Shown piece by piece: positions 1 through 64,000 of a stretch of 64,000 bases of DNA. Positions within the stretch are counted from its first letter, which is position 1; each line of letters begins with the position of its first letter. The notes beneath the pieces were generated by a model. The model was not told the origin of the DNA. It searched no databases and saw nothing but the letters and a program-made list of their open reading frames with translations. The translations under genes and the position numbers were made by a program. Source of the stretch: Muribaculaceae bacterium (GTDB lineage Bacteria; Bacteroidota; Bacteroidia; Bacteroidales; Muribaculaceae); contig JAFLTP010000002.1 of assembly GCA_022510405.1 (NCBI GenBank), positions 1 to 64,000 of the forward strand. The letters run 5' to 3'.

Positions 1-489
1 CTTATTAACGCTACGTTAATGCCCAAGATTGGTTTGTTTGCTCAGGCATATTACGGTTATCCCGGGTTCGATTATTTCAAAAGTATGATGACAAGGGATT
101 TGTCCTTCAATATTTTGGCGGGAGTCAAGGCATCTTGGAATATAGATTCTTTCTATACAAAAAAGAACCGTCTCAATAAGATAGACTTGGATTTAAGCAA
201 TATAGAAATTGAAAGAGAAATCTTCCTTTTCAATTCCAATCTTCAGACTGAAAAAGACTTGGAAGCAATAGAAGGACTGAAAAAAGTCATGGAAGATGAT
301 GAAGAAATCATAGAATTAAGGCAAAATGTAAGAAAAGCGGCTGAATCTCAGCTCAGAAACGGAATAATTGATGCAACTGCATTGCTCTCTAAAATCACTG
401 ATGAGAATATTGCCAGACTTACTGCCAAACTCCATGAGATTCAATATATCCAACAGATTTACAACCTTAAGAACACTCTCAACCAATGA
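1..489 (+). CDS. TolC-family outer-membrane efflux protein, C-terminal part (cut by window edge)
   Basis: The reading frame is open from base 1, so the ATG at 19 in the ORF track is internal and the gene starts upstream of the window. What remains is about 160 residues: a beta-strand-like stretch with a WNID motif, then long amphipathic helices with heptad spacing that end close to the stop. This is the usual C-terminal half of a TolC/OEP protomer, which forms the outer-membrane channel and periplasmic tunnel of tripartite exporters. The stop overlaps the start of the HlyD-type adaptor (ATGA), and the ABC genes follow, so it is the exit duct of that system. The family call rests on pattern and context. 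Confidence 0.8.
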   Translation, partial: LINATLMPKIGLFAQAYYGYPGFDYFKSMMTRDLSFNILAGVKASWNIDSFYTKKNRLNKIDLDLSNIEIEREIFLFNSNLQTEKDLEAIEGLKKVMEDDEEIIELRQNVRKAAESQLRNGIIDATALLSKITDENIARLTAKLHEIQYIQQIYNLKNTLNQ

Positions 490-1373
490 AAAAGATATTA
501 TACATACTCCCGATTCTCCTGACTTTATTTTCATGTCATAAGAAAGATAGCTATGATGCCACAGGTATCTTTGAGGCAACCACTGTAACGGTTTCAGCTG
601 AGACAACCGGAAAAATTGAATCAATGCCCGTTGTTGAAGGAGACTCAGTTACAAAAGGTGAATTGATAGCACAGGTTGACACCACAATGTTTTCAATCCA
701 ATTAAAGCAGTTGATGAGTCAACGGAAGTCAGCTGAGAGCAGTAGCCCCGATATTTCTGCACAGGCAGCTGCTCTTAGAAGCCAGATTGTACACCAAGAG
801 CAGGAATGTGCAAGATTCGGAAGATTACTTGAAGATGGAGCTACAACCCAAAAGACCTATGATGATGCCGTGGCTTATCTGAAAACACTACAAGGTCAAC
901 TCGAGGCTTTATTATCCTCCCTTAATAAAAGCAAGACTTCCATTAATGACAATTCCGAAGCAATATATTTCCAGACCGAGCAAATAAGGGAGCAGATAGA
1001 GAAATGTATAATAAAATCTCCTTTGTCCGGTACAGTATTGATAAAATATGCGGAACCCGGCGAATATGCCACTCCCGGCAAACCGCTTTACAAGATAGCC
1101 GACATGGAGAATATTTACCTCCGAAGTTATTTCACCTGTGACCAGTTGGCAAACCTGAAGCTTGGTCAGGAGGTGACTGTCATTGCTGATTTCGGAGGAG
1201 ATGAGCAGTTTGAATATCCCGGTACCATAACCTGGATTTCAGATGAAAGTGAATTCACTCCCAAATCTATACAGACCAAGGATTCAAGAGCCAACCTGGT
1301 TTATGCCGTAAAGATTGCAGTTAGGAATGACGGAAGACTGAAATTAGGACAATACGGAGAAGTCCGCTTATGA
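486..1373 (+). CDS. HlyD/YbhG-type periplasmic adaptor lipoprotein of ABC exporter
   Basis: 295 residues. The N-terminus is a lipoprotein signal with lipobox LFSC (Cys about 17), so the adaptor should be anchored to the inner membrane by a lipid rather than a transmembrane helix. Order of parts: a first lipoyl half-motif (about 30-65, with GKIESMPVVEGDSV), a long coiled-coil hairpin (about 70-165), the second lipoyl half (about 170-205, KSPLSGTVL) and a beta-barrel-like C-terminus. It should bridge the two ABC permeases to the TolC duct. It overlaps the upstream tolC stop and the downstream ATPase start by four bases each, indicating translational coupling. Closest known arrangement is E. coli ybhG-ybhFSR. 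The substrate is unknown; drugs, lipids or cations are all possible. Confidence 0.88.
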   Translation: MKKILYILPILLTLFSCHKKDSYDATGIFEATTVTVSAETTGKIESMPVVEGDSVTKGELIAQVDTTMFSIQLKQLMSQRKSAESSSPDISAQAAALRSQIVHQEQECARFGRLLEDGATTQKTYDDAVAYLKTLQGQLEALLSSLNKSKTSINDNSEAIYFQTEQIREQIEKCIIKSPLSGTVLIKYAEPGEYATPGKPLYKIADMENIYLRSYFTCDQLANLKLGQEVTVIADFGGDEQFEYPGTITWISDESEFTPKSIQTKDSRANLVYAVKIAVRNDGRLKLGQYGEVRL

Positions 1374-2287
1374 ATGAAGGGATTGTCATATCGGATATAA
1401 CCAAAAGCTACGGCAAGACAAAAGCTCTTGACGGTGTAAGCTTCACAGTGGATGAAGGTGAACTCTTCGGTCTTATCGGACCGGACGGAGCCGGTAAATC
1501 TACACTCTTTAAAATTCTTGCCACACTTCTTCTTCCGGATTCCGGAAATGCTGCTATGACAGGTCTGGATGTGGTGAAGGATTATAGAAAGCTTCGCACC
1601 GAAATCGGCTATATGCCAGAAAAATTCTCGCTTTATCAGGATCTTACAGTGAAAGAAAACCTTGAATTCTTTGCTTCTTTATTTGGAGTAAATATAAAGA
1701 CAAATTTTGACCTTATCGCTCCAATATATAAACAGCTTGAACAGTTTCCGAATAGATTGGCGGGAAACCTCTCAGGTGGAATGAAACAGAAACTGGCATT
1801 AAGTTGTGCTTTGATTCATCGTCCGAAGGTATTGCTCCTTGATGAACCTACTACAGGAGTCGATGCTGTTTCAAGAAGTGAATTCTGGGATATGCTTTCG
1901 GATCTTAGGAAACATGGAATCACGATACTCGTTTCCACTTCATATATGGATGAAGCAAAATTGTGTGAAAGAATTGCCATGATCAATAACGGTCATATTT
2001 TGGCGGTAAATACACCCGATAAATTGGCAGAATCAATCGGCGAGATTCTTTATAATGCCTCGGCAGATGATATATTCCGACTCCTGACCGAATTAAGGGA
2101 AATCCAAGGAGTGAAGGAATGTTACACATTTGGAGCTACCCTACATATTGTAGCCGAAAAGGATTTTTCACCCGAATCAACCATAGAGATACTCCGGAAG
2201 AAAGGGTTGAAAGATGTGAAGATTTATCCGGCTCATGCCACAATCGAAGACCTCTTCATAAAACTGATGCAAAATGACACGCAATGA
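1370..2287 (+). CDS. ABC transporter ATP-binding protein (YbhF N-half-like)
   Basis: 305 residues. All nucleotide-binding motifs are visible: Walker A GPDGAGKS near residue 37, signature LSGGMKQK near 135, Walker B LLLDEPTTGVD near 155. About 75 extra residues follow the ATPase core, as in many drug/lipid-type ABC2 exporters. It overlaps the next ATPase gene by 14 bases. The two consecutive ATPases match the two halves of the fused E. coli YbhF protein, and this one carries the intact signature of the N-terminal half. Expected location is the cytosolic face of the inner membrane, powering the two permeases encoded downstream. Confidence 0.92.
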   Translation: MNEGIVISDITKSYGKTKALDGVSFTVDEGELFGLIGPDGAGKSTLFKILATLLLPDSGNAAMTGLDVVKDYRKLRTEIGYMPEKFSLYQDLTVKENLEFFASLFGVNIKTNFDLIAPIYKQLEQFPNRLAGNLSGGMKQKLALSCALIHRPKVLLLDEPTTGVDAVSRSEFWDMLSDLRKHGITILVSTSYMDEAKLCERIAMINNGHILAVNTPDKLAESIGEILYNASADDIFRLLTELREIQGVKECYTFGATLHIVAEKDFSPESTIEILRKKGLKDVKIYPAHATIEDLFIKLMQNDTQ

Positions 2288-3020
2288 GATAGTGATATCA
2301 GTTAAGGATCTTACCAAGAAATTCGGCAATTTCACAGCTGTCGACCATATTTCCTTTGATGTCAGGAAGGGAGAGATTTTCGGTTTCTTAGGAGCCAATG
2401 GAGCCGGTAAAACCACAGCAATGAGAATGTTGTGCGGTCTCAGCTATCCCACTTCCGGAGACGGTAAGGTTGATGGATATGACATAATCACCCAATCGGA
2501 GGATGTGAAGAAACATATCGGGTATATGAGTCAGAAATTTTCACTTTATGAGAATCTGACTGTTGCTGAAAACATACGTCTTTTCTGCACAATATACGGA
2601 ATGTCCAATAAGGAAATTAAGGAGCAATCTTCTCGGCTTTATTCCTATCTTGATATGGAAGGAATGGAAAAAACGTTGGTAAAGGATATCCCTGTTGGTT
2701 GGAAACAGAAACTTGCATTTTCGGTCGCCACGATGCATAACCCTGCAGTTGTTTTTCTTGACGAACCGACAGGAGGGGTGGATCCTATTACCAGACGAAA
2801 ATTCTGGGAACTGATTTATGAGGTTTCCTCCAAAGGAATGACAGTTTTTGTCACAACCCATTATCTTGATGAGGCTGAATATTGCAACAGGATATCAATA
2901 ATGGTAGACGGAAAGGTTGCAGCCCTAAATTCTCCCGAGGGCTTGAAACAAGAATTTCATGCTGAAACCATGGATGAAGTTTTCCGCAAAGTGGCATCGC
3001 AAGCCAAGAGAACTGAATAG
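2274..3020 (+). CDS. ABC transporter ATP-binding protein with degenerate signature (YbhF C-half-like)
   Basis: 248 residues. Walker A is GANGAGKT and Walker B is VVFLDEPTGGVD, both intact, but the LSGGQ signature is replaced by a PVGWKQK stretch. The C-terminal half of YbhF-type fused ATPases also has a degenerate PLGFKQ-like signature, so this is probably a family property and not decay. In an asymmetric NBD dimer the canonical ATP site would use this protein's Walker A with the other protein's LSGG; the second site would be weak or structural. The start overlaps the preceding gene. The permease gene begins one base after the stop. Confidence 0.9.
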   Translation: MTRNEIVISVKDLTKKFGNFTAVDHISFDVRKGEIFGFLGANGAGKTTAMRMLCGLSYPTSGDGKVDGYDIITQSEDVKKHIGYMSQKFSLYENLTVAENIRLFCTIYGMSNKEIKEQSSRLYSYLDMEGMEKTLVKDIPVGWKQKLAFSVATMHNPAVVFLDEPTGGVDPITRRKFWELIYEVSSKGMTVFVTTHYLDEAEYCNRISIMVDGKVAALNSPEGLKQEFHAETMDEVFRKVASQAKRTE

Positions 3021-3021
3021 G

Positions 3022-4071
3022 ATGGCTATTATACAATCTCTCATAAAGAAAGAGACACTTCATGTGTTGCGTGACACCAGAACTGTTGTCATAACACTTG
3101 TCATGCCGTTGGCTCTGCTTCTGCTGTTCGGCTTTGCCATATCCACTGAAGTGAATAAAGTTAAAGTAGTTGCGGTAACAGAGAATTTTACAGATGAAGT
3201 CAGAAATATTCTTCAGGAATTTCAAATAAATGAATATTTTGATTTTATGGGGCTTGTAGGTTCCTATGAGGTTGAGGAGATGTTGAGAGCCGGAAAGACT
3301 GATGCTGCCGTTTATTTGAAAACTGACAAAGGGAATCTGACCTCACAGATAATTGTGGATGCCTCAAACACCACCACAGCACAGACAGCTACCGTTTACA
3401 TTCAAAACATATTGAACCGACAACAGGTGTCTTCTAATGTCTTGATCAGAACTCTATATAACCCTCAATTAAAGAGTTCCTATAATTTCGTACCCGGTAT
3501 TCTCGGAATGATTTTTATCCTGATCTGTGCCATTATGACATCGGTGTCTATTGTTGGCGAAAAGGAGAATGGCACAATGAGTCTTTTATTGGTTTCACCG
3601 ATAAAGCCAAGGACAATCATATTCGGAAAACTTGTTCCATACTTTCTCCTTTCATGCATTATTCTCGGTGTAATGCTTGCCATTTCCTATACTGTTTTGG
3701 GAATTCCTTTTTCAAGCAGTGTCCTGAATGTGATATGGGTTTCATTGCTTTATGTTGTGCTGTCGTTGTCAATAGGTCTGCTTGTTTCAACAATAGTAAA
3801 TACTCAGCTGACGGCACTTATAGTTTCAGCCGTTGCATTCATGTTGCCTGTGATCATGCTTTCAGGTATGATTTTCCCGATTGACAATATGCCGGCTATC
3901 CTTCAATGGATTTCATGTATAATTCCTGCCAGATGGTATATTGATGCTATGCGAAGGCTGTTGATCCAGCAACTGGAACTTTGGATGATTTGGGAAGACA
4001 TTGTGATTCTTGCAGGAATGACTATATTCATAATGGCAATAGCGGTTAAAAATTTCAATAAAAGGAAGTGA
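3022..4071 (+). CDS. ABC-2 type permease (YbhS/YbhR-like), first of pair
   Basis: The ORF track starts at 2959 inside the ATPase gene; the ATG at 3022 is preferred because it lies just after the ATPase stop (3020) and gives a typical N-terminus (MAIIQSLIKKETLHVLRD). The product is about 349 residues: one N-terminal transmembrane helix, a large extracytoplasmic domain (about 40-170) and five hydrophobic helices in the C-terminal half, the usual ABC2_membrane_3 layout. It forms the transmembrane channel with the next gene product. The motif GEKENGTMSLLLVSP after the second helix is the conserved coupling segment of this family. Confidence 0.9.
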   Translation: MAIIQSLIKKETLHVLRDTRTVVITLVMPLALLLLFGFAISTEVNKVKVVAVTENFTDEVRNILQEFQINEYFDFMGLVGSYEVEEMLRAGKTDAAVYLKTDKGNLTSQIIVDASNTTTAQTATVYIQNILNRQQVSSNVLIRTLYNPQLKSSYNFVPGILGMIFILICAIMTSVSIVGEKENGTMSLLLVSPIKPRTIIFGKLVPYFLLSCIILGVMLAISYTVLGIPFSSSVLNVIWVSLLYVVLSLSIGLLVSTIVNTQLTALIVSAVAFMLPVIMLSGMIFPIDNMPAILQWISCIIPARWYIDAMRRLLIQQLELWMIWEDIVILAGMTIFIMAIAVKNFNKRK

Positions 4072-4074
4072 GCC

Positions 4075-5181
4075 ATGCAGATTAGAATTTTAGCCGCCTT
4101 GCTGAGGAAAGAGATTTTGTTGATGAAACGGAATCCTATAATTCCAAAGATTGTCATCATGATGCCTTTGATGGTGATGCTTGTCCTTCCTTTGATTGCA
4201 AACCTTGATGTAAAAAACGTGAATGTTGTTATCGTTGATAATGACCGTTCTCAACTTTCAAGAAGAATAATCAGCGATATAAGCCATAACGGATACTTGA
4301 AAGTTGAGGCAATTGAAGACAGTCACTCCCAAGCATTGAAAATAGTAGAAGATGGGAAGGCTGATGTTCTTTTTACCATACCTTATGATTATTCAAAAAA
4401 TATAACCTCAAATTCCGGTCAATTGGATATTGAAGCCAATGGTGTGAACGCTACAAAAGGAATGCTTGGAGCCCAGTATGTGGCTCAATCTGTAGTCGGC
4501 ACTCTGACTCAATGGAGAGAGCAAGAAAATCCTAACATCGTGATTCCGGAAATAAGTGTGATAAACCGTTATAACCCTACGCTTAATTTCAAGAATTATA
4601 TGATACCGGCACTTATGGTTGTCTTGTTAATAATCATTTGTGGCTTTTTACCCACCCTTAATCTCGTAAGCGAAAAAGAAACAGGAACAATAGAAGCTAT
4701 GAATGTCACACCTGTGGGCAAACTGACTTTCGTACTCTCCAAACTTATTCCCTTCTGGGTTATAGGTTTATTGGTTATAACAGTAGGGATTTTGGTGGGA
4801 GGATTCGTTTATGGTCTATGGCCCGTTGGAAATGTATTGGCTGTTTACCTTGCCACTATTCTTTTCACATTGTTGATGTCGGGACTTGGAGTTGTCATTG
4901 CCAACGGTTCCTCTACGATGCTCCAGAGTATTTTTGTAATGTTTGCCTTTATCATAGTGTTTCAATTGATGGGAGGCTTGTTTACTCCTATCGCCTCAAT
5001 GCCGGAATGGGCACAGATAATAACTTATGGTGTCCCTCCAAGATATTTCATTGAAATAATGCGGTCCGTATATTTGAAAGGCACATCAGTTTCTGAATTG
5101 TGGATTCAATACCTTGCACTGTTCGGTTATGCCTTGGTTCTTTGTGTTTTAGCAGCCCTCACATATAAAAAACAATCCTGA
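4075..5181 (+). CDS. ABC-2 type permease (YbhR-like), second of pair
   Basis: 368 residues, starting three bases after the preceding stop. Same architecture as its neighbour: an N-terminal helix (MMPLMVMLVLPLI), a periplasmic domain, then five or six transmembrane helices, with coupling motif SEKETGTIEAMNVTP. The pair would form a heterodimeric channel for the two ATPases. This is the last gene of the operon. A hairpin-forming palindrome lies about 120 bases downstream, but I see no textbook terminator at the stop. Confidence 0.9.
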   Translation: MQIRILAALLRKEILLMKRNPIIPKIVIMMPLMVMLVLPLIANLDVKNVNVVIVDNDRSQLSRRIISDISHNGYLKVEAIEDSHSQALKIVEDGKADVLFTIPYDYSKNITSNSGQLDIEANGVNATKGMLGAQYVAQSVVGTLTQWREQENPNIVIPEISVINRYNPTLNFKNYMIPALMVVLLIIICGFLPTLNLVSEKETGTIEAMNVTPVGKLTFVLSKLIPFWVIGLLVITVGILVGGFVYGLWPVGNVLAVYLATILFTLLMSGLGVVIANGSSTMLQSIFVMFAFIIVFQLMGGLFTPIASMPEWAQIITYGVPPRYFIEIMRSVYLKGTSVSELWIQYLALFGYALVLCVLAALTYKKQS

Positions 5182-5209
5182 CAACTTCAGCTTTCAAGCA
5201 AAAAGAGAT

Positions 5210-5270
5210 GGCAAGAACTTTTTCAAAGTCCTAAAACAATGGGAAGAACTTTTTCAAAGTTCTAAACAAC
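5210..5270 (+). repeat. Two imperfect direct repeats of about 31 bp
   Basis: Two adjacent copies sharing the core GAACTTTTTCAAAGT(C/T)CTAAA sit 31 bases apart, between the ABC operon and the terminase-like gene. Only two copies are present and there is no spacer, so this is not a CRISPR. Function unknown; a regulatory iteron or a mobile-element footprint are both possible. Confidence 0.7.
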
Positions 5271-5298
5271 GGGAATTCCAAAGTGCGTTTGTCTCCGG

Positions 5299-5391
5299 TT
5301 TTTCAGTTTTAACTGAAAAATCTATTCCCTTAATCTTTGCCTCCCTAACAGATTCACCAAAATCCCTCCCTATGGAGGAGATTTCCATAGT
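5299..5391. repeat. Two short inverted repeats upstream of the terminase-like gene
   Basis: A 10-bp arm palindrome with a TT loop (5299-5320, TTTTTCAGTT / AACTGAAAAA) and a second inverted repeat (CTATGGA at 5371-5377, TCCATAG at 5385-5391). The first could act as a weak terminator for the ABC operon; the second lies 55 bases before a putative promoter and could be an operator. Both readings are inference. Together with the 31-bp repeats they account for most of the gene-free interval 5182-5484. Confidence 0.45.
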
Positions 5392-5446
5392 GCTAATTTT
5401 TTCTTCAAATTGGTAAAGATAACATTTCCCTATTTCGCATATAATC

Positions 5447-5454
5447 TAACTTTG
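5447..5454 (+). promoter_or_regulatory. Bacteroidetes -7 box (TAACTTTG)
   Basis: Exact match to TAnnTTTG, 31 bases before the ATG at 5485. No convincing -33 TTTG is seen. It lies downstream of the TTG start used in the ORF track (5410), so a transcript from here could not include that start; this supports 5485 as the real start. Confidence 0.5.
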
Positions 5455-5484
5455 CTTTTCATCTCTCTTATCTATGTTTCCATT

Positions 5485-6630
5485 ATGAACTCTCCCCAAA
5501 TCCTCCACGAAAATTCAAAACGTCTTAAAAAATTCTTTGCCCTCATCAACCCTGCTTTCGGTGACCCTCAAGACCCCAACCGTTTCCTTTTAAGTGTAAA
5601 CGGTATGAAAAAAGCATACCTTCCTACATCTATGAAATCCATCCCATTGATTCAAAAACTCATTGATGCTCGTTCCCTTTCAAAATTCTTACGTTCTCGT
5701 TTCTTCAACTCTAATTTCCATTCAGTCTCTCAACTGTTCGCAACCTTTAAGAATATTCGTTTGAAATATGATTTCCTTTACTGGATAGGTCATAAATACC
5801 CTTCTCAGATTCCTTTCAAAGAATTCCGGTCTCTCCTAAGTGAACTACAGTCAATCCGGTGGTCCGGTAAACCAACCAGAATCATTATCCGTAAAAACTC
5901 TCAACAGGATATCTCTGCAATCCTTAATCTTTTTGTAATCTGGTTCAAGGAATATGGCAAACCAAATTCCAATGTCATGATCGTTTCACATTCTGAAAGT
6001 GATTCCCGTCTTAACAAAGAATTCTTTCTCAATTTGAAAGATAATTCCCATTTCCCTCACTTTAAATTCAAAAAAACAGGAATATCATCATCCATCTTTC
6101 AACCTACAACCAAATCCAAATTTTGGTTCACAAGTGCATCTCACCCAGAGAGATGCCGTTCTCTCGATTTTTCTTTTCTATTTTTTAATGACTTGCACAA
6201 ATGGAATGATTCAGGAAAATTCTCTGCCAATAAAGTAATTCAGGCTACATTCCCCGTTATACCTAATTCCAATGATTCCGCGATTATCATGGAAGCCGGT
6301 CCCTTGAAACGTAACCGGTTCTTGCGTCAGGAATTCATGTTTGCACAAGAAAACATTTCAGGATTCAACTATATGTCCATACCTTGGCACCATAACCATT
6401 ATAACATGTATAAGTTCGACTTCCCCGAAGATAAGATTCTTTTCTATAAGAATCTCATGAAATTTAAAAATCGAAAAAAATTACCTCACTTCCCAAATGC
6501 AAACCCTACATATCTATACTCCCTCTGGACCCAAGGACTCCCACTCGAAGCCATCCATTGGTATGCCGCAGAATCCTCATTCTTCAAATCCCCTACCCAA
6601 TTCCAAAATCTCTATCCTCCAAACCATTGA
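5485..6630 (+). CDS. Solitary degenerate TerL-like (phage terminase large subunit ATPase) protein
   Basis: About 381 residues from ATG 5485 (the 406-residue ORF uses an upstream TTG). I read it as a relative of large terminase ATPases of Bacteroidales phages and elements. In order: DFLYWIGHKYP, then GKPTRIIIRKNSQQD where the family has GKP-R-LLKARQ-GGST (Walker A), then VMIVSHSE, then SASHPERCR followed by FLFFNDLHKW where the family has HLSEVAFW (Walker B/catalytic Glu), then AIIMEAGP for ESTANG, FNYMSIPWHH for the FIPW motif, and finally HWYAAE...LYPPNH, which stops where the family continues from EYPS into the nuclease domain. So the P-loop Lys/Ser and the SE pair look lost and the nuclease domain is absent, yet the frame is open throughout. 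No other phage gene is nearby. The coding strand is strikingly pyrimidine-rich. Homology is inferred by eye; function is unknown. Confidence 0.6.
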   Translation: MNSPQILHENSKRLKKFFALINPAFGDPQDPNRFLLSVNGMKKAYLPTSMKSIPLIQKLIDARSLSKFLRSRFFNSNFHSVSQLFATFKNIRLKYDFLYWIGHKYPSQIPFKEFRSLLSELQSIRWSGKPTRIIIRKNSQQDISAILNLFVIWFKEYGKPNSNVMIVSHSESDSRLNKEFFLNLKDNSHFPHFKFKKTGISSSIFQPTTKSKFWFTSASHPERCRSLDFSFLFFNDLHKWNDSGKFSANKVIQATFPVIPNSNDSAIIMEAGPLKRNRFLRQEFMFAQENISGFNYMSIPWHHNHYNMYKFDFPEDKILFYKNLMKFKNRKKLPHFPNANPTYLYSLWTQGLPLEAIHWYAAESSFFKSPTQFQNLYPPNH

Positions 6631-6759
6631 TTCCTAAGGTATATTCAAAATATTAACGGAACGACCCAATCCTTTGTCACCTTTCCCCATCTTACCCGGA
6701 GTTAGTTCATACTCAAATCGGTTTTCCCATCCTCGTAAGAGATGAGGTGGCAAGTAATT

Positions 6760-6958
6760 AAGTTTGCCTTAGCTGTTTCTCGTACAAGATCCCGTTATTT
6801 ATAGATTAATATATCCGTTTCCTGTCCATTCTGGGGGAAAAAGTTTGCCTTTGCTGTGTTTCGCACAGGGTGCGATATTCATAGATTTATATATCCCTTT
6901 CCTGTCCATTCTGGCGAAAAGTTTGCCTTTGCTGTGTTTCGCACAAGGTGCGAAAAAA
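6760..6958. repeat. Tandem repeat of about 80 bp, 2.5 copies, with internal hairpin
   Basis: Units start at 6760, 6841 and 6919 (spacing 81 and 78) with the shared start AAGTTTGCCTT(T/A)GCTGT and the shared middle ATAGATT-ATATATCC and CCTGTCCATTCTGG. The third unit is partial. Copies two and three contain a small inverted repeat, best in copy three (TTTCGCAC-AAG-GTGCGAAA); copy one has a decayed version. The ORFs called here on either strand (6799-6990, 6845-7150) are translations of the repeat and are not credible genes. Part of the 1.27-kb gene-free interval 6631-7899. Confidence 0.75.
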
Positions 6959-7131
6959 TTTTTCCATACTTTGGGAAAGATAACACGCACCTATTTTTCA
7001 CATGATATAATTTTGCATACCGTCTTGAAGGAAACAGTGCCCGGGGCCGGTATAAAGTCCGGCTTAGGATGGAATCTTCGCTGTTCCCTTCCCAAAGATG
7101 CAGTGCAAGAGAGCACGACTGTTATCAAAGC

Positions 7132-7216
7132 AGCTATAAAAGCTATCTAAGCTAAAAGTTATAGAACTTATATAATCTATAAAAGCTATAAAAGCTAAAT
7201 TAGCTATATAAGCTAT
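7132..7216. repeat. AT-rich AGCTATA(A) simple repeat
   Basis: The element AGCTATA, AGCTAAA or AGCTAT recurs about eight times in 85 bases with irregular spacing. AGCT is itself palindromic, so both strands look alike. Low-complexity DNA with no coding potential; it may be replication-slippage DNA or a bend/unwinding element. Confidence 0.6.
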
Positions 7217-7293
7217 TTGATACGGACACCATGACATCGTTGACAAACTGCCGCATGAATTCCCGGGAGGAATCCTGCCCGTTGTCCCTGAAT

Positions 7294-7471
7294 GTTTAAA
7301 GCCAATTTAAACTTTAAACTTTCAACTTTAAACTTTCCCAAAGGAACATCTGCAGGTATTTCAAAACGGTCAAACAAGATTAACCACAGCGAAGTGGCCG
7401 GTTTAAAGTATTTAAAGCATAAGCTAACCTTATTTAAACTTTAAACTTTAAACTTTACACTTTACACTTTC
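7294..7471. repeat. Two blocks of ACTTTAA heptamer repeats
   Basis: Blocks at about 7294-7337 and 7431-7471 are built of the seven-base unit ACTTTAA/ACTTTAC (ACTTTCA variants). They flank about 95 bases of higher-complexity DNA. Related heptamer blocks occur near rpsT, pta-ackA, the steroid operon and lptE in this window, so this is a dispersed intergenic sequence type and not a local accident. Confidence 0.6.
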
Positions 7472-7631
7472 CAATCAGCTGTCCCTCAGGGGAATTCTGG
7501 TGCGTGTCGGGCTCAAAAATATCAGGGTCCCCGAAGCGGCAGGGCTAATTGGTTGATATCCAATTGGTTTCCGTATGCTTTTCCGTCAGACTTGTAGCAT
7601 ATGGAATCCTCTGGCTGATTCAAACCCCATT

Positions 7632-7690
7632 AGGATTGGATCTAGTAGTCTGCTAGACTACTAGACTACCAGACTACTAGACCCAACCCC
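7632..7690 (-). repeat. Long inverted repeat with 20-bp arms
   Basis: Arms 7632-7651 and 7671-7690 match at 17 of 20 positions around a 19-base centre that itself repeats the CTAGACTA motif. The three mismatches are A/C on the plus strand but U/G wobble in a minus-strand RNA, so the fold would be more stable in a transcript from the minus strand. A second small hairpin (GGCTG-ATG-CAGCC) follows at about 7693. Function unknown. Confidence 0.6.
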
Positions 7691-7758
7691 ACGGCTGATG
7701 CAGCCATTAGCCATACAATCCCACTCAGATATGATTTTCAATAAGCAAATCATCATAT

Positions 7759-7812
7759 AAGAGGCTCTTGAAGAATCCACCTGGATTCTTCGGGAGCCTC
7801 TTACCTTTTTCT
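7759..7812 (+). terminator. Strong intrinsic terminator with no gene just upstream
   Basis: Arms AAGAGGCTC / GAGCCTCTT and GAAGAATCC / GGATTCTTC form a stem of about 18 pairs with one 2-by-2 internal bulge and a 4-base loop, followed by ACCTTTTTCTT. It points rightwards, yet the nearest upstream plus-strand gene ends more than 1.1 kb earlier. It could insulate the RND promoter that follows, or end an unrecognised non-coding transcript. Confidence 0.75.
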
Positions 7813-7859
7813 TAGAAAACCTTATTTCCCAAATATCTGCATTTTTCATCATTATAATG

Positions 7860-7867
7860 TAAATTTG
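7860..7867 (+). promoter_or_regulatory. -7 box (TAAATTTG) of RND efflux operon
   Basis: Exact TAnnTTTG match 33 bases before the ATG at 7900; the predicted transcript start near 7873 leaves a short leader. No clear -33 TTTG. It lies just before the TTG start in the ORF track (7879), and the ATG at 7900 gives a normal lipoprotein signal, so 7900 is preferred. Confidence 0.55.
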
Positions 7868-7899
7868 CACTATCAAATTTGCTTAACTATCAAACGATA

Positions 7900-8955
7900 A
7901 TGAGATTTTTCGGTTATGCTATTGTCTTGGCAGCTGCTTTTTCAGGCTTTACCTTTATAAGCTGCTCCAAAGAACCAAATACCAAAGAACAAGTTTTTCA
8001 TAACGTGATTCTTTCTGAAGTGGAGGCTACCGGTCAAACCTCCTCAAGGAACTACTCGGGCGTTGTGGAGGAAGGTAAAAGTGTTAATGCCGCATTCATG
8101 ACAGGCGGAAAACTCTTGTCACTAAATGCCAAAGAAGGTGACAGGGTTAGAAAAGGTCAACTATTGGCTTCGCTTGATGACACAGACTACCAAATAGGCG
8201 TGAATCAATTGCAGGTACAGTTCCAACAGATGCAAGCTGAGAAGAAAAGAATGGACGAGATGTATGCCCGTCACAATGTCGCACCAAACGATTATGAAAA
8301 ATTTGAAGCCGGGTTCGAGCAACTAAAACTCCAGCTCGATATGGCGAAAAACAAATTGGGATATACTAAATTGTACTCCCCTTCTGATGGATTTGTCACT
8401 TTCAAATATATGCAACCCGGAGAACTCGTAGATGCCGGAACACCTATTTATAAAATCACGGATGACACCCAACTCGAAGTCTCTGTTGACCTTCCTTTGC
8501 AGGTGTATCTGGATAGGAATGAAATAAAAGATGCGTATGGCACTGTTCCTAATGTGTCGAATCCCATTCCCTTAAAAATAGTAAGTTTTACCCCTGACGC
8601 TGACAACAACCAGCTTTATCATATGAAACTTGATATCCCTTCTACCTATAAGAAGGAGTTGACCACCGGAATGAACATATCTGTCACTATCGAGATGAAC
8701 AACGAAGTCGAGGGTGAGTCTTTGATTCCATCAAGGTCTATATTTGATGATAACGGAGTTACATATGTATGGATTTTCAATGAAAATGATTCCACATTAG
8801 CCAGGAGACAGATAAATGTTATCGGTCAACCCATCGGAAAAAACAGTATGGTTTCCGGATTATCAGGCAACGAAAAGATTGTTTCCACAGGTGTGAAGCA
8901 ACTCAAAGAGGGAGAAAAAGTGAATGTAGTCTCAAATCCTTTGAAATCTAAATAA
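7900..8955 (+). CDS. RND efflux periplasmic adaptor lipoprotein (HlyD/AcrA family)
   Basis: About 351 residues from the ATG at 7900. Signal peptide with lipobox ISC (Cys about 22). Domains: lipoyl half (about 55-95, KEGDRVRKGQLLASLDD), alpha hairpin (about 95-150), second lipoyl half (YSPSDGFV...MQPGELVDAGTPIYKI), beta-barrel and membrane-proximal domain. It links the inner-membrane RND pump to the outer-membrane channel. It is first in a three-gene operon, 11 bases before the pump gene. No regulator gene (TetR, MarR) is adjacent. Confidence 0.92.
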   Translation: MRFFGYAIVLAAAFSGFTFISCSKEPNTKEQVFHNVILSEVEATGQTSSRNYSGVVEEGKSVNAAFMTGGKLLSLNAKEGDRVRKGQLLASLDDTDYQIGVNQLQVQFQQMQAEKKRMDEMYARHNVAPNDYEKFEAGFEQLKLQLDMAKNKLGYTKLYSPSDGFVTFKYMQPGELVDAGTPIYKITDDTQLEVSVDLPLQVYLDRNEIKDAYGTVPNVSNPIPLKIVSFTPDADNNQLYHMKLDIPSTYKKELTTGMNISVTIEMNNEVEGESLIPSRSIFDDNGVTYVWIFNENDSTLARRQINVIGQPIGKNSMVSGLSGNEKIVSTGVKQLKEGEKVNVVSNPLKSK

Positions 8956-8966
8956 GTCGGTGAAGA

Positions 8967-11900
8967 ATGGAAAAGGTAACTAATTTCTTCATGCGACGCC
9001 AGACTCTGTTCTGGTCATTCCTTGTGCTGATTATCCTAATGGGGGTTCTGGCTTATATCCGAATGCCCAAACTTGAAGATCCTGCTGTCACTGTAAAACA
9101 AGCCTCCGTGGTTATTCTCTATCCCGGTGCCAATACCGAAAGGGTAGAAAAAGACGTGGTGAAAGTGGTGGAAGAACAACTTCGCACTTTGCCCAACGTC
9201 AGAAAAATATCAAGCACTGTAAAACAGGGACAAGCCCTCATTCAAGTGGAGTTTGAATATGAAACTCCCATGCAGGAGATTGAACAGCATTTCGACATGG
9301 TGAGACGTAAAGTGGGTGATGTCGAAATGATGCTGCCTCCGGGTGTAATGTCTCCCATAGTTATCGATGATATGATGGATGTCTACGGCATTTTCTATGC
9401 CTTGAGCGGTCCTGATTATGAGTATGGTGAATTGGAAGAATATGCCAAAACCTTGAAAAGGGAAATCCTGCCGATAAAAGGTGTCAAGAGGGTAAATATC
9501 GGCGGGACTCAAAGGGAAGTTATAGATATTTCTTTCACCCCGGAACAAATAAAGAACAACGGCAACCTCCCGATGCTGGTGGCACAGGCTCTCCAATCGG
9601 TGACAAAGCCCATCGATGCCGGGAAAGTTGAGAATGGTGATGACCGCCTATCTGTCGAAGTAACAGATGGTGCAAGCTCCGTTGAGGAGATATCTGATCT
9701 CATATTGAATCTTCCTGACGGAAAGAAAGTGAGACTGGGAGATCTGGCTAAAGTTAGCCGACATATGGATGAATCTCAAACAGGTTCTTTTTATCTGAAC
9801 GGGAATAAAGCCTTGACACTTTTGGTGGCCCTCGAAAGCAGTGCGGTAGTTCCGGACGTTGGAAAACTGGTGGATCAAAAAGTTGCTGAAGTATTTACAG
9901 AATTTCCCGTCGGGATTTCTATAGATAAGATTTTCTTCCAGCCGGATCAGGTTAATGCGGCGATGTCTTCTTTCATGATCAACCTTATAGAGTCAATCCT
10001 GATAGTCATATTCGTGTTGATGTTGGCTATGGGATGGCGTTCGGGAATCATTATCGGTTTGGGGTTGATTTTGACAGTGGCCCTCTCCTTCCCTATTTTA
10101 TCATCTTTGGGCACCACTTTACAGAGAATCTCACTTGGAGCCTTCATAATCGCAATGGGTATGCTGGTGGATAATGCTGTGGTGATAATGGACGGTATCA
10201 TGAAAGACCGTGAAAAAGGATTGCCTAAGAAAGAGTATCTCACAAGGATTGGGCGACAGACGGCTTTGCCACTTTTAGGAGCAACTATAATTGCCGCCGC
10301 AACCTTCCTGCCTATTTTCCTGACAACAGGTACGGTGGGTGAATTTGCCGGCGACCTTTTCCTCGTGGTTTGTGTCAGCCTTCTGGTTAGCTGGCTCCTC
10401 GCTTTGATACAAGTGCCTGTTTGTGCCGACAAATGGCTGGACCCTAAAAATATCCAAAAAGATATCGCCGAGCAACCCAAACTCAGTCCCATAGAGAAAC
10501 AAGTTAAGAAACTTGTGGAATGGTTGATCGGTCACAAGTGGTGGACCGTGACATTCGGTGTGCTGCTTCTTTGTGCCGCAGGAAGTTCAGTGCTGTTGGT
10601 AAGGAATGTTTTCTTCCCCGATTTCGACTACAACCAGTTCGTGATGGAATGTTACTATCCGGCGGAAAGCAATCCCCGTTCGGTGAGGGAAAGAATGTTC
10701 CAACTTTCCGATTCTCTAATGCAGGACAAGGATATCAAGAACGTAGCCATAAGTATGGGAGGAGCTCCCGGCAGATATTGTCTTGTGCGTCCTATTCCCG
10801 AGGGTGGAGACAACTACGCTGAATTCATCATAGATTGCACCGACTTCCATGCCGTGCAGAGACTATCGAAAGAAATGACCCGGAAATTAAGGGCGATCGC
10901 TCCCGATGCGTATATTCGCTCAAGAAAATATAATTTCTCGGTTTCATCATCTCATCTTGTGGAAGTGGAATTTATCGGTCCTGATCCAAAAGTGTTGCGT
11001 GAATTAAGCGATCAGGCTGAGGCTATTATGAAAGCCTCTCCTTACGTGGATCCTTACACGGTTCAAAACAGTTGGGATGCTCCTTCAAGGCAGATTTCCA
11101 TAGCTTATTCATCTCAATCTGCTGCAAGAGCCGGGGTTAACCGTTCAGACGTCGGTAATTCCATTCAGGCGGCTACCGACGGGTATACGGTTGGGGTGAT
11201 TTCCGACCATGAAAATTTAGTACCAATCAATATCGTGGTCAGGAATTCCGATGGTTCAAGACTGGAAGATTTGTCATCGGCTCCGGTTTGGTCGATGGTA
11301 AATGCCAATGTATCTGCCACGGAACTTAGAGGATTAATGTCTGGAGCTGTTTCGCCCGAAGATATCCAGGCAAAAATGGGAAGGGTCACCACTCTTGCAA
11401 ATTGTATCGACAGTATCTCAACCGTGTGGGAGGAATCTCTCATCAGCAGATATAACGGGGAGAGAGCCATCCAGGTGGAATGTGACCCCGATCCTTTTAA
11501 TACGGATGCCACTCCCGACAAACTTTTGAAATCTGTAAAAAAGGAAATCGAGAACATACCGATTCCCAAAGGATATAAGATGAGATGGGTGGGTGAAAAT
11601 GAAACCTCCGATGAGGCAATGGGCAAAGTGTTTCAGAATTTACCTGTCATGATAGTCATCCTTTTGGTGGTATTGCTCCTCCTCTTCAACAATTGGAAAA
11701 AACTTGCCGTTATTCTCCTTTGCTTCCCGTTTGTATTGTGCGGAATTGTTCCTGCTTTATTGCTTACAAATACACCATTCACGTTCCTGGCCATTTTAGG
11801 GTTGATGGGACTCGTGGGTATGATGATTAAAAACGCAATCGTGCTGGTGGATGAGATCAATGCATTGAACACTGTGCAAAAATGGGATCTATATCCTGCG

Positions 11901-12110
11901 ATAGTCCACGCCACTCTTTCCAGGGTAAGACCGGTGTTACTCGCCTCTCTTACCACTGTGGCAGGTATGTTGCCTTTGGTTTCAGATCCTATGTACGGAC
12001 CGCTTGCAGTGACTGTTATAGGTGGCCTCCTGATAGGCACTCTCGTCACATTGCTTTTCCTGCCGGTTCTCTATTCAATATTTTTCAAGGTAAAACCTCA
12101 GAATATATGA
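8967..12110 (+). CDS. RND-family efflux permease (AcrB-like, HAE1-type)
   Basis: 1047 residues, the normal length for a trimeric RND pump: twelve transmembrane helices and two large periplasmic loops. The first helix region (MRRQTLFWSFLVLIILMG) and porter segment PGANTERVEKDVVKVVEE are typical. In TM4 the proton-relay pair appears as VDNAVV, so only one of the two AcrB aspartates is kept; the TM10 lysine is present (GLVGMMIKNAIVLVDE). The single-Asp form also occurs in other RND pumps. It should exchange protons for hydrophobic drugs, bile salts or similar; the substrate cannot be read from sequence. Its stop overlaps the start of the TolC gene (ATGA). Confidence 0.95.
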   Translation: MEKVTNFFMRRQTLFWSFLVLIILMGVLAYIRMPKLEDPAVTVKQASVVILYPGANTERVEKDVVKVVEEQLRTLPNVRKISSTVKQGQALIQVEFEYETPMQEIEQHFDMVRRKVGDVEMMLPPGVMSPIVIDDMMDVYGIFYALSGPDYEYGELEEYAKTLKREILPIKGVKRVNIGGTQREVIDISFTPEQIKNNGNLPMLVAQALQSVTKPIDAGKVENGDDRLSVEVTDGASSVEEISDLILNLPDGKKVRLGDLAKVSRHMDESQTGSFYLNGNKALTLLVALESSAVVPDVGKLVDQKVAEVFTEFPVGISIDKIFFQPDQVNAAMSSFMINLIESILIVIFVLMLAMGWRSGIIIGLGLILTVALSFPILSSLGTTLQRISLGAFIIAMGMLVDNAVVIMDGIMKDREKGLPKKEYLTRIGRQTALPLLGATIIAAATFLPIFLTTGTVGEFAGDLFLVVCVSLLVSWLLALIQVPVCADKWLDPKNIQKDIAEQPKLSPIEKQVKKLVEWLIGHKWWTVTFGVLLLCAAGSSVLLVRNVFFPDFDYNQFVMECYYPAESNPRSVRERMFQLSDSLMQDKDIKNVAISMGGAPGRYCLVRPIPEGGDNYAEFIIDCTDFHAVQRLSKEMTRKLRAIAPDAYIRSRKYNFSVSSSHLVEVEFIGPDPKVLRELSDQAEAIMKASPYVDPYTVQNSWDAPSRQISIAYSSQSAARAGVNRSDVGNSIQAATDGYTVGVISDHENLVPINIVVRNSDGSRLEDLSSAPVWSMVNANVSATELRGLMSGAVSPEDIQAKMGRVTTLANCIDSISTVWEESLISRYNGERAIQVECDPDPFNTDATPDKLLKSVKKEIENIPIPKGYKMRWVGENETSDEAMGKVFQNLPVMIVILLVVLLLLFNNWKKLAVILLCFPFVLCGIVPALLLTNTPFTFLAILGLMGLVGMMIKNAIVLVDEINALNTVQKWDLYPAIVHATLSRVRPVLLASLTTVAGMLPLVSDPMYGPLAVTVIGGLLIGTLVTLLFLPVLYSIFFKVKPQNI

Positions 12111-13414
12111 AAATCAAGATATTCTTATTCTTCTGTCTCCTTTTGTTGGCTGATGTCGATTCTTATTCTTTAGAACTTTCTCTAAAGGATTGCAAGGAAA
12201 TGGCATTACAGACCGATGAAGACATGAGAATTGCTCAAAACCGAGTGAATCAATCCAATCTCGATAAGGGTGTCGCGAAGACAGCTTACCTTCCCAAGAT
12301 TGACGGTATGGGAGGAGCCTTTTATCTCACACCTGATCCTTCGATGGCCGGTATGATGGATATGCAGATGCGAGGGGTTTATCTTGCAGGATTCAGCCTG
12401 ACCCAACCCATCTACACCGGTGGAAAGATAATCAATGCAAACAAATTGGCAAAAGTAGGGCAGGATGTAGCCAAGGAACAATTGGAGGCCACTCGGATGG
12501 ATGTGTTGGCAGAGGCTGAGAAAAGTTATTGGATGTATGTGGCTGTTCTCTCAAAAATTGATATGATTAATTCATATATGACTCAATTGGATTCCATATA
12601 TGATTATACACGTTCAGCCTTCGAATTGGGATTGACTACTCAATTAAGCGTCACAAGAGTGGAGACCCGAAGGTCCGAACTTCAATACAGGCTCCGGCAA
12701 GCTCAATCGGGCGCTGATTTATGTCGTCTTGCACTTTGCCGGATAATAGGAACCCAAGAATCAGAACCCATAATCCCTACCGAAAATCTTGAAGACAACG
12801 TTTCACAACCTGGAAGTTTCGCAGGTATTGATTCAAGACCGGAACTTCATTTGGCACAAAAAAATATTGAGGCCAAGAAATATGACGTTAAGATGGTGCT
12901 TTCCGATTATCTGCCGATGATTGGCTTGCAGTTAGGTTGGAACGCATTCGGAAACATGAAAATGAAAAGTATGGTGGAGGGTCCCGACGGTAATTATTAT
13001 CCCTACACTTCCACTATGAATTACAACGGATTCGTTGGCGCTGTTTCTCTTTCGGTTCCTATCTTCCATTGGGGTGAAGGTTACAAAAAGGTTAAAAAGG
13101 CCAAGATTGAGATAGAGAATGCAGAACTTTCTTTAGAAAAAAACAGAAAACTGATGGAACTTCAGGCCCATCAGGCATATAGCAATTACACTGACGGTTT
13201 GGAATTGATAGAAAGTGCAGAAAAAGCCTTTTCGGAGGCTCAACAGAACCTGGACATGATGCAGGATCAATATGAACATGGGCTGATGACTCTCACTGAT
13301 TTATTGGAGGCTCAGAGCCAATGGCATTCTTCCTATTCCAACCTGATAGAAGCCAAAACACAATATCGTATCAATCGCATAGATTACCTCCGCTCAGTCG
13401 GCCTCCTCGAATAA
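12107..13414 (+). CDS. TolC-family outer-membrane channel of RND efflux system
   Basis: The ORF track begins at 11882 inside the pump gene. The ATG at 12107 overlaps the pump stop by four bases and starts a clean signal peptide (MKIKIFLFFCLLLLADVDS), giving 435 residues. Two repeated OEP halves are visible, each with long helices and amphipathic strands; YLPKIDGMGG and DYLPMIGLQLG are the paired strand motifs. It completes the adaptor-pump-channel tripartite system. An imperfect inverted repeat (ATGATGGT...ACCATCAT, about 13465-13493) follows the gene and may act as a processing or stop signal. Confidence 0.93.
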   Translation: MKIKIFLFFCLLLLADVDSYSLELSLKDCKEMALQTDEDMRIAQNRVNQSNLDKGVAKTAYLPKIDGMGGAFYLTPDPSMAGMMDMQMRGVYLAGFSLTQPIYTGGKIINANKLAKVGQDVAKEQLEATRMDVLAEAEKSYWMYVAVLSKIDMINSYMTQLDSIYDYTRSAFELGLTTQLSVTRVETRRSELQYRLRQAQSGADLCRLALCRIIGTQESEPIIPTENLEDNVSQPGSFAGIDSRPELHLAQKNIEAKKYDVKMVLSDYLPMIGLQLGWNAFGNMKMKSMVEGPDGNYYPYTSTMNYNGFVGAVSLSVPIFHWGEGYKKVKKAKIEIENAELSLEKNRKLMELQAHQAYSNYTDGLELIESAEKAFSEAQQNLDMMQDQYEHGLMTLTDLLEAQSQWHSSYSNLIEAKTQYRINRIDYLRSVGLLE

Positions 13415-13523
13415 CAAAAGAATTTAGTCAACCTTGAGGGGGAGATTCTCGTTTAATAAATAGATGATGGTTAATAATGTAATTACCATCATTTATCTAA
13501 GTTTTATCAAAAATGTGAATGAT

Positions 13524-13772
13524 ATGGAAACTGATTTATTAAAACGTGATGACGAGGTGACCGTCACTATTTATGGACCCGAGGATAAATGTCTTTACAA
13601 ATCCACCAAAACGGGATACCACACTTTAGATGAGGCTGTAAGAGACTCTGTTGAAAATGCAAATCTGGAAGTAAACCCTGAAGATTGCGTGTTTGAGGTG
13701 ACCAACGATACAAACGGTATCTCTCATAAATATCGTATTAACGCTCACGGAAATCTCAAATTAATCGTATAA
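13524..13772 (+). CDS. Small acidic protein of unknown function
   Basis: 82 residues from the internal ATG at 13524 (METDLLKRDDEVTVTIYGP). The longer ORF start at 13464 would run through an inverted repeat and an unlikely MMVNNVITIIYLS segment. No signal peptide and no transmembrane helix; predicted as a small alpha/beta cytosolic domain with a CVFEVTN-type strand near the end. I do not recognise the family. A clear terminator follows immediately, so it is the last gene of its transcript, possibly with its own promoter between 13415 and 13520. No function is proposed. Confidence 0.65.
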   Translation: METDLLKRDDEVTVTIYGPEDKCLYKSTKTGYHTLDEAVRDSVENANLEVNPEDCVFEVTNDTNGISHKYRINAHGNLKLIV

Positions 13773-13777
13773 CACTA

Positions 13778-13810
13778 AAGGGGCTTTCGAATAGGAAACC
13801 CCTTATTTAT
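13778..13810 (+). terminator. Intrinsic terminator after small gene
   Basis: AAGGGG(C)TTTC pairs with GAAA-CCCCTT around a short loop and is followed by ATTTAT. It sits six bases after the stop at 13772. Confidence 0.75.
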
Positions 13811-13827
13811 CATATGGCATAACAAGG

Positions 13828-15204
13828 ATGCCGGGAGAGAAACTTGACATTAGAAAATATGTCGCCATCATATCCATCATCATTTTGTTGGTGATGACGG
13901 TGCTTGATGTCTCTTTGGTCAATGTGGCCCTTCCTGTAATTGGAACTGAGTTCCAGGTATCGGAATCGGCTACAGTATGGATAGTGACCATCTATCAGTT
14001 GATTATAGTCATGCTGTTGCTTCCCCTGGCTTCCATCGGTGATCAATACAGTTATAAAAGAAATTTCATAATCGGATTGGTAGTATTCACCGTAGGTTCC
14101 GGATTATGTGCCCTGTCTCAAAATTTCATTATGCTCCTGATTTCCCGTGGTATCCAGGCCATAGGGGCTGCCGGAGTAATGAGTGTTAACGTGGCTCTCA
14201 CCAGAACCATCTATCCCAGAAGTATCCTTGGAAGAGGTCTCGCATTAAACGCCATGTTCATTTCTATAGCCACAGCCGCCGGACCGAGTCTCGCTGGTTG
14301 GATAATGTCCATCTCAACCTGGCACTGGCTATTCCTGATAAATCTTCCTTTCGGGATTATCGCTTTCTTTATTGGAATAAAAACATTGCCTAAGAATCCC
14401 AATCCTCCTGCCGATCCCCATTTGGATTGGAAAGGAAGCTTCCTGAATATTCTTTTTTTCGGACTTTTGTTCTATTCTTTGGGAAACATTACAGAACCGG
14501 GATTTACTCTTGTAAGCGTCATAATGTTGGCAATTGCCCTGATAATTGGATTTGTATATGTGAGAAAGGAATTTAGAAGCAAAAGACCGATGTTTCCTAT
14601 CGATCTTTTTAGAATACGCCTTTATTCCACAAGCATACTCACCTCCACAAGTTCTTTCATTGCCCAGAACCTTACGATGATTGCGTTGCCGTTCTTATTT
14701 CTATCTGTGTTGAAATTTTCTGAATTAAACACGGGATTGGTGATGACTCCCTGGCCGTTGGCGACAATGATCATCTCTCCATTGGCGGCTCGATGGATCG
14801 AAAAACATAACGCTGCCTTTACAGCCGCTTTCGGTATGACTCTCTTTATGATAGGACTGGTATCCCTTGTACTTATTCCCGTGAATGCGAATGAATGGGA
14901 TATTATTTGGAGAATGGCAATTTGCGGTATTGGATTCGGTTTTTTCCAGACCCCCAACAATATTGTTATGGTGATGGCAACACCGGTGGAGAGAACAGGT
15001 GCGGCAGGAGGTATGCAAAGCACTGCACGTCTCACGGGTCAGACTTTCGGTTCTACCTTAGTCTCGATTATTTTCGCACTTGTGGTATCAGTGAAACAAT
15101 CAGTATCGATTTGTCTCTGGGTCGCTTTAGGTTTTGCAATCGTGGCCTGTGTTTTCAGTATCGACCGTGGCAAACAAATCATTAAAGGCAAAGTAACTCT
15201 TTAA
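13828..15204 (+). CDS. MFS transporter, DHA2 (EmrB/QacA-like) drug exporter
   Basis: 458 residues with about 13-14 hydrophobic helices. The N-terminus has the DHA2 signature DVSLVNVALPVIGTEF, followed by motif A-like GDQYSYKRNFIIGL between helices 2 and 3 and motif C-like GPSLAGWIMS. Members export cationic drugs, dyes or bile salts by proton antiport. It is transcribed alone on the plus strand between a terminator and the convergent lgt gene; there is no adjacent EmrA-type adaptor or TetR regulator. The ORF start ATG at 13828 gives a short charged N-terminus as expected. Confidence 0.88.
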   Translation: MPGEKLDIRKYVAIISIIILLVMTVLDVSLVNVALPVIGTEFQVSESATVWIVTIYQLIIVMLLLPLASIGDQYSYKRNFIIGLVVFTVGSGLCALSQNFIMLLISRGIQAIGAAGVMSVNVALTRTIYPRSILGRGLALNAMFISIATAAGPSLAGWIMSISTWHWLFLINLPFGIIAFFIGIKTLPKNPNPPADPHLDWKGSFLNILFFGLLFYSLGNITEPGFTLVSVIMLAIALIIGFVYVRKEFRSKRPMFPIDLFRIRLYSTSILTSTSSFIAQNLTMIALPFLFLSVLKFSELNTGLVMTPWPLATMIISPLAARWIEKHNAAFTAAFGMTLFMIGLVSLVLIPVNANEWDIIWRMAICGIGFGFFQTPNNIVMVMATPVERTGAAGGMQSTARLTGQTFGSTLVSIIFALVVSVKQSVSICLWVALGFAIVACVFSIDRGKQIIKGKVTL

Positions 15205-15222
15205 ATCTTTAGCCTCTCAGGA

Positions 15223-16098
15223 TTATCTTTTACGGATATAACGGTGTGGCTTTTCCTTTTCGAGTTCTTCGGCATATTTATTCGGGAATGAGAAATGCTC
15301 TTTGGGTCTAACCATCGCATATACCACCAATGCGCATCCTAACAGAACAAATGGAATACTTAACAACTGGCCCTGATTGATGCCATAGTTTGCAATCATC
15401 TCATTCTCCCAATCCACCTGTACGTTCTTGATATATTCGATAAAGAATCGTGGAAGGAAAATCCCTATAAAGAATACACCTGTAATAAGATATGGCCTTT
15501 CTTCGGCATTCTTTTTCCAATACATCCACATCAGCACAGCAAAGAGTATAAAATAACAAGTCGCCTCGTAAATCTGTGTTGGATGTTTCGGCACCGTTTC
15601 CCCGTTTCTCTCAAATACGAATCCCCATGGCAAATCGGTTTCACCTCCATATATCTCACTGTTCATGAGATTTCCAAGGCGAATCAATCCTCCCACCAAG
15701 GCTATTGCTATCACAAGTTTGTCGAATGTCCAGGAAGCCGGCTTTTTGGTTACAAACCATGAAAACAAGAACACTGCTATAATAATTGCAATCGTGCCTC
15801 CATGGGATGCCAAACCTCCGTTCCATACCTTAGGGATCTCGGAAAGATGTTGGGAATAATAATCCCATTCATAGAAGAATACATGTCCCAAACGGGCACC
15901 GATAATGGTTGCAACAACTACATATGCCAGCAGGATGCCAAGCCATTTTTCAGGAGCTCCCTCATGCTTGAACATCTTCGCCACTATATTATAGCCTATT
16001 ATAAAGCCTACCGCAAAAGCCAGGCCATACCATCTCACGGCAAAAGAACCCCAGGAAAAAACCTCAGGGCTCGCATTCCAATTTATAAAATCCAACAT
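15223..16098 (-). CDS. lgt: Prolipoprotein diacylglyceryl transferase
   Basis: 291 residues, a polytopic inner-membrane enzyme that moves diacylglycerol from phosphatidylglycerol to the lipobox cysteine of prolipoproteins, the first step of lipoprotein maturation. Motifs seen: RWYGLAFAVGFIIG, GARLGHVFFYEW, NGGLASHGG and the family signature IRLGNLMNSEIYG, then HPTQIYEA. All are standard for Lgt. The many lipoproteins in this window (adaptors, BACON, FGE-like, LptE, Omp28-like) depend on it. It is convergent with the MFS gene (18-base gap). Confidence 0.96.
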   Translation of the reverse strand: MLDFINWNASPEVFSWGSFAVRWYGLAFAVGFIIGYNIVAKMFKHEGAPEKWLGILLAYVVVATIIGARLGHVFFYEWDYYSQHLSEIPKVWNGGLASHGGTIAIIIAVFLFSWFVTKKPASWTFDKLVIAIALVGGLIRLGNLMNSEIYGGETDLPWGFVFERNGETVPKHPTQIYEATCYFILFAVLMWMYWKKNAEERPYLITGVFFIGIFLPRFFIEYIKNVQVDWENEMIANYGINQGQLLSIPFVLLGCALVVYAMVRPKEHFSFPNKYAEELEKEKPHRYIRKR

Positions 16099-16149
16099 TA
16101 TTATTTATGTTGCGAGTTGTGAGTTTGGATCTATCTCTAAACCCTAATC

Positions 16150-16683
16150 CTATATCAATTGCAAAAGATGCAGTTCATCCATAACCTCCCTGCCTGACAG
16201 GGAACGTTTCAATGAAAGTACTCTGGCAAACTCCTCGATTGCCGGATGAACTCTCGGGTTTCTGAAAAGACGCATCGCCCGATTCAAGGCATGGTTATAA
16301 AGATTTTCTATCTCGTCGTTCTCGAGCGAACAGGTGTCCCTTCCCTCTTCTTCCACCTGGGTATACACTTCCTTCATTACATCTTGAGGCGCGTCCTCCT
16401 TGAGTCTCACCATGGTTCTGGCGAGTATATTTCCCATAATCATTGATGTCGTGATATGCAGGTTCGACACAAGATTGTCCCAAGTAGATTTCGGTGATAT
16501 GGAAGGAGATCCGGAAAAGTAATATTCATGGGAGAACTCCACCATGGGGCCCTCGGTGTCGATAGTGATTGTAGCCACTCTATCCATGGCGTCAAGGTTG
16601 GCAAGCGCCACCATCATACCGGCAAGACCATATGCACGGTCATCTTCATTTAAATAGGATAGGGAAAATTTTTGCTTGCTCAT
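16150..16683 (-). CDS. Conserved hypothetical protein
   Basis: 177 residues, no signal peptide, no transmembrane segment, likely cytosolic. The N-terminal part is alpha/beta (MVALANLDAMDRVATITIDTE), the rest mostly helical with a C-terminal LSLKRSLSGREVMDELHLLQ segment. I do not recognise a named domain. It lies 51 bases upstream of lgt on the same strand, separated by heptamer-like sequence. The 156 bases upstream of it are pyrimidine-rich DNA with no gene. Confidence 0.75.
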   Translation of the reverse strand: MSKQKFSLSYLNEDDRAYGLAGMMVALANLDAMDRVATITIDTEGPMVEFSHEYYFSGSPSISPKSTWDNLVSNLHITTSMIMGNILARTMVRLKEDAPQDVMKEVYTQVEEEGRDTCSLENDEIENLYNHALNRAMRLFRNPRVHPAIEEFARVLSLKRSLSGREVMDELHLLQLI

Positions 16684-16839
16684 GTTGTTTTTCTTTTAAA
16701 CCTTTTTGACCCTTAAATTTATAACCTTATAATCACCTTTTCTAACCTTTCAATTCCTTCTTAACCTTATAACGTATAAAAGGGTATTTAAAATATAAAG
16801 ACCGGGACTTTTTAGCCGCCGGCCTTCACAGATTATTGT

Positions 16840-16914
16840 TGGTAGTCCATAGCAGAGTCGAACTGCTCTTTAGAGAATGAAAATCTCTCGTCCTAACCGA
16901 TAGACGAATGGACC
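16840..16914 (-). tRNA. tRNA-Glu (anticodon TTC), downstream of rpsT
   Basis: Read on the minus strand, a full cloverleaf: acceptor GGTCCAT / ATGGACT (first pair G-U), D-arm with GGTTAGGAC, anticodon stem AGAGA / TCTCT around loop TTTTCAT (anticodon TTC), T-arm GCAGTTCGACTCTGC, and encoded CCA. It begins eight bases after the rpsT stop, so it is probably cut from the rpsT transcript. Confidence 0.95.
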
Positions 16915-16922
16915 AACTATTA

Positions 16923-17177
16923 TTATGCGAGTTTATTGATGTAGTGTTCAAGACCGCTGCAAAGATTGGCTGCCTTGTTCTTTGAGATGATGTTCTTTCT
17001 GCCAAGACGTTGCAACAATGCGCTCACTTTGTTGTAGGCTTCTTGTGCTTCTTTCTTGTCAGTCATCTTGCGGATTTTTCTCACAGCGTTTCTTGCTGTC
17101 TTTGCCCAATAGCGGTTCTCAAGTCTCCTCTTTTCTGCTTGACGGATTCTTTTGAGTGATGATTTATGATTTGCCAT
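16923..17177 (-). CDS. rpsT: 30S ribosomal protein S20
   Basis: 84 residues, very basic, starting [18 protein letters not shown] and ending in the helical [19 protein letters not shown] segment, the normal length and sequence of bacterial S20, which binds 16S rRNA in early 30S assembly. It is sandwiched between two tRNA-Glu genes on the same strand (95 bases upstream, 8 bases downstream), with one strong promoter before the first tRNA, so the three are probably co-transcribed. Confidence 0.97.
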
Positions 17178-17272
17178 CTTGAATATTGTTTCTTTTATTG
17201 TAAGTTTTCTGTTTTTAAGTTGTAAGTTTCAACTCTTCTAAACTTTCAACTTTTTCACTTTAAACTTTATTT

Positions 17273-17347
17273 TGGTAGCCCATAGCAGAGTCGAACTGCT
17301 CTTTAGAGAATGAAAATCTCTCGTCCTAACCGATAGACGAATGGGCC
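17273..17347 (-). tRNA. tRNA-Glu (anticodon TTC), upstream of rpsT
   Basis: Same cloverleaf body as the copy at 16840-16914, anticodon TTC, encoded CCA. It differs in the acceptor stem: GGCCCAT / ATGGGCT against GGTCCAT / ATGGACT in the other copy. The third base pair changed on both sides, a compensatory change that keeps the stem paired. Confidence 0.95.
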
Positions 17348-17366
17348 ATCGCTGTTAATCGCGGTG

Positions 17367-17398
17367 CAAAGGTAAAACCTTTTTGTCATTTTTCCAAA
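17367..17398 (-). promoter_or_regulatory. Promoter of tRNA-Glu/rpsT/tRNA-Glu transcript
   Basis: On the minus strand: TTTG (17398-17395), a 20-base spacer, then TACCTTTG (17374-17367), a full match to the Bacteroidetes promoter. The predicted start near 17360 precedes the first tRNA by about 13 bases. Confidence 0.75.
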
Positions 17399-17479
17399 TT
17401 TCATCACTAAAAAACGCTTATTGTGTTTGATTAAAACCAAAAATAACCTAATTTACTATGCATCAAAAAATCTTTTCAC

Positions 17480-17487
17480 TAAATTTG
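17480..17487 (+). promoter_or_regulatory. -7 box (TAAATTTG) of pta-ackA
   Basis: Exact TAnnTTTG match 103 bases before the pta ATG, leaving a leader of roughly 95 bases. No TTTG at the right distance for -33. Confidence 0.5.
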
Positions 17488-17589
17488 CAAATAACGTTTC
17501 CACTTATCACGCAGCTGGCATAGTTACTAAAGCTACAATGGCTAACATAGCTACTGAACACTAATTATCTTTAACAACAAATATATACC

Positions 17590-18603
17590 ATGACACTTTT
17601 CGAACGTCTAACTAAAAAAGCTCAAGAACATCCCCAGCGTCTTGTGCTCCCGGAATCAACCGAACCTCGTACACTCATGGCAGCCGAACAAATTATCGAA
17701 AAGAAAGCTGCTAATGTTATTTTCGTTGGTAAAAAAGAGGAAATTCTTAAGGAAGCCGCAAATTTAGGCTTGTCACGTATCGGCGAAGCAGAATTCATTG
17801 ATTGCGACGATCCTAAAAGCACTGACAAATATGCGGAACTTTTCTATGAACTCCGCAAATCAAAGGGTGTGACTCTTCAGGATGCCAAATACACTGTTAA
17901 AAATCCTCTTTATCTGGGTTGCCTTCTCATCAAAAACGGCGATGCCGACGCAATGGTGGCAGGAGCATTGAGTCCCACTTCCAGTGTGTTGAGAGCTGCT
18001 TTCCAGGTTCTCAAAACCAAACCCGGCATTTCTGTGGTGAGCGGTGCATTCATCATGTTGCTTCCGGAAAATGTAAACTTCGGTGAGAACCATATGCTTG
18101 TGTTTGCCGACTGTGCCGTAATTCCCGACCCGTCTGCTGAAGAATTGGCTCAAATCGCTATTGCGACTGCTAAAACCACCAAGGATATTGCAGGACTCGA
18201 CCCCGTTGTGGCTATGTTAAGCTTCTCCACAAAGGGCAGCGCAAGCCATCCGAAAGTTGACAAAGTGAAAGAGGCATTGGAAATCGCTCATAAACTTGAT
18301 CCAAGCCTGAAACTCGATGGTGAACTACAGAGCGATGCAGCTATAGTTCCTTCAGTTGGTAAACTTAAAGCTCCCGACAGTGAGGTTGCCGGAAAAGCTA
18401 ACACGCTTATATTCCCGTCGCTCGAAACAGGAAACATCGCTTACAAGCTTGTGCAACGTCTTGCAGGTGCCGGTGCCGTAGGACCGATCCTCCAAGGACT
18501 CGCTGCTCCTGTTAATGATCTTTCTCGCGGTGCAACAGTTGAAGATATCGTAAACACTATAATTGTGACCTGCAACCAGGCCATCGGCGATAAGGGTCTT
18601 TGA
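17590..18603 (+). CDS. pta: Phosphate acetyltransferase
   Basis: 337 residues, the short form consisting only of the PTA_PTB catalytic domain. It interconverts acetyl-CoA plus phosphate with acetyl phosphate plus CoA. Typical segments: LVLPESTEPRTLMAAEQI at the start, DADAMVAGALSPTSSVLRAAFQV in the middle, and the C-terminal NTLIFPSLETGNIAYKLVQRL and LQGLAAPVNDLSRGAT motifs of the active-site cleft. With ackA 71 bases downstream it forms the acetate branch that yields ATP in fermentation. Confidence 0.97.
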   Translation: MTLFERLTKKAQEHPQRLVLPESTEPRTLMAAEQIIEKKAANVIFVGKKEEILKEAANLGLSRIGEAEFIDCDDPKSTDKYAELFYELRKSKGVTLQDAKYTVKNPLYLGCLLIKNGDADAMVAGALSPTSSVLRAAFQVLKTKPGISVVSGAFIMLLPENVNFGENHMLVFADCAVIPDPSAEELAQIAIATAKTTKDIAGLDPVVAMLSFSTKGSASHPKVDKVKEALEIAHKLDPSLKLDGELQSDAAIVPSVGKLKAPDSEVAGKANTLIFPSLETGNIAYKLVQRLAGAGAVGPILQGLAAPVNDLSRGATVEDIVNTIIVTCNQAIGDKGL

Positions 18604-18608
18604 TTGTT

Positions 18609-18673
18609 TCGGGTTTAGAGTTTAGAGATACTTCAAACTCAAAACTTACAACTTAAAACTTAAAACTCACAAC
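18609..18673 (+). repeat. Heptamer repeat spacer between pta and ackA
   Basis: The spacer is nearly all built of seven-base units of the type AAAACTT / ACAACTT / AAAACTC, running right up to the ackA ATG. It occupies the place of the ribosome-binding region. Confidence 0.6.
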
Positions 18674-18674
18674 T

Positions 18675-19874
18675 ATGAAGATATTGGTTTTGAACTGCGG
18701 TAGCAGCAGTGTGAAATATAAACTTATCGATTCCGACACCAAGAAAGTTCTGGCGGAAGGTGGAGTGGAAAAGATCGGTCTTCCCGATTCTTTCTTGAAA
18801 TTCAAAAAACCTGACGGCGAGAAGGAAACCATCTATGTTCCGATGCCGACAGCCAAAGAGGCTGTGAAAAATATCCTTGACCTGCTCACAGATCCTAAGA
18901 ATGGAGTGGTCAAGAATCTTGATGAAATTGAAGCTGTGGGTCACCGCGTGGTTCACGGTATGGAAGACTTCAGCGAATCCGTACTCATCACTCCTGATGT
19001 TATCAAGAAAGTGAAGGAAGCCTACAGTGTCGCTCCTCTTCACAATCCGGCAAATGTCACCGGCATCGAAGCTGTGGAATCCCTGATTCCGAATGTACCT
19101 CAGGTGGCTGTGTTCGACACCGCTTTCCATCAGACTATGCCGGCTAAGGCTTATATGTATGCCTTGCCATATGAACTTTATGAAAAATATGGTGTACGTC
19201 GTTACGGTTTCCACGGAACAAGCCATCGTTATGTTTCTAAACGTGCCTGTGAATTCTTAGGACTTCCATATGAAAAACAAAGAATCATTACATGTCATAT
19301 CGGCAACGGTGGCAGCATAACAGCCATCCGTGATGGCGTGAGTGTCGACACTTCCATGGGCCTCACTCCCACTGAAGGCCTTATGATGGGAACTCGTTCC
19401 GGTGATGTCGATCCGGGTGCATTGATCTACATCATGGAACGCGAGAACCTTGACGCTGCCGGTCTAAGCAAGTTGGTAAACAAGCAGAGCGGTGTGCTTG
19501 GTGTTTCCGGTAAATCAAGTGACATGCGTGATGTTGAGGCAGCTATTCTCAGTGGTGACGATAAAGCTAAACTTGCTCTTGAAATGTATGAATACCGTAT
19601 CATCAAATACATCGGTGCATACGTTGCTGTGCTTGGTGGTGTGGATGTTATCGTATTTACTGGTGGCGTAGGAGAAAATCAGATCAGTACACGCGAGGCT
19701 ATCTGCAAGCAATTCGCATATCTTGGCGTGACATTCGATGCAGAAGCAAACAAGACAAGAGGCAAGGAAATCGAAATCTCCGGTAAAGATTCAAAGGTTC
19801 ATGTTGTCGTTATCCCAACCGACGAAGAACTCATGATAGCACAAGACACAGCCAAGATCGTTTCCAAAAAATAA
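18675..19874 (+). CDS. ackA: Acetate kinase
   Basis: 399 residues, the usual length. It converts acetyl phosphate and ADP to acetate and ATP. The ASKHA fold motifs are clear: N-terminal VLNCGSSSVKYKL, AVGHRVVHG, FDTAFHQTMP, YGFHGTSHRYVS, CHIGNGGSI and the C-terminal VFTGGVGENQ. It works with Pta in mixed-acid fermentation. It is probably co-transcribed with pta and followed by a bidirectional hairpin. Confidence 0.98.
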   Translation: MKILVLNCGSSSVKYKLIDSDTKKVLAEGGVEKIGLPDSFLKFKKPDGEKETIYVPMPTAKEAVKNILDLLTDPKNGVVKNLDEIEAVGHRVVHGMEDFSESVLITPDVIKKVKEAYSVAPLHNPANVTGIEAVESLIPNVPQVAVFDTAFHQTMPAKAYMYALPYELYEKYGVRRYGFHGTSHRYVSKRACEFLGLPYEKQRIITCHIGNGGSITAIRDGVSVDTSMGLTPTEGLMMGTRSGDVDPGALIYIMERENLDAAGLSKLVNKQSGVLGVSGKSSDMRDVEAAILSGDDKAKLALEMYEYRIIKYIGAYVAVLGGVDVIVFTGGVGENQISTREAICKQFAYLGVTFDAEANKTRGKEIEISGKDSKVHVVVIPTDEELMIAQDTAKIVSKK

Positions 19875-19913
19875 TCTATCTTACCTTAAGATGAGGACAC
19901 ATTAAAAATGAAG

Positions 19914-19960
19914 TGAACCCTAAAAGTTAGACCAAAAAACTTTTAGGGTTTACTTTTTAT
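19914..19960. terminator. Hairpin between convergent ackA and LPP20-like gene
   Basis: AACCCTAAAAGTT and AACTTTTAGGGTT form a stem of about 12 pairs, followed by TTTACTTTTTATT, so it can end ackA and also the convergent operon on the minus strand. The left part (GTGAACCCTAAAAGTTAGAC) also resembles ends of some IS3-family elements, but no transposase is nearby. Confidence 0.75.
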
Positions 19961-19978
19961 TATTACAAGAACATTGGA

Positions 19979-21796
19979 TCACATAAAATCTTCCGGTCCG
20001 TATACACCAAAATCAGGATCCTTTTCCGGCTGCCATGTCCTAACTTTTATTATTGGATTGGCCGGGTCATTGATGTCGACCATCAAAAACAAATATCCTT
20101 TATCTCCATAATTTGAAGAATAGTATTCTTGAGAAATCTGGATGGCATAAACTTCTCCTCCCTTCCCGAGTTTCCGAACTTCATTATCCGCAAAACGAAG
20201 ATTGATATATTCTTTACCTTCAAAACTTCTTTTAAGAGCCTTCAAATATGAATCCTTTGTGTGGCGATTGTATTTAATGATATCCCCTCCAAATTGGATT
20301 CCATTTATTTCCCCATTCAAAGGCTGATTTTGTCTATACACTACTGCTCCGGTTATTATCACGGCATTATCGTCAAAAATAGTTTCTATATAATCCAACC
20401 GTTTTAAAGCATAGGCAGTTTGATAATTTTCTAAGAAATTCATGATCGCAAATCTTGCCTTTTCATCCCAAAATCCTTTCCCAAGAATATCATCTTCAGC
20501 TGTTTTCCCTAAACCGAAGGAAAGATTGTCAATCAATCCTTCTTTATTAAATGTAAAGACAATATCTTCAACAAAAGACTTCCTCATTCCGCTTGCAAAA
20601 GAAAACGACAGCTGAAGACCTCGGGCATAAACAGTCCCATTATCTTCGTAAAATTTCACATCCGGAGTTCCCACCACTTTTGCTTTCCCATATTTAAGTA
20701 ACCTTTCATAGATGTCATAACCATAAGGAGTGAAATAAGATTTTACATTATCATAGTTTTTTTCTACAATACTTTTTATAATTTTATCAATTACATCCTT
20801 GGTTTCTGAAGAAGCTTGAAACTCTTTAGGTTTACTTATTTTTTCTTGAGAAAGTTTAGAAAAAGAGTTTGAATTTTTTGAATGTGAGTTCATCCGGATA
20901 TCATCATTCTTTTTGAATGATTGATAAGCATTTCTCATTGGAATTGTTTTGATAGACTCCAAGACTGCTTCAACATCTTTATCTATATGTGCCTCCCCTT
21001 TATATTCATATTCATATTTCAACTGATAATTCTCATTTTGATTGCCTGATGCCATCTCTACTATTCCGACACCATCTTTTGCACTGTAGATATTTCCCCA
21101 ATCACTTCCATCGAAATATGTATAATCAATGGAATTTACCGGCAAACCTTTATAAGTAATAAATATTTCGATATCATCACCATTCTTTTTAACATATGAA
21201 CTATCCAGATTGGAAAAAATCTCATTCATCTGTCTTGGTATCCATGTCATAAGCACCACTTCATCTCCTTCTTCTGTTTGAAAAGTCATCCCGTCGGGAT
21301 ATTGGAGAGATTGAAGTAAAGAAAGAGCCCAGTAATAATCCTTTAATGCTACATCAATTTTACCCGCCCTTTCAGCATTAACAGCCGACTGGACATAATC
21401 CTTAATTTTAAGTTTTCGGAGTTCAAACAGTTTATTTATTTCACTTCTTTTAATCCATCTGCCCACATGGGCCTCAGGTTCATTTTCCAATATAACCTTT
21501 TCGGTGTTGTTAAGGGTTGCCTGTGAATAAGTTTTCACTATTGAACCGAAATTTGTTGTAGCATCAATATTTCCGTTTATGTTTCTTTCATTCTCGGTTA
21601 TTGTGGTTGTCCCCTCCACATTAACTGTGATTTTGCTGATAAGGTCATTTAAAGCCTGTTTATCCGCTTCAGCAACAGTCACACCCCAACCTTCCCCATA
21701 TAGATACTGGGGACTGTTAACCACCTGTTCCCAAGTTTGAGAATAGGAAGGAATAATTAATAATAAAAATAAAAAAGTTAAAAATATATTTCTCAT
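19979..21796 (-). CDS. Secreted LPP20-like protein, last gene of PEGA-BACON-FGE operon
   Basis: 605 residues with a signal peptide (MRNIFLTFLFLLLIIPSYS), no lipobox. The segment after it (about 30-110) has the LPP20-like pattern: a W-x-x-V...YLYGEGWGVTVAEADKQALNDLISKITV start, in which modified residues and alternating strands/helices match the small OM-protein family seen in H. pylori LPP20 and many Bacteroidetes. The helical stretch AGKIDVALKDYYWALSLLQSLQ looks TPR-like. Two later segments (about 325-430 and 440-560) resemble NTF2-like stress domains repeated in tandem. Predicted periplasmic. It starts 12 bases after the FGE-like gene. The exact function is unknown. Confidence 0.7.
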   Translation of the reverse strand: MRNIFLTFLFLLLIIPSYSQTWEQVVNSPQYLYGEGWGVTVAEADKQALNDLISKITVNVEGTTTITENERNINGNIDATTNFGSIVKTYSQATLNNTEKVILENEPEAHVGRWIKRSEINKLFELRKLKIKDYVQSAVNAERAGKIDVALKDYYWALSLLQSLQYPDGMTFQTEEGDEVVLMTWIPRQMNEIFSNLDSSYVKKNGDDIEIFITYKGLPVNSIDYTYFDGSDWGNIYSAKDGVGIVEMASGNQNENYQLKYEYEYKGEAHIDKDVEAVLESIKTIPMRNAYQSFKKNDDIRMNSHSKNSNSFSKLSQEKISKPKEFQASSETKDVIDKIIKSIVEKNYDNVKSYFTPYGYDIYERLLKYGKAKVVGTPDVKFYEDNGTVYARGLQLSFSFASGMRKSFVEDIVFTFNKEGLIDNLSFGLGKTAEDDILGKGFWDEKARFAIMNFLENYQTAYALKRLDYIETIFDDNAVIITGAVVYRQNQPLNGEINGIQFGGDIIKYNRHTKDSYLKALKRSFEGKEYINLRFADNEVRKLGKGGEVYAIQISQEYYSSNYGDKGYLFLMVDINDPANPIIKVRTWQPEKDPDFGVYGPEDFM

Positions 21797-21808
21797 TTAA
21801 TAATTCAC

Positions 21809-23113
21809 TCAGTTGTTGGAAATGGCAAGCCGTAGACCATTTGGGGATGAATAAACATATGAAGAAGCAGTACATTCTGATGCGGATGAATTGTAATATC
21901 CTCCATAATAAGAATAATTTTGTACCGCTTCCCATATATTCCCACTCATGTCATAAAAACCAAGTTCATTGGGAAGTAATTGTTTAACCGGATGTTTCTG
22001 TCCATCAGAATTTCCATTAAACCAAGCAACATCATAAATATTATTACTACCGGAATAAGTAAATCCTTGGGATTTATTGCCTCCCTTAAATGCAAACTGC
22101 CATTCTTTGAGCGTGGGAACCCTAAAATTTAATCTATAGTTTTTATATAATGTCGTGCAAAATGAATTCCAATCAGTACTACTAAGACCGGATTTTGGCA
22201 ACAAGCTTGATTCTCCTTGTTGCGTCACGGCATAGTATAATTCTTCTGTTGTTTCTGTTTCTGCCAACAAGAAATTTCCTTCTTCATATTCTACCGGTAT
22301 CATCACTAAGTCAACACCATTTATGTTGAAAACTGCATGATTTCTCCAACCACTATGGGAAGAAACCGTAGGAAGATCTACATATCCGCTTTCGCCTGCC
22401 TTATATATGGTGTTACTAAATTGCTTGGTGAATGCTGCATCTGAATAGATAACGTTTACTCTGGGTTCTTCCGAATCAGTAAACATACCGTAAATATAAT
22501 CCGTATATGTACCCTCAACTTGCATAGATAACATATCTGATGTTAACGTATAATTCCCGTTGGATGTATCAAATGCCGTGTAGCAGGATATTCCATATAG
22601 ATTCAACTTCTTGTTGTTTTCACCCTGAAATCTTATTCTTCCTGTTTTAGGAGAAAGTGTTGCTGACACGGTTAAATCCCCTCCGTCATATATATAATCA
22701 GCTTCAGAATCTTCATAAATACATGATGCGGAATTCAAAACTATAACTGAACCCATTTCTGAACCGGGATTGTCGACATACACTGCTAAACATTTTGTAG
22801 TGGCACCTGTCACTAAACTGCCAAAATAGGTGAGTTGCCAAGATCCGTTATTATACACCGCATCCCCATATGTGGTGCCATTTGATGTATCAAATATAAG
22901 ATACACCGTGTCTCCATTTTTCCATTCTTCCGCAGAACGTGTTTCCGGTTCATCAGAAAAATTGGACTTAGTAATTTCCATCGTCAACCTACAAGTCTTA
23001 GGTTCCGGCTGCAATGCATCGTCCGGATCATTTAGTATATCCGACTCCGAACTACAGCCCAATAAAATGAAAGTCAATAATGCAACTAAATTGATGTTTA
23101 TTATTTTATGCAT
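21809..23113 (-). CDS. Lipoprotein with fimbrillin-like N-terminus and truncated FGE-sulfatase (SUMF1) domain
   Basis: 434 residues. Lipobox LLGC near residue 19. The N-terminal half (about 40-250) is beta-rich and resembles fimbrillin-type domains of Bacteroidales (TRSAEEWKNGDTVYLIF). The C-terminal 170 residues match the formylglycine-generating-enzyme fold: FNINGVDLVMIPV, RVPTLKEWQFAFKGG, YDVAWFNGN, HPVKQLLPNELGFYDMSGNIWE, ending LRLAISNN. The two catalytic cysteines of true FGE are not seen, so it is more likely a binding or structural member (as in many Bacteroidetes surface proteins) than a sulfatase activator. Operon partner of the BACON and LPP20-like genes. Confidence 0.75.
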   Translation of the reverse strand: MHKIININLVALLTFILLGCSSESDILNDPDDALQPEPKTCRLTMEITKSNFSDEPETRSAEEWKNGDTVYLIFDTSNGTTYGDAVYNNGSWQLTYFGSLVTGATTKCLAVYVDNPGSEMGSVIVLNSASCIYEDSEADYIYDGGDLTVSATLSPKTGRIRFQGENNKKLNLYGISCYTAFDTSNGNYTLTSDMLSMQVEGTYTDYIYGMFTDSEEPRVNVIYSDAAFTKQFSNTIYKAGESGYVDLPTVSSHSGWRNHAVFNINGVDLVMIPVEYEEGNFLLAETETTEELYYAVTQQGESSLLPKSGLSSTDWNSFCTTLYKNYRLNFRVPTLKEWQFAFKGGNKSQGFTYSGSNNIYDVAWFNGNSDGQKHPVKQLLPNELGFYDMSGNIWEAVQNYSYYGGYYNSSASECTASSYVYSSPNGLRLAISNN

Positions 23114-23134
23114 GGTTCAAAAATATTTTAATAT

Positions 23135-25336
23135 TTATTTATTTGTCCAATTTTGTTCAGAGGAATAATCAACTACATTTAGATTGAGGGAACCTTCCGA
23201 TTTGGTAGTCCAATTTTCTTCATTCCCGAATCCTTCAATAGATATGTTTAATGAATTATGTGAATCATTATTCCAATTTTTATCTGTTGTGTAACCAATT
23301 ATTTTAATCGATAAATCTCCATTTTTAACATCATTCCAATTTTGGTCGCCAGGATAACCTTCAATTATAAAAGACCCTCCATATCCTACTTGAGTCACAG
23401 GAATTGAAATGGAATAAGATCCCTCTGATAATCCTTGCAAGGTCACAACCACACTTCCTTCACGAGAATCTGAAGATTCGTTTTCTTCAGCTATAACTAA
23501 GAAACTATTATTTTCATTTTCTTTCAAAGAAATCCACGGAGTTTCCGTTGATAAGGAATAATTTCCATCAGTTTCAACATAAACCGGAGTCGATTCTCCA
23601 CCTTTTGAAAAGAAAGAGATACGTGTTGTGGAAACTCTAAGATACATTCCGGCTTGATGCACATTTATCTTTAATCCTTGTGAAAATTTAGGTGTAAAGA
23701 TTATCACTGCCTCACGAGATTTTAAGGATGGATTTGGTGCAACCACTATATTGATTGTATCTTCTCCTTCACCTGAATATTTAGAAAGGCTCAACCATGA
23801 GGAAACTCCTTGTCCTTCTATTGTGGCTGACCATTGCTGATTAGTTCCTAAATCCAGGCTATGGCTCCCCCCTTTTGAGTCAAATGTGAAAGAATCACCG
23901 GCAATTTCAAAATATTTTGATTGTTGTGAAACTATAACTTTAATTTCTTTCTCTCCGAAATAATATGTGATTTCTCCTGTACGGTCTTGTTCAGTTGGAT
24001 TCTCTTCAACTGACACTGTGACTGCGGTATCTCCCTTTCCTGATTGCGGACTAACGGATATCCAGTCTTGACTAACATTAGAAGTCCATTCTCCATCAGC
24101 CGTAATTTCCAATGTCTGCGTTCCTCCTTTATCGCTAAATTCCAAGACAGAGGAACCCGGAGTCAGGGTTTGTCCTGATTGCATCACACTTGTTATATAT
24201 GAAATATCTAAACCCGGAGATGTCCAGACTATTTCCCCATTGCGTGAATTTACTAAAGGATTTTCTTCAACTGCAATTGTAACCTGTGTATTTCCTGTCC
24301 CTGACGCTGGGTTAACGGTAATCCATTCCGGTTTTGATTTTAGTTCCCAGGATATGTTGCTTTTTATTGTAATGGTTTCAGAAGATGCTCGAGATGAAAA
24401 AGAAAGCACAGAATCGGTTTCAAGATATAAACCTTTTTGAATAATTTTTATTTGAAGTCGACTTTCATTGCCGGTCAGAATTGTGACATAACCTATACGT
24501 TCATTAACTGATCCATTTTGTGAAACTTCTATATTAACTTGTAATTCTCCCGCACCACCCTCTGATGGATCGACCTGAATCCAACTGTCTGAAACAATCG
24601 CCTCCCATTTGCTTTCCGACACAATTGAAATGGAATATCTTGAAGCAGTATTTTCGAAATCAAGGGATAGATCTGATACTGTGATTTCTGACGGGAATTG
24701 GGTCAAGTGTATATTAGCATAAGTTTTGTTTTCATAACTTAGATACACAATTGCATTCCTGTAAGAAGAGGATGGATTTTCTTCAACCGATATTGACAAT
24801 GAATTGCCGTTTTCTCCCTTTTGTAAAGTTACCCAATTCTGATTTGTAGAAGCCTCCCATTCACAATTTGATTTTACTACAATAATTTGCGTTTCATAAC
24901 TTCCACTGAATTCCAAGCTTGTTTCTTCAAGATTCACATATGGAGTGTTTCCTTGTTGAGAGACATAAACACTTTGTTCATAATTCCAATCTTCAGCATT
25001 CGATCTTAAATAAAAATATGTTGATCTTGGTTCCGATGTATCGTTTTCACTGATTTCCAAAGTTCCATTCTCCGAAGAGTCCCCCGATGTGGGATCAATG
25101 GTTACCCAAGAAGGATAATTTTCGAATTTCCAAGAACTTGAAAGTGTTTCCACATAAAAATCTTCAGTGGCTGAATTTCCGTTATAGACACTGAAAGAAT
25201 TAGGAATTATTGATAAATATCTTGGTGTTAAAGATGGGTATCTTCCTTCCTCTAACGACTGCACATCTTTACATCCCGTTAAATATATCAATAGGATAAT
25301 GAGTATAGACAATGGATTTTTTAACAACTTCTCCAT
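23135..25336 (-). CDS. BACON-repeat lipoprotein with C-terminal NW repeats
   Basis: 733 residues; lipobox LTGC (Cys about 22). Seven BACON-like immunoglobulin-fold repeats of about 85-90 residues, each with a conserved W-x-x-(W)-(I/L)-x-(V/L) core and a closing V-x-V-x-x-(N)P-x-x-x-x-R-x-G segment. BACON domains are Bacteroidetes modules thought to bind glycans, mucin or act as spacers. The last 80 residues hold four short repeats of about 21 residues with the core GY-x-x-DxNWN (GYPGDQNWN, GYTTDKNWN, GFGNEENWT, DYSSEQNWT), which I do not recognise. Expected on the outer membrane, exposed or periplasmic. It begins 13 bases after the PEGA gene. Confidence 0.85.
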   Translation of the reverse strand: MEKLLKNPLSILIILLIYLTGCKDVQSLEEGRYPSLTPRYLSIIPNSFSVYNGNSATEDFYVETLSSSWKFENYPSWVTIDPTSGDSSENGTLEISENDTSEPRSTYFYLRSNAEDWNYEQSVYVSQQGNTPYVNLEETSLEFSGSYETQIIVVKSNCEWEASTNQNWVTLQKGENGNSLSISVEENPSSSYRNAIVYLSYENKTYANIHLTQFPSEITVSDLSLDFENTASRYSISIVSESKWEAIVSDSWIQVDPSEGGAGELQVNIEVSQNGSVNERIGYVTILTGNESRLQIKIIQKGLYLETDSVLSFSSRASSETITIKSNISWELKSKPEWITVNPASGTGNTQVTIAVEENPLVNSRNGEIVWTSPGLDISYITSVMQSGQTLTPGSSVLEFSDKGGTQTLEITADGEWTSNVSQDWISVSPQSGKGDTAVTVSVEENPTEQDRTGEITYYFGEKEIKVIVSQQSKYFEIAGDSFTFDSKGGSHSLDLGTNQQWSATIEGQGVSSWLSLSKYSGEGEDTINIVVAPNPSLKSREAVIIFTPKFSQGLKINVHQAGMYLRVSTTRISFFSKGGESTPVYVETDGNYSLSTETPWISLKENENNSFLVIAEENESSDSREGSVVVTLQGLSEGSYSISIPVTQVGYGGSFIIEGYPGDQNWNDVKNGDLSIKIIGYTTDKNWNNDSHNSLNISIEGFGNEENWTTKSEGSLNLNVVDYSSEQNWTNK

Positions 25337-25349
25337 AGGGGAACCTTAA

Positions 25350-27389
25350 TTAAAAAAATACATTAAGACTTACATTTAGTCCAAAACCCTCTGAAAAGCC
25401 TTTGATTTTTTTAGAAGCGTCCATGAGTAATTTGTAAGCTTCAGATTTACTTACATTCAACTTATATTGTGGCATGACAGATATGCCTAAATGATTAATT
25501 AATAATACCTCAAATCTTGCTCCAATAGGAATACTTGCTGCACTTGCTCCATTGGCTATTACCTCAGTCGCGTCGCTTTCTTTTAGTTTCACCATTTGTA
25601 TTCCTACTTGTGGAGTTATTCTAAAGCGTCCGGCAAAGCTAAAACCATAACCTAATTTCAAGTCCATCCCCCATGGAGTATAAGTAGCCATGTCCGGGTA
25701 TTCGGGATGACCGGTATAATTCCAATATATGGTTTCGCTTTTGCCTAACCCTTGAATATAATTAGCCTCTATGTTCATATTTTGGATATAACCTCCAAGA
25801 CCTACGTTTATCCCACTTAAGCCAACAATATTATAGCCAGCCTGCAAGTAGCAGGAATTTTTCTTTATTAAATTTTTTCGAAGTTTGATATTAAGGTCAG
25901 GAGTATTGGCACTCAAGTCCATATTCTTAGAGTAATCCAAGTAACCATCTTTTTGAATTGAAATATTGTAATTACCTGTGAAAAGGTCAAATCTATAGGG
26001 AGAGGTTCCGGAGTATCTGCCGTTGATATATACAGAAGCGTTAGAAGGATAAGTATGTAATGTTGACGAGCAATAACCATTTAAGTGCACATCTAATTCG
26101 CCTGATTTATCTTTTTCCACGATTAGATTCCTTTCTTCGCTCTTATATCCTTTCAATTCAAATGTAACCTTATAATTCCCTATCAATATTCTTTTATTAT
26201 TTATCGGTGTTATTCCCTCAAATTTATCATTAAGATACACTGATGCTCCTTTTGGTGAACTGTTTAAGGTTATATATCCATATAGTGGATGGGGTGACTC
26301 CAATCCTACGCTTTGTCTTATCCCGGTCTGGACCTCGATAATTTTTGTTGTTGTTGCATGAGAAGGTTTCTTTACCTCTATTGTGTGTCTTCCTTCTTCC
26401 AAGCGGGTGGTGAGCTTGTTGTTTAAAAATTGGAGAAGTTCACCATTATCATAAATTGTAACTTCCGGATCACTTATAAGAAAATCTACATAAGCATAAT
26501 TGGGATTTAAGGATGGATTTAAATTTACTGTACCGCTGTCAGTCACTTCAATATTGACAGAATAAGGTTTGTACAATTTCTGGTTTATTAATAGTTGATG
26601 GTTGCCACTTTTGATAGGGAAATCCTTAATAGGAATTCTACCTAATTGTTTTGAATCCAAAAATACCTCTGCCCCATCCAAATCATTTCCCCCGGGGATA
26701 TTTAAATAACCGAAAGCTTGTTTTAAAATAATCTCCTTTTTAGTGTTGTTCGGATTATCATTTATTTCTATATCCCCCTCTTCCGGATGATAATTATCTG
26801 CCACCACTCTATAATGCTTATTACCAAAAGGCAAATGTTGCACATAATGGCCATTTTGCTGTTTATCAATAATTATTCCATTTATATAAAGAGTTGCATC
26901 CGGAGGATAAATATCAAAAACAAATTCTTTTTCGTTATCATAATCTGTCACCAATTGATTCACTTCATTGGTAGTGAGTTTCATCCTGTAAGTTTTACCT
27001 TCTTCTAATCTCTTTTCATAAGAAAATGGTATTCTGCCCAAAATTGGGTGTTGAATTATTAAGTTTTTTACCCCTCTGGGTAAATATAGCCATATTTCGG
27101 CAGGATGTTCAGTATTTTGTGGTTCCACTGCAACTACTCCCAGGCTACCCGCATCAAATTGAAAACCTTTTTGTGTGGTTTCAATCTTAATCAAAGCGCT
27201 CACCTCCCCATTCTGATCTATTTTTTTAGTACCTTCACGAATTGCAGTTGGGTCCATCTCTTCAATCTTGAAAGATTCTACCCACATCTTTTGGTCATGT
27301 GTGGGAGTAATCTTTTCTTGCGAGAAGACTGATAAAAAATTAAATATGAAAATCAAGAGATAAAATCCCTTTAATTTCCCGGCTACCAT
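25350..27389 (-). CDS. PEGA-repeat protein with C-terminal outer-membrane beta-barrel
   Basis: The ORF track starts at a TTG (27395); the ATG at 27389 is preferred, giving about 679 residues, MVAGKLKGFYLLIFIFNFLSVFS signal peptide. After a beta-rich N-terminal domain, five PEGA-like repeats (about residues 165-510) carry the pattern x-V-Y-(I/L)-N-x-x-x-x-G-x-(T/S)-P-x-x-x-x-x-x-G-x-(Y/H). The last 170 residues have alternating hydrophobic strands (YLQAGYNIVGLSGINVGLGG, LKLGYGFSFAGRF) and end in VSLNVFF, as expected for an outer-membrane barrel. First gene of a four-gene operon with gaps of 12-21 bases; likely the membrane anchor of a complex with the other three. Confidence 0.8.
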   Translation of the reverse strand: MVAGKLKGFYLLIFIFNFLSVFSQEKITPTHDQKMWVESFKIEEMDPTAIREGTKKIDQNGEVSALIKIETTQKGFQFDAGSLGVVAVEPQNTEHPAEIWLYLPRGVKNLIIQHPILGRIPFSYEKRLEEGKTYRMKLTTNEVNQLVTDYDNEKEFVFDIYPPDATLYINGIIIDKQQNGHYVQHLPFGNKHYRVVADNYHPEEGDIEINDNPNNTKKEIILKQAFGYLNIPGGNDLDGAEVFLDSKQLGRIPIKDFPIKSGNHQLLINQKLYKPYSVNIEVTDSGTVNLNPSLNPNYAYVDFLISDPEVTIYDNGELLQFLNNKLTTRLEEGRHTIEVKKPSHATTTKIIEVQTGIRQSVGLESPHPLYGYITLNSSPKGASVYLNDKFEGITPINNKRILIGNYKVTFELKGYKSEERNLIVEKDKSGELDVHLNGYCSSTLHTYPSNASVYINGRYSGTSPYRFDLFTGNYNISIQKDGYLDYSKNMDLSANTPDLNIKLRKNLIKKNSCYLQAGYNIVGLSGINVGLGGYIQNMNIEANYIQGLGKSETIYWNYTGHPEYPDMATYTPWGMDLKLGYGFSFAGRFRITPQVGIQMVKLKESDATEVIANGASAASIPIGARFEVLLINHLGISVMPQYKLNVSKSEAYKLLMDASKKIKGFSEGFGLNVSLNVFF

Positions 27390-27407
27390 AATCAAAAGAA
27401 CTTTTTA

Positions 27408-27415
27408 CAAATTTA
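27408..27415 (-). promoter_or_regulatory. -7 box (TAAATTTG) of PEGA-BACON-FGE-LPP20 operon
   Basis: Exact match on the minus strand, 18 bases before the ATG at 27389, so the leader is very short. A GTTGTTTT stretch about 20 bases further upstream may serve as -33. The nearness of the box to the TTG at 27395 favours the ATG. Confidence 0.55.
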
Positions 27416-27441
27416 AAAAATATGTCCTTATAAAACAACGA

Positions 27442-27468
27442 GAGGAAGCAGAAGAGCTCTGCTTCCTC
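27442..27468 (-). terminator. Terminator of the four-domain repeat protein gene
   Basis: GAGGAAGCAGA and TCTGCTTCCTC form a perfect 11-bp stem with a 5-base loop, followed on the minus strand by TCGTTGTTTTAT. It separates this transcript from the PEGA operon promoter that follows. Confidence 0.7.
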
Positions 27469-27548
27469 GATTAATGCTTAGATTGCTTGATTAAGCAAGT
27501 AAATCTAAGGGAATTTGAGATGGTATATTATCTAAGAAATATTTCTGC

Positions 27549-30500
27549 TTATCGTCGGATGAATTTCTTACCGTTTTTGATGAGGAGACCTTTGGCATTG
27601 GGACCAACTTGCTGTCCCATAATATTATAAACGGGAATGTTATCCTCATCCTGAGTAGCGTATATACCTTCCACACCTGCATCATCCGGTTCTTCTCCGG
27701 GATTATCTTCAGGATCATCGCCAGGTTCTTCTCCGGGATTATCTTCGGGATCATCTCCTGGTTGAACCTCTTCTTCGTCTCCGGGTTGTTCGTCTCCCGG
27801 TTCTTCATTGGTGTCGGAATACATGGGAGTAAATGTAACTTCGGGGAAAGTTCCATGGGCAAGGAAAGTTACTTCCGGTTCCTCTTCTGCTTCAGTCAAT
27901 ACAAAGGCACCACAAGGAACTTTGGTTCCTATAGCTCCTAAATAATAACTAACCCCTGCCAATACATTGAAAGTCAAGAAACCGGTATCATCACCCGGAT
28001 TTTCATCCATTCCGGCGACAACATAAGGGAATTGGGGTCTTACTTCTTCCGGCCTATCCCCAAATGGTATAAAATAAGAATAGGCATCCTGAGCATAGAA
28101 ATCAATCCAATAATATTCATTTCTCGGAAGAGTATAATGGATCTTCTGTTTCCCATTCGACCAACCCAAGGTGTAAGACATCGGACCTCTCAATCCATCC
28201 ATTACAACATACTGTTTGTTGGCTCTCATTTTTGTAAACACAGTCACCCAACCATCTTTCTCCGGAACAATTTCAACTACACTACCATATTCAAATCCCG
28301 TTAAATAGGTGTAGAAGCCAGGATTGCTGTTACCGGCAGCGCCATCAGATAGAACCAGGTCTGTGTCTCCCACTCTTACATATCTATAAGATCCATAAGC
28401 CGGGGTGATACCCCAATTGTCATCAAAAGCGGTGGCCATTGTACCGGCTTTACCTTCTGCAAAAATTACCCCACTATTTATCTCCAATTTATCACCTTTA
28501 ACTAAACCGGCGGCAGCTAAAGATTCCTCTGTAGCCTCACATATCATCCTATCCGGATTTAAGTCCATTTCGGGTGCATCACCCGGTTCAAATTCAGGTT
28601 CATCATCAGGTTTCTCTTCAGGTTTTTCGTCAGGCTTCACAACGGATCCCATATCATTAGGATCAAAAACCACTGTGGGATGGTCTTCTGTAGCAAGGAA
28701 TGTCACTGTCGGCATTTCATCGCTTTCTGTCAAAACAAACGAACCACAAGTGGCTTTTGAACCAAGCGATCCGAAATAATAAGTCTTACCGGCGGAAACA
28801 GGGAAAGTCAAGAAACCGTTGTTATCACTACTGGGCTCGTTCATACCTGCAACTTTCCACGGGAAATTAGGTTTTACTTCATCGGAGCCAAGCTCACCCC
28901 CAGCGCCAACAAAATAAGAATATTTGGGCGTGTCATCATAGTAAAATTCAAGTTCATGCCCCGCAACCACATAGTCCTCGAAGTCTATCAGATAATTTTC
29001 ATCGTGAGGCAGAGTGTAATAAATCTTTTCTGTTCCGTTGGAATATCCCAATGTATAAGCCAACGGTTTATCTTTACCCTCAAATACGACATATTGTTTG
29101 TTGGGATTCATTTTTGTGAACAGTGTCAACCATCCGTCCTTGGTAGGCGTGATCTCGAAAACCGCACCGGCCGACATAACTCCTCCGGCATAGTTTGTGA
29201 AAGTAGGATTCCAGTCACCTACAGCACCATAAGAGAGGGTTAAATCCACATCTCCTACCTTTACATTCTGATAGGATCCGCGTGGAGCATTGATACCCCA
29301 ATTGTCAGGGTAGGCAGTGGCAATTGTACCCACTGCTCCCTTGGCGAATACAACCCGACCCTCGATAGGTATCTTTCCCTCTGACACAAACCCGGCTAAC
29401 TCAAGTGATTCAAACGTAGCTTCACATGTCATCCGATCCGGATCAAAATTATCGGGCAAGTTATCAATAGATCCTAAGTCCGGTTTAACTTCCGGGTTAT
29501 CATCTGGTTGTTCGCCCGGATTATCGTCTGGAACCTCTCCGGAACCCATATAATTGGGATCAAAGGTCACTCCGGGAAGAGATTCGGTGGCAAAGAATGT
29601 CACTGTAGGCCGTTCATCGCCTTCAGTCAACACAAAGGAACCACAAGGGGCTTTTGAACCGTATGCCCCGAAATAATAAGATTCCCCTGCCTTAACTCGG
29701 AAAGTAATGAAACCGGTGTTTTCTCTTGGAGCTTCCCCCATACCGGCAACCACCCAAGGATATTGGGGTCTGACTTCATCCGGAGCACCTCCGGGTTGTG
29801 GTGTAAAATAAGTTGAAGCATCTCCTGCATTGAAGTCAATATAATAGTCTTCGGAATCGGAAGGAAGAGTATAATAAATCATCTGACTACCATCCGACCA
29901 ACCCAAGGTATAAGACATAGGACCTGACGAACCCTCCGTTATCATATAAGGCTTGTTGGGATTCAATCTTGTGAATAATGTCACCCAGCCATCTTTTGTA
30001 GGAGTGATCACGAATGCAGCACCATCGGAAAAACCTTGTGCATAATTTGGGAAATATGGGTTACTGTTGCCTACCACACCATACTCGAGTGTTAAATCCA
30101 CATCATTTACTCTTACATTTTTATATGCACCGCATGGCATGAAAATGCGCCATTCGTCAGGATAAGCTGTCGCAAGTGTGCCTGCAGCTCCTTTGGCGAA
30201 AACCAGTCTGCCCTCTTTTGGCATCCTTTCCATTTCAAAACCTGCAATCCGTAGTGATTCGGCCGTGGCCTCGCAAGTAATTCTGTTAGGATCAAAGTCA
30301 TCAGGCAGGTTATCAATAAGTCCTTCGTCCGGGTTATCTCCCGGTTCTTCTCCGGGATTATCTTCCGGATTATCACCAGGTCCTTCTCCGGGAATTACAC
30401 CAGAACCCAAATCATTGGGGTCAAAAGTCACTTCGGGAAGTTCTTCTGTAGCCAAGAATGTCACTATCGGCATTTCATCTCTTTCGGTTATAACATAAGG

Positions 30501-31232
30501 GCCACATGGAACTTTTGAGCCGAGTGCTGAGAAATAATATTTTCTACCTGCCTCTACTCGGAAGGTCAGAAACCCCGTGTTGTCTTTTAGAGAAGCTCTA
30601 CCCCATTCATCTTCTGGGGCGTATCCGTAGACTATACTTGGGAACAGAGGTTTTACTGCATTTGAACCGATTTCACCTCCGACCGGCATAAAATACTTCG
30701 AGGCATCATCGGCATTGAAATCTATATAATAATTGTCCTTACTTGGAAGAGAATAAAATATCTTGTCACTGCCATTTGAGTATCCTAAGGTATAAGCCAC
30801 TGCACCGGTCTCACCCTCAAACACCACATATTGTTTGTTAGGATTAATTCTTGCGAATAGGGTCAACCAACCACTTCTAACCGGAGAAATCTCGAAAACC
30901 GCTCCGGCCGACATCACTCCGGAAGCATAGTTGGTGAAAACAGGATTAGTGTTACCTACCACTCCATAGTTGAGAGTATAATTTACTTTATCTATTCTAA
31001 CATTCTTATATGAACCTGAGGGAGACATCATACCCCATTCATCTTCATAGGCTGTTGCAATAGTTCCGGCAGGACCATCACCAAATACTACTCCACCACT
31101 GATCCTTGATTTATAAGAATCTATAATACCGGCCTTCTCAAGCGATTCAGGATAAATCACACATGTGGTTTGTTGAGCATTTGCCCCCACAGCAAGGAGG
31201 GCAAATGCTATAGATATTAAATTTTTTATCAT
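27549..31232 (-). CDS. Large secreted protein of four tandem domains with acidic PGEEPGD linkers and C-terminal sorting tail
   Basis: 1227 residues. Signal peptide MIKNLISIAFALLAVGANA. Four copies of a domain of about 230-250 residues start near residues 22, 320, 615 and 900; each opens with a C-x-(A/I) motif, has G-Y-S-N-G and Y-(T/S)-L-P segments, F-L-T-F-x-V and ends in P-C-G-x-(F/Y)-V-(L/I)-T-E. One Cys at each end suggests a disulfide per domain. Linkers of 20-50 residues are rich in Pro, Glu, Asp and Gly. The C-terminus (VYNIMGQQV...KNGKKFIRR) is a short type-IX-like tail. I do not recognise the repeated domain. It shares an operon with the GH13 gene upstream (35-base gap), so a role in surface glycan handling is possible. 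Confidence 0.75.
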   Translation of the reverse strand: MIKNLISIAFALLAVGANAQQTTCVIYPESLEKAGIIDSYKSRISGGVVFGDGPAGTIATAYEDEWGMMSPSGSYKNVRIDKVNYTLNYGVVGNTNPVFTNYASGVMSAGAVFEISPVRSGWLTLFARINPNKQYVVFEGETGAVAYTLGYSNGSDKIFYSLPSKDNYYIDFNADDASKYFMPVGGEIGSNAVKPLFPSIVYGYAPEDEWGRASLKDNTGFLTFRVEAGRKYYFSALGSKVPCGPYVITERDEMPIVTFLATEELPEVTFDPNDLGSGVIPGEGPGDNPEDNPGEEPGDNPDEGLIDNLPDDFDPNRITCEATAESLRIAGFEMERMPKEGRLVFAKGAAGTLATAYPDEWRIFMPCGAYKNVRVNDVDLTLEYGVVGNSNPYFPNYAQGFSDGAAFVITPTKDGWVTLFTRLNPNKPYMITEGSSGPMSYTLGWSDGSQMIYYTLPSDSEDYYIDFNAGDASTYFTPQPGGAPDEVRPQYPWVVAGMGEAPRENTGFITFRVKAGESYYFGAYGSKAPCGSFVLTEGDERPTVTFFATESLPGVTFDPNYMGSGEVPDDNPGEQPDDNPEVKPDLGSIDNLPDNFDPDRMTCEATFESLELAGFVSEGKIPIEGRVVFAKGAVGTIATAYPDNWGINAPRGSYQNVKVGDVDLTLSYGAVGDWNPTFTNYAGGVMSAGAVFEITPTKDGWLTLFTKMNPNKQYVVFEGKDKPLAYTLGYSNGTEKIYYTLPHDENYLIDFEDYVVAGHELEFYYDDTPKYSYFVGAGGELGSDEVKPNFPWKVAGMNEPSSDNNGFLTFPVSAGKTYYFGSLGSKATCGSFVLTESDEMPTVTFLATEDHPTVVFDPNDMGSVVKPDEKPEEKPDDEPEFEPGDAPEMDLNPDRMICEATEESLAAAGLVKGDKLEINSGVIFAEGKAGTMATAFDDNWGITPAYGSYRYVRVGDTDLVLSDGAAGNSNPGFYTYLTGFEYGSVVEIVPEKDGWVTVFTKMRANKQYVVMDGLRGPMSYTLGWSNGKQKIHYTLPRNEYYWIDFYAQDAYSYFIPFGDRPEEVRPQFPYVVAGMDENPGDDTGFLTFNVLAGVSYYLGAIGTKVPCGAFVLTEAEEEPEVTFLAHGTFPEVTFTPMYSDTNEEPGDEQPGDEEEVQPGDDPEDNPGEEPGDDPEDNPGEEPDDAGVEGIYATQDEDNIPVYNIMGQQVGPNAKGLLIKNGKKFIRR

Positions 31233-31267
31233 ATAGAAAGAAAATCGATGTTAGGATCTTAGGATTG

Positions 31268-34027
31268 TTATTTCACAATTACTTTTAGGGAATCTTTGCC
31301 ACTCTTTACGATATAAATACCGGAGGAAACGGATACACTTCCTTGACCTGATACCTGACCGATAACTTTACCATCGAGAGAGTAGACGCTTGCGATTCCT
31401 TCAGCATAATCAACAATAACTTCTCCGTGGCCACCATGTGCTTTCAAAGGATTTACAACGCTATCGCTGATGATGGATTTCACTCCGGCAGGTGTGAGGC
31501 TCGCACTACCAATCACAACATAGCAATTGGCCGGAACAGTAACTGTTTTTGCGGCAGCATCAAAACTCGGTTGACTGCCATATGATTTTGTAAGAATCAT
31601 ATAATTATCATTATTGGCACTTAAGAAGTCAACGGACATTGTTAAATTCCCGGTAATATTCGGATTAACCAAGGTGTAGAGTTCAAGATCACCGTACACT
31701 GAGCTCAAAGACCTGCCGTTATTCCAGTTGGATGAATTACAATTGATGGTGAAAGGCACATCCTTTGTAAACATCTCCGGGTTGCTTAATCTTACATCTA
31801 TAAGCTGGCAATAATTTTCATAAAGTCCTTTATGATAAGGATTGTCAAGCAAGCTCCAATTCACAATTTTCGGGTCTGTATTGTTGCCACCATCATTATT
31901 TTTGGTGTTCTGTGCATTACCAAGTTCTGAGAATTGCCAGATCATATGTGCTCCCGGTGACATTATCATTTGAGCTGCAGCAGATCCGCAACGCCACATA
32001 CTGTTCTGTACGTTACCCTGTACTCCTGTCTCGCCCCATTTGTCCTGTTTGTAGGCAAGTCTTTGCTCGTCATGGCTTTCGAGATAGGATACAGTCGAGC
32101 CCCAGGTTCTGCTGTCTCGTGGCGCGTAAAGACGGTTCATGTTGCTGTCTTGAGAATAACCCATCGCAAACTGACATGCCGCATCGTTCACATTGGCCCA
32201 GTTGAGCATACCGGTTTCAGCCATCTCATTCTCTTCCTTGGCATAAGCAAGATTTTCATTTATACAATATCCATTGGGATTGACACTCAAAATCACTTCC
32301 TGGAGATAACGCATTTCCGCTACGCGGCTTGCATTATAATCATTTGTTGCGGCGTCACCATTGTTGGCATATGACTCATTCAAACCAAGTCCCTTTACGA
32401 GGTCGAAACGGAAACCATCGAACTTATATTCCTCGAGCCAATATCTTATAACGTCGGCCCATTGCTCCTGTACCATCGGCATTCCCTGGTTCCAGTCGTT
32501 CAATACGCTATAGGCATGGGGAGCGTTCAGATTATAGAAAGGATTCTTGCCCGGTTGATACATCTGATACCATGGATGGAGACCATCGCTCTGGTTGAAC
32601 ACCATGTCAAGTATGACAGCCATACCGTTTTGGTGGCACAAATCAATGAATTCCTTATAGTCATCCGGAGTTCCATAGGCTTTGTCAACGGCGAAATAGA
32701 AGTTAGGATTGTAACCCCATGACATGTTACCGTTGAATTCCATTATAGGAAGTAGCTCTATGGCATTCACACCCAAACTCTTTAAGTAATCGAATTTTTC
32801 AATGGCAAGTTGCACTGTTCCGTTACCCTTTGCCTGACCTTCCGTACCGGTGAAATCGCGGAACAACATTTCATAGATGATAAGGTTAGAAGGATCGGGC
32901 CCTACGAAATCTGTCACCACCCAATCATAATCATTGATAGAACCCTGATAGATAGCCACCGGGACATTCTGACCATTAACTGCCTCTGTCGGATATTCAG
33001 GAAGATTGGGAAAGACATTGGTGTCAAGATATTTATCGTTGTATGGATCAAGCACAAGACGGGCATATGGGTCACCCACAAAGTATTCACCTCCGTCTAC
33101 AATATAGAAATAGCAATACATTGTGTCATTGTCCAGACCATTGACTGTGGTCCAGAAATAACGACCATTTTCGGTATCCTGATAATTCATAGCCTGGGAG
33201 CTGGTATAGGCATAATCATTCCACGAACCGACAAGGAGAACTTGTTCCTTTTGTGGAGCACCGAAACAGAAAGTAACACTACCGTCTGAATTCTTAACAG
33301 GACCCATTATTGGCGTACCCCCGGGGTAATCCACTTGCTTAGCATCTGAAACAAATGTAATAGACATGGATTCACTTACAGTTTCTCCATTTGCTGTGGC
33401 AGTGGCAACCACAGTGTAATCTCCCGGTTCCGGGAATAGATATTCCTTATCCAATGTCATGGCGTTGGAAACCGTTGCGATTGTCTCACTGTTGACTGTG
33501 ATTGAAAGATCGGCATTCTGACTGGCCGAAACAGTAAATTTCACATAAGCAGTCTCGGGGGTTATGATAGGATTAGCATTTGAAGTCAATGTAACCTGAA
33601 GTCCCTCTTCATATACTTGTAGAAAGATATCCGGACTTGTCTGCTGTTTGCCGTCTGAACTACGGATTACAAATTCTAAACCTATAACGTTTGTGGTGGA
33701 TACCGGTATGTTATAGAAATCCCGTAGATTACCTACATAAAGCATCCATAGGTTCTGGGAAACATACTGCAATTGGTATTTTTCTGAATTAGTACTCCAA
33801 TTGGGCGCAGCGTTCCATTGCGACGTAGTAGTGTCATAGCCGGTATGTGCGTAAAGCTTGGTTGTGGCAGACGCACCTTCAAAGGGGGTACCAGTAGCAT
33901 TAAAATAGATTTTGACATCTTGAGAAGACAACTGGAGGGGAGATGGAACTGAATATATTGTCTGTGCGTTTAACCCCAGCACACAGAAAATCATAGTCAA
34001 TAATGTTGAAAAGTAAATTTTCTTCAT
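31268..34027 (-). CDS. Secreted GH13 alpha-amylase-family protein with C-terminal sorting tail
   Basis: 919 residues. Signal peptide MKKIYFSTLLTMIFCVLGLNA. Order: an N-terminal beta domain of starch-binding type (about 25-130), an Ig-like segment, a CBM48-like domain (SVTFCFGAPQKEQVLLVGSWNDY, about 250-350), then the GH13 barrel (about 385-760). Catalytic motifs: YNPNFYFAVD (region I), DGFRFDLVKG with nucleophile Asp (region II), YCINENLA with the probable acid/base Glu (region III), YLESHDEQR (region IV). It should hydrolyse alpha-glucans such as starch or glycogen at the cell surface. C-terminus ends SGIYIVKSGKDSLKVIVK, a type-IX-like tail. No SusC/SusD pair is nearby. Confidence 0.9.
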   Translation of the reverse strand: MKKIYFSTLLTMIFCVLGLNAQTIYSVPSPLQLSSQDVKIYFNATGTPFEGASATTKLYAHTGYDTTTSQWNAAPNWSTNSEKYQLQYVSQNLWMLYVGNLRDFYNIPVSTTNVIGLEFVIRSSDGKQQTSPDIFLQVYEEGLQVTLTSNANPIITPETAYVKFTVSASQNADLSITVNSETIATVSNAMTLDKEYLFPEPGDYTVVATATANGETVSESMSITFVSDAKQVDYPGGTPIMGPVKNSDGSVTFCFGAPQKEQVLLVGSWNDYAYTSSQAMNYQDTENGRYFWTTVNGLDNDTMYCYFYIVDGGEYFVGDPYARLVLDPYNDKYLDTNVFPNLPEYPTEAVNGQNVPVAIYQGSINDYDWVVTDFVGPDPSNLIIYEMLFRDFTGTEGQAKGNGTVQLAIEKFDYLKSLGVNAIELLPIMEFNGNMSWGYNPNFYFAVDKAYGTPDDYKEFIDLCHQNGMAVILDMVFNQSDGLHPWYQMYQPGKNPFYNLNAPHAYSVLNDWNQGMPMVQEQWADVIRYWLEEYKFDGFRFDLVKGLGLNESYANNGDAATNDYNASRVAEMRYLQEVILSVNPNGYCINENLAYAKEENEMAETGMLNWANVNDAACQFAMGYSQDSNMNRLYAPRDSRTWGSTVSYLESHDEQRLAYKQDKWGETGVQGNVQNSMWRCGSAAAQMIMSPGAHMIWQFSELGNAQNTKNNDGGNNTDPKIVNWSLLDNPYHKGLYENYCQLIDVRLSNPEMFTKDVPFTINCNSSNWNNGRSLSSVYGDLELYTLVNPNITGNLTMSVDFLSANNDNYMILTKSYGSQPSFDAAAKTVTVPANCYVVIGSASLTPAGVKSIISDSVVNPLKAHGGHGEVIVDYAEGIASVYSLDGKVIGQVSGQGSVSVSSGIYIVKSGKDSLKVIVK

Positions 34028-34157
34028 GTTATAAATTTTAAGTTGGTATTTACTGGTTTATTTCTCAATGTAAAATTAATGATTGCCTTCCGTTTATGCA
34101 ACAAAAGGCAACCATTTAACAAATATGCTCTTATCCCTTATCTTTCACCCCTAAACC

Positions 34158-35300
34158 TCAATGCACTGTTACCAAAGTGGCACCGAAACCATATTCACGG
34201 AATGAGGCATCCTGGAGTTCAGCTTTAGGAAATTCTTTTTTCAAAAGGTCGAGAACCGCTTTTCTAAGCACACCTTCTCCTTTGCCATGGATAAATACTA
34301 TCTTCTGACCTATCCTTTTTGAATGGGCGTTCATAGTCTTTCTCACCTCTCCAAGTTGCATCTCAAGCATATCTTTGGGTTCCATACCTGTCAAGGTATC
34401 GGTAAGTTCTCCAATATGGAGATCAATTTCTATCAACGGGAGTTTCTTAAAGGGGCTTGTCTGAGCTGATACATTTTTATGTGCCAATCCACTTTCGGTT
34501 TTATATTTCTTTGAAAGTTCCTTTGCCAGATCTTTGTCAGGAACGCTTTTTAACCCGGCTTCCAGTTTATCCGCATCCACCTCCAGTTGAGTCACAGATT
34601 CTCCGGCGCTCACCAAAGGGAATTCCAATACCTGATCATCGAAATATTTGCTTTCACGAAAACAATGAAGCTTATGAAATTTGGTAAGGTCAATCTTTCT
34701 GGTCACACTCAAAGGCGGTATCATTGAAAACACCTTATCCTTCTTGTAAACAATAGCCTGCAATGCCACTCTTCCATAATCGGGTAGATCTTCATGAGTG
34801 AGCACCACCAGATCCATAAGTTCATTTGGATTGACAGTGCCGGTGAAAACTAATTCCCAGCCCCGGTCTTCTGTGGAACGCTTCAAAAAAGTGAAATCCA
34901 GATAATAATTCGAATCATTCACCAATACTCCGGTGAAACGGGTCGTCGACAGTCTCTTGACATTATCCGGTTCGAAAGCCAAAACGATATTCGGGACGTC
35001 TCCGTGTTTGGTCTCCTCTATCGGCTCCTCCTTAATAGGGGGTTCTTCCGCAACAGGTTCCGGCTTTTTAGGTTCATCGGTTTTTCTTCCTGCGTCAAAC
35101 GCTTTTTGGTCGAACAATATCTTGCTCCCCTTTACGGCCGTTTCATGACCTGCGGGCAATACCACGACCACATCTTTCAAAAGTATGGGAGACTCGAATC
35201 CATCCTCATCCTCCACATATGCTGTCTTTCCGTCAATCCGGGTGATCACGCCACCACCGGTGGCATTCAAAAATCTCACCCTATCTCCTGTCTTAGCCAT
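34158..35300 (-). CDS. DUF2027 protein with C-terminal Smr domain
   Basis: 380 residues, no signal peptide. The N-terminus (GDRVRFLNATGGGVITRIDGKTAYVEDEDGFE) is the DUF2027-type beta segment found in Bacteroidetes; a linker rich in Pro/Glu (about 65-105) follows, then a middle beta domain, and a C-terminal Smr domain with LIEIDLHIGEL and the catalytic-looking motif HGKGEGVLR. Smr domains of MutS2-like proteins bind or nick nucleic acids and, in some cases, act at collided ribosomes. It lies 21 bases after phoH on the same strand. Confidence 0.88.
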   Translation of the reverse strand: MAKTGDRVRFLNATGGGVITRIDGKTAYVEDEDGFESPILLKDVVVVLPAGHETAVKGSKILFDQKAFDAGRKTDEPKKPEPVAEEPPIKEEPIEETKHGDVPNIVLAFEPDNVKRLSTTRFTGVLVNDSNYYLDFTFLKRSTEDRGWELVFTGTVNPNELMDLVVLTHEDLPDYGRVALQAIVYKKDKVFSMIPPLSVTRKIDLTKFHKLHCFRESKYFDDQVLEFPLVSAGESVTQLEVDADKLEAGLKSVPDKDLAKELSKKYKTESGLAHKNVSAQTSPFKKLPLIEIDLHIGELTDTLTGMEPKDMLEMQLGEVRKTMNAHSKRIGQKIVFIHGKGEGVLRKAVLDLLKKEFPKAELQDASFREYGFGATLVTVH

Positions 35301-35321
35301 TTTAATATCCTCTTTAAAAGT

Positions 35322-36296
35322 TTAGGGTTTAGTAGTTACAGTGGAGGGGATATCTTCTTCCTCTTGCTCCCGTTTTTCGTAAGCATCCACTATTCGTTGC
35401 ACCAATGGATGCCTAACTATATCCTTCTTTCCATATTCAATCACCCCGATTCCTTCCACTCCTTTAAGTATTCTCATAGCCTGCAGAAGGCCGCTTTGCA
35501 TAGTATGGGGAAGGTCTACCTGAGTAAGGTCTCCTGTCACAATCATTCGGCTGTTCATGCCCATACGGGTCAGGAACATTTTCATTTGATGTTTCGTGGT
35601 GTTCTGTGCCTCATCAAGGATTATCACCGCATCGTTAAGTGTACGTCCACGCATAAACGCCAGAGGTGCTATCTGGATCACATCGCTTTCCATATATTCC
35701 TTCAGTTTCAACTGGGGTATCATATCCTCAAGAGCGTCATACAACGGTCGCAGATACGGATCTATCTTGTCTTTCATATCTCCAGGCAAGAATCCGAGTT
35801 TTTCTCCGGCTTCAACCGCCGGTCGCGACAATATTATCCTTTTACATGCCTTATTCTTCAAAGCCTGTACCGCCAATGCTATGGCTATGTAGGTTTTTCC
35901 GGTTCCTGCCGGTCCCAACGCGAAGGTAAGACCGTTTTGAGCGAAACTTCTCACCATCTTTGCCTGATTTCCATTCCGTGGACTGATGGGTTTACCGTTT
36001 TGACCGAATATGATGACCCCCTCTGAATTAATAGGCTTGGGTGGTTCTCCCTTTATGACATCTATGATCACATCTTCGGGGAGTTTATTATATTTAGAAG
36101 CGTAGGTTTCCAATTCCTTGATTTTCTTCTCGAACTCCAAAGTCTCTGAATCTTCTCCTATCACCCTCAGCACGTTCCCACGTGCAGCCATCCGCAATTT
36201 CGGAAAAAGATTACGGATCAGGTTCACATTATTGTTGTTGACCCCGTAGAATATCTGAGGATCAACATTGTCTATAATTACATTCCTTTCGTTCAT
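35322..36296 (-). CDS. phoH: PhoH family ATPase
   Basis: 324 residues. Walker A GPAGTGKT near residue 134, Walker B VIILDEAQN near 230, then MIVTGDLTQVDLP, typical for PhoH/YbeZ. The N-terminal extension (about 120 residues) contains a KH-like segment (RGNVLRVIGEDSETLEFEKKI). PhoH proteins are RNA-linked P-loop ATPases often associated with ribosome or RNA maturation. It is downstream of sufB by 60 bases and upstream of the Smr gene, so the three may be one transcript. Usual partner ybeY is not seen. Confidence 0.93.
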   Translation of the reverse strand: MNERNVIIDNVDPQIFYGVNNNNVNLIRNLFPKLRMAARGNVLRVIGEDSETLEFEKKIKELETYASKYNKLPEDVIIDVIKGEPPKPINSEGVIIFGQNGKPISPRNGNQAKMVRSFAQNGLTFALGPAGTGKTYIAIALAVQALKNKACKRIILSRPAVEAGEKLGFLPGDMKDKIDPYLRPLYDALEDMIPQLKLKEYMESDVIQIAPLAFMRGRTLNDAVIILDEAQNTTKHQMKMFLTRMGMNSRMIVTGDLTQVDLPHTMQSGLLQAMRILKGVEGIGVIEYGKKDIVRHPLVQRIVDAYEKREQEEEDIPSTVTTKP

Positions 36297-36356
36297 TCCA
36301 ATTTCCTCTAAACTTTTTCTCTCATCCCCTAAACCTTATAGCTTATCACTTTATCC

Positions 36357-37808
36357 TTATCCAACCGATCCCTCCAAAGTTATCTGTAGCAATTTCTGTG
36401 CCTCAACTGCAAATTCCATCGGCAATTTATTCATAACTTCTTTGGCATATCCGTTAACTATCAATGCTACAGCCTCTTCCATCGGAATTCCTCTTTGACG
36501 GCAATAAAACAATTGTGCTTCGTTTATTTTTGATGTTGTCGCTTCATGCTCAACCGTACTGCTCGAATTCCTTACATCGATATAAGGGAAGGTGTGAGCT
36601 CCACATTCATTTCCCATTAATAACGAATCACATTGCGTATAATTGCGACAACCGGTAGCTTTTTCATCAACTCTCACCAGTCCTCTATAGGAATTCTGGC
36701 TCTTACCTGCAGAAATCCCTTTACTGACAATTGTACTTCGTGAATTTTTCCCTACATGTATCATTTTGGTACCCGTGTCCGCTTGCTGCATATTGTTGGT
36801 CACTGCCACCGAATAGAACTCACCTACACTCTCCTCTCCTTTGAGGATACAGGATGGATATTTCCATGTTATGGCACTCCCGGTCTCAACCTGAGTCCAG
36901 GATATTTTGGATTTATAACCCCGACATAATCCACGTTTTGTCACAAAATTGTATATACCGCCATTGCCTTCCTTGTCACCGGCATACCAGTTCTGCACGG
37001 TGCTATATTTCACCTCAGCTCTCTCTTCGCAGATAATTTCCACTATGGCGGCATGAAGCTGATTCTCGTCACGCATCGGAGCGGTACATCCTTCCAGATA
37101 ACTTACATAAGCGTCATCATCGGCAACTATCAATGTCCTTTCAAACTGACCGGTGCCCGCTGCGTTGATTCGGAAATAGGTGCTCAATTCCATCGGGCAT
37201 CTCACGCCTTTGGGAATATATACGAAGGAGCCATCCGAAAATACAGCCGAATTAAGTGCGGCGAAAAAATTGTCTCTATAACTTACAACCGTACCTAAAT
37301 ACTTTTTCACCAAATCGGGATAATCTTTCACAGCTTCTGAGAATGAACAGAAAATGACTCCCAATTCAGCCAGTTTCTCTCTGTGAGTGGTCTTTACACT
37401 CACAGAATCCATCACGGCATCCACTGCCACCCCTGCCAATTGTTTCTGTTCTTCCAGTGATATTCCGAGTTTATTGAAAGTTTCCACGAGTTCGGGGTCA
37501 ACTTCATCCATACTCTTCTTCAGCTCTTTCTTTTTTGGCGCAGCATAATATGAGATAGCCTGGTAATCGATGTGAGGGATATTAAGATGTGCCCAATGGG
37601 GCATCTTTAGTGTCAGCCAATATCGGTAGGCCTTTAGTCTGAAATCAAGAAGCCATTCAGGTTCACCTTTCTTTTCAGATATGAAACGGATCACGTCTTC
37701 ATTCAGTCCTGGGGCTACTATATCTGTTGCAATATCGCTGGTGAATCCATATTTATATTCGCTTTGTGTTGCGTCTTGAAGAATATTGTCACTATTGTTT
37801 GATGCCAT
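36357..37808 (-). CDS. sufB: Fe-S cluster assembly protein SufB
   Basis: 483 residues, start ATG 37808. SufB core patterns are clear: GAVSYRDN-like [89 protein letters not shown] and [23 protein letters not shown] near the C-terminus. It is the scaffold of the SufBC2D complex that builds Fe-S clusters with sulfur from SufS. Neither sufC nor sufD is beside it: the next genes downstream are phoH and the Smr gene, and upstream is tRNA-Gln. The partners must lie elsewhere. Confidence 0.96.
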
Positions 37809-37896
37809 GGCTATATTTTATTTTTACTCTAATTTATTAACAAATTCCAAACCAATAGTGTTTTACTCTACAATTTTCAAATTTTTTCAAATAAAC

Positions 37897-37927
37897 TTTG
37901 CACTTTAAACATAAATCCTTAACTTTG
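37897..37927 (+). promoter_or_regulatory. Promoter of tRNA-Gln
   Basis: TTTG (37897-37900), 19 bases, TAACTTTG (37920-37927): a full Bacteroidetes promoter match ending 17 bases before the mature tRNA. Confidence 0.75.
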
Positions 37928-37944
37928 CACTCACAAAGCGGTAT

Positions 37945-38015
37945 TGGCTTATGGTGTAATGGTAGCACTACAGATTTTGGTTCTGCCTGTCCAAGTTCGA
38001 ATCTTGGTAAGCCAA
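37945..38015 (+). tRNA. tRNA-Gln (anticodon TTG)
   Basis: Acceptor TGGCTTA / TAAGCCA with discriminator A, anticodon stem CAGA / TCTG around TTTTGGT (anticodon TTG), T-arm CCAAGTTCGAATCTTGG. The 3' CCA is not encoded (CAG follows), unlike the two tRNA-Glu genes here. Confidence 0.95.
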
Positions 38016-38023
38016 CAGAAAAA

Positions 38024-38050
38024 AGGAGGTTTGAGCCTCCTTTTTTTATT
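38024..38050 (+). terminator. Terminator after tRNA-Gln
   Basis: AGGAGG and CCTCCT arms around a short loop, followed by TTTTTTTATT, immediately downstream of the tRNA. Confidence 0.85.
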
Positions 38051-38093
38051 TTATAAACTTTCTATGTCTCGAAGCATAAAAAGTATTGTATGT

Positions 38094-38125
38094 AAAAAAG
38101 GGATGCTCTGAAGCATCCCTTTTAT
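38094..38125 (-). terminator. Terminator of the five-repeat secreted protein gene
   Basis: AAAAGGGATGCT-CTGA-AGCATCCCTTTT, a perfect 12-bp stem with U-rich ends on both strands, 28 bases after the stop of the gene at 38153. Confidence 0.8.
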
Positions 38126-38152
38126 ATTATAGAATTTTTAAGACTCGCTATC

Positions 38153-40213
38153 TTATTTGATAACCACTTTGTGACCGTTGATTACATAGATACCCTTACC
38201 AAGAGCCTTGAGAGCATCTACGCTACCATTCTTAACAACGTGAGTACCGTTGATTGAGTATACATTGTATACACCTTCCGGAGATGTCAAGTCAACAACC
38301 TTTGAAGTATCGCCCTCGTTAGGTTCACCGTCTACATAGTAAACAGCTGCGATAGTGGGGAGCATAGAATCAATTTCCTCTTCTGCCTCTTCACCTTCAC
38401 CTTCTATAACTGTTGCGAAACCATTGATTGTGAGATAGTACATACCGGGTTCGTTGATAGCTACAACATCTTCATTTTCATCGGCAGCGTTAACGAACTT
38501 GAATTCCCAAACTGATCCATCGCTTTCTGCTTTAGTGTTTCTTGTAGGATATTCGCAAGTGAATACTATTTCGTCGTCACCTAATGCACCGTTTGTGATA
38601 ACTGCTGCAGCCCTATTGCCACCTATGAAATCAATATTATTGTTAGCATAGAAATCAAGAACAACTTCAGTGATTTCGCTTAATACGGCACCGTTAGCCG
38701 GCTCAAGGTTGTAAGCTACCGGATAAGCGATTGTATAATTAACTACGATGTTCGGGAGATCAACTTTTTCTTCACCTTCTTCTACATACATACCACGGAT
38801 TGTGAGAGTATAGCTACCGGGAACGTTGATAGCTTCAAGAACGTCATCATCTTCATCCATGAACTTGAATTGATATGCGCTTGCTGCTTCTGCAAAGGTG
38901 TTGCGATCCGGTTCATTGCAAACATATACAACACCTGTATTATTGTTTTCAAGAACTGCTACAGCCATCTTGTTGTTTTCGTAGAAGGAAACAACATCAT
39001 TTTCGAATGAAAGTACAATACCCTGAAGGTTTTCAACTGTTGAGTCAGCAGCAGGAGTGAGTTCGTAAGCTATAGGATATTCAATTGTATAATTAGTAGT
39101 GATAACCGGAAGTGATTCTGCATCTTCACCTTCACCTACATACATACCACGGATAGTGAGTTTGTAGTTACCCGGGAGGTTAGAGAAGTCAATTAATTCT
39201 TCCTCTTCTTCGTCAAGGAAGTAGAACACGTATTGGCTTGCTGCTTCTGCAAAGGTATTGCGTTCAGCTTCATAGCAATTGTATACCTCACCAGAAGTTG
39301 TGTTTTCAAGAACTGCTACAGGCATTTTGTTGTTGTCGTAGAATGAAACAACGTCATCAGCAAATGTAAGTTTGATACCTTGGAGGTTGGAAACAACACC
39401 GTCAGCAGGATCAAGAGCGTAAGCTACGGGATATTCGATAGTATATTTAGCTATGATTGCCGGAAGTGATTCAGCATCTTCACCTTCACCTACAAACATA
39501 CCGCGAACTGTGAGAACATATTCACCCGGTTCCTTAATTGTTTCTGGAGCTTCTTCATCATCTTCACCTAAGAATACGAGATTGTATTGGGAACCCTCAC
39601 TTTCTGCCTTAGGATTGAGGTTAGCTTCACCATTGTATATGCTACCTGTTGTAAGGTTCTCAAGAACGGCGTTGGCCATACGGCTATTGTCATAGAAACC
39701 TACCTTTTCAGATGTGAAATCGAGAACGATACCCTGAAGATCAGTAGCGACACCAGCAGCCGGGCTGAGAGTGTAAGGAGCCGGATATTCGATAGAGTAT
39801 TCAACAGTGATCGGGTCAAGCCATTCAACGTCTTGAGCTTCTCCTTCTGCGTTGAACAATTCGCCGATGTACATTCCTACGATTGTAAGAGTATAATCGC
39901 CCGGTTCGATGATTACCTCGTCAGCTTCTTCTTCACCTTCCTGGATGAAAGTAAGTTTGTATTCAGTACCTTCGGTAGCGTATGTGTTACGATCGGGATC
40001 CACGCACTGATAAGAAGTTCCTGTTGTAGTGTTTTCGAGGACAGCAACAGGCATTTTGTTGTTTTCAACGAAAGAAACATTTTCTGCGAAAGTAACCGTG
40101 ATACCTTGAAGATCCTTAACCACGCCCGGTTCAGGATTCAAAGTATACTCCTGAGCCATTGCTGCGCCTGCTGTCATCGCTGCAACGGCCAATGCTAAAG
40201 TAAATTTTCTCAT
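38153..40213 (-). CDS. Secreted acidic protein of five tandem repeats with C-terminal sorting tail
   Basis: About 686 residues from the ATG at 40213 (the ORF track uses a GTG nine bases earlier). Signal peptide ends at AAMAQ. Five repeats of 115-130 residues follow, each with consensus Y-x-L-x-P-A-x-G-V-x-x-x-L-Q-G-I-x-L-x-F, N-N-K-M-x-V-A-V-L-E-N, R-N-T-F-A-E-A, P-G-x-Y-x-L-T-I-R-G-M-Y and T-I-E-Y-P. The fold is probably beta-sandwich; acidic EEEE/DDED loops may bind cations. The end, VYSINGTHV...KGIYVINGHKVVIK, is the type-IX-like tail. Its own promoter and terminator make it monocistronic. I do not recognise the repeat; a cell-surface adhesin or glycan binder is possible. Confidence 0.8.
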   Translation of the reverse strand: MRKFTLALAVAAMTAGAAMAQEYTLNPEPGVVKDLQGITVTFAENVSFVENNKMPVAVLENTTTGTSYQCVDPDRNTYATEGTEYKLTFIQEGEEEADEVIIEPGDYTLTIVGMYIGELFNAEGEAQDVEWLDPITVEYSIEYPAPYTLSPAAGVATDLQGIVLDFTSEKVGFYDNSRMANAVLENLTTGSIYNGEANLNPKAESEGSQYNLVFLGEDDEEAPETIKEPGEYVLTVRGMFVGEGEDAESLPAIIAKYTIEYPVAYALDPADGVVSNLQGIKLTFADDVVSFYDNNKMPVAVLENTTSGEVYNCYEAERNTFAEAASQYVFYFLDEEEEELIDFSNLPGNYKLTIRGMYVGEGEDAESLPVITTNYTIEYPIAYELTPAADSTVENLQGIVLSFENDVVSFYENNKMAVAVLENNNTGVVYVCNEPDRNTFAEAASAYQFKFMDEDDDVLEAINVPGSYTLTIRGMYVEEGEEKVDLPNIVVNYTIAYPVAYNLEPANGAVLSEITEVVLDFYANNNIDFIGGNRAAAVITNGALGDDEIVFTCEYPTRNTKAESDGSVWEFKFVNAADENEDVVAINEPGMYYLTINGFATVIEGEGEEAEEEIDSMLPTIAAVYYVDGEPNEGDTSKVVDLTSPEGVYNVYSINGTHVVKNGSVDALKALGKGIYVINGHKVVIK

Positions 40214-40252
40214 AAAAAACACTTGTTAGTTAATAAATAGTAATTGTTTCTT

Positions 40253-40283
40253 CAAATTTACCGAAAATTTCGCTTATAACAAA
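40253..40283 (-). promoter_or_regulatory. Promoter of the five-repeat protein gene
   Basis: On the minus strand TTTG (40283-40280), 19 bases, TAAATTTG (40260-40253). Full consensus match; the predicted start near 40246 lies about 33 bases before the ATG. Confidence 0.75.
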
Positions 40284-40312
40284 ATTTTTCAATAAACAAA
40301 TTTTATTTTGAG

Positions 40313-40344
40313 AAAAAGAGGATGTTTTAAAACATCCTCTTTTT
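40313..40344 (-). terminator. Perfect 32-bp palindromic terminator
   Basis: AAAAAGAGGATGTTTT and its exact reverse complement, so it can act in either direction. It ends the gene at 40351-41997 and isolates it from the next promoter. Confidence 0.8.
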
Positions 40345-40350
40345 GTCGAT

Positions 40351-41997
40351 TTATTTTATCACTACTTTTTTACCACTAATGATATAAATTCCCTTTGACA
40401 AATTGGCAGGATTGTCAATTTTCACGCCATTGAGATTATAAACTTCATTTGATTCCATATCCTTTTCAAGGGCGCTTACAGATGAAGGACCATCAGGCGC
40501 CGGAGTATTTTGGTAGGTGAGCCATTCGGCTATACCGGGATTGGAGTCAATGAATTTTTGACCGTCAGCTCCAACTATATTACCAATGAATACTGTAATG
40601 CTATTATAAGTTTTGCTTCCGGTACTATATAGTGCCCCGAAATCAATTCCACTCATGTCTACAGTCACAGTGGCTCCATCCACAGTACATGGCAAATCCA
40701 TTCCCGGGTCAGGATTATCTCCGGCTGATCCGGATCCCCAATACTGGTTGCCGAACACCATGCTTGCACTTGGCTTGGAAATTACCTCCTCATTGAAAGT
40801 GATAGTTGCGATCATAGCTTTGTCGCCCTTTGCTGATGAGCTATACACAACTTCCGGCCAAGATTGTTCTACGATATACATATCTACTTCCGGACGCATC
40901 CATGTGATAGACAGATCACCCTCTTTAACAATTACGGCATCATTATCAAGAGTAGACTCAGTTAATAGAATTCCATTGTAGTTAACATTCGTGAGAGTGA
41001 GTGTTAATTCTGTCCCATTAGCAGCTTTCGCAAAATAAAGTGAAACAGCCTGGAATTTCCACATATTATTGGTATACTCATATTGTCCGTTTTCACCTAT
41101 CTGGCCTTCTTCATTTATAAGTTCTTCAGTGACTGATTCAGTTTTACCAACGGGAGTATAAGTTATATAAGCGTGGTCGAATTTTACATTTACCGGATCG
41201 AATGACAACAATACTCCGGCTCCATAGTCACCTTCATAGTCAAAAGACATTCCTGGAGTTGGAGTCACTTCAACAATAGCGACACCTGTAAGCTCTGCCA
41301 AGGAGAATGTAAATTCACAATTACGAACCAAATTGTTGTAGAAATAGTAAGTGGTGCCTCCTGTAACAGGTGTTGAATAATGAGTTAAAGAGGATTCAGT
41401 CTCAGACTCATTTCCTACGTATTGTAGCTCAACTTTTTGATTGAGTGCCATATCTGAAAACAAGAGACCTGCACCGGCAGGAGATGCCCAATTGAACTGA
41501 TAATAAGTTGTGGCGGCGATTGTAAGTACTCCGTCTGTGGCAGGGGTATACTCCATTACCTCATCGTATGCCGTGAAAGGTACATCCTCTGTAATTATAG
41601 CCAATCCCTGTTCGTTTGGTTCCCAGGAAAACTCCACTGCAGAAAGAGTGTCATATTGACCTGAGGGACCATAGAAATAAACGGTCTGACCTTCAGACAA
41701 AACATAAGGCAATGTATACACATTTAATTTTTGTGTATATCCGTCACTAATAATCCAATTGGATTCTGAATGATCATCGGCCGACTTAAATAGATGAGAA
41801 TCAAAAGAGCCAGTCTGGTAAACATAAAGAGTACCATTTGAATCAGCAGTAAAAGTACCTTCCAAAGGATCGGAAGCACTTAACCCTGAATAGACCTTGC
41901 CCATCTCCAATGTGTTCTCCGCAGAAGCAGAAGCTACACCTGCTCCAAAAATCAAGAGACCCATTGCGAGCTTTGTAAATGTAAAGGTTTTTTTCAT
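40351..41997 (-). CDS. Secreted protein of unknown function with C-terminal sorting tail
   Basis: 548 residues. Signal peptide ends at SASAE. The mature protein is all beta by pattern: an N-terminal part with two sub-repeats of bacterial pre-peptidase type look (GTFTADSNGTLYVYQTG and YTPATDGVLTIAATTYY), a middle domain, and a C-terminal domain with MIATITFNEEV. The end, VYNLNGVKI...KGIYIISGKKVVIK, is the tail shared with the neighbours. No catalytic motif is seen. Probably a surface or secreted protein; the function is unknown. The 185-base gap upstream holds a hairpin and no gene. Confidence 0.7.
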   Translation of the reverse strand: MKKTFTFTKLAMGLLIFGAGVASASAENTLEMGKVYSGLSASDPLEGTFTADSNGTLYVYQTGSFDSHLFKSADDHSESNWIISDGYTQKLNVYTLPYVLSEGQTVYFYGPSGQYDTLSAVEFSWEPNEQGLAIITEDVPFTAYDEVMEYTPATDGVLTIAATTYYQFNWASPAGAGLLFSDMALNQKVELQYVGNESETESSLTHYSTPVTGGTTYYFYNNLVRNCEFTFSLAELTGVAIVEVTPTPGMSFDYEGDYGAGVLLSFDPVNVKFDHAYITYTPVGKTESVTEELINEEGQIGENGQYEYTNNMWKFQAVSLYFAKAANGTELTLTLTNVNYNGILLTESTLDNDAVIVKEGDLSITWMRPEVDMYIVEQSWPEVVYSSSAKGDKAMIATITFNEEVISKPSASMVFGNQYWGSGSAGDNPDPGMDLPCTVDGATVTVDMSGIDFGALYSTGSKTYNSITVFIGNIVGADGQKFIDSNPGIAEWLTYQNTPAPDGPSSVSALEKDMESNEVYNLNGVKIDNPANLSKGIYIISGKKVVIK

Positions 41998-42096
41998 AAC
42001 ATTAACTGTTTGGTTTTATACTATATACGAAATTTTTCTCTGATTATTATTGATTATATTTGAAATATTTGACCATTCACATTATTTACTTTGAAT

Positions 42097-42135
42097 CCTG
42101 TCCCTCCATTTTATTATTAGGAGGGGCAGGTTTTT
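42097..42135. terminator. Hairpin downstream of propeller-like gene pair
   Basis: CCTGTCCCTCC and GGAGGGGCAGG form an 11-position stem with one mismatch. The T-run (TTTTT) lies on the right, so by rule it points rightwards although the gene it follows is on the minus strand. It may still serve as a 3' end stabiliser for that transcript. Confidence 0.5.
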
Positions 42136-42182
42136 CAGAGTATTTTAAATCAAATTCTTTTACTTTCTCTTCCCAATAATTA

Positions 42183-43763
42183 TTATTTGAGTATTTTTTT
42201 ACCGTTTATGATATATATCCCTTTAGGCAAATTATTCACAACGGAAGCATCTTTTGTTTCCATCACTTTCACGCCATTAAGATCATATACCTTGTAGATT
42301 CCATCTGTTGCATTATCCACAATGGATTCCACTCCGGCATTTCCTAAAAGTATGAAGTAAGTGTTGTAATAATACCCCCCGTTTGCATAGTCGGAATCCG
42401 CCAACTGGTCAGGGATCAAGGCACCGGTGATGATAGTCCTGTCATCGTTCATACTTACCACACCAGTTCCTCCGGGCACTTCAGCATCAAGCCATTCGGC
42501 AATCTCAGGATATTCGGGTTCCAAGTATTCTTGTAAAGTAATGAATTCATTGGAATCAGGAAGCATGATATATGAATTAGGAACATATTCAAGTCCTTTT
42601 GTAATGATTAATGTTCCATCAGGAAGTATCATGGAAGGATAATATTCTTTGGTAGGAGTTTCAATTTCCTGAATTTCATCATTAGTAATTCCGAATTTAT
42701 AAATCTTACTTATAATATCAAAATTGTCATCTGTCAAGCCTCCACGTATCATAAGGTATTCGCCTGAAGGTTCAATAGTAAGTTCATTACCACTAAAAGT
42801 AGGACTTGTTTTAAGCACCTCGTTATAAATCTTTATATAATCAGCAATGGCTTGACCCTGTCCGTAGAACCATTGGTTGTAACTTACAATAGCTTCTTCA
42901 TATTCCTTTAGTTGAGTGGGGTTCATATATTCTTCCGGATCAGGCATTATTTCACTTTCGCCTGATACATATGCCTGATATGCCTCCAAATAAGCCGTCT
43001 TCTTTTGGCCGCTCATGAAATCTTCCGGATTGGGGTAAGGAGGCTGCTCTGCCCATGGATTCTTTGGTAGGTCAATCCCTGTGGGATTAAACAGTGACTT
43101 TGAAGGGAGTTCATAATTCCATTCTCCTTTCTCGTCTTCTGTGAAATAAATAGGATAAGAGTATTGTCCTCTTCCGTCTAATACTTCCCCGACAATTGTT
43201 TTTCCGTCACGACTCATCCATACGGCTGTGATATATTCAGGAGCTACTCCAAAGAAGTCAACCTCCGGATAAGGCAAGATAATTGGCTCTCCGACATTTC
43301 CGTCAGCGTCTATATCGGCCACAAAAGGCACATACATTGTATAATATTCTTCTCTATCTTCATTATTCTGGTTAACAATCGGGTTGTTCAGGATTCCACA
43401 AATACGCGTCGCATCCGGTGTAATGGAATTGAAATCACAAAACCAGAATTTATCAGCTATTGTAGGAGGAAATGAAGTCTTGCCATTATATAAAAGAGCT
43501 CCTACATCGTTCATATCTCCCACAGCCATACCATTGTCGGCTACTGCATTTCCGAGTCCTAAAATGATACCACTGTAATATGTGTTATCTCCGGTTTCAG
43601 TATTGTAAAGGCTGCCATCGCCTGCCATACTGCCAACCCATTTTCCGTTGGGCGAAATCTTCAATGCATAAACTCCGGGAACCAATTCCGGCTCCACGCT
43701 TTCCTGTGCAAAACATGAAACTGAAGCCAAAAGACTTGCTGCTAATAGAATGCTTTTTCTCAT
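42183..43763 (-). CDS. Secreted beta-propeller-like protein with C-terminal sorting tail (paralogue A)
   Basis: 526 residues. Signal peptide MRKSILLAASLLASVSCFA. Repeated motifs of the type VYALKISPNGKWVGSM, LGNAVADNGMAVGDM, FNSITPDATRICGI and ITAVWMSRDGKTIVGEV suggest a HAF/WD-like propeller of six or seven blades. A proline-rich helical insert (PYPNPEDFMSGQKKTAYLEAYQAYVSG) sits near the middle. The end (VYDLNGVKV...KGIYIINGKKILK) is the shared tail. The start overlaps the preceding paralogue's stop by four bases, so the two are co-translated. No active site is apparent. Confidence 0.75.
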   Translation of the reverse strand: MRKSILLAASLLASVSCFAQESVEPELVPGVYALKISPNGKWVGSMAGDGSLYNTETGDNTYYSGIILGLGNAVADNGMAVGDMNDVGALLYNGKTSFPPTIADKFWFCDFNSITPDATRICGILNNPIVNQNNEDREEYYTMYVPFVADIDADGNVGEPIILPYPEVDFFGVAPEYITAVWMSRDGKTIVGEVLDGRGQYSYPIYFTEDEKGEWNYELPSKSLFNPTGIDLPKNPWAEQPPYPNPEDFMSGQKKTAYLEAYQAYVSGESEIMPDPEEYMNPTQLKEYEEAIVSYNQWFYGQGQAIADYIKIYNEVLKTSPTFSGNELTIEPSGEYLMIRGGLTDDNFDIISKIYKFGITNDEIQEIETPTKEYYPSMILPDGTLIITKGLEYVPNSYIMLPDSNEFITLQEYLEPEYPEIAEWLDAEVPGGTGVVSMNDDRTIITGALIPDQLADSDYANGGYYYNTYFILLGNAGVESIVDNATDGIYKVYDLNGVKVMETKDASVVNNLPKGIYIINGKKILK

Positions 43764-45328
43764 TTCTTTATGATTTTATTTCCGTTAACAATATATATTC
43801 CTTTATCCAGTTTATTTAATTCCGTCGCATCTTTGGTTTCCATCACCTTTATTCCATTGAGTCCATACACAGTATAAACCCCGTTTTCAGGATCAGATAC
43901 CAGTGATTCCACGCTTCCCGTATCGTTTAAATTAATGAAATATGTGCTGTAAAAGAACGGACTGTTGTCATAATCAAAATCTGCCAATTGATCCGGCACC
44001 AAAGCTCCGGTAATAATTTTCTTATCTTCGCTCATAAGTACCACACCGGTTCCACCGGGCACCTTTTTGTCAAGCCATTCAGAAATTTCAGGATAACTTT
44101 CAGCAAAATATTCTTGCAACGTTATGAATTCCTCGCTATCTGGTAGCAGTATATATGTTGTAGGCACGTTTTCTATCCCTTTTGTAATCAATAATGTGCC
44201 GTCAGACAACACTTGATGAGGGAAGAACCCTCCCTGAGGACATTTGATGGTTTCAATAGAGTCATCGATTGTGCTGAACTTATAAATCCCGCTGACCATG
44301 TCACCGTTTTCATCTTCCACGCCTCCTCGCATAAAGAAATAATCACCCGATGGATGCAATGCCATATCGTTTGATCCGAATGATTGGGTAGTCTTTAAAA
44401 CTTCTTGATATATGGCGATATAATCCTTTATATCCTGTTCGTGGCCATAGTACCAATTGTTATATTCTTCCACAGCCTCGGCATATTTTGCAAACTCTTC
44501 TTCGAGCATATAATCCTGAGGATAGGGATATGCACCCATTCCTGTACTGTAAGCTTCGAAATCTGCCAGATAGGCATCCTTGCGGGCTCCGTTCATAAAG
44601 TCTGCCGGTTCCGGATACGGTGGTTCGCTAAGCCATGGGTTCACAGGTATATCGATTCCGGTGGGATTAAACTGAGACTCCGTAGGCAATCCATATGTCC
44701 ATTCACCCTTTTCATCCTGTTTGAAGTATATCGGATAGGAGAACATTCCCCTCCAGTCTTGAACCTGACCCACCACTGTCTTTGCATCGTCACTGATCCA
44801 AACGGCGGTCACAAACTGCGGAGCCGCCCCGAAGAAATCCATCTTTGGATATGGCAGAATGAAAGGATCTCCCACTTCGCCGCTTTCATTAACTGTGGCA
44901 ATAAATGGCACATATGAGACACCGTCTCTCTTAGTATTATTAAGGATTCCGGCAATATATTTCCCATCCGGTGTTATAGCGTTAAGGTCGCAGAACCAAT
45001 ATTTGTCACCTCCTATACTCTCGGGGAAATATGTTTTCCCCTTATAAAACAAGGCTCCTATATCGTTAGCCTCACCCACAGCCATTCCATTATTGGCTAC
45101 GGCATTACCCAGTCCGAGAAAACATGGGCTATGATAAATATTTTCGCCTGTTTCAAAGTTGTAGACACTCGCATCACCTGCTCTGCTGCCCATCCATTTC
45201 CCATTGGGAGACATCTTGAGTACATACACGCCGGTTTCATACTTAGGCTCTACACCTTCGGCATTCATTGCTAAAAAAGATAACAGAAGCCCAGTTTCAA
45301 CTATCAATCTCCTTCTCATTTTCATCAT
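43760..45328 (-). CDS. Secreted beta-propeller-like protein with C-terminal sorting tail (paralogue B)
   Basis: 522 residues, clearly paralogous to the next gene along nearly its whole length (VYVLKMSPNGKWMGSRAGD, LGNAVANNGMAVGE, GGTGVVLMSEDKKIITGALVPDQLADFDYDN). The signal peptide begins at one of three close Met codons (MMKMRRRL). The tail is VYGLNGIKV...KGIYIVNGNKIIKK. The pair is a tandem duplication; the divergence is too large for a recent event. Gap of 46 bases to the upstream Omp28-like gene on the same strand, so probably in the same transcript. Confidence 0.75.
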   Translation of the reverse strand: MMKMRRRLIVETGLLLSFLAMNAEGVEPKYETGVYVLKMSPNGKWMGSRAGDASVYNFETGENIYHSPCFLGLGNAVANNGMAVGEANDIGALFYKGKTYFPESIGGDKYWFCDLNAITPDGKYIAGILNNTKRDGVSYVPFIATVNESGEVGDPFILPYPKMDFFGAAPQFVTAVWISDDAKTVVGQVQDWRGMFSYPIYFKQDEKGEWTYGLPTESQFNPTGIDIPVNPWLSEPPYPEPADFMNGARKDAYLADFEAYSTGMGAYPYPQDYMLEEEFAKYAEAVEEYNNWYYGHEQDIKDYIAIYQEVLKTTQSFGSNDMALHPSGDYFFMRGGVEDENGDMVSGIYKFSTIDDSIETIKCPQGGFFPHQVLSDGTLLITKGIENVPTTYILLPDSEEFITLQEYFAESYPEISEWLDKKVPGGTGVVLMSEDKKIITGALVPDQLADFDYDNSPFFYSTYFINLNDTGSVESLVSDPENGVYTVYGLNGIKVMETKDATELNKLDKGIYIVNGNKIIKK

Positions 45329-45374
45329 AATTTTTAATTGTGCTTGTTATTAATCAGATTAGGAAGTCAATTTT

Positions 45375-47159
45375 TTATAAAATCACCTTCTTCCCGTTTA
45401 TGATGTAAATACCTTTCTTAAGATTTCTTATTTGAGTGGTGTCATCCGTTTCCAACACCTTAAGTCCTTGAAGATTATAAACCATGGTTTTCCCATCTTC
45501 ATTTTTAACGGAATCTACTCCGGCATTGGTGTTTGATATCTTTGTCTTGGCAGAGTTGACTACCATCCCTGTAGATTTATCAAGCAATAAAGCTATTACC
45601 TCACACTCGGAAATATTTTCTACATCTTGGCAACTCAATGCGGTTTGATATGAATATACCGTATTAGCGGTTATTGTTGCGGGGACGCTTCCTTCTATTC
45701 CATATGTAGTGTCGATCAAACGAGCCACTTCATTGTAATAGGTGTCTTCAACTTTGCCCGGCTTATTGCTCCATCCTTCCAGTTCATCTGTACCGCTAAA
45801 ATAATTTGTCTGGGTGTATGGGCCAACGTTATCCTCCACTATCACATATGCCATGGCATACTGTGCATCTGCTTCATCGAATGAAAATTCCACTCCGGAA
45901 GAGACATTGACCTCTCCGGGTTTTTCATCGTCGCCAGGCAGATAGACTGCTTCCAATGAAACCACACCGGCATATGTGGGGAATTTGGTAATCTCCATAT
46001 AATATTCCGACAATACCTCTATCGAAGGTTCAAGTATGAAAACCGACCGGTTGATCATAGCACTCGGATATTGTCCTTGGCTGAATGTGGTGGCAAAACT
46101 TGAATAAGAAGGCACCTGCATCGGATCCCCGTTATGCACGGCAATGCCATTGAATCCGTCACTGCCATAATTTTCCTTCATATATGCCATACCAACAAGA
46201 CCGATGGGGCACCATCCACACCAAGTGCCGGTGAACTCCTCTACAGCCATTTCCTGACGATAGGTCTTTTCGGCACAATCTACAGTACCCTGCACCTTAT
46301 TGTCTATATAGGATTCTTCCTTTTGGGAATTAACTTCCTTGACTTCGATCACCACCGATAGATCTTTGCCCGTTTCATTGCTGACCAGGTTGCTAACTTT
46401 TACCATACCCACGTCTCCGGATTTAACGGGTCCCTCTTCCAATGTCACCTGTGGATTTTCTACCGGCAAACCATCAATCAAGCAATCCACTGTAATGTCA
46501 TTAACAGTCTTGACTCCATCGTTGAATATCTTGAATTCTGCATAAAATGGTTCTCCCTTTTCTACCAAAGCCGGTAACTGAAGTGCCGAAGTTTCTACTG
46601 AGTTTTGTGGAAGATTATCTCCAACCATTGATATCCGCAGGCATACACTCCCATAGAACTTGCCCACCTCTTCCCATTCATTATATGTGTTGACATAACT
46701 GCCGTAGGGATTGCTTGTTTTAATGTTATCCATACCGATAGGTTTGTCGGATGTGGAATTAACCTTTGTGGAATAACCCACGAAAAATCCTTCGTCAGTG
46801 ATGGTGTAAGGAGTATCAAGTACCACCAAATTCCAACCACCTTCCACAGACATTGTGGCAGTCTGGGTATAAAAAGGCTCAGTTTCAAGCGATTTTGAAA
46901 GAAATACCGTCACCTCCTTCTCGGAAGATTTTCCATAACCGATATTAACCTTGGTAAGTGATGCACCCATCCAAGTCTTGGCTAATTCTCCGGGAATTTC
47001 TATGGCGGCCTTCTCTTCAGTTACTTTAACATCTGTTGACCCCAACGAAGAAGAATAGGTTCCACAATAGCCAAACACCAAAGCCTCTTCTTCAGTTTGA
47101 GCACAGACTCCTGATACTGATAATGCCAATATGGACAGACTTATAAATATTCTTTTCAT
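45375..47159 (-). CDS. Omp28-like secreted protein with thioredoxin-type CGWC motif and sorting tail (A)
   Basis: 594 residues. Signal peptide MKRIFISLSILALSVSGVCA. The N-terminal half (about 25-290) is beta-rich and includes an Ig-like CARDB-type stretch (LPALVEKGEPFYAEFKIFNDG). It is followed by the Omp28-family domain that starts EEFTGTWCGWCPIGLVGMAYM, which looks like a thioredoxin fold with a C-x-x-C site. Tail: VYNLQGLKV...KGIYIINGKKVIL. Paralogue of the gene at 47263. Omp28 proteins are Bacteroidetes surface antigens of unclear chemistry; redox or binding function is inferred. Confidence 0.82.
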   Translation of the reverse strand: MKRIFISLSILALSVSGVCAQTEEEALVFGYCGTYSSSLGSTDVKVTEEKAAIEIPGELAKTWMGASLTKVNIGYGKSSEKEVTVFLSKSLETEPFYTQTATMSVEGGWNLVVLDTPYTITDEGFFVGYSTKVNSTSDKPIGMDNIKTSNPYGSYVNTYNEWEEVGKFYGSVCLRISMVGDNLPQNSVETSALQLPALVEKGEPFYAEFKIFNDGVKTVNDITVDCLIDGLPVENPQVTLEEGPVKSGDVGMVKVSNLVSNETGKDLSVVIEVKEVNSQKEESYIDNKVQGTVDCAEKTYRQEMAVEEFTGTWCGWCPIGLVGMAYMKENYGSDGFNGIAVHNGDPMQVPSYSSFATTFSQGQYPSAMINRSVFILEPSIEVLSEYYMEITKFPTYAGVVSLEAVYLPGDDEKPGEVNVSSGVEFSFDEADAQYAMAYVIVEDNVGPYTQTNYFSGTDELEGWSNKPGKVEDTYYNEVARLIDTTYGIEGSVPATITANTVYSYQTALSCQDVENISECEVIALLLDKSTGMVVNSAKTKISNTNAGVDSVKNEDGKTMVYNLQGLKVLETDDTTQIRNLKKGIYIINGKKVIL

Positions 47160-47206
47160 GATTGGTGGTTAATGTTGACTGAGGGTTAATGAGATGAACG
47201 TTTTGG

Positions 47207-47250
47207 AAATTTAAGGTTGGATGTTATATAATACACCCAACCTTAAATTT
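47207..47250 (-). terminator. Stem-loop between the two Omp28-like genes
   Basis: AAATTTAAGGTTGG and CCAACCTTAAATTT are perfect 14-base arms around a 16-base AT-rich loop, 12 bases past the stop of the gene at 47263. Probably a terminator or an attenuation site between paralogues. Confidence 0.7.
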
Positions 47251-47262
47251 ATTTCCTGTTAA

Positions 47263-49242
47263 TTAAAGAGCAATCTTCTTCCCGTTGATAATATAGATAC
47301 CCTTCGGTAGAGAATTTAGCTGGGTAGCATCTTGAGTCTCAAGCACTTTTATTCCCTGGGGATTGTAAACTCTGATATTGCCTTTGGAAGGATCTGCTAT
47401 GATACCTTCAACTCCGGCTTGACCTTTCAGGCTCATTTGTGCTCCTGTCACTATCTCTCCGGTCTGATTATTCAACAACAAGGCAATCACATAACAGTTA
47501 TTGATATCTATTTCAGCATCGGCTTCGTCGATATTTTTGATTATATCCTCAACTGAAATTGTAACTGTGTAGTCATAGTCTTTGTCTCCCTCGATATAGG
47601 TGGGCACACTGTTTTCAATACCGAAGGCACTGTCTATGTAACGGGCAACCATTTCATAAAGGGTTGAAACCTGTGATCCTCGATCGCTCCAGCCTTCCAA
47701 TTCACCGTTGCCACCACCAGAGAAATAATTAGTCTGAGTGTATGGACCCACATTATTCTCAGTCACTGCAAAAGCCAATGAATAATCGGCATCAGTCTGT
47801 TCTGCCGCAAAATGGAGTGTTGCTGTTGCTGTGATTTCTTCTGTTTCCTCATTATACAATGCATCAACTCCCGCTTTCACATAAGTTGGTATTTCACTGT
47901 AGGCTGCATAATATTCCTCCAAAGTTTCAACACTTGGATCGAAATATCCCATCCTATTCATCACTGCACTTGGCCATGAGCCCATAGAATAATAGTTGTT
48001 TACGGGAACATAGGTGGAAGATTCCATCAAGTCATTGTAATGAACAGCAATTCCTATGAAATCTTTATCACCATATTTTTCTCTCATATACTCCATTCCC
48101 ACTATGCCTCGAGGACACCAGCCGCACCAAGTGCCAGTAAACTCTTCAGCAACTATAGCTTTTTTATAGGTTTCAGGAACTACAGACATAAAAGCCCTTA
48201 AAGGTTCTCCAAATTCTACTGTTTCATCACCATATTTCAAATTGTTGATGGTGAATACCACCGGCAGATTGATACCTTGGACATTTGTCGGGGCCTTGGC
48301 GCTAATTTCCACATATCCCAGTTTGCCGAATTCCACACCGCCATTACCCTGACCATACATTTTTACCTTAAGGTCGGTGACTTCCTCTCCATCTATAAGA
48401 TAGGTAACATCCATATCGGTAATGGTTTGTTCTCCTATATTGAGAAGTGTGAATCCGGCAGAGAATTCATTACCACTAAGTACCAATTCATCTGGGAACA
48501 AAGCGCCGGGCAATGCATCTTGTTGGGCTGTCATTTCACCCTCCATCTCAAACTTTATACATAGGTTTCCATATAATTCCCCTATATGTTGATATTGCAT
48601 TGATCCGTTTGCTCCTACAGAAAGACCTACATTATCTCCCAATTCCCAGTCTGAGTATAGCATATCGACGCAAATTGGGAAACAGCTTCCATTAGTCAAT
48701 TTATTCTGAAAACCCACATAGAAAGGGTTTCCATCTATGGTGTAAGGTTCTTCCAATTCCACTTCGTTCCATATCTGGTCGACACTGCCTTGGCCGGAGG
48801 AGTCGAAACTTATTGCATTATATTTAAGTTTTGCCGGTTGAAACACCTCAGCCTCTCCTTCCAAATCGGTGGCAATAAAGACATTTACATCCTTATTGGT
48901 GGTATAACCCAGTGCTATATACACTTTGGTTATTTTCATACCTTCCCAACCTTTAGCCATGTATGTAGGAACCTCTATGGCTTCTTCCAACACATATCCT
49001 GCATATTGGGCTCCATAGCCAAATGCCTGTCCGATACCGGCACAATAAGCAAATTCATAAGTGTTTTCACCTGTGCGTGTCAATATAGGTTGCTGATTTC
49101 TGCCTCCTATTATTCTTTTTACGTCGTTTTTGTTGACAGTTTGGGTTCCCGGAATCGCCCTTTCAAGTTGCGGGACTTCTATTCCGGCGCTGGCACCTAA
49201 AAATGCACCTAATCCAAATATTGTGAAGAGGAGTTTTTTCAT
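47263..49242 (-). CDS. Omp28-like secreted protein with thioredoxin-type CGWC motif and sorting tail (B)
   Basis: 659 residues. Signal peptide MKKLLFTIFGLGAFLGASAG. Same layout as the gene at 45375: beta-rich N-terminal part with a jelly-roll-like opening (FAYCAGIGQAFGYGAQYAGYV), an Ig-like stretch (FPDELVLSGNEFSAGFTLLNIG), the Omp28 domain with EEFTGTWCGWCPRGIVGMEYM, and the tail VYNPQGIKV...KGIYIINGKKIAL. Similarity to paralogue A is strong across the C-terminal two thirds. Only 12 bases from the preceding small tail protein, so the two are co-transcribed. Confidence 0.82.
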   Translation of the reverse strand: MKKLLFTIFGLGAFLGASAGIEVPQLERAIPGTQTVNKNDVKRIIGGRNQQPILTRTGENTYEFAYCAGIGQAFGYGAQYAGYVLEEAIEVPTYMAKGWEGMKITKVYIALGYTTNKDVNVFIATDLEGEAEVFQPAKLKYNAISFDSSGQGSVDQIWNEVELEEPYTIDGNPFYVGFQNKLTNGSCFPICVDMLYSDWELGDNVGLSVGANGSMQYQHIGELYGNLCIKFEMEGEMTAQQDALPGALFPDELVLSGNEFSAGFTLLNIGEQTITDMDVTYLIDGEEVTDLKVKMYGQGNGGVEFGKLGYVEISAKAPTNVQGINLPVVFTINNLKYGDETVEFGEPLRAFMSVVPETYKKAIVAEEFTGTWCGWCPRGIVGMEYMREKYGDKDFIGIAVHYNDLMESSTYVPVNNYYSMGSWPSAVMNRMGYFDPSVETLEEYYAAYSEIPTYVKAGVDALYNEETEEITATATLHFAAEQTDADYSLAFAVTENNVGPYTQTNYFSGGGNGELEGWSDRGSQVSTLYEMVARYIDSAFGIENSVPTYIEGDKDYDYTVTISVEDIIKNIDEADAEIDINNCYVIALLLNNQTGEIVTGAQMSLKGQAGVEGIIADPSKGNIRVYNPQGIKVLETQDATQLNSLPKGIYIINGKKIAL

Positions 49243-49254
49243 TTTTTTGTCTTG

Positions 49255-49971
49255 TTACTTGATAATAATTTTAGCTGATTTAACCGCCTTACCATTCTTA
49301 TTGGTCAAACGATAAAGATAGATACCTTTTGGAAGGCCTTCAAGACCCACAGTACCATTACCGTTTACTGTTTGGTTGAAAACAGTCTTTCCGCTAAGGC
49401 TATACATGCTGAGTTGAGATGATCCTGTCACATCGTAAGTTAGAGAACTTCCGTTGAAAATCACTGAGTTGTCCTCTGCGACAATAGTTTCAACACCGGC
49501 TCCGACATCACCCATTTTAACAGTCACACTCACAACAGAAGAAGGATCGTCTACAAGCCATGCAGTTAATACTGTCTCGATGGCCGGTGCCTGATAACTG
49601 TCCTTTTCTGAGTTGAGAATTGTTTCCTCATAATCAAATCTCAAATTCAATTTTTGTCCACCGGTTAAATTAACATTCTGTTTAAGGGGATTTAAACCTT
49701 CTTCACATTGCCCACCTGCACATAATCTCACACTAATATTCGAAGATGCCTGAACGTTGACAACTACATCCACATCCGAAACCAAATATATATTTGGATC
49801 TATAGAAACTATTGTATTGTTTTTACCTTGGGGGTACATTTCCTGTCCTTCGAAGACATATGTTGTTCCTGTTATATTCTCTCCGTCAGCGGTTTGGAAT
49901 TGGATTTCCTGTGCAGCCATCGGAACTATCACTCCGGTTGCAACCAATGTAGCAAGTAAAAATTTCTTCAT
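49255..49971 (-). CDS. Small secreted protein with long C-terminal sorting domain
   Basis: 238 residues. Signal peptide MKKFLLATLVATGVIVPMAA. A beta-rich body of about 140 residues with a CAGGQCEEG loop, probably one disulfide. The C-terminal 75 residues form a complete Por-secretion-like domain (TYDVTGSSQLSMYSLSGKTVFNQTV...LPKGIYLYRLTNKNGKAVKSAKIIIK), longer and closer to the classical type-IX form than the short tails of its neighbours. It may be the carrier or substrate partner of the adjoining Omp28-like protein. Confidence 0.75.
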   Translation of the reverse strand: MKKFLLATLVATGVIVPMAAQEIQFQTADGENITGTTYVFEGQEMYPQGKNNTIVSIDPNIYLVSDVDVVVNVQASSNISVRLCAGGQCEEGLNPLKQNVNLTGGQKLNLRFDYEETILNSEKDSYQAPAIETVLTAWLVDDPSSVVSVTVKMGDVGAGVETIVAEDNSVIFNGSSLTYDVTGSSQLSMYSLSGKTVFNQTVNGNGTVGLEGLPKGIYLYRLTNKNGKAVKSAKIIIK

Positions 49972-50070
49972 AGCTTATAGTGTTTTATTGTTTTTTATTC
50001 TGTTTTTTATCTTTTTTATGGTAATCTTTAGCCTTTTAATTACTCAAAGTAAACATTAAAATTCTATAAA

Positions 50071-50856
50071 TCACTCGATTTTACATTTGTTAACAACGAC
50101 TACTCCCGAATCATTATAGACAAAACCCACAATGTAAAGATTATTAACATTCCAATCATTGATCTCTTCTTCCTGGCCGCTGACAACTTCTATGGAGTTG
50201 TAGAAATGTTCCGTGTCACCATTCACCATATCTATCTCTTCTCCCCATTCTCCATTGACACACGCCCTGAATACATTGTTGTGGATGTAGTCATATCTTC
50301 TTATGTCGCCATCTCTCTGGTAACCCTCTATCCCATTTTCTACCACCCACAACTGTAAGGCTCCCTTTACAGCCCCGTCAGAAACCAAATCGGTGGTGAT
50401 ATTAATCTTAGTGCCGTCTTCAGAAAGTTCGGCATTCAAGTCCATTTCCATGTTGGCCGGATATAAGCCGTCTTTTCTTATCACAGTTGACCATTGGTCA
50501 AAATTCAAGACACCGCTGTTCCTGTCTATCACGCCACATGGATATGCGTTGATACGCCAATGATCGGCATAGATATTACCTTCTTCCTGCATAAGTCCTC
50601 CCATTTCAGAGGAAATGCCGAATGAACCTGCATGGATGCTCACCACCACCAGGTTTTCCCCGAATTGTTCCTCAAGTTTTTCTATAACTGCGTGGGCATC
50701 GGGACAATTCACACAATTCTGGCCCGTGAATTCCTCCAATAATACTTTTCTCTCTAAGGGACGGTTTTCAACCTGGATATATCTGTCTTTCTCGTCTATA
50801 TTGTCACACGCTATTAGGAAGGGGAATGTTGCTATTAGTAATAAGAACTTTTTCAT
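50071..50856 (-). CDS. Omp28-like lipoprotein with C-x-x-C motif
   Basis: 261 residues. Lipobox LIAC (Cys about 17), so it is a lipoprotein, unlike the two large Omp28-like proteins downstream. Right after the signal comes VLLEEFTGQNCVNCPDAHAVI, a thioredoxin-like start with CVNC, then NLVVVSIHAGSFG and a beta-rich C-terminal half with LQLWVVENGIEGYQRDGDIRRYDYIHN. No sorting tail. It starts 21 bases after the DUF6029 stop. Presumably periplasmic-facing or surface-exposed. Confidence 0.85.
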   Translation of the reverse strand: MKKFLLLIATFPFLIACDNIDEKDRYIQVENRPLERKVLLEEFTGQNCVNCPDAHAVIEKLEEQFGENLVVVSIHAGSFGISSEMGGLMQEEGNIYADHWRINAYPCGVIDRNSGVLNFDQWSTVIRKDGLYPANMEMDLNAELSEDGTKINITTDLVSDGAVKGALQLWVVENGIEGYQRDGDIRRYDYIHNNVFRACVNGEWGEEIDMVNGDTEHFYNSIEVVSGQEEEINDWNVNNLYIVGFVYNDSGVVVVNKCKIE

Positions 50857-50877
50857 CTCGATTCGTTTTGATTAGGA

Positions 50878-52632
50878 TTAGAAATTATAATTATATGAAA
50901 TCTGCACACCTCTGAAAGCCGGCACATATCTGCAGACACCGCCCGAGCAATTGTATCCGGCTCTTGTTCTGCCATATCCGATCATAAGGCGGTTGGACTT
51001 ATAATTCGCGGTCACCGAAGCCATGTAATAATGAGTTCCTGTGCCGCCACAGTTCCACATATCACTCAAAGAGAACATCAGGTAAGGAAGCACTGATACT
51101 TCTGCCAAACCATAAGCCCAGTCTTTTTCATCCTGCTTGGTGGAGAGGTATTGAAGTTCCCATCTTGCTGTGACTTTCTTCGACATCGTCCACTTTCCTT
51201 CCAATATGAAGATATTGGAATGGATATTTCCGCCGTGTCCTTCCACCACTGTCTGGTTGTAAAGTTGGTTGACGTAGGTGAAATCCAAGATAAGGTCTCT
51301 CACCACCCTCTTCTCAATCTGCACGTTGATGTCACGATAATAGGTCTCTCCCATCTTGAAGAAAGAGGTGTGACCGCCGTTAGTGCCATATTGTGAACCT
51401 TCGAAAAGATCTGTTCCATATCTTCTTAGGCCCTTTATCAACGCAGCGTTTATCTTTATCATTGTGCCGTATTTACCGCCCAATGCTGTTCTGCGGGGGA
51501 AACGGTAATTGAACTGTGCCTGGAACGCCCATTCACCCGGTGCGTCCTGCGTGGCATAGGGATAAAGAGACGCTAAAGCATATGTGCTCTGGTAGGCAAA
51601 TGGGGGCAAGTTGTTGATGTATGTAGCTCCTTCGCTTTCCGACCTTCTTGACCGGAAAGACATGTTCTCGCTTCTCTTCACCTGCAACAATGCGCCAAGC
51701 CCACTTCTGGAATAAGAACCCGACAACATTATAGCATCTCCATGAGGATAGGTATAATTGTTGAAATAAGAGGGGTCTTGACTCTTCCAAGCGTATTCAG
51801 CCAAGAAATTCCAGCCATTTTTGCCAAACAATGTCCTGACATCAAAGGCACTCACATGAGTCGGCAATTTCAATTTATAGTCCACTCCCGGAACATAAAT
51901 GTCCTCGTCACGTTCATATTTCAAAACATAAGAAGCTCCTAAGGTCCAACTCACTGCCTTGTCGGTGAGTTTCTGGCTCAATTGGTCTATATATATTTCT
52001 GCGTCGGCTCCATAAATCTGGCTCTTGAGGCTCCATTCCCAGAATCTTCTCTGTACACCACCGAGCACTGTGAATCTCATGCCCCGGAGATTCTTTGTAC
52101 TGAATCTTCCTCCTCTTATGGAATTGTCGATGCCGAGACTCCTGTCTTCATATGTACGAAGGATAAAACCACTGCCGAATTGTTCGTAGAAATCTCCTAC
52201 GGTAAGTTCAAAATTCTTGATCTTTCCTTTGACATAAATATTAGGTACTCCCCACCCCTTGAAATCAGGTTCATAGCCCGGCAAAGGGTGCTCCAAATAT
52301 TCCACTCTTAATCCCGCATCAAAATATTTGCTGTATAAAGCTACGTCCCCATAGAGATTTCCGAGGATTTTTTCCTTATAAGTCTCGGTGCCGATTTCGA
52401 CATCAGTCTCCGGGAAGAGCACATCTGCCTGGACACTTCCATGCACAGTCACAGTCTGCACTTTCTTTTTCGTGCCGACATATTCATAAACGTCACTGTT
52501 TCTACCGGAGGTTTCTGTCGGAATATATACATATTCTTCTCCACTCTCTGCCGGAGCCTCATTAGGGTCTGCGAATCCATACAACCCCCCGATCAGAGAC
52601 ATGCTTAGGATAAAGGGCTTTAGAGCTTTCAC
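50878..52632 (-). CDS. DUF6029-family outer-membrane beta-barrel protein
   Basis: 584 residues. N-terminal signal (MKALKPFILSMSLIGGLYGFA). From about residue 90 to the end it consists of alternating amphipathic strands rich in aromatic residues and Gly (GVPNIYVKGKIKNFELTVGDFYEQFGSGFILRTYE) and ends in ISYNYNF, with the terminal aromatic expected of an outer-membrane barrel. It resembles the DUF6029 family that accompanies TlpA and Omp28 proteins in Bacteroidetes. Likely function: outer-membrane transport or anchoring for the redox partners encoded beside it. No plug domain is visible. Confidence 0.82.
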   Translation of the reverse strand: MKALKPFILSMSLIGGLYGFADPNEAPAESGEEYVYIPTETSGRNSDVYEYVGTKKKVQTVTVHGSVQADVLFPETDVEIGTETYKEKILGNLYGDVALYSKYFDAGLRVEYLEHPLPGYEPDFKGWGVPNIYVKGKIKNFELTVGDFYEQFGSGFILRTYEDRSLGIDNSIRGGRFSTKNLRGMRFTVLGGVQRRFWEWSLKSQIYGADAEIYIDQLSQKLTDKAVSWTLGASYVLKYERDEDIYVPGVDYKLKLPTHVSAFDVRTLFGKNGWNFLAEYAWKSQDPSYFNNYTYPHGDAIMLSGSYSRSGLGALLQVKRSENMSFRSRRSESEGATYINNLPPFAYQSTYALASLYPYATQDAPGEWAFQAQFNYRFPRRTALGGKYGTMIKINAALIKGLRRYGTDLFEGSQYGTNGGHTSFFKMGETYYRDINVQIEKRVVRDLILDFTYVNQLYNQTVVEGHGGNIHSNIFILEGKWTMSKKVTARWELQYLSTKQDEKDWAYGLAEVSVLPYLMFSLSDMWNCGGTGTHYYMASVTANYKSNRLMIGYGRTRAGYNCSGGVCRYVPAFRGVQISYNYNF

Positions 52633-52695
52633 CGTTTTGACGTAGGTTAGTTGGTTCGTTTGGTGTTGAATCTTTTCCGAGTTAATACACTCTTG

Positions 52696-53181
52696 CTAAT
52701 CGAGTGTCAACTCACGAATCTTTTCAATGATATGGTTCTCACTTCCGTCGGTATATCCGTTACGGGTTTCAACAATGGTGCCGTCGCCATCTATGATCAT
52801 CACATAAGGGATCATCTGAATACCCATGGCCCTTTGGAAATCTTGATTGGAATCAAGTAATACATCATATTCAAAACCTTCGCTGTCGACCAACGGTTTC
52901 ACCTTGTGAACATTCTGAGCCTCATCAGTGGATATGGCTATAAGTTTCATGCCGGTTTCATCTTGCCAATCAGCGTAATATTCATTGATGGCACGAAGCT
53001 CCCGAAGACATGGCTTACACCATGTGGCAAAAAAACTTATTACAAAAGGCTTACCATCGTTGCTTAAAGTTGCGGTATCAATAGTTTTGCCGTTTACGTC
53101 TTTGAGTTGCACTGATGGCAACTGTGCTGATGCATATTGCACTCCTAAGAGCAATAATGCCAATAAAAACAATTTTTTCAT
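52696..53181 (-). CDS. TlpA-like periplasmic thioredoxin (thiol-disulfide oxidoreductase)
   Basis: 161 residues from the ATG at 53181; the ORF track adds four residues from a TTG. Signal peptide MKKLFLLALLLLGVQYASA. Thioredoxin fold with active site FFATWCKPCLREL, a cis-Pro segment MIPYVMIIDGDG and the AlkaHP/TlpA insert (LKDVNGKTIDTATL). It should reduce or exchange disulfides in the periplasm. First gene of the transcript with the DUF6029 and Omp28 genes (63 bases to the next), so it probably services the CxxC-bearing Omp28 proteins. Confidence 0.93.
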   Translation of the reverse strand: MKKLFLLALLLLGVQYASAQLPSVQLKDVNGKTIDTATLSNDGKPFVISFFATWCKPCLRELRAINEYYADWQDETGMKLIAISTDEAQNVHKVKPLVDSEGFEYDVLLDSNQDFQRAMGIQMIPYVMIIDGDGTIVETRNGYTDGSENHIIEKIRELTLD

Positions 53182-53451
53182 ATCGAGTCTCAATCCTTTT
53201 AATTAAGTCTTACTTAATGATTTAAGGGTTAAAATAGGTGTTTGGCTTTCATTTTCCCTGTTCGGTAGAATTAAAGCCTCCGGCCGGAGCCGGCGTGTGT
53301 TCATGGTATAATTATAAGACTTCCTTTTCGAAATAAAGTTTATTCGCTTTCAAAGTTTCTTCACTTTCGAAAAAGCAAGTTGGACTCCCAATTATTGCAA
53401 ATACTTTTATTCCTATTCACAAAAGTAAAAAAACATTTCCATATACACAAA
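53182..53451 (-). promoter_or_regulatory. Promoter and long leader of tlpA operon
   Basis: On the minus strand TTTG (53451-53448), 20 bases, TACTTTTG (53427-53420) is a full consensus match. The predicted start near 53413 leaves a leader of about 230 bases before the ATG. The leader contains a GC-rich palindrome (CTCCGGCCGGAG, about 53278-53289) and no obvious ORF. Together with the secG terminator this explains the gene-free interval 53182-53570. Confidence 0.6.
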
Positions 53452-53463
53452 TTGAACTTTAAA

Positions 53464-53490
53464 ACAAAAGCCCCCTTTAGGGAGCTTCGT
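53464..53490 (-). terminator. Terminator of the secG transcript
   Basis: On the minus strand GAAGCTCCC-TAAA-GGGGGCTTTTGTTTT, a stem of about eight pairs followed by a U-rich tract. Confidence 0.75.
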
Positions 53491-53570
53491 TTTGATTATG
53501 ATGATAGTATCTTTCTATTTAATAAGTATTAAAAGCTTAATTCTTAATTTTATTAAAAATTAATTAAAAC

Positions 53571-53876
53571 TTATTCTGCCGGCACGCTTATAGGAGCAGG
53601 AGCCGGAACTGTGGTTTCTACCGGATTTACTGAGATAGCGGATTTTGAAGCCGGTTTTGTAATTGTAAAGGATGCTAAGATGCTGATGACACAGATAAAC
53701 ACCGCCAAACTCCAGGTGGCCTTCTCGATAAAATCTGTGGTCTTTCTATAACCTAAATATTGGTTACCTTGGGAATAATCAGAGGCCAAGCCGCCCCCTT
53801 TGGATTTTTGAATAAGCACGGCACCTATCAACAAGACGCATGCCAATACGATTAGAATACTGAGGAATATATACAT
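53571..53876 (-). CDS. secG: Preprotein translocase subunit SecG
   Basis: 101 residues with two transmembrane helices (MYIFLSILIVLACVLLIGAVLI and WSLAVFICVISILASF) joined by the conserved QKSKGGGLASDY loop. SecG associates with SecYE and assists protein export by SecA. The last 25 residues are a Pro/Ala/Val-rich tail. It is last in a four-gene minus-strand group with the unknown gene, lptE and the sigma-54-type regulator, an order I believe is common in Bacteroidales. Confidence 0.95.
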   Translation of the reverse strand: MYIFLSILIVLACVLLIGAVLIQKSKGGGLASDYSQGNQYLGYRKTTDFIEKATWSLAVFICVISILASFTITKPASKSAISVNPVETTVPAPAPISVPAE

Positions 53877-53902
53877 TTTTTTGCTGTTTTGCGGCCGAGT
53901 AT

Positions 53903-54508
53903 TCAGCCTTGGGTTTTGTTTCTAAAATTTTCTACCGCCTTCAGTTTCTTCAAAAAACGGATTTGGTGTGCAAAATAAATACTTTTTTCCGGATTATTCA
54001 AATTTTGGCTCTCTATAAATTCAATAGCCTCGGTGTAATGCCTGCCTTTTATGAGTCTGGCCAAGGGTGAAATTTCTTCTGTAGAATCTTCCAAGCAGGA
54101 TTGATCTTTGTTCACCACTTCAGATTTTGTTTCTTTTATTTCAGGTGTTCCAAAATTTTCGTCAACTAATTTCTGCACCTCTGATTTCAGACCATCCGAT
54201 TCTTCCGCCACATTATCTTCTTCCAGGACATAGCCTCCAAAACCGGCTTCAAACGATTGCTCCGGCAGATTCTTACCGAATTTGTCCAAAAATGAATCTA
54301 TCGTGTCAAGGGTTGTAGGCGTTGTGGTTTCCATATCTGGATAAAACCTTGCAAACTCCGGTGGATCTATGCCCAAGATCAATCGGAGGGACGCATAATC
54401 CCCAACATTGGCGGCAATAAATCTTCCCAATTTCTTGGCTTCTTCGGAACTCGGCTCCAGTCCACGATATTCCTCAACCTGCGGCACTATGTAATACGGA
54501 TATTTCAT
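53903..54508 (-). CDS. Conserved hypothetical cytosolic protein between lptE and secG
   Basis: 201 residues, no signal, no transmembrane segment. Three parts: an N-terminal segment (YYIVPQVEEYRGLEPSSEEAKKLGRFIAANVGDYASLRLILG), an acidic low-complexity middle (about 80-145), and a helical C-terminus (LARLIKGRHYTEAIEFIESQNLNNPEKSIYFAHQIRFLKKL) which looks like the best conserved part, TPR-like in style. I do not recognise a named family. It is one base away from the lptE stop, so translation is coupled; that suggests a role with LptE or SecG at the envelope. Confidence 0.8.
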   Translation of the reverse strand: MKYPYYIVPQVEEYRGLEPSSEEAKKLGRFIAANVGDYASLRLILGIDPPEFARFYPDMETTTPTTLDTIDSFLDKFGKNLPEQSFEAGFGGYVLEEDNVAEESDGLKSEVQKLVDENFGTPEIKETKSEVVNKDQSCLEDSTEEISPLARLIKGRHYTEAIEFIESQNLNNPEKSIYFAHQIRFLKKLKAVENFRNKTQG

Positions 54509-54509
54509 C

Positions 54510-55052
54510 TTACCAATTTCCTAAGGTAGCGTTGAATATGAGATTAACCAACTCATCGCATATCTCATTGCATAGGTCGTCCTGAACATCGGTCAACATC
54601 AAAGTGCTTGAGAATTGCCTGTAGGCCGAGAAAGACTGGTCTATGTCGTTGCTTGGGTTTTTGGTATCGGTGTATTTCACTCTCACTGTGATGGTGAGGC
54701 GCGTCTCTGTTGCATACGCATCTTCTCCCACGCTCTGAGGCGACAAAGAATATCCCGTGATCTCTCCGGTCATTTCCAGGTCGGCATTCCCGTCGATTTC
54801 CTGCAATCGGGTCTGACGTGTCACTGTATCCAGCAATTTGTTTTCGAATGTCTGTTGCAAGGGGGGATAAACCAAAGCAGCCCGTATCGGGAATTCCGTT
54901 ATGTCTATCGTCTTATAGATATCATAATTGAGCGCCGAACCATTGAATTTATACGACGGTATACACCCCTGCAACACCACCATCAGCGGTATCGCCCAAA
55001 TTAATTTGCTTATCTTCCCAATATATCTTCCCAATATATTCAAAATATTCAA
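54510..55052 (-). CDS. lptE: LptE-family LPS assembly lipoprotein
   Basis: 180 residues. Lipobox LQGC near residue 30, after an unusually long N-terminus (MNILNILGRYIGKISK), so an internal start cannot be excluded. Body segments YKFNGSALNYDIYKTIDITEFPIRAALVYPPLQQTFENKLLDTVTRQTRL and LEMTGEITGYSLSPQSV match the Bacteroidetes LptE pattern. LptE plugs the LptD barrel and helps place LPS in the outer leaflet of the outer membrane. Coupled to the downstream unknown gene, with secG next. Confidence 0.9.
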   Translation of the reverse strand: MNILNILGRYIGKISKLIWAIPLMVVLQGCIPSYKFNGSALNYDIYKTIDITEFPIRAALVYPPLQQTFENKLLDTVTRQTRLQEIDGNADLEMTGEITGYSLSPQSVGEDAYATETRLTITVRVKYTDTKNPSNDIDQSFSAYRQFSSTLMLTDVQDDLCNEICDELVNLIFNATLGNW

Positions 55053-55064
55053 TTACTAACCTTC

Positions 55065-55098
55065 TTTCAACTTTAAACTTTCAACTTTAAACTCTAAA
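55065..55098. repeat. Heptamer repeat spacer upstream of lptE
   Basis: The 48-base spacer between the regulator stop and the lptE start is mostly ACTTTAA/ACTTTCA units (CAACTTTAAACTTTCAACTT), the same sequence type as in 7294-7471 and 17200-17270. Confidence 0.55.
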
Positions 55099-55100
55099 CC

Positions 55101-56252
55101 CTACTCTATCCCGAGCTCATGAATTTTCCTATAGAGTGTCCTTTGGCTAATATTCAATTCCTCAGCAGTGACTTTCTTATTACCATTGTTCTTTTTTAAA
55201 GCCGCAACTATAGTATCCTTTTCTGCCTGTTCCAATGGCGAAACACCTGTCACATCCGGTGTAGCCTCTTTCGGCGGCTCATATTTTATCAGGGATTGAA
55301 CCGGTTCGGGTTGGAGGATCGGTGACTTTTCACCTTGGAGGGCCGAAACCTTCCTGTTGAGTTCCGTTATCTCGTTGCGCAGACCATATATAAGTTGCCA
55401 CAACATTTCCCGTTCGGCTTCGTATTTATGCTCCGCACCTGAAGGCACCAACGAAGAATTACCGGAATAATCCATCGGCAAAAGATGCAACAAAGTGTGA
55501 CGGTCTATCTCCTCTCCTGCATTAAATAACGCAAGTTGTTCCACTATATTCTTCAGTTGCCTCACATTTCCAGGCCAACGGTAAAGCAACATGGCACGTT
55601 GGGCATCCTCTGAAAAAGTGATACCGGGCATCACATATTTCTCAGCAAAGTCGGCAGCAAATTTTCTCGCAAGTAATATCACGTCATCACCTCGGTCATG
55701 GAGAGGCGGTACATTGATTACTACCGTTGAGAGACGATAGTACAAGTCCTCACGGAATTTTCCTTTTTCCACAGCCTTAAGCAAATCCACATTCGTGGCG
55801 GCCACTATCCTTATATCTGTCTTTTGAACCACTGAAGAACCCACTTTCAAAAACTCACCTGTCTCCAGCACCCTAAGAAGTCTTGCCTGAGTGGTCAAAG
55901 GAAGCTCAGCCACTTCATCCAAGAAAATGGTACCACCGTCAGCTTCTTCAAAATATCCCTTACGGGTACTTATTGCGCCGGTGAAACTTCCTTTTTCATG
56001 CCCGAACAATTCTGAATCAATGGTACCCTCAGGGATAGCACCGCAGTTCACCGCAATATATTTCTTATGTTTTCGCGCTCCATACTGATGTATAATCTTC
56101 GGAAAGAATTCCTTGCCGCTGCCGCTCTCACCTGTCACCAGCACCGACAAATCTATGGGCGCCACTTTCACGGCTCTACCTATAGCCTCCAGCAATGCCG
56201 GCGAATTCCCTATTATTGAAAATCTCTGCTTTACTTTATTTATATCATCCAT
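55101..56252 (-). CDS. Sigma-54-dependent Fis-family transcriptional activator
   Basis: 383 residues. No receiver domain: the AAA+ domain begins almost at once (Walker A GESGSGKE near residue 41, GSFTGA loop near 90, Walker B GTIFLDEVAEL near 110, R-finger region FREDLYYRLS). A coiled-coil/Pro-rich linker (about 275-330) leads to a C-terminal Fis-type helix-turn-helix (EKDTIVAALKKNNGNKKVTAEELNISQRTLYRKI). Such NtrC-like proteins remodel sigma-54 polymerase. The GAFTGA loop reads GSFTGA, a common tolerated variant. With no sensor domain it may be controlled by level or by a partner. First in the group with lptE and secG. Confidence 0.93.
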   Translation of the reverse strand: MDDINKVKQRFSIIGNSPALLEAIGRAVKVAPIDLSVLVTGESGSGKEFFPKIIHQYGARKHKKYIAVNCGAIPEGTIDSELFGHEKGSFTGAISTRKGYFEEADGGTIFLDEVAELPLTTQARLLRVLETGEFLKVGSSVVQKTDIRIVAATNVDLLKAVEKGKFREDLYYRLSTVVINVPPLHDRGDDVILLARKFAADFAEKYVMPGITFSEDAQRAMLLYRWPGNVRQLKNIVEQLALFNAGEEIDRHTLLHLLPMDYSGNSSLVPSGAEHKYEAEREMLWQLIYGLRNEITELNRKVSALQGEKSPILQPEPVQSLIKYEPPKEATPDVTGVSPLEQAEKDTIVAALKKNNGNKKVTAEELNISQRTLYRKIHELGIE

Positions 56253-56292
56253 CTATTAATCAACAACTTAGCTATTTCACTTATTGTGTTGT

Positions 56293-57144
56293 TTATTGTT
56301 TTCCACTCAACTCATATGTCTTCTTTCTCAAGAAGTCCCCAAGTTCCTGCAAGGTTTCATATTTATTCTGCTCCTCAACGGAAATCGGTTCTCCGAAGGA
56401 AACTCTCACTGTCTTATAATAGGAAGCAAACAATTCTCTTGGCAACCTTAGGGTTCTTAATCTCCAGTCGACTCTACCCAGTATGTTACAGAATGTGGAA
56501 TTCTTACAATGAAAATATATCGGAATCACCGGCACCTGCATTTGTCTTATAAGCCTGATGATGACTTCTTGCCAGGGACGGTCGGATATATCCAATTTCC
56601 AGTCTACATTCGAAATTGCACCGGCCGGGAAAAATCCCAACGGATGGCCTTCCTTTACATGCTTGATGGCTTCTCGCATGCCATGAAGGGTGATTTTTCG
56701 TTTCTCATGGTCATCGCTCTTCTGCGGGTCAACAGCAATAAAACCGGGTCTCATGGCCTGCAGGCGGTTGAGGATAAGATTTACCATCACCTTATAATCC
56801 GGTCTCACCTTTCCTACAAGATGGAGTAGTATAATTCCGTCATAACTTCCAATGGGATGATTGCTCACTGTGATGAAGGGTCCGGTTTTGAATTGTTGTA
56901 GAACTTCATAATTATCTGTTATGATATTCCATTTATATTCCTGTTCAGCCAAAGCAGTGGCAAAATCAACACCTAAGCGATGGCAATATCTTCCATGAGT
57001 CTGGTTGATTTTATCCATGGCGATTACGCGCAAAAACCAGTTCACCAACTTCGGATACTTGGCAAGTTTCGGTATGGCCTCGGCCACATCGTCATAGTTT
57101 ATAACGTCGGGCCGCACTCCGCCCGTTTGAATTTCTTCCGACAT
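56293..57144 (-). CDS. Lysophospholipid acyltransferase family protein
   Basis: About 283 residues from the Met at 57144; the ORF track starts at 57165, but a -7 box (CAAATTTA on the plus strand, 57167-57174) sits directly before that codon, so the transcript would start past it and the MSEEIQTGG start fits better. The acyltransferase block I NHPIGSYDG (NH-x4-D), block II-like region and FFPAGAISN are visible, with KVMVNLILNRLQAMRPGFIAVDP between. It would transfer an acyl chain to a lysolipid or similar at the inner membrane. Divergent to the steroid reductase operon. Exact substrate unknown; an aminolipid acyltransferase is possible in Bacteroidetes. Confidence 0.85.
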   Translation of the reverse strand: MSEEIQTGGVRPDVINYDDVAEAIPKLAKYPKLVNWFLRVIAMDKINQTHGRYCHRLGVDFATALAEQEYKWNIITDNYEVLQQFKTGPFITVSNHPIGSYDGIILLHLVGKVRPDYKVMVNLILNRLQAMRPGFIAVDPQKSDDHEKRKITLHGMREAIKHVKEGHPLGFFPAGAISNVDWKLDISDRPWQEVIIRLIRQMQVPVIPIYFHCKNSTFCNILGRVDWRLRTLRLPRELFASYYKTVRVSFGEPISVEEQNKYETLQELGDFLRKKTYELSGKQ

Positions 57145-57166
57145 AGTCTTCAAAAGGTTAATCATG

Positions 57167-57174
57167 CAAATTTA
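57167..57174 (-). promoter_or_regulatory. -7 box of acyltransferase gene
   Basis: TAAATTTG on the minus strand, two bases upstream of the annotated first ATG (57165), which supports use of the internal Met at 57144. Confidence 0.5.
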
Positions 57175-57186
57175 ACTAATTTTTTA

Positions 57187-57243
57187 TAACTTTGCATGGT
57201 TTGAATATCCGTTTGGGAGTTCTCTCGTTTTTATCTAATTTTG
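57187..57243 (+). promoter_or_regulatory. Candidate promoters of the steroid reductase operon
   Basis: Two plus-strand signals: TAACTTTG at 57187-57194 (61 bases before the ATG, no -33), and TTTG (57212-57215), 20 bases, TAATTTTG (57236-57243), a full consensus whose predicted start falls at or next to the ATG at 57248. The second would give a leaderless transcript; the first a leader of about 45 bases. Confidence 0.5.
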
Positions 57244-57247
57244 AACC

Positions 57248-58027
57248 ATGGAAAATCTGTTCCATCCAACCGGCTACTATATCGTGCTGACTGTAATGGC
57301 AGTTCTGGCCGTTATTGTCTTTATTGCGCTTCACAGAGTGAATGCCGGTTATGGAATGATGGGCAACAAAAAATGGGGACCTTCGGTCAACAACCGACTT
57401 GGTTGGTTTATTATGGAACTTCCGGCCTTTGCCTGCATGGCCGTGATATGGGCTTTAAGTCCTCGGGGCGGGAATCTGGCGCCTTGCGTGATGGGCGCAC
57501 TTTTTGAACTCCATTATTTCCAACGCACTTTCATCTTCCCTTTCCTCATCCGGGGTAAAAACAGAATGCCGTGGGTAATCATCCTTATGGGGATGGTGTT
57601 CAACGCAATCAACGCCTATATGATCGGGGGTTGGCTGTTCTATCTCTCACCCACAGATCTGTATACACCATCATGGCTTTTGTCGCCTCTGTTTTTCCTT
57701 GGCACAATAATTTTCTTCATCGGCATGGCCATCAATCTCCATTCCGACCATGTGATCCGTTCTTTGCGTGCCCCCGGTGATTCCAAGCATTACATACCCA
57801 ACAAGGGCATGTATAAGTATGTGGCATCTGCGAATTATTTCGGAGAAACAGTGGAATGGATAGGTTTCGCCATACTTACCTGGTCGATAGCCGGTGTAGT
57901 TTTCGTACTCTGGACATTTGCAAACCTTGCACCGCGTGCCCGAGCCATACATAAAAAATATTGCAACGAATTCGGAGACCAATACTCCTCTCTGGGACGC
58001 CGTTTTATAATTCCTTTCCTTTATTGA
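57248..58027 (+). CDS. Steroid 5-alpha-reductase-like membrane protein
   Basis: 259 residues with about six transmembrane helices, the length of the 3-oxo-5-alpha-steroid 4-dehydrogenase (SRD5A-like) family. Typical motifs: NNRLGWFIMELPAF, HYFQRTFIFPF(L)IRG and the C-terminal NADPH-side block (NYFGETVEWIGFAILTW, then HKKYCNEFGDQYSSLGRRFIIPFLY). The family reduces the delta-4 double bond of 3-oxo steroids to the 5-alpha form. In gut Bacteroidetes such a gene next to an OYE-type 5-beta-reductase and a hydroxysteroid dehydrogenase belongs to the pathway for allo-bile acids such as isoallolithocholic acid. First of three genes spaced 9-10 bases. Biochemical role here is inferred. Confidence 0.9.
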   Translation: MENLFHPTGYYIVLTVMAVLAVIVFIALHRVNAGYGMMGNKKWGPSVNNRLGWFIMELPAFACMAVIWALSPRGGNLAPCVMGALFELHYFQRTFIFPFLIRGKNRMPWVIILMGMVFNAINAYMIGGWLFYLSPTDLYTPSWLLSPLFFLGTIIFFIGMAINLHSDHVIRSLRAPGDSKHYIPNKGMYKYVASANYFGETVEWIGFAILTWSIAGVVFVLWTFANLAPRARAIHKKYCNEFGDQYSSLGRRFIIPFLY

Positions 58028-58036
58028 TTTCGATAA

Positions 58037-59269
58037 ATGTCTGAAAATAAAAAACTTTTCACATCCGCAAGCATCGGTCCTATAGAACTTCGAAACCGCA
58101 CAATCAGGAGTGCGGCCTTTGAGGGTATGGGTAAAGACAATAATCCTACCCAAGCTTTAAAAGATTATCATGTATCTGTGGCTAAAGGGGGTGTGGGCAT
58201 GACCACCATCGCTTATGCCGGTATCTGCAGATCCGCGCTATCTTTCGACACCCAACTTTGGCTTCGACCGGAAATTGTGGGTTCCCTAAGGGATATCACG
58301 GATGAAATTCATGCGAATGGCGCGAAGGCATCTATACAGATTGGACATTGCGGAAATATGACCCATAGATCCACTGCAGGTGGTACACCCGTAGGGGCCT
58401 CTACCGGTTTCAATCTATATTCCCCTACATTTGTGAGAGGACTTAAAAAGGACGAACTCAAACAGATAGCGAAATATTTCGGAGATGCTGTCAACACAGC
58501 ACGTGATGCCGGGTTCGATTGTGTGGAAGTGCATGCCGGTCACGGTTATCTCATATCCCAGTTCCTTTCTCCCTACACCAACCATCGTCATGATGAATAT
58601 GGAGGCGACCTGGATTCACGCATGAGGTTTATGCGTGAATGTATGGAAGAGGTTATGAAGGCAGCGGGTTCAGACATGGGGGTTCTGGTGAAAATAAATA
58701 TGAACGACGGCTTCAAATCCGGTCTCCAGGAAGAGGAGTGCATTATGGTGGCGAAGGAATTGGAAAAATCGGGAGCCCATGCTCTTGTGCTTTCCGGCGG
58801 TTTCGTAAGCAAGGCTCCTATGTATGTGATGCGTGGGAAAATGCCTATCCACACCATGACCCACTATATGAGTCAACCCTGGCTGAAATATGCCGTGAGA
58901 ATGTTCGGTGGTATGATGGTGCCTTCTCATGATTTCAAACCCCTATATTTCCTTGATCAGGCCCGTTTGTTCCGTAAGGAGTTGAATATGCCTTTGGTGT
59001 ATGTGGGTGGCGTAACAAGCCGTGAAGATGCCGACAAAATTATCGATGATGAAGGTTTTGAATTCTTACAGATGGGACGTGCCCTACTCAATGACCCTGA
59101 TTTCGTCAATAAAATGCAGAAAGATGACAATCATAAATCCGGTTGTGAACATCTAAACTACTGCATAGCGAGAATGTATTCCAAGGAGATGGCTTGCTAC
59201 AACCATATGGAGAATCTCCCGAAAGGCATCTGCAAGGAAATCGAAAAAATCAGAAAAGGTAAGTTGTGA
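58037..59269 (+). CDS. Old yellow enzyme-type NADH:flavin oxidoreductase (5-beta-reductase-like)
   Basis: 410 residues, TIM-barrel only. The N-terminus (ELRNRTIRSAAFEGMG) and the active-site block VEVHAGHGYLISQFLSP with NHRHDEYGGDLDSRMRF are typical for the OYE/BaiCD/DCR family; VGGVTSREDADKII and FLQMGRALLNDPDF are the FMN phosphate-binding end. The C-terminus carries cysteines (CEHLNYCIARMYSKEMACYN), reminiscent of the Fe-S site of BaiCD-type enzymes, but the FAD/NAD domain is missing and the spacing is unusual. It should reduce a C=C bond next to a carbonyl, here probably the delta-4 bond of 3-oxo bile acids to the 5-beta form. Operon with the 5-alpha-reductase-like gene and an SDR. Confidence 0.9.
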   Translation: MSENKKLFTSASIGPIELRNRTIRSAAFEGMGKDNNPTQALKDYHVSVAKGGVGMTTIAYAGICRSALSFDTQLWLRPEIVGSLRDITDEIHANGAKASIQIGHCGNMTHRSTAGGTPVGASTGFNLYSPTFVRGLKKDELKQIAKYFGDAVNTARDAGFDCVEVHAGHGYLISQFLSPYTNHRHDEYGGDLDSRMRFMRECMEEVMKAAGSDMGVLVKINMNDGFKSGLQEEECIMVAKELEKSGAHALVLSGGFVSKAPMYVMRGKMPIHTMTHYMSQPWLKYAVRMFGGMMVPSHDFKPLYFLDQARLFRKELNMPLVYVGGVTSREDADKIIDDEGFEFLQMGRALLNDPDFVNKMQKDDNHKSGCEHLNYCIARMYSKEMACYNHMENLPKGICKEIEKIRKGKL

Positions 59270-59279
59270 GTTTTAAGTT

Positions 59280-60095
59280 GTGAGAAAGAAAGATAAGAAT
59301 GATTTAACAGGCCTTACAGCGCTTGTCACCGGAGGGGCCGGCGGTATAGGTCTTGAGTTCGCAAAGGTTCTCGCATCCTATGGTTGCAAACTTATCCTTC
59401 TTGACATCTCTAAAGAACGCCTCCAGGATGCCCTTGGCTCTTTAAAATCGGATTACGGCACTGTGCACTTGTCACTTAACCTCGATCTAACCTCCGACTC
59501 TTTCATATCCCAAATCGATGAGTTCTGCTCCAAGAATTCCATCTTCCCCGATATCCTGATCAACAACGCCGGCATATTCTCTTTCAAACCTATACCCGAT
59601 ACCGAAACCCGAAAGATCGAAACATTCATCGATCTTCATGTCAGAGCTGTAACCCTCCTTTCCCAATGGTTTGTGAGCAAAAGGAAACCACTCGGCTCGG
59701 GATATATGCTCAATATGAGCAGCATGTCATGCTGGATGCCGATGCCGGGTCTTGCAATGTATTCTTCCACCAAATCCTACATCAGGGTTTTCTCTCGGGC
59801 TCTTCATTATGAAATGAAGGAATATGGTGTCGGTGTCACTGTGGCTTGTCCCGGAGGAATCGCCACTGACCTTTTCGGACTACCTAAAAAATGGCAAAAG
59901 TTCGCTGTTTCTATCGGGGTTTTGCAGACTCCGGAAAAATTCGCGCGAAAAGCCGTCAAAAAAATGATGAGGAAGAAAAAACAATACATTAACGGATGGC
60001 TTAACCGGTTCTCTATTTTCTTCGTGGGCATATTGCCCACTTCCGTTCGTATGATGGTGAAACACCATCTGCTCGACAAAGGGATCACAAGGTAA
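59280..60095 (+). CDS. Short-chain dehydrogenase (candidate hydroxysteroid dehydrogenase)
   Basis: 271 residues, GTG start (no in-frame ATG before the cofactor motif). Rossmann glycine motif TGGAGGIG near residue 17, NNAG near 94, catalytic Ser in LNMSSMS and YSSTK near residue 160. The C-terminal 50 residues are basic and hydrophobic, possibly a membrane association element (NRFSIFFVGILPTSVRMMVKHH). The family interconverts alcohols and ketones with NAD(P)H; position after the two reductases makes a 3-beta-hydroxysteroid dehydrogenase the best guess. Stereospecificity cannot be read from sequence. Six bases before the DUF2723 gene, so that gene is likely in the same transcript. Confidence 0.88.
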   Translation: MRKKDKNDLTGLTALVTGGAGGIGLEFAKVLASYGCKLILLDISKERLQDALGSLKSDYGTVHLSLNLDLTSDSFISQIDEFCSKNSIFPDILINNAGIFSFKPIPDTETRKIETFIDLHVRAVTLLSQWFVSKRKPLGSGYMLNMSSMSCWMPMPGLAMYSSTKSYIRVFSRALHYEMKEYGVGVTVACPGGIATDLFGLPKKWQKFAVSIGVLQTPEKFARKAVKKMMRKKKQYINGWLNRFSIFFVGILPTSVRMMVKHHLLDKGITR

Positions 60096-60101
60096 ATTTC
60101 A

Positions 60102-63100
60102 ATGTCTGATTCCTCTTTCTCTCCCCTCAGAAGCTTCAGATTGCCTGTTGCGATTTCTTCCTGGATCTCTTTCGCTATTTCTCTCACACTTTATTGGATA
60201 ACCGCCGATCCGGGTGTCTCGTATTGGGATTGTCCGGAATATGTCACCATAGCTTCCAAAATGGAAATCGGACATCCTCCCGGTAACCCCGTCTGGATGC
60301 TCGCAATGAGGGTAACCACAATTCCTTTTGCACCCGAATACCACGCATATGTAATAAATCTGTGTAGCGGTGCTTTCATGGCTTTCGCAGTTTTTTTCTT
60401 ATGCCGTATCATCTGCCTCGCGACTTGCTTCCTCTTCCAATCTTCAAAACTACAAGACTACAAGACCACAAGGCTACAAGACATTATATCCCCAATCTTC
60501 ATCTCCATAGGTGCATCCCTTTGTTTCGCATTCTGCGACTCAGCCTGGTTTTCTGCTGTGGAGGCTGAGGTATATGCAATGTCTACTTTCCTTACCGCTC
60601 TATCCCTATGGATTATGATGCTTTGGTGGTGGGAAAAATCAAGGGCTCGTCAAACGCGTCTATTGGTTCTACTCGTATATCTTACAGGATTGTCTTTGGG
60701 TGTTCATCAATTGAATCTCCTTCTAATCCCTGTTTTTGCCTTAATAATCCTATACAAAAGATATCCACAAAGAATTGTTCCCATCAAGGTTTGGTTTTGG
60801 TTATTGTCATCCTGCGTTTTCTTGGGTTTGATTTTGCTGTGTTTTATGCCAGGTATCCTTTTCGGTGCCCAAAGTTTCGAACTTTTTGCAGTCAACACCC
60901 TCTCTCTTCCCTATAATTCCGGCATCTTCCTCTTCTTTATCCTCCTATTTCTCGGTGTTTTGCTTTTGGCACTCGGTACTCGACGTTTTACGTTTGGTGT
61001 TTTTCCTTTGGCAATAGGCACTTTTCTTCTTGCCTTCTCCTCTTTCTTCATTATCCTCATCCGTGCCCAAGCCGCACCTCCCATGAACGAAGGCTCACCT
61101 GACAATATTTTCGCTCTGGCTTCCTATATCAACCGCGACCAATATACCTCCTCTCCACTTATTTATGGACGAACGCCTTATAGTCGCCCTATGTTTGAAG
61201 AAACTTTTGTAAACGGGCATCCTCGATATTCCAAATATCTCCTCAAAAAAGAAAAACCGATTTATCAACCTGTGATGCCAGGGGCCTCACTCGGTTATCG
61301 AAGCGGTATGCTTTCTCATCGTGACTCCGTTTCCAATCAAATAATTCTTGATTCGCAGAAAGGTTACCTTCTCTCCGACTATAAATTCTCCCAAGTACTC
61401 ACTCCCGAACTAAATATGTGGTTCCCGAGAATGACCTCCGGAAACTCTTCAGACCGTCTCGCTTATGCCGACTGGGGAGGTATGACTGAAGAGAATATGG
61501 AAAAAATCCCTATTTCCGAAACTCTCGACTCTAATGGAAATCCTCTCCCCAGATTGGATATGTGGGGAGAACGGACGCCTGTGTTTTCATATCGACCAAC
61601 TTATTACCAAAATCTTAAATATTTTATATCCTATCAGGCCTACTATATGTATTTCAGATACCTTTTCTGGAATTTCATCGGTCGACAAAATGACTTTCAT
61701 TCCAACGGAGAAATCGAACATGGAAATTTCGTAACAGGCTTTTCTTTCATTGACAATTCTCTCATTGGAGACACTGAGGTTTATCCCTCAGAAGTTCTCA
61801 AAGAAAATAAAGGATACAACGTTTATTTCGGGATACCATTTATCTTAGGAATTCTCGGAATTATTTGGCTCGCATGTGGTAACCGACAAAGCAGAAGGAA
61901 CCTTACTCTATTTTCGGTTTTCTTTCTAATGACAGGTCTTGCAATTGTGGCGTACCTAAATCAAGATCCCGGTGAACCCCGGGAACGTGACTATACTTTC
62001 TTAGGGTCATATATGGCTTTTTCCATATGGATTGCTGCAGGCCTGAGTTGCATCGCAAGATGGATACTCCTTTTAAAATCTAAAAAATTGGCTGTATTAA
62101 TTTGTGCTATTGTAACAGTGTCACCGGCAACCCTCATGGCTCTTGAAAATTTTGATGACCATGACCGGAGAAATCGTTACGAACCCACTTTCTACGCTTC
62201 TTCTTTGTTGGATTTCGAACTTCCTTCCATAATTTTCTCCCATGGCGACAACTCCACTTTCCCGCTCTGGTATGCTACCGAAGTACTCGGTATGGGAGAA
62301 GGCCATACCCCCGTAGATATATCCTACCTTTCTTTGCCATCTTATGTTATAAATCTTAAAAAACAGGGACCAAAAGGCCTTACCACAGTCGCCACCTCCC
62401 CGGAGATCGCATATGGTAAATTTATTCTTACAAAAATTCCGGCTGATTCCATATCCAAACCAATCCCACTGGAAACAGCTCTCAACACTTTGTATAAAGC
62501 GGAAGGAACTCCACCGGAATGGCCCTCTTCCTTAATTGTCGTTGAAAAAGGAAACGGCGACACCCATATTCTCAATCTCCATGATTTCACCAAAGGAAGC
62601 TCTTACCTCTCCTTCAAATCTCTCATGCTCCTTGATCTTATTTCTCAACATTCAGCAATTGACTCTAAGCACTCGACACTCTTCTTCCCTTCCCTCATAG
62701 ACCATTCTTTCTATGAGCCTCTCGATTCAATTCTCCTCCCTGCGCTCTTCGGTAAGATTTATGCTCCCGGTTTGTCTTACGATGACGCAATGCAGGCTTT
62801 GCAAATTTCAGTGGAACGTGAATTGTCAAAACTTGAAAACCTGAACATAAAACCTCATTATGTAGATCCGGTAATTGCAGACCGATCTGTCAGATATCGT
62901 GGGGAACTTATCATTGCCGCCAATCAACTTCTAAATTTTGGTGACACCATTCTTCCACTCAGAATAATTGATGCGATAGAGAAATTTTATCCTTATGATA
63001 TCCTTCTTCCGGGCACTTTCACAGTAAGTGATTCCACATTCTACGAAGGCAAGGAATTCATCAATCTCCTTGAATCTATTTACCAATCTACCGGACAATC

Positions 63101-63236
63101 CAGATTACTGACCTCTTCCCACAATCTCGACTCCCTCATTACGGACCGTCGTCAGCAATGGCTCCATTTTTACAACTCCCTTCCTCCTACCCAACGACAC
63201 ACACTCTCATCCCGTTCACGCCGCCTCCTCCAATAG
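60102..63236 (+). CDS. DUF2723 multi-pass membrane protein (TMEM260-like, putative GT117 glycosyltransferase)
   Basis: 1044 residues. N-terminal half holds about 12 transmembrane helices; the first loop has SYWDCPEYVTIASKMEIGHPPGNPVW, the conserved acidic motif of DUF2723 (usually WDCGEFI...GHPPG). The C-terminal half is a large soluble, probably periplasmic domain. DUF2723 is related to TMEM260, a protein O-mannosyltransferase, so lipid-linked-sugar-dependent protein glycosylation is the likely role. The helical loop near residues 111-131 is encoded by an (ACTACAAG)-type repeat and reads KLQDYKTTRLQD. Starts six bases after the SDR stop. The coding strand is pyrimidine-rich, similar to the gene at 5485. 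Confidence 0.85.
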   Translation: MSDSSFSPLRSFRLPVAISSWISFAISLTLYWITADPGVSYWDCPEYVTIASKMEIGHPPGNPVWMLAMRVTTIPFAPEYHAYVINLCSGAFMAFAVFFLCRIICLATCFLFQSSKLQDYKTTRLQDIISPIFISIGASLCFAFCDSAWFSAVEAEVYAMSTFLTALSLWIMMLWWWEKSRARQTRLLVLLVYLTGLSLGVHQLNLLLIPVFALIILYKRYPQRIVPIKVWFWLLSSCVFLGLILLCFMPGILFGAQSFELFAVNTLSLPYNSGIFLFFILLFLGVLLLALGTRRFTFGVFPLAIGTFLLAFSSFFIILIRAQAAPPMNEGSPDNIFALASYINRDQYTSSPLIYGRTPYSRPMFEETFVNGHPRYSKYLLKKEKPIYQPVMPGASLGYRSGMLSHRDSVSNQIILDSQKGYLLSDYKFSQVLTPELNMWFPRMTSGNSSDRLAYADWGGMTEENMEKIPISETLDSNGNPLPRLDMWGERTPVFSYRPTYYQNLKYFISYQAYYMYFRYLFWNFIGRQNDFHSNGEIEHGNFVTGFSFIDNSLIGDTEVYPSEVLKENKGYNVYFGIPFILGILGIIWLACGNRQSRRNLTLFSVFFLMTGLAIVAYLNQDPGEPRERDYTFLGSYMAFSIWIAAGLSCIARWILLLKSKKLAVLICAIVTVSPATLMALENFDDHDRRNRYEPTFYASSLLDFELPSIIFSHGDNSTFPLWYATEVLGMGEGHTPVDISYLSLPSYVINLKKQGPKGLTTVATSPEIAYGKFILTKIPADSISKPIPLETALNTLYKAEGTPPEWPSSLIVVEKGNGDTHILNLHDFTKGSSYLSFKSLMLLDLISQHSAIDSKHSTLFFPSLIDHSFYEPLDSILLPALFGKIYAPGLSYDDAMQALQISVERELSKLENLNIKPHYVDPVIADRSVRYRGELIIAANQLLNFGDTILPLRIIDAIEKFYPYDILLPGTFTVSDSTFYEGKEFINLLESIYQSTGQSRLLTSSHNLDSLITDRRQQWLHFYNSLPPTQRHTLSSRSRRLLQ
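60445..60484 (+). repeat. 8-bp (ACTACAAG) repeat inside the DUF2723 gene
   Basis: Four consecutive units ACTACAAG, ACTACAAG, ACCACAAG, GCTACAAG give the peptide KLQDYKTTRLQD in a loop between two transmembrane helices. The sequence type is like intergenic low-complexity DNA (compare 7641-7681), so it looks like a repeat captured by the gene without frame disruption. Confidence 0.7.
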
Positions 63237-63313
63237 GTTGAACATTAAAATATCAAATCTCAATTATTTGAAATTTAATCTTTAATTTCGCACAAAAGTA
63301 AAATTAAATACTC

Positions 63314-64000
63314 ATGAAAAAATTTCTTTTTCTTAGCATGCTTTCTATCACATTTTTCGGAATGCACGCCCAACAGGCTCTATTCGGCGCAGCACAGGTA
63401 AAGTCGCCCGAAATCAACCCTGACAACACCGTAACTTTCCGGCTCTATGCCCCTAAAGCTAACGAGGTAACCGTAACAGGAGATTTTCTACCTCCAGTAT
63501 CTATCGATACTCCTTTCGGCAAACAGGATGTACCAGGAGTTGCCAATCTTACAAAAAACGGAAACGGTGTGTGGGAATACACTACTCCTGCACCTTTGGC
63601 CCCGGAACTCTATATGTATTCTTTCGCAGTAGATTCTTTGAGAATGATGGATCCGGCAAACGTCTACATGAACCGCGATGTGGCAACAGTCACCAATATT
63701 TTCCTGATAGATGAACCTGATTCTCGTGCCCATAACTATAAAGTAAACGATGTGCCTCACGGCACCGTATCCAGAGTTTGGTACGCTAGCCCCGGCCTGA
63801 ACAAAAAACGTCGTATGACAATATATACTCCGGCAGGTTATGAAGACAGCAACGAATCCTACCCGGTTTTCTATCTTCTCCATGGAGCCGGCGGAGATGA
63901 GGAAGCTTGGATCGCGCTCGGAAGAACAGCTCAGATCTTAGACAATCTTATCGCGGAGGGGAAAGCCGCACCAATGATCGTGGTAATGACCAACGGTAAT
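63314..64000 (+). CDS. Secreted CE1-type esterase (feruloyl/xylan esterase-like), cut by window edge
   Basis: Not in the ORF track because it has no stop before base 64000. From the ATG at 63314 the frame is open for 229 residues. Signal peptide MKKFLFLSMLSITFFGMHAQ. Then a CBM48/E-set-like domain (VTFRLYAPKANEVTVTGDF, about 35-125) and the start of an alpha/beta-hydrolase domain (KRRMTIYTPAGYE, YPVFYLLHGAGGDEEAW). The nucleophile Ser lies beyond the window. This layout is typical of CE1 esterases that remove acetyl or feruloyl groups from xylan or related glycans. A near-consensus -7 box (TAATTTCG, 63283-63290) precedes it. Not obviously part of the upstream operon. Confidence 0.88.
   Translation, partial: MKKFLFLSMLSITFFGMHAQQALFGAAQVKSPEINPDNTVTFRLYAPKANEVTVTGDFLPPVSIDTPFGKQDVPGVANLTKNGNGVWEYTTPAPLAPELYMYSFAVDSLRMMDPANVYMNRDVATVTNIFLIDEPDSRAHNYKVNDVPHGTVSRVWYASPGLNKKRRMTIYTPAGYEDSNESYPVFYLLHGAGGDEEAWIALGRTAQILDNLIAEGKAAPMIVVMTNGN

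Follow-up and report, generated by a model that had tools for sequence, protein, structure and literature searches.

A recurrent envelope operon of Bacteroidales with a PEGA-barrel protein, an LPP20-NTF2 protein and an exchangeable middle slot

Four adjacent minus-strand genes (27389-19979) in the window, the whole 64,000-nucleotide stretch of Muribaculaceae DNA analysed here, encode an outer-membrane barrel with PEGA repeats, a multi-BACON lipoprotein, a lipoprotein with an FGE-type domain, and a secreted LPP20-like protein. We asked whether these four proteins belong to a single system, a sequence-only reading having proposed that they form one surface complex.

Operon layout and domain composition

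The genes are separated by gaps of 13, 21 and 12 bases (ORF coordinates) and are preceded by one promoter-like site, in agreement with the operon with 12-21-base gaps and one promoter that had been proposed. The site has the sequence TTG-N20-TANNTTTG, which we take to be the Bacteroidales promoter consensus, and a motif count finds five matches in the whole 64-kb window against 1.23 expected. A terminator-like hairpin just upstream stands between the operon and the upstream gene for a secreted protein. Two genes upstream of the operon (31268-34027) lies the gene for an amylase-family protein whose end is T9SS-like. The features of the operon are as follows.

27442..27468, minus strand: terminator-like hairpin, 12-bp stem with T-rich tail, just upstream of the promoter-like site
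27408..27438, minus strand: promoter-like site of Bacteroidales type, 18 bases from its end to the gene 1 ATG
25350..27389, minus strand: gene 1, signal peptide, N-terminal domain (NTD), five PEGA repeats and C-terminal 8-stranded beta-barrel (ORF, Pfam, predicted model)
26970..27287, minus strand: gene 1 NTD, about aa 35-140 (outside the Pfam matches; predicted model)
25878..26933, minus strand: gene 1 PEGA repeats, about aa 153-504 (Pfam, own profile, predicted model)
25353..25862, minus strand: gene 1 C-terminal 8-stranded barrel, about aa 510-679 (predicted model)
23135..25336, minus strand: gene 2, lipoprotein with seven BACON domains and C-terminal repeat tail (ORF, Pfam)
23138..23380, minus strand: gene 2 C-terminal tail, aa 653-733, four D-x-N-W-N repeats, each about 21 residues long (repeat analysis)
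21809..23113, minus strand: gene 3, lipoprotein, weakly fimbrillin-like in its N-terminal part and ending in a pseudo-FGE domain (ORF, Pfam, profile comparison)
21812..22351, minus strand: gene 3 pseudo-FGE domain, aa 255-434, without the C-x4-C pair (Pfam, residue inspection)
19979..21796, minus strand: gene 4, secreted LPP20-like and NTF2-like protein (ORF, Pfam, predicted model, profile comparison)
21500..21733, minus strand: gene 4 LPP20 domain, aa 22-99 (Pfam, predicted model, profile comparison)
20012..20482, minus strand: gene 4 C-terminal NTF2-like domain, aa 439-595 (structural search, predicted model)

Gene 1 can start at the ATG at 27389 or at a TTG at 27395 (ORF 27395-25350). Its PEGA repeats (PF08308) score 131.7 bits against a gathering score of 20.8; four stretches pass individually in Pfam and five with a profile built in this analysis, so that the five PEGA-like repeats of the earlier reading are recovered. 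In the predicted model the C-terminal strands (aa 512-678) form an 8-stranded barrel of the OmpA family, and a structural search with this model supports an OmpA-type barrel, with OprF (4rlc; Z 16.3, rmsd 2.2, 132 aligned) and OmpA (1qjp; Z 14.8, rmsd 2.5, 131 aligned) as the best matches. No OmpA_C peptidoglycan-binding domain is present among the gene 1 Pfam matches at E<=1. The NTD has no Pfam match and appears from its sequence to be a new domain; the gene 1 profile gave one weak match in the PDB, to a barrel, and the structural-search rows cover mainly the barrel, such that absence of the NTD from them proves nothing and its fold was barely probed. Foldseek matches without realignment were scattered over multi-domain chains with high rmsd, and were left out of the results. 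Within its own genome, gene 1 is the only gene with PEGA above cut-off, and there is no second copy of either gene 1 or gene 4 at E<=0.001.

The BACON domains (PF13004) of gene 2 score 209.6 bits against a gathering score of 25 and occupy seven stretches, the number previously read from the sequence. BACON domains are common in PUL lipoproteins. The repeat tail that follows them in gene 2 has matches at E<=0.01 in only five of 247 genomes, and the confident matches (four of the 247) are all BACON-slot proteins in barrel loci. At one barrel locus the slot protein lacks any BACON domain yet retains four tail repeats.

In gene 3, which had been read as a fimbrillin-like part joined to an FGE-type fold, the second assignment stands and the first is the weakest of the set. 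The FGE-sulfatase match (PF03781) scores 51.7 bits against 23.3, although it is partial, covering profile positions 84-193 of 255. The catalytic formylglycine-generating enzyme has a Cys pair, C-x4-C, near its C-terminus; this pair is absent near the gene 3 C-terminus, where the last 110 residues contain a single Cys, and the domain is therefore consistent with a binding module. The N-terminal part has no Pfam match to Mfa_like_1 (PF13149) at E<=1, and is co-linear with Mfa_like_1 proteins over 214 columns only weakly (hhalign E 0.0036, probability 9%). Two other readings of gene 3 were rejected. As a GldK/PorK ring lipoprotein it reaches only 21.9 bits with TIGR03525 against a cut-off of 350, and its own genome has a separate true GldK/PorK gene at 524.8 bits. 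The FGE/C-lectin fold is used as a target of diversity-generating retroelements, but no template repeat was found in the 91.8% complete genome, where the gene 3 3' end matched itself and all other matches had E>=0.126.

The LPP20 match (PF02169) of gene 4 lies just below the cut-off (24.3 bits against 25.9); within the family, 57 of 70 proteins match LPP20 at E<=0.01, and a profile of the family aligns at E 1e-6 with 4kzs, a chain of the LPP20 family whose structure is solved, in support of the proposed secreted LPP20-like protein. About 33 residues (66-98) are placed between the helix and the second strand of this domain. The C-terminal domain of the model has an NTF2-like fold, aa 445-591 giving the best row with 8uqf (Z 14.2, rmsd 2.2, 120 aligned), followed here by a Cytophaga NTF2-like protein (2r4i; Z 13.8, rmsd 2.1, 117 aligned); structural matches include the cell-wall enzymes Bd1075, Csd6 and Pgp2, and Cds6_C is matched in 28 of the 70 family members.

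Conserved gene order and variable cargo

Rarity of the four genes as neighbours elsewhere, which would have counted against the earlier reading, is not what we find: the barrel-BACON-...-LPP20 arrangement recurs widely. The order NTD-PEGA-barrel, BACON lipoprotein, variable surface protein(s) and LPP20-NTF2 is found in Muribaculaceae, Prevotella and other Bacteroidales. The gene directly after the barrel can be seen in 46 distinct barrel loci, many of them retrieved via gene 4 and none via BACON, and encodes a BACON protein in 38 and another protein in eight; an LPP20-NTF2 gene lies on the same strand in 38 of the 46, in an unbroken run in 31. Each end gene was also searched separately in 397 family genomes. 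Of 41 barrels found independently of gene 4, 27 are accompanied within 25 kb by gene 4, which shares their strand in every case and is downstream in 26, and the other 14 are not; reciprocally, 28 of 63 full-length gene 4 matches have an NTD match (E<=1e-15) within 25 kb, both pairings being lower bounds because at most three candidates were scored per genome and many contigs are short. Counting short forms, gene 4 is present in 101 of the 397 genomes, about a quarter. Cultured commensals that carry gene 4 include Prevotella ruminicola and Bacteroides salyersiae. At one locus (L212) the barrel and BACON genes are present and genes 3 and 4 are both unseen.

The pairing extends to smaller relatives, as 33 of 42 small separate NTD proteins have an NTF2-like domain within 2 kb, and one such locus adjoins fimbrillin-like, LRR and M64-peptidase surface proteins. 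There are also NTD-PEGA-FGE relatives without a barrel; inspection by eye of their start and end residues shows that most lack a lipobox or T9SS-like end, and the FGE domain may therefore be periplasmic in these.

The middle slot is exchangeable. It is filled by the fimbrillin-like/pseudo-FGE lipoprotein in the window and by LRR or Fn3-associated repeat proteins elsewhere, the cargo domains of related operons being LRR_5, Fn3_assoc/CHB_HEX and Big_2. A gene 4 tree groups the window with fimbrillin-FGE and barrel loci in a set of 14 rows (96*), with details unsure since the tree was built by a quick method from 96 rows, 25 of them untyped, and has long branches. Cargo type is not simply inherited on this tree, since no fewer than 12 changes are required to account for the barrel-with-large-cargo label.

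A T9SS-like C-terminal pattern is present on 29 of 33 repeat proteins in barrel loci, compared with 14 of 668 other ORFs. Genes 1-4 have no match to a T9SS signal (TIGR04183/PF18962) at E<=1 in Pfam and NCBIfam, and the window operon is without T9SS cargo; co-occurrence of T9SS with the operon cannot discriminate, because GldK is found in 384 of the 397 family genomes. The surface lipoprotein (LES) motif consists of a lipobox and acidic residues just after the Cys (PMC5080379), and we applied the acidic-residue criterion of PMC12578637. Of the six residues that follow the lipid Cys, two or more are acidic in 35 of 40 BACON and seven of nine FGE lipoproteins; among other lipobox candidates this holds for 39 of 116. 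Gene 3 has two; gene 2 has one of six, and its surface export is thus not predicted by this measure.

A proposed display complex and competing explanations

We propose, with a probability of about 0.5, that the four gene products assemble into one modular display complex spanning the outer membrane, on which surface cargo can be exchanged. Gene order, domain content, conservation, replacement of the cargo in its slot and the specificity of the tail are observed; topology, contacts and a role in adhesion are presumptive. Gene 1 would be seated in the outer membrane through its barrel, with the NTD and PEGA repeats as a periplasmic stalk; the even strand number of the predicted barrel would put both this stalk and the LPP20/NTF2 protein in the periplasm. 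The repeated gene pairing makes gene 4 a plausible partner in the periplasm, where it would bind on the NTD/PEGA side. Genes 2 and 3 would be exported to the cell surface, gene 2 docking on its partner via the D-x-N-W-N repeats and gene 3 occupying the slot for ligand-binding cargo, with a presumably non-catalytic, C-type-lectin-like FGE domain. In related operons the slot is taken by repeat proteins of the BspA-type LRR or Fn3-associated kind, whose C-terminal signals are T9SS-like, and the function may be to anchor adhesins or modules that bind glycans or proteins and to expose them on the cell surface. The recurring order supports the earlier proposal in part, as to the grouping of the four genes, while their union in one complex is presumptive. 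Placement of all four proteins on the surface does not hold in this model; with the stalk and LPP20/NTF2 protein periplasmic, the better picture is of a complex that spans the outer membrane and exposes only its BACON and FGE/LRR proteins.

In a more elaborate form of this model, which we regard as quite unlikely, gene 4 assembles beneath the outer membrane into a ring like that of FlgP/FlgT, built by the SHS2/LPP20 domain, which has an insertion where the ring-forming one is located. Several barrels would dock their NTD-PEGA stalks in this ring, and the D-x-N-W-N tails of the surface lipoprotein could be short linear docking motifs recognized by a pocket of the NTF2-like domain or of PEGA. 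If so, Bacteroidales would share a ring machine that is neither flagellar nor secretory and that displays plug-in cargo at the surface.

The strongest competitor, doubtful but possible, is a periplasmic envelope-maintenance module in which genes 1 and 4 form a scaffold from outer membrane to cell wall and the surface lipoproteins are mere passengers on the transcript. This would account for the pairing of gene 4, in many Bacteroidales, with NTD-PEGA or NTD-PEGA-FGE proteins that lack barrel and surface cargo, and for the cell-wall enzymes among its structural matches; in addition, a family of about 210 aa adjoins gene 4 in most of 39 matches, and proteins of about 500 aa near gene 4 have a transglutaminase-like C...H...D pattern (weak Transglut_core, 14.0 bits). 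Passengers do not explain why a BACON lipoprotein is next to the barrel in 38 of 46 loci or why large T9SS-type proteins lie within the run, and gene 4, found in roughly one in four genomes of the family, does not look like a housekeeping gene. We consider it unlikely that the operon serves glycan capture of the SusE/F or PUL kind, with BACON and FGE lipoproteins binding polysaccharide and the upstream amylase as the enzyme: the BACON domains and the proximity of that gene are in its favor, but SusC, SusD and carbohydrate-active enzyme matches (Pfam, NCBIfam) are absent from all four proteins, and the terminator-like hairpin lies between the operon and the upstream genes.

The T9SS-like ends of the repeat cargo, together with the GldK/PorK gene of this genome, could also be read as a T9SS accessory in which the barrel is a PorV/SprF-type partner of co-encoded cargo, although window-type operons carry lipoproteins only, without repeat cargo. 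PorV- and SprF-type barrels are larger than eight strands, and the gene 1 barrel matches OmpA/OprF and not these, making this very unlikely. Finally, since all of the domains are common, promiscuous modules and association of the proteins is drawn from gene context, the genes might be co-transcribed yet functionally separate; we find this extremely improbable given the order conserved across families and a repeat tail that among 247 genomes is found in barrel loci only. The display complex across the outer membrane is the reading we prefer.

Relation to known systems

Among the closest parallels to this proposed display complex is the BAM dome of Bacteroidota, made up of BamG and the surface lipoproteins BamH-K, which lie mostly outside the cell (PMC12578637). 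Both systems would use an outer-membrane barrel as a platform for several surface lipoproteins, with the operon's topology predicted. BamG, however, has 14 strands, is homologous to FadL and belongs to an essential complex, whereas the barrel here has eight strands in the model and bears a PEGA stalk, and gene 4 was found in just 101 of 397 family genomes. OmpA and OprF likewise join an 8-stranded barrel to a periplasmic part, but gene 1 lacks OmpA_C, its putative periplasmic part is N-terminal and made of PEGA repeats, and dedicated lipoproteins are co-encoded. The N-terminus of gene 4 resembles FlgP, FlgT and Lpp20 (SHS2-type LPP20 family), including an insertion at the site of the ring-forming insertion described in PMC12222027; however, the gene 4 insertion is modelled with low confidence and is not a beta-hairpin, there is no flagellar context, and the beta-sandwich and NTF2-like domains are extra.

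Mfa/Fim-type fimbrillin loci share lipoprotein adhesin subunits with the operon, and a related NTD/NTF2-pair locus carries three Mfa_like_1 proteins, whereas gene 3 is similar to these by profile only, and weakly. BspA-type LRR surface proteins of T9SS bacteria are the cargo in related operons, for which the operon offers a candidate anchor, but no link of these proteins to a PEGA-barrel/BACON/LPP20 operon came up in the PubMed Central searches.

The earlier reading knew of no described system of this composition, and we found none in the PubMed Central literature combining its parts, nor a paper there joining PEGA and BACON domains in a Bacteroid- context. The operon is thus a recurrent envelope operon of gut and rumen Bacteroidales, undescribed in the literature searched, with fixed outer genes and exchangeable surface cargo; it gives the NTD, the LPP20-NTF2 protein, multi-BACON lipoproteins and pseudo-FGE domains, all families with no known role, one testable common context. 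Literature in PubMed Central on PEGA domains and the outer membrane concerns Treponema, sponge Thaumarchaeota and fungi.

Layout of the operon and its conservation

Genes 1-4 were confirmed on the window sequence in the proposed position and with the proposed gaps of 12-21 bases. A terminator-like hairpin directly precedes the operon's promoter-like site, TTG-N20-TANNTTTG, which ends 18 bases from the gene 1 ATG, and genes 1-4 therefore look like a single unit, apart from an upstream 1227-aa gene and an amylase-family gene.

Features of the window region
27389-19979, minus strand: genes 1-4, in order NTD-PEGA-barrel protein (NTD, N-terminal domain), BACON lipoprotein, fimbrillin-like/FGE lipoprotein and LPP20-NTF2 protein
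27549-31232, just upstream of the operon: secreted protein of 1227 aa, with four long internal repeats (by eye), a T9SS-like C-terminal end and no match at E≤1 in a Pfam search
31268-34027: secreted amylase-family protein, 919 aa, its C-terminal end also resembling a T9SS signal

The four-gene observation is real and conserved. Among 41 genomes, the window's own included, genes 1 and 4 each matched in 7 at E≤0.001, and in these neighbourhoods they stand at the operon ends. Named genomes were scanned for gene 4 as well: of 214 confirmed relatives, the best 80 come from records titled Muribaculaceae, Duncaniella, Paramuribaculum, Prevotella, Bacteroides, Paludibacter, Marinilabiliaceae and others, and the nearest of these 80, at 70% identity, is from Muribaculaceae. 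Loci of gene 4 relatives show three arrangements.

Arrangements of gene 4 loci
Type (i), as in the window: barrel with 5 PEGA, BACON lipoprotein, fimbrillin-like/FGE lipoprotein, gene 4
Type (ii): barrel with 2-3 PEGA, BACON lipoprotein, one or two large LRR_5, Fn3_assoc/CHB_HEX or Big_2 proteins, gene 4
Type (iii): gene 4 adjoining NTD-PEGA or NTD-PEGA-FGE proteins, often with a ~210-aa protein

The expectation of a conserved neighbourhood in other Bacteroidales was borne out. Of 46 distinct barrel genes whose neighbour could be seen, 38 are followed directly by BACON; gene 4 lies in the locus on the same strand for 38/46, in an unbroken run for 31/46, and only the BACON figure is free of the bias that many of these loci were found via gene 4. 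One set of 397 genomes was searched independently with each end gene: 27 of 41 barrel matches share a contig with gene 4 at a distance of 25 kb or less (same strand in 27/27, downstream in 26), and 28 of 63 full-length gene 4 matches have an NTD match within 25 kb, counts that are lower bounds given at most three scored candidates per genome and fragmented assemblies. The NTD and NTF2-like domain also occur as two small adjacent proteins, with an NTF2-like domain within 2 kb of 33/42 small NTD matches and an NTD within 2 kb of 35/73 short NTF2-like matches.

A proposed display complex and its rivals

To the sequence-only reading the set looked like one surface complex; this is partly supported, and a complex that spans the outer membrane would describe the set better. 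The genes are most simply read as encoding a display complex of this kind, in which the barrel-PEGA-NTD, LPP20-NTF2 and BACON proteins would be fixed parts and the binding module would be exchangeable. Rival readings of the same genes are an envelope scaffold on which the surface proteins are passengers, an operon for glycan capture, an accessory of the T9SS, and genes that are functionally separate. As had been suggested, the literature searched for the system's own parts gave no such arrangement; the parts themselves are of known kinds.

Domains of genes 1, 3 and 4

Domain searches placed PEGA in gene 1, BACON in gene 2 and FGE in gene 3 above curated cut-offs, as named from sequence; for gene 3, fimbrillin-like is a plausible label, yet weak in profile comparison. 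Gene 1 comprises a signal peptide, the NTD (no match in a Pfam search), five PEGA repeats and a C-terminal barrel. Its predicted model has eight barrel strands (pLDDT 87.5), and a pTM of 0.43 makes the domain arrangement unreliable. The best structural matches of the barrel are OprF (4rlc, Z 16.3, rmsd 2.2, 132 aligned) and OmpA (1qjp, Z 14.8, rmsd 2.5, 131 aligned). Both ends of an even-stranded outer-membrane barrel should face the periplasm and, because the predicted strand number is even, the PEGA stalk is most likely periplasmic.

The C-x4-C pair was looked for in the gene 3 FGE domain and is absent, so that this domain is not expected to act as an oxidase; a role in binding would fit. 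Gene 4 itself scores just below the curated LPP20 cut-off, but the assignment appears real for the family as a whole: of the 70 relatives in the alignment, 57 match LPP20 at E≤0.01, and a comparison of the family profile with 4kzs, an LPP20-family protein of solved structure, gives E 1e-6. The gene 4 model (pLDDT 82.9) begins with an LPP20/SHS2-like part, continues through helices and a beta-sandwich region, and ends in an NTF2-like domain that matches 8uqf (Z 14.2, rmsd 2.2, 120 aligned). As outlined in PMC12222027, the LPP20/SHS2 family includes ring formers associated with the outer membrane, and within this family ring formation is correlated with extra residues inserted after the SHS2 helix and before the second strand. 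Gene 4 has about 33 residues (66-98) at this place; because this part of the model is of low quality and shows no hairpin, ring formation by gene 4 is only a lead.

Gene 2 tail, cargo and related loci

Gene 2 ends in four repeats of ~21 residues that all contain D/E-x-N/D-W-N/D/T. Judged by eye, at least one D/E-x-[NDE]-W lies near the end of 12 of 15 BACON-slot proteins of window-like loci (window, L088, L089, L091, L093, L125, L186, L188, L189, L194, L197 and L209); the 15 leave out L184, where the barrel locus lacks a BACON protein. The L190 protein has a divergent form, and no motif was seen by eye in L183 and L185. The L089 protein has lost all BACON domains; all that remains is a lipidated protein of 125 aa with four tail repeats. 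With a profile of the tail repeat, matches at E≤0.01 came from 5 of 247 genomes. Four of these match strongly, always within barrel loci (window, G239 twice, G179, G260); the match in the remaining genome, G225, is to an unrelated ORF (E 0.0069). The tail is probably an operon-specific docking element. Type (ii) BACON proteins instead often finish with a short acidic D-N-P-x-P motif.

A T9SS-like C-terminal pattern, a regular expression devised for this analysis, occurs in 29/33 repeat-rich proteins of gene 4 loci versus 14/668 other ORFs above 300 aa, and one repeat-rich cargo protein (cargo lies between the BACON gene and gene 4) with the pattern scores 21.9 bits against the TIGR04183 cut-off of 23. 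A T9SS is probably present in the window's genome, because it has GldK/PorK. Acidic residues are enriched right after the lipid Cys in 35/40 BACON (in two of the five misses the lipobox rule picked an earlier Cys) and 7/9 FGE lipoproteins versus 39/116 other lipobox candidates; contrary to the BACON trend, gene 2 of the window has a single acidic residue there.

Cargo proteins at L102:5039-9997 and L103:6732-9917 consist of PARCEL repeats (TIGR02167, 457 and 669 bits), a mobile repeat type known in mycoplasmas too. Downstream of gene 4, L102:11910-15812 encodes one protein of ~219 aa, one with a CHASE2 domain (68.8 bits) and one of ~540 aa that shows a transglutaminase-like C...H...D pattern, a hint that this locus may extend into sensing or processing. 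Three to four tandem NTD-PEGA(-FGE) genes stand beside gene 4 at L191:509-9201 (G321) and L099:12016-18500, a local pseudo-FGE expansion.

Among the loci with small NTD and NTF2-like proteins, L046:1459-10517 encodes three Mfa_like_1 lipoproteins, one of which (~1180 aa) also has LRR_5, an M64 peptidase domain and BACON, followed by NTF2-like and NTD proteins and an LRR protein; L047, L048 and L049 are similar (Pfam was run on L046) and with it form a second conserved locus type. At L053:2929-9467 (G014:C28) a tubulin-like protein of 1025 aa (Tubulin_2, 176 bits) and small secreted proteins are followed downstream by a gene whose product has an NTF2-like domain of the gene 4 kind, and L054:3068-9598 (G005:C46) has the same layout, with an ORF equal in length to the tubulin-like protein.
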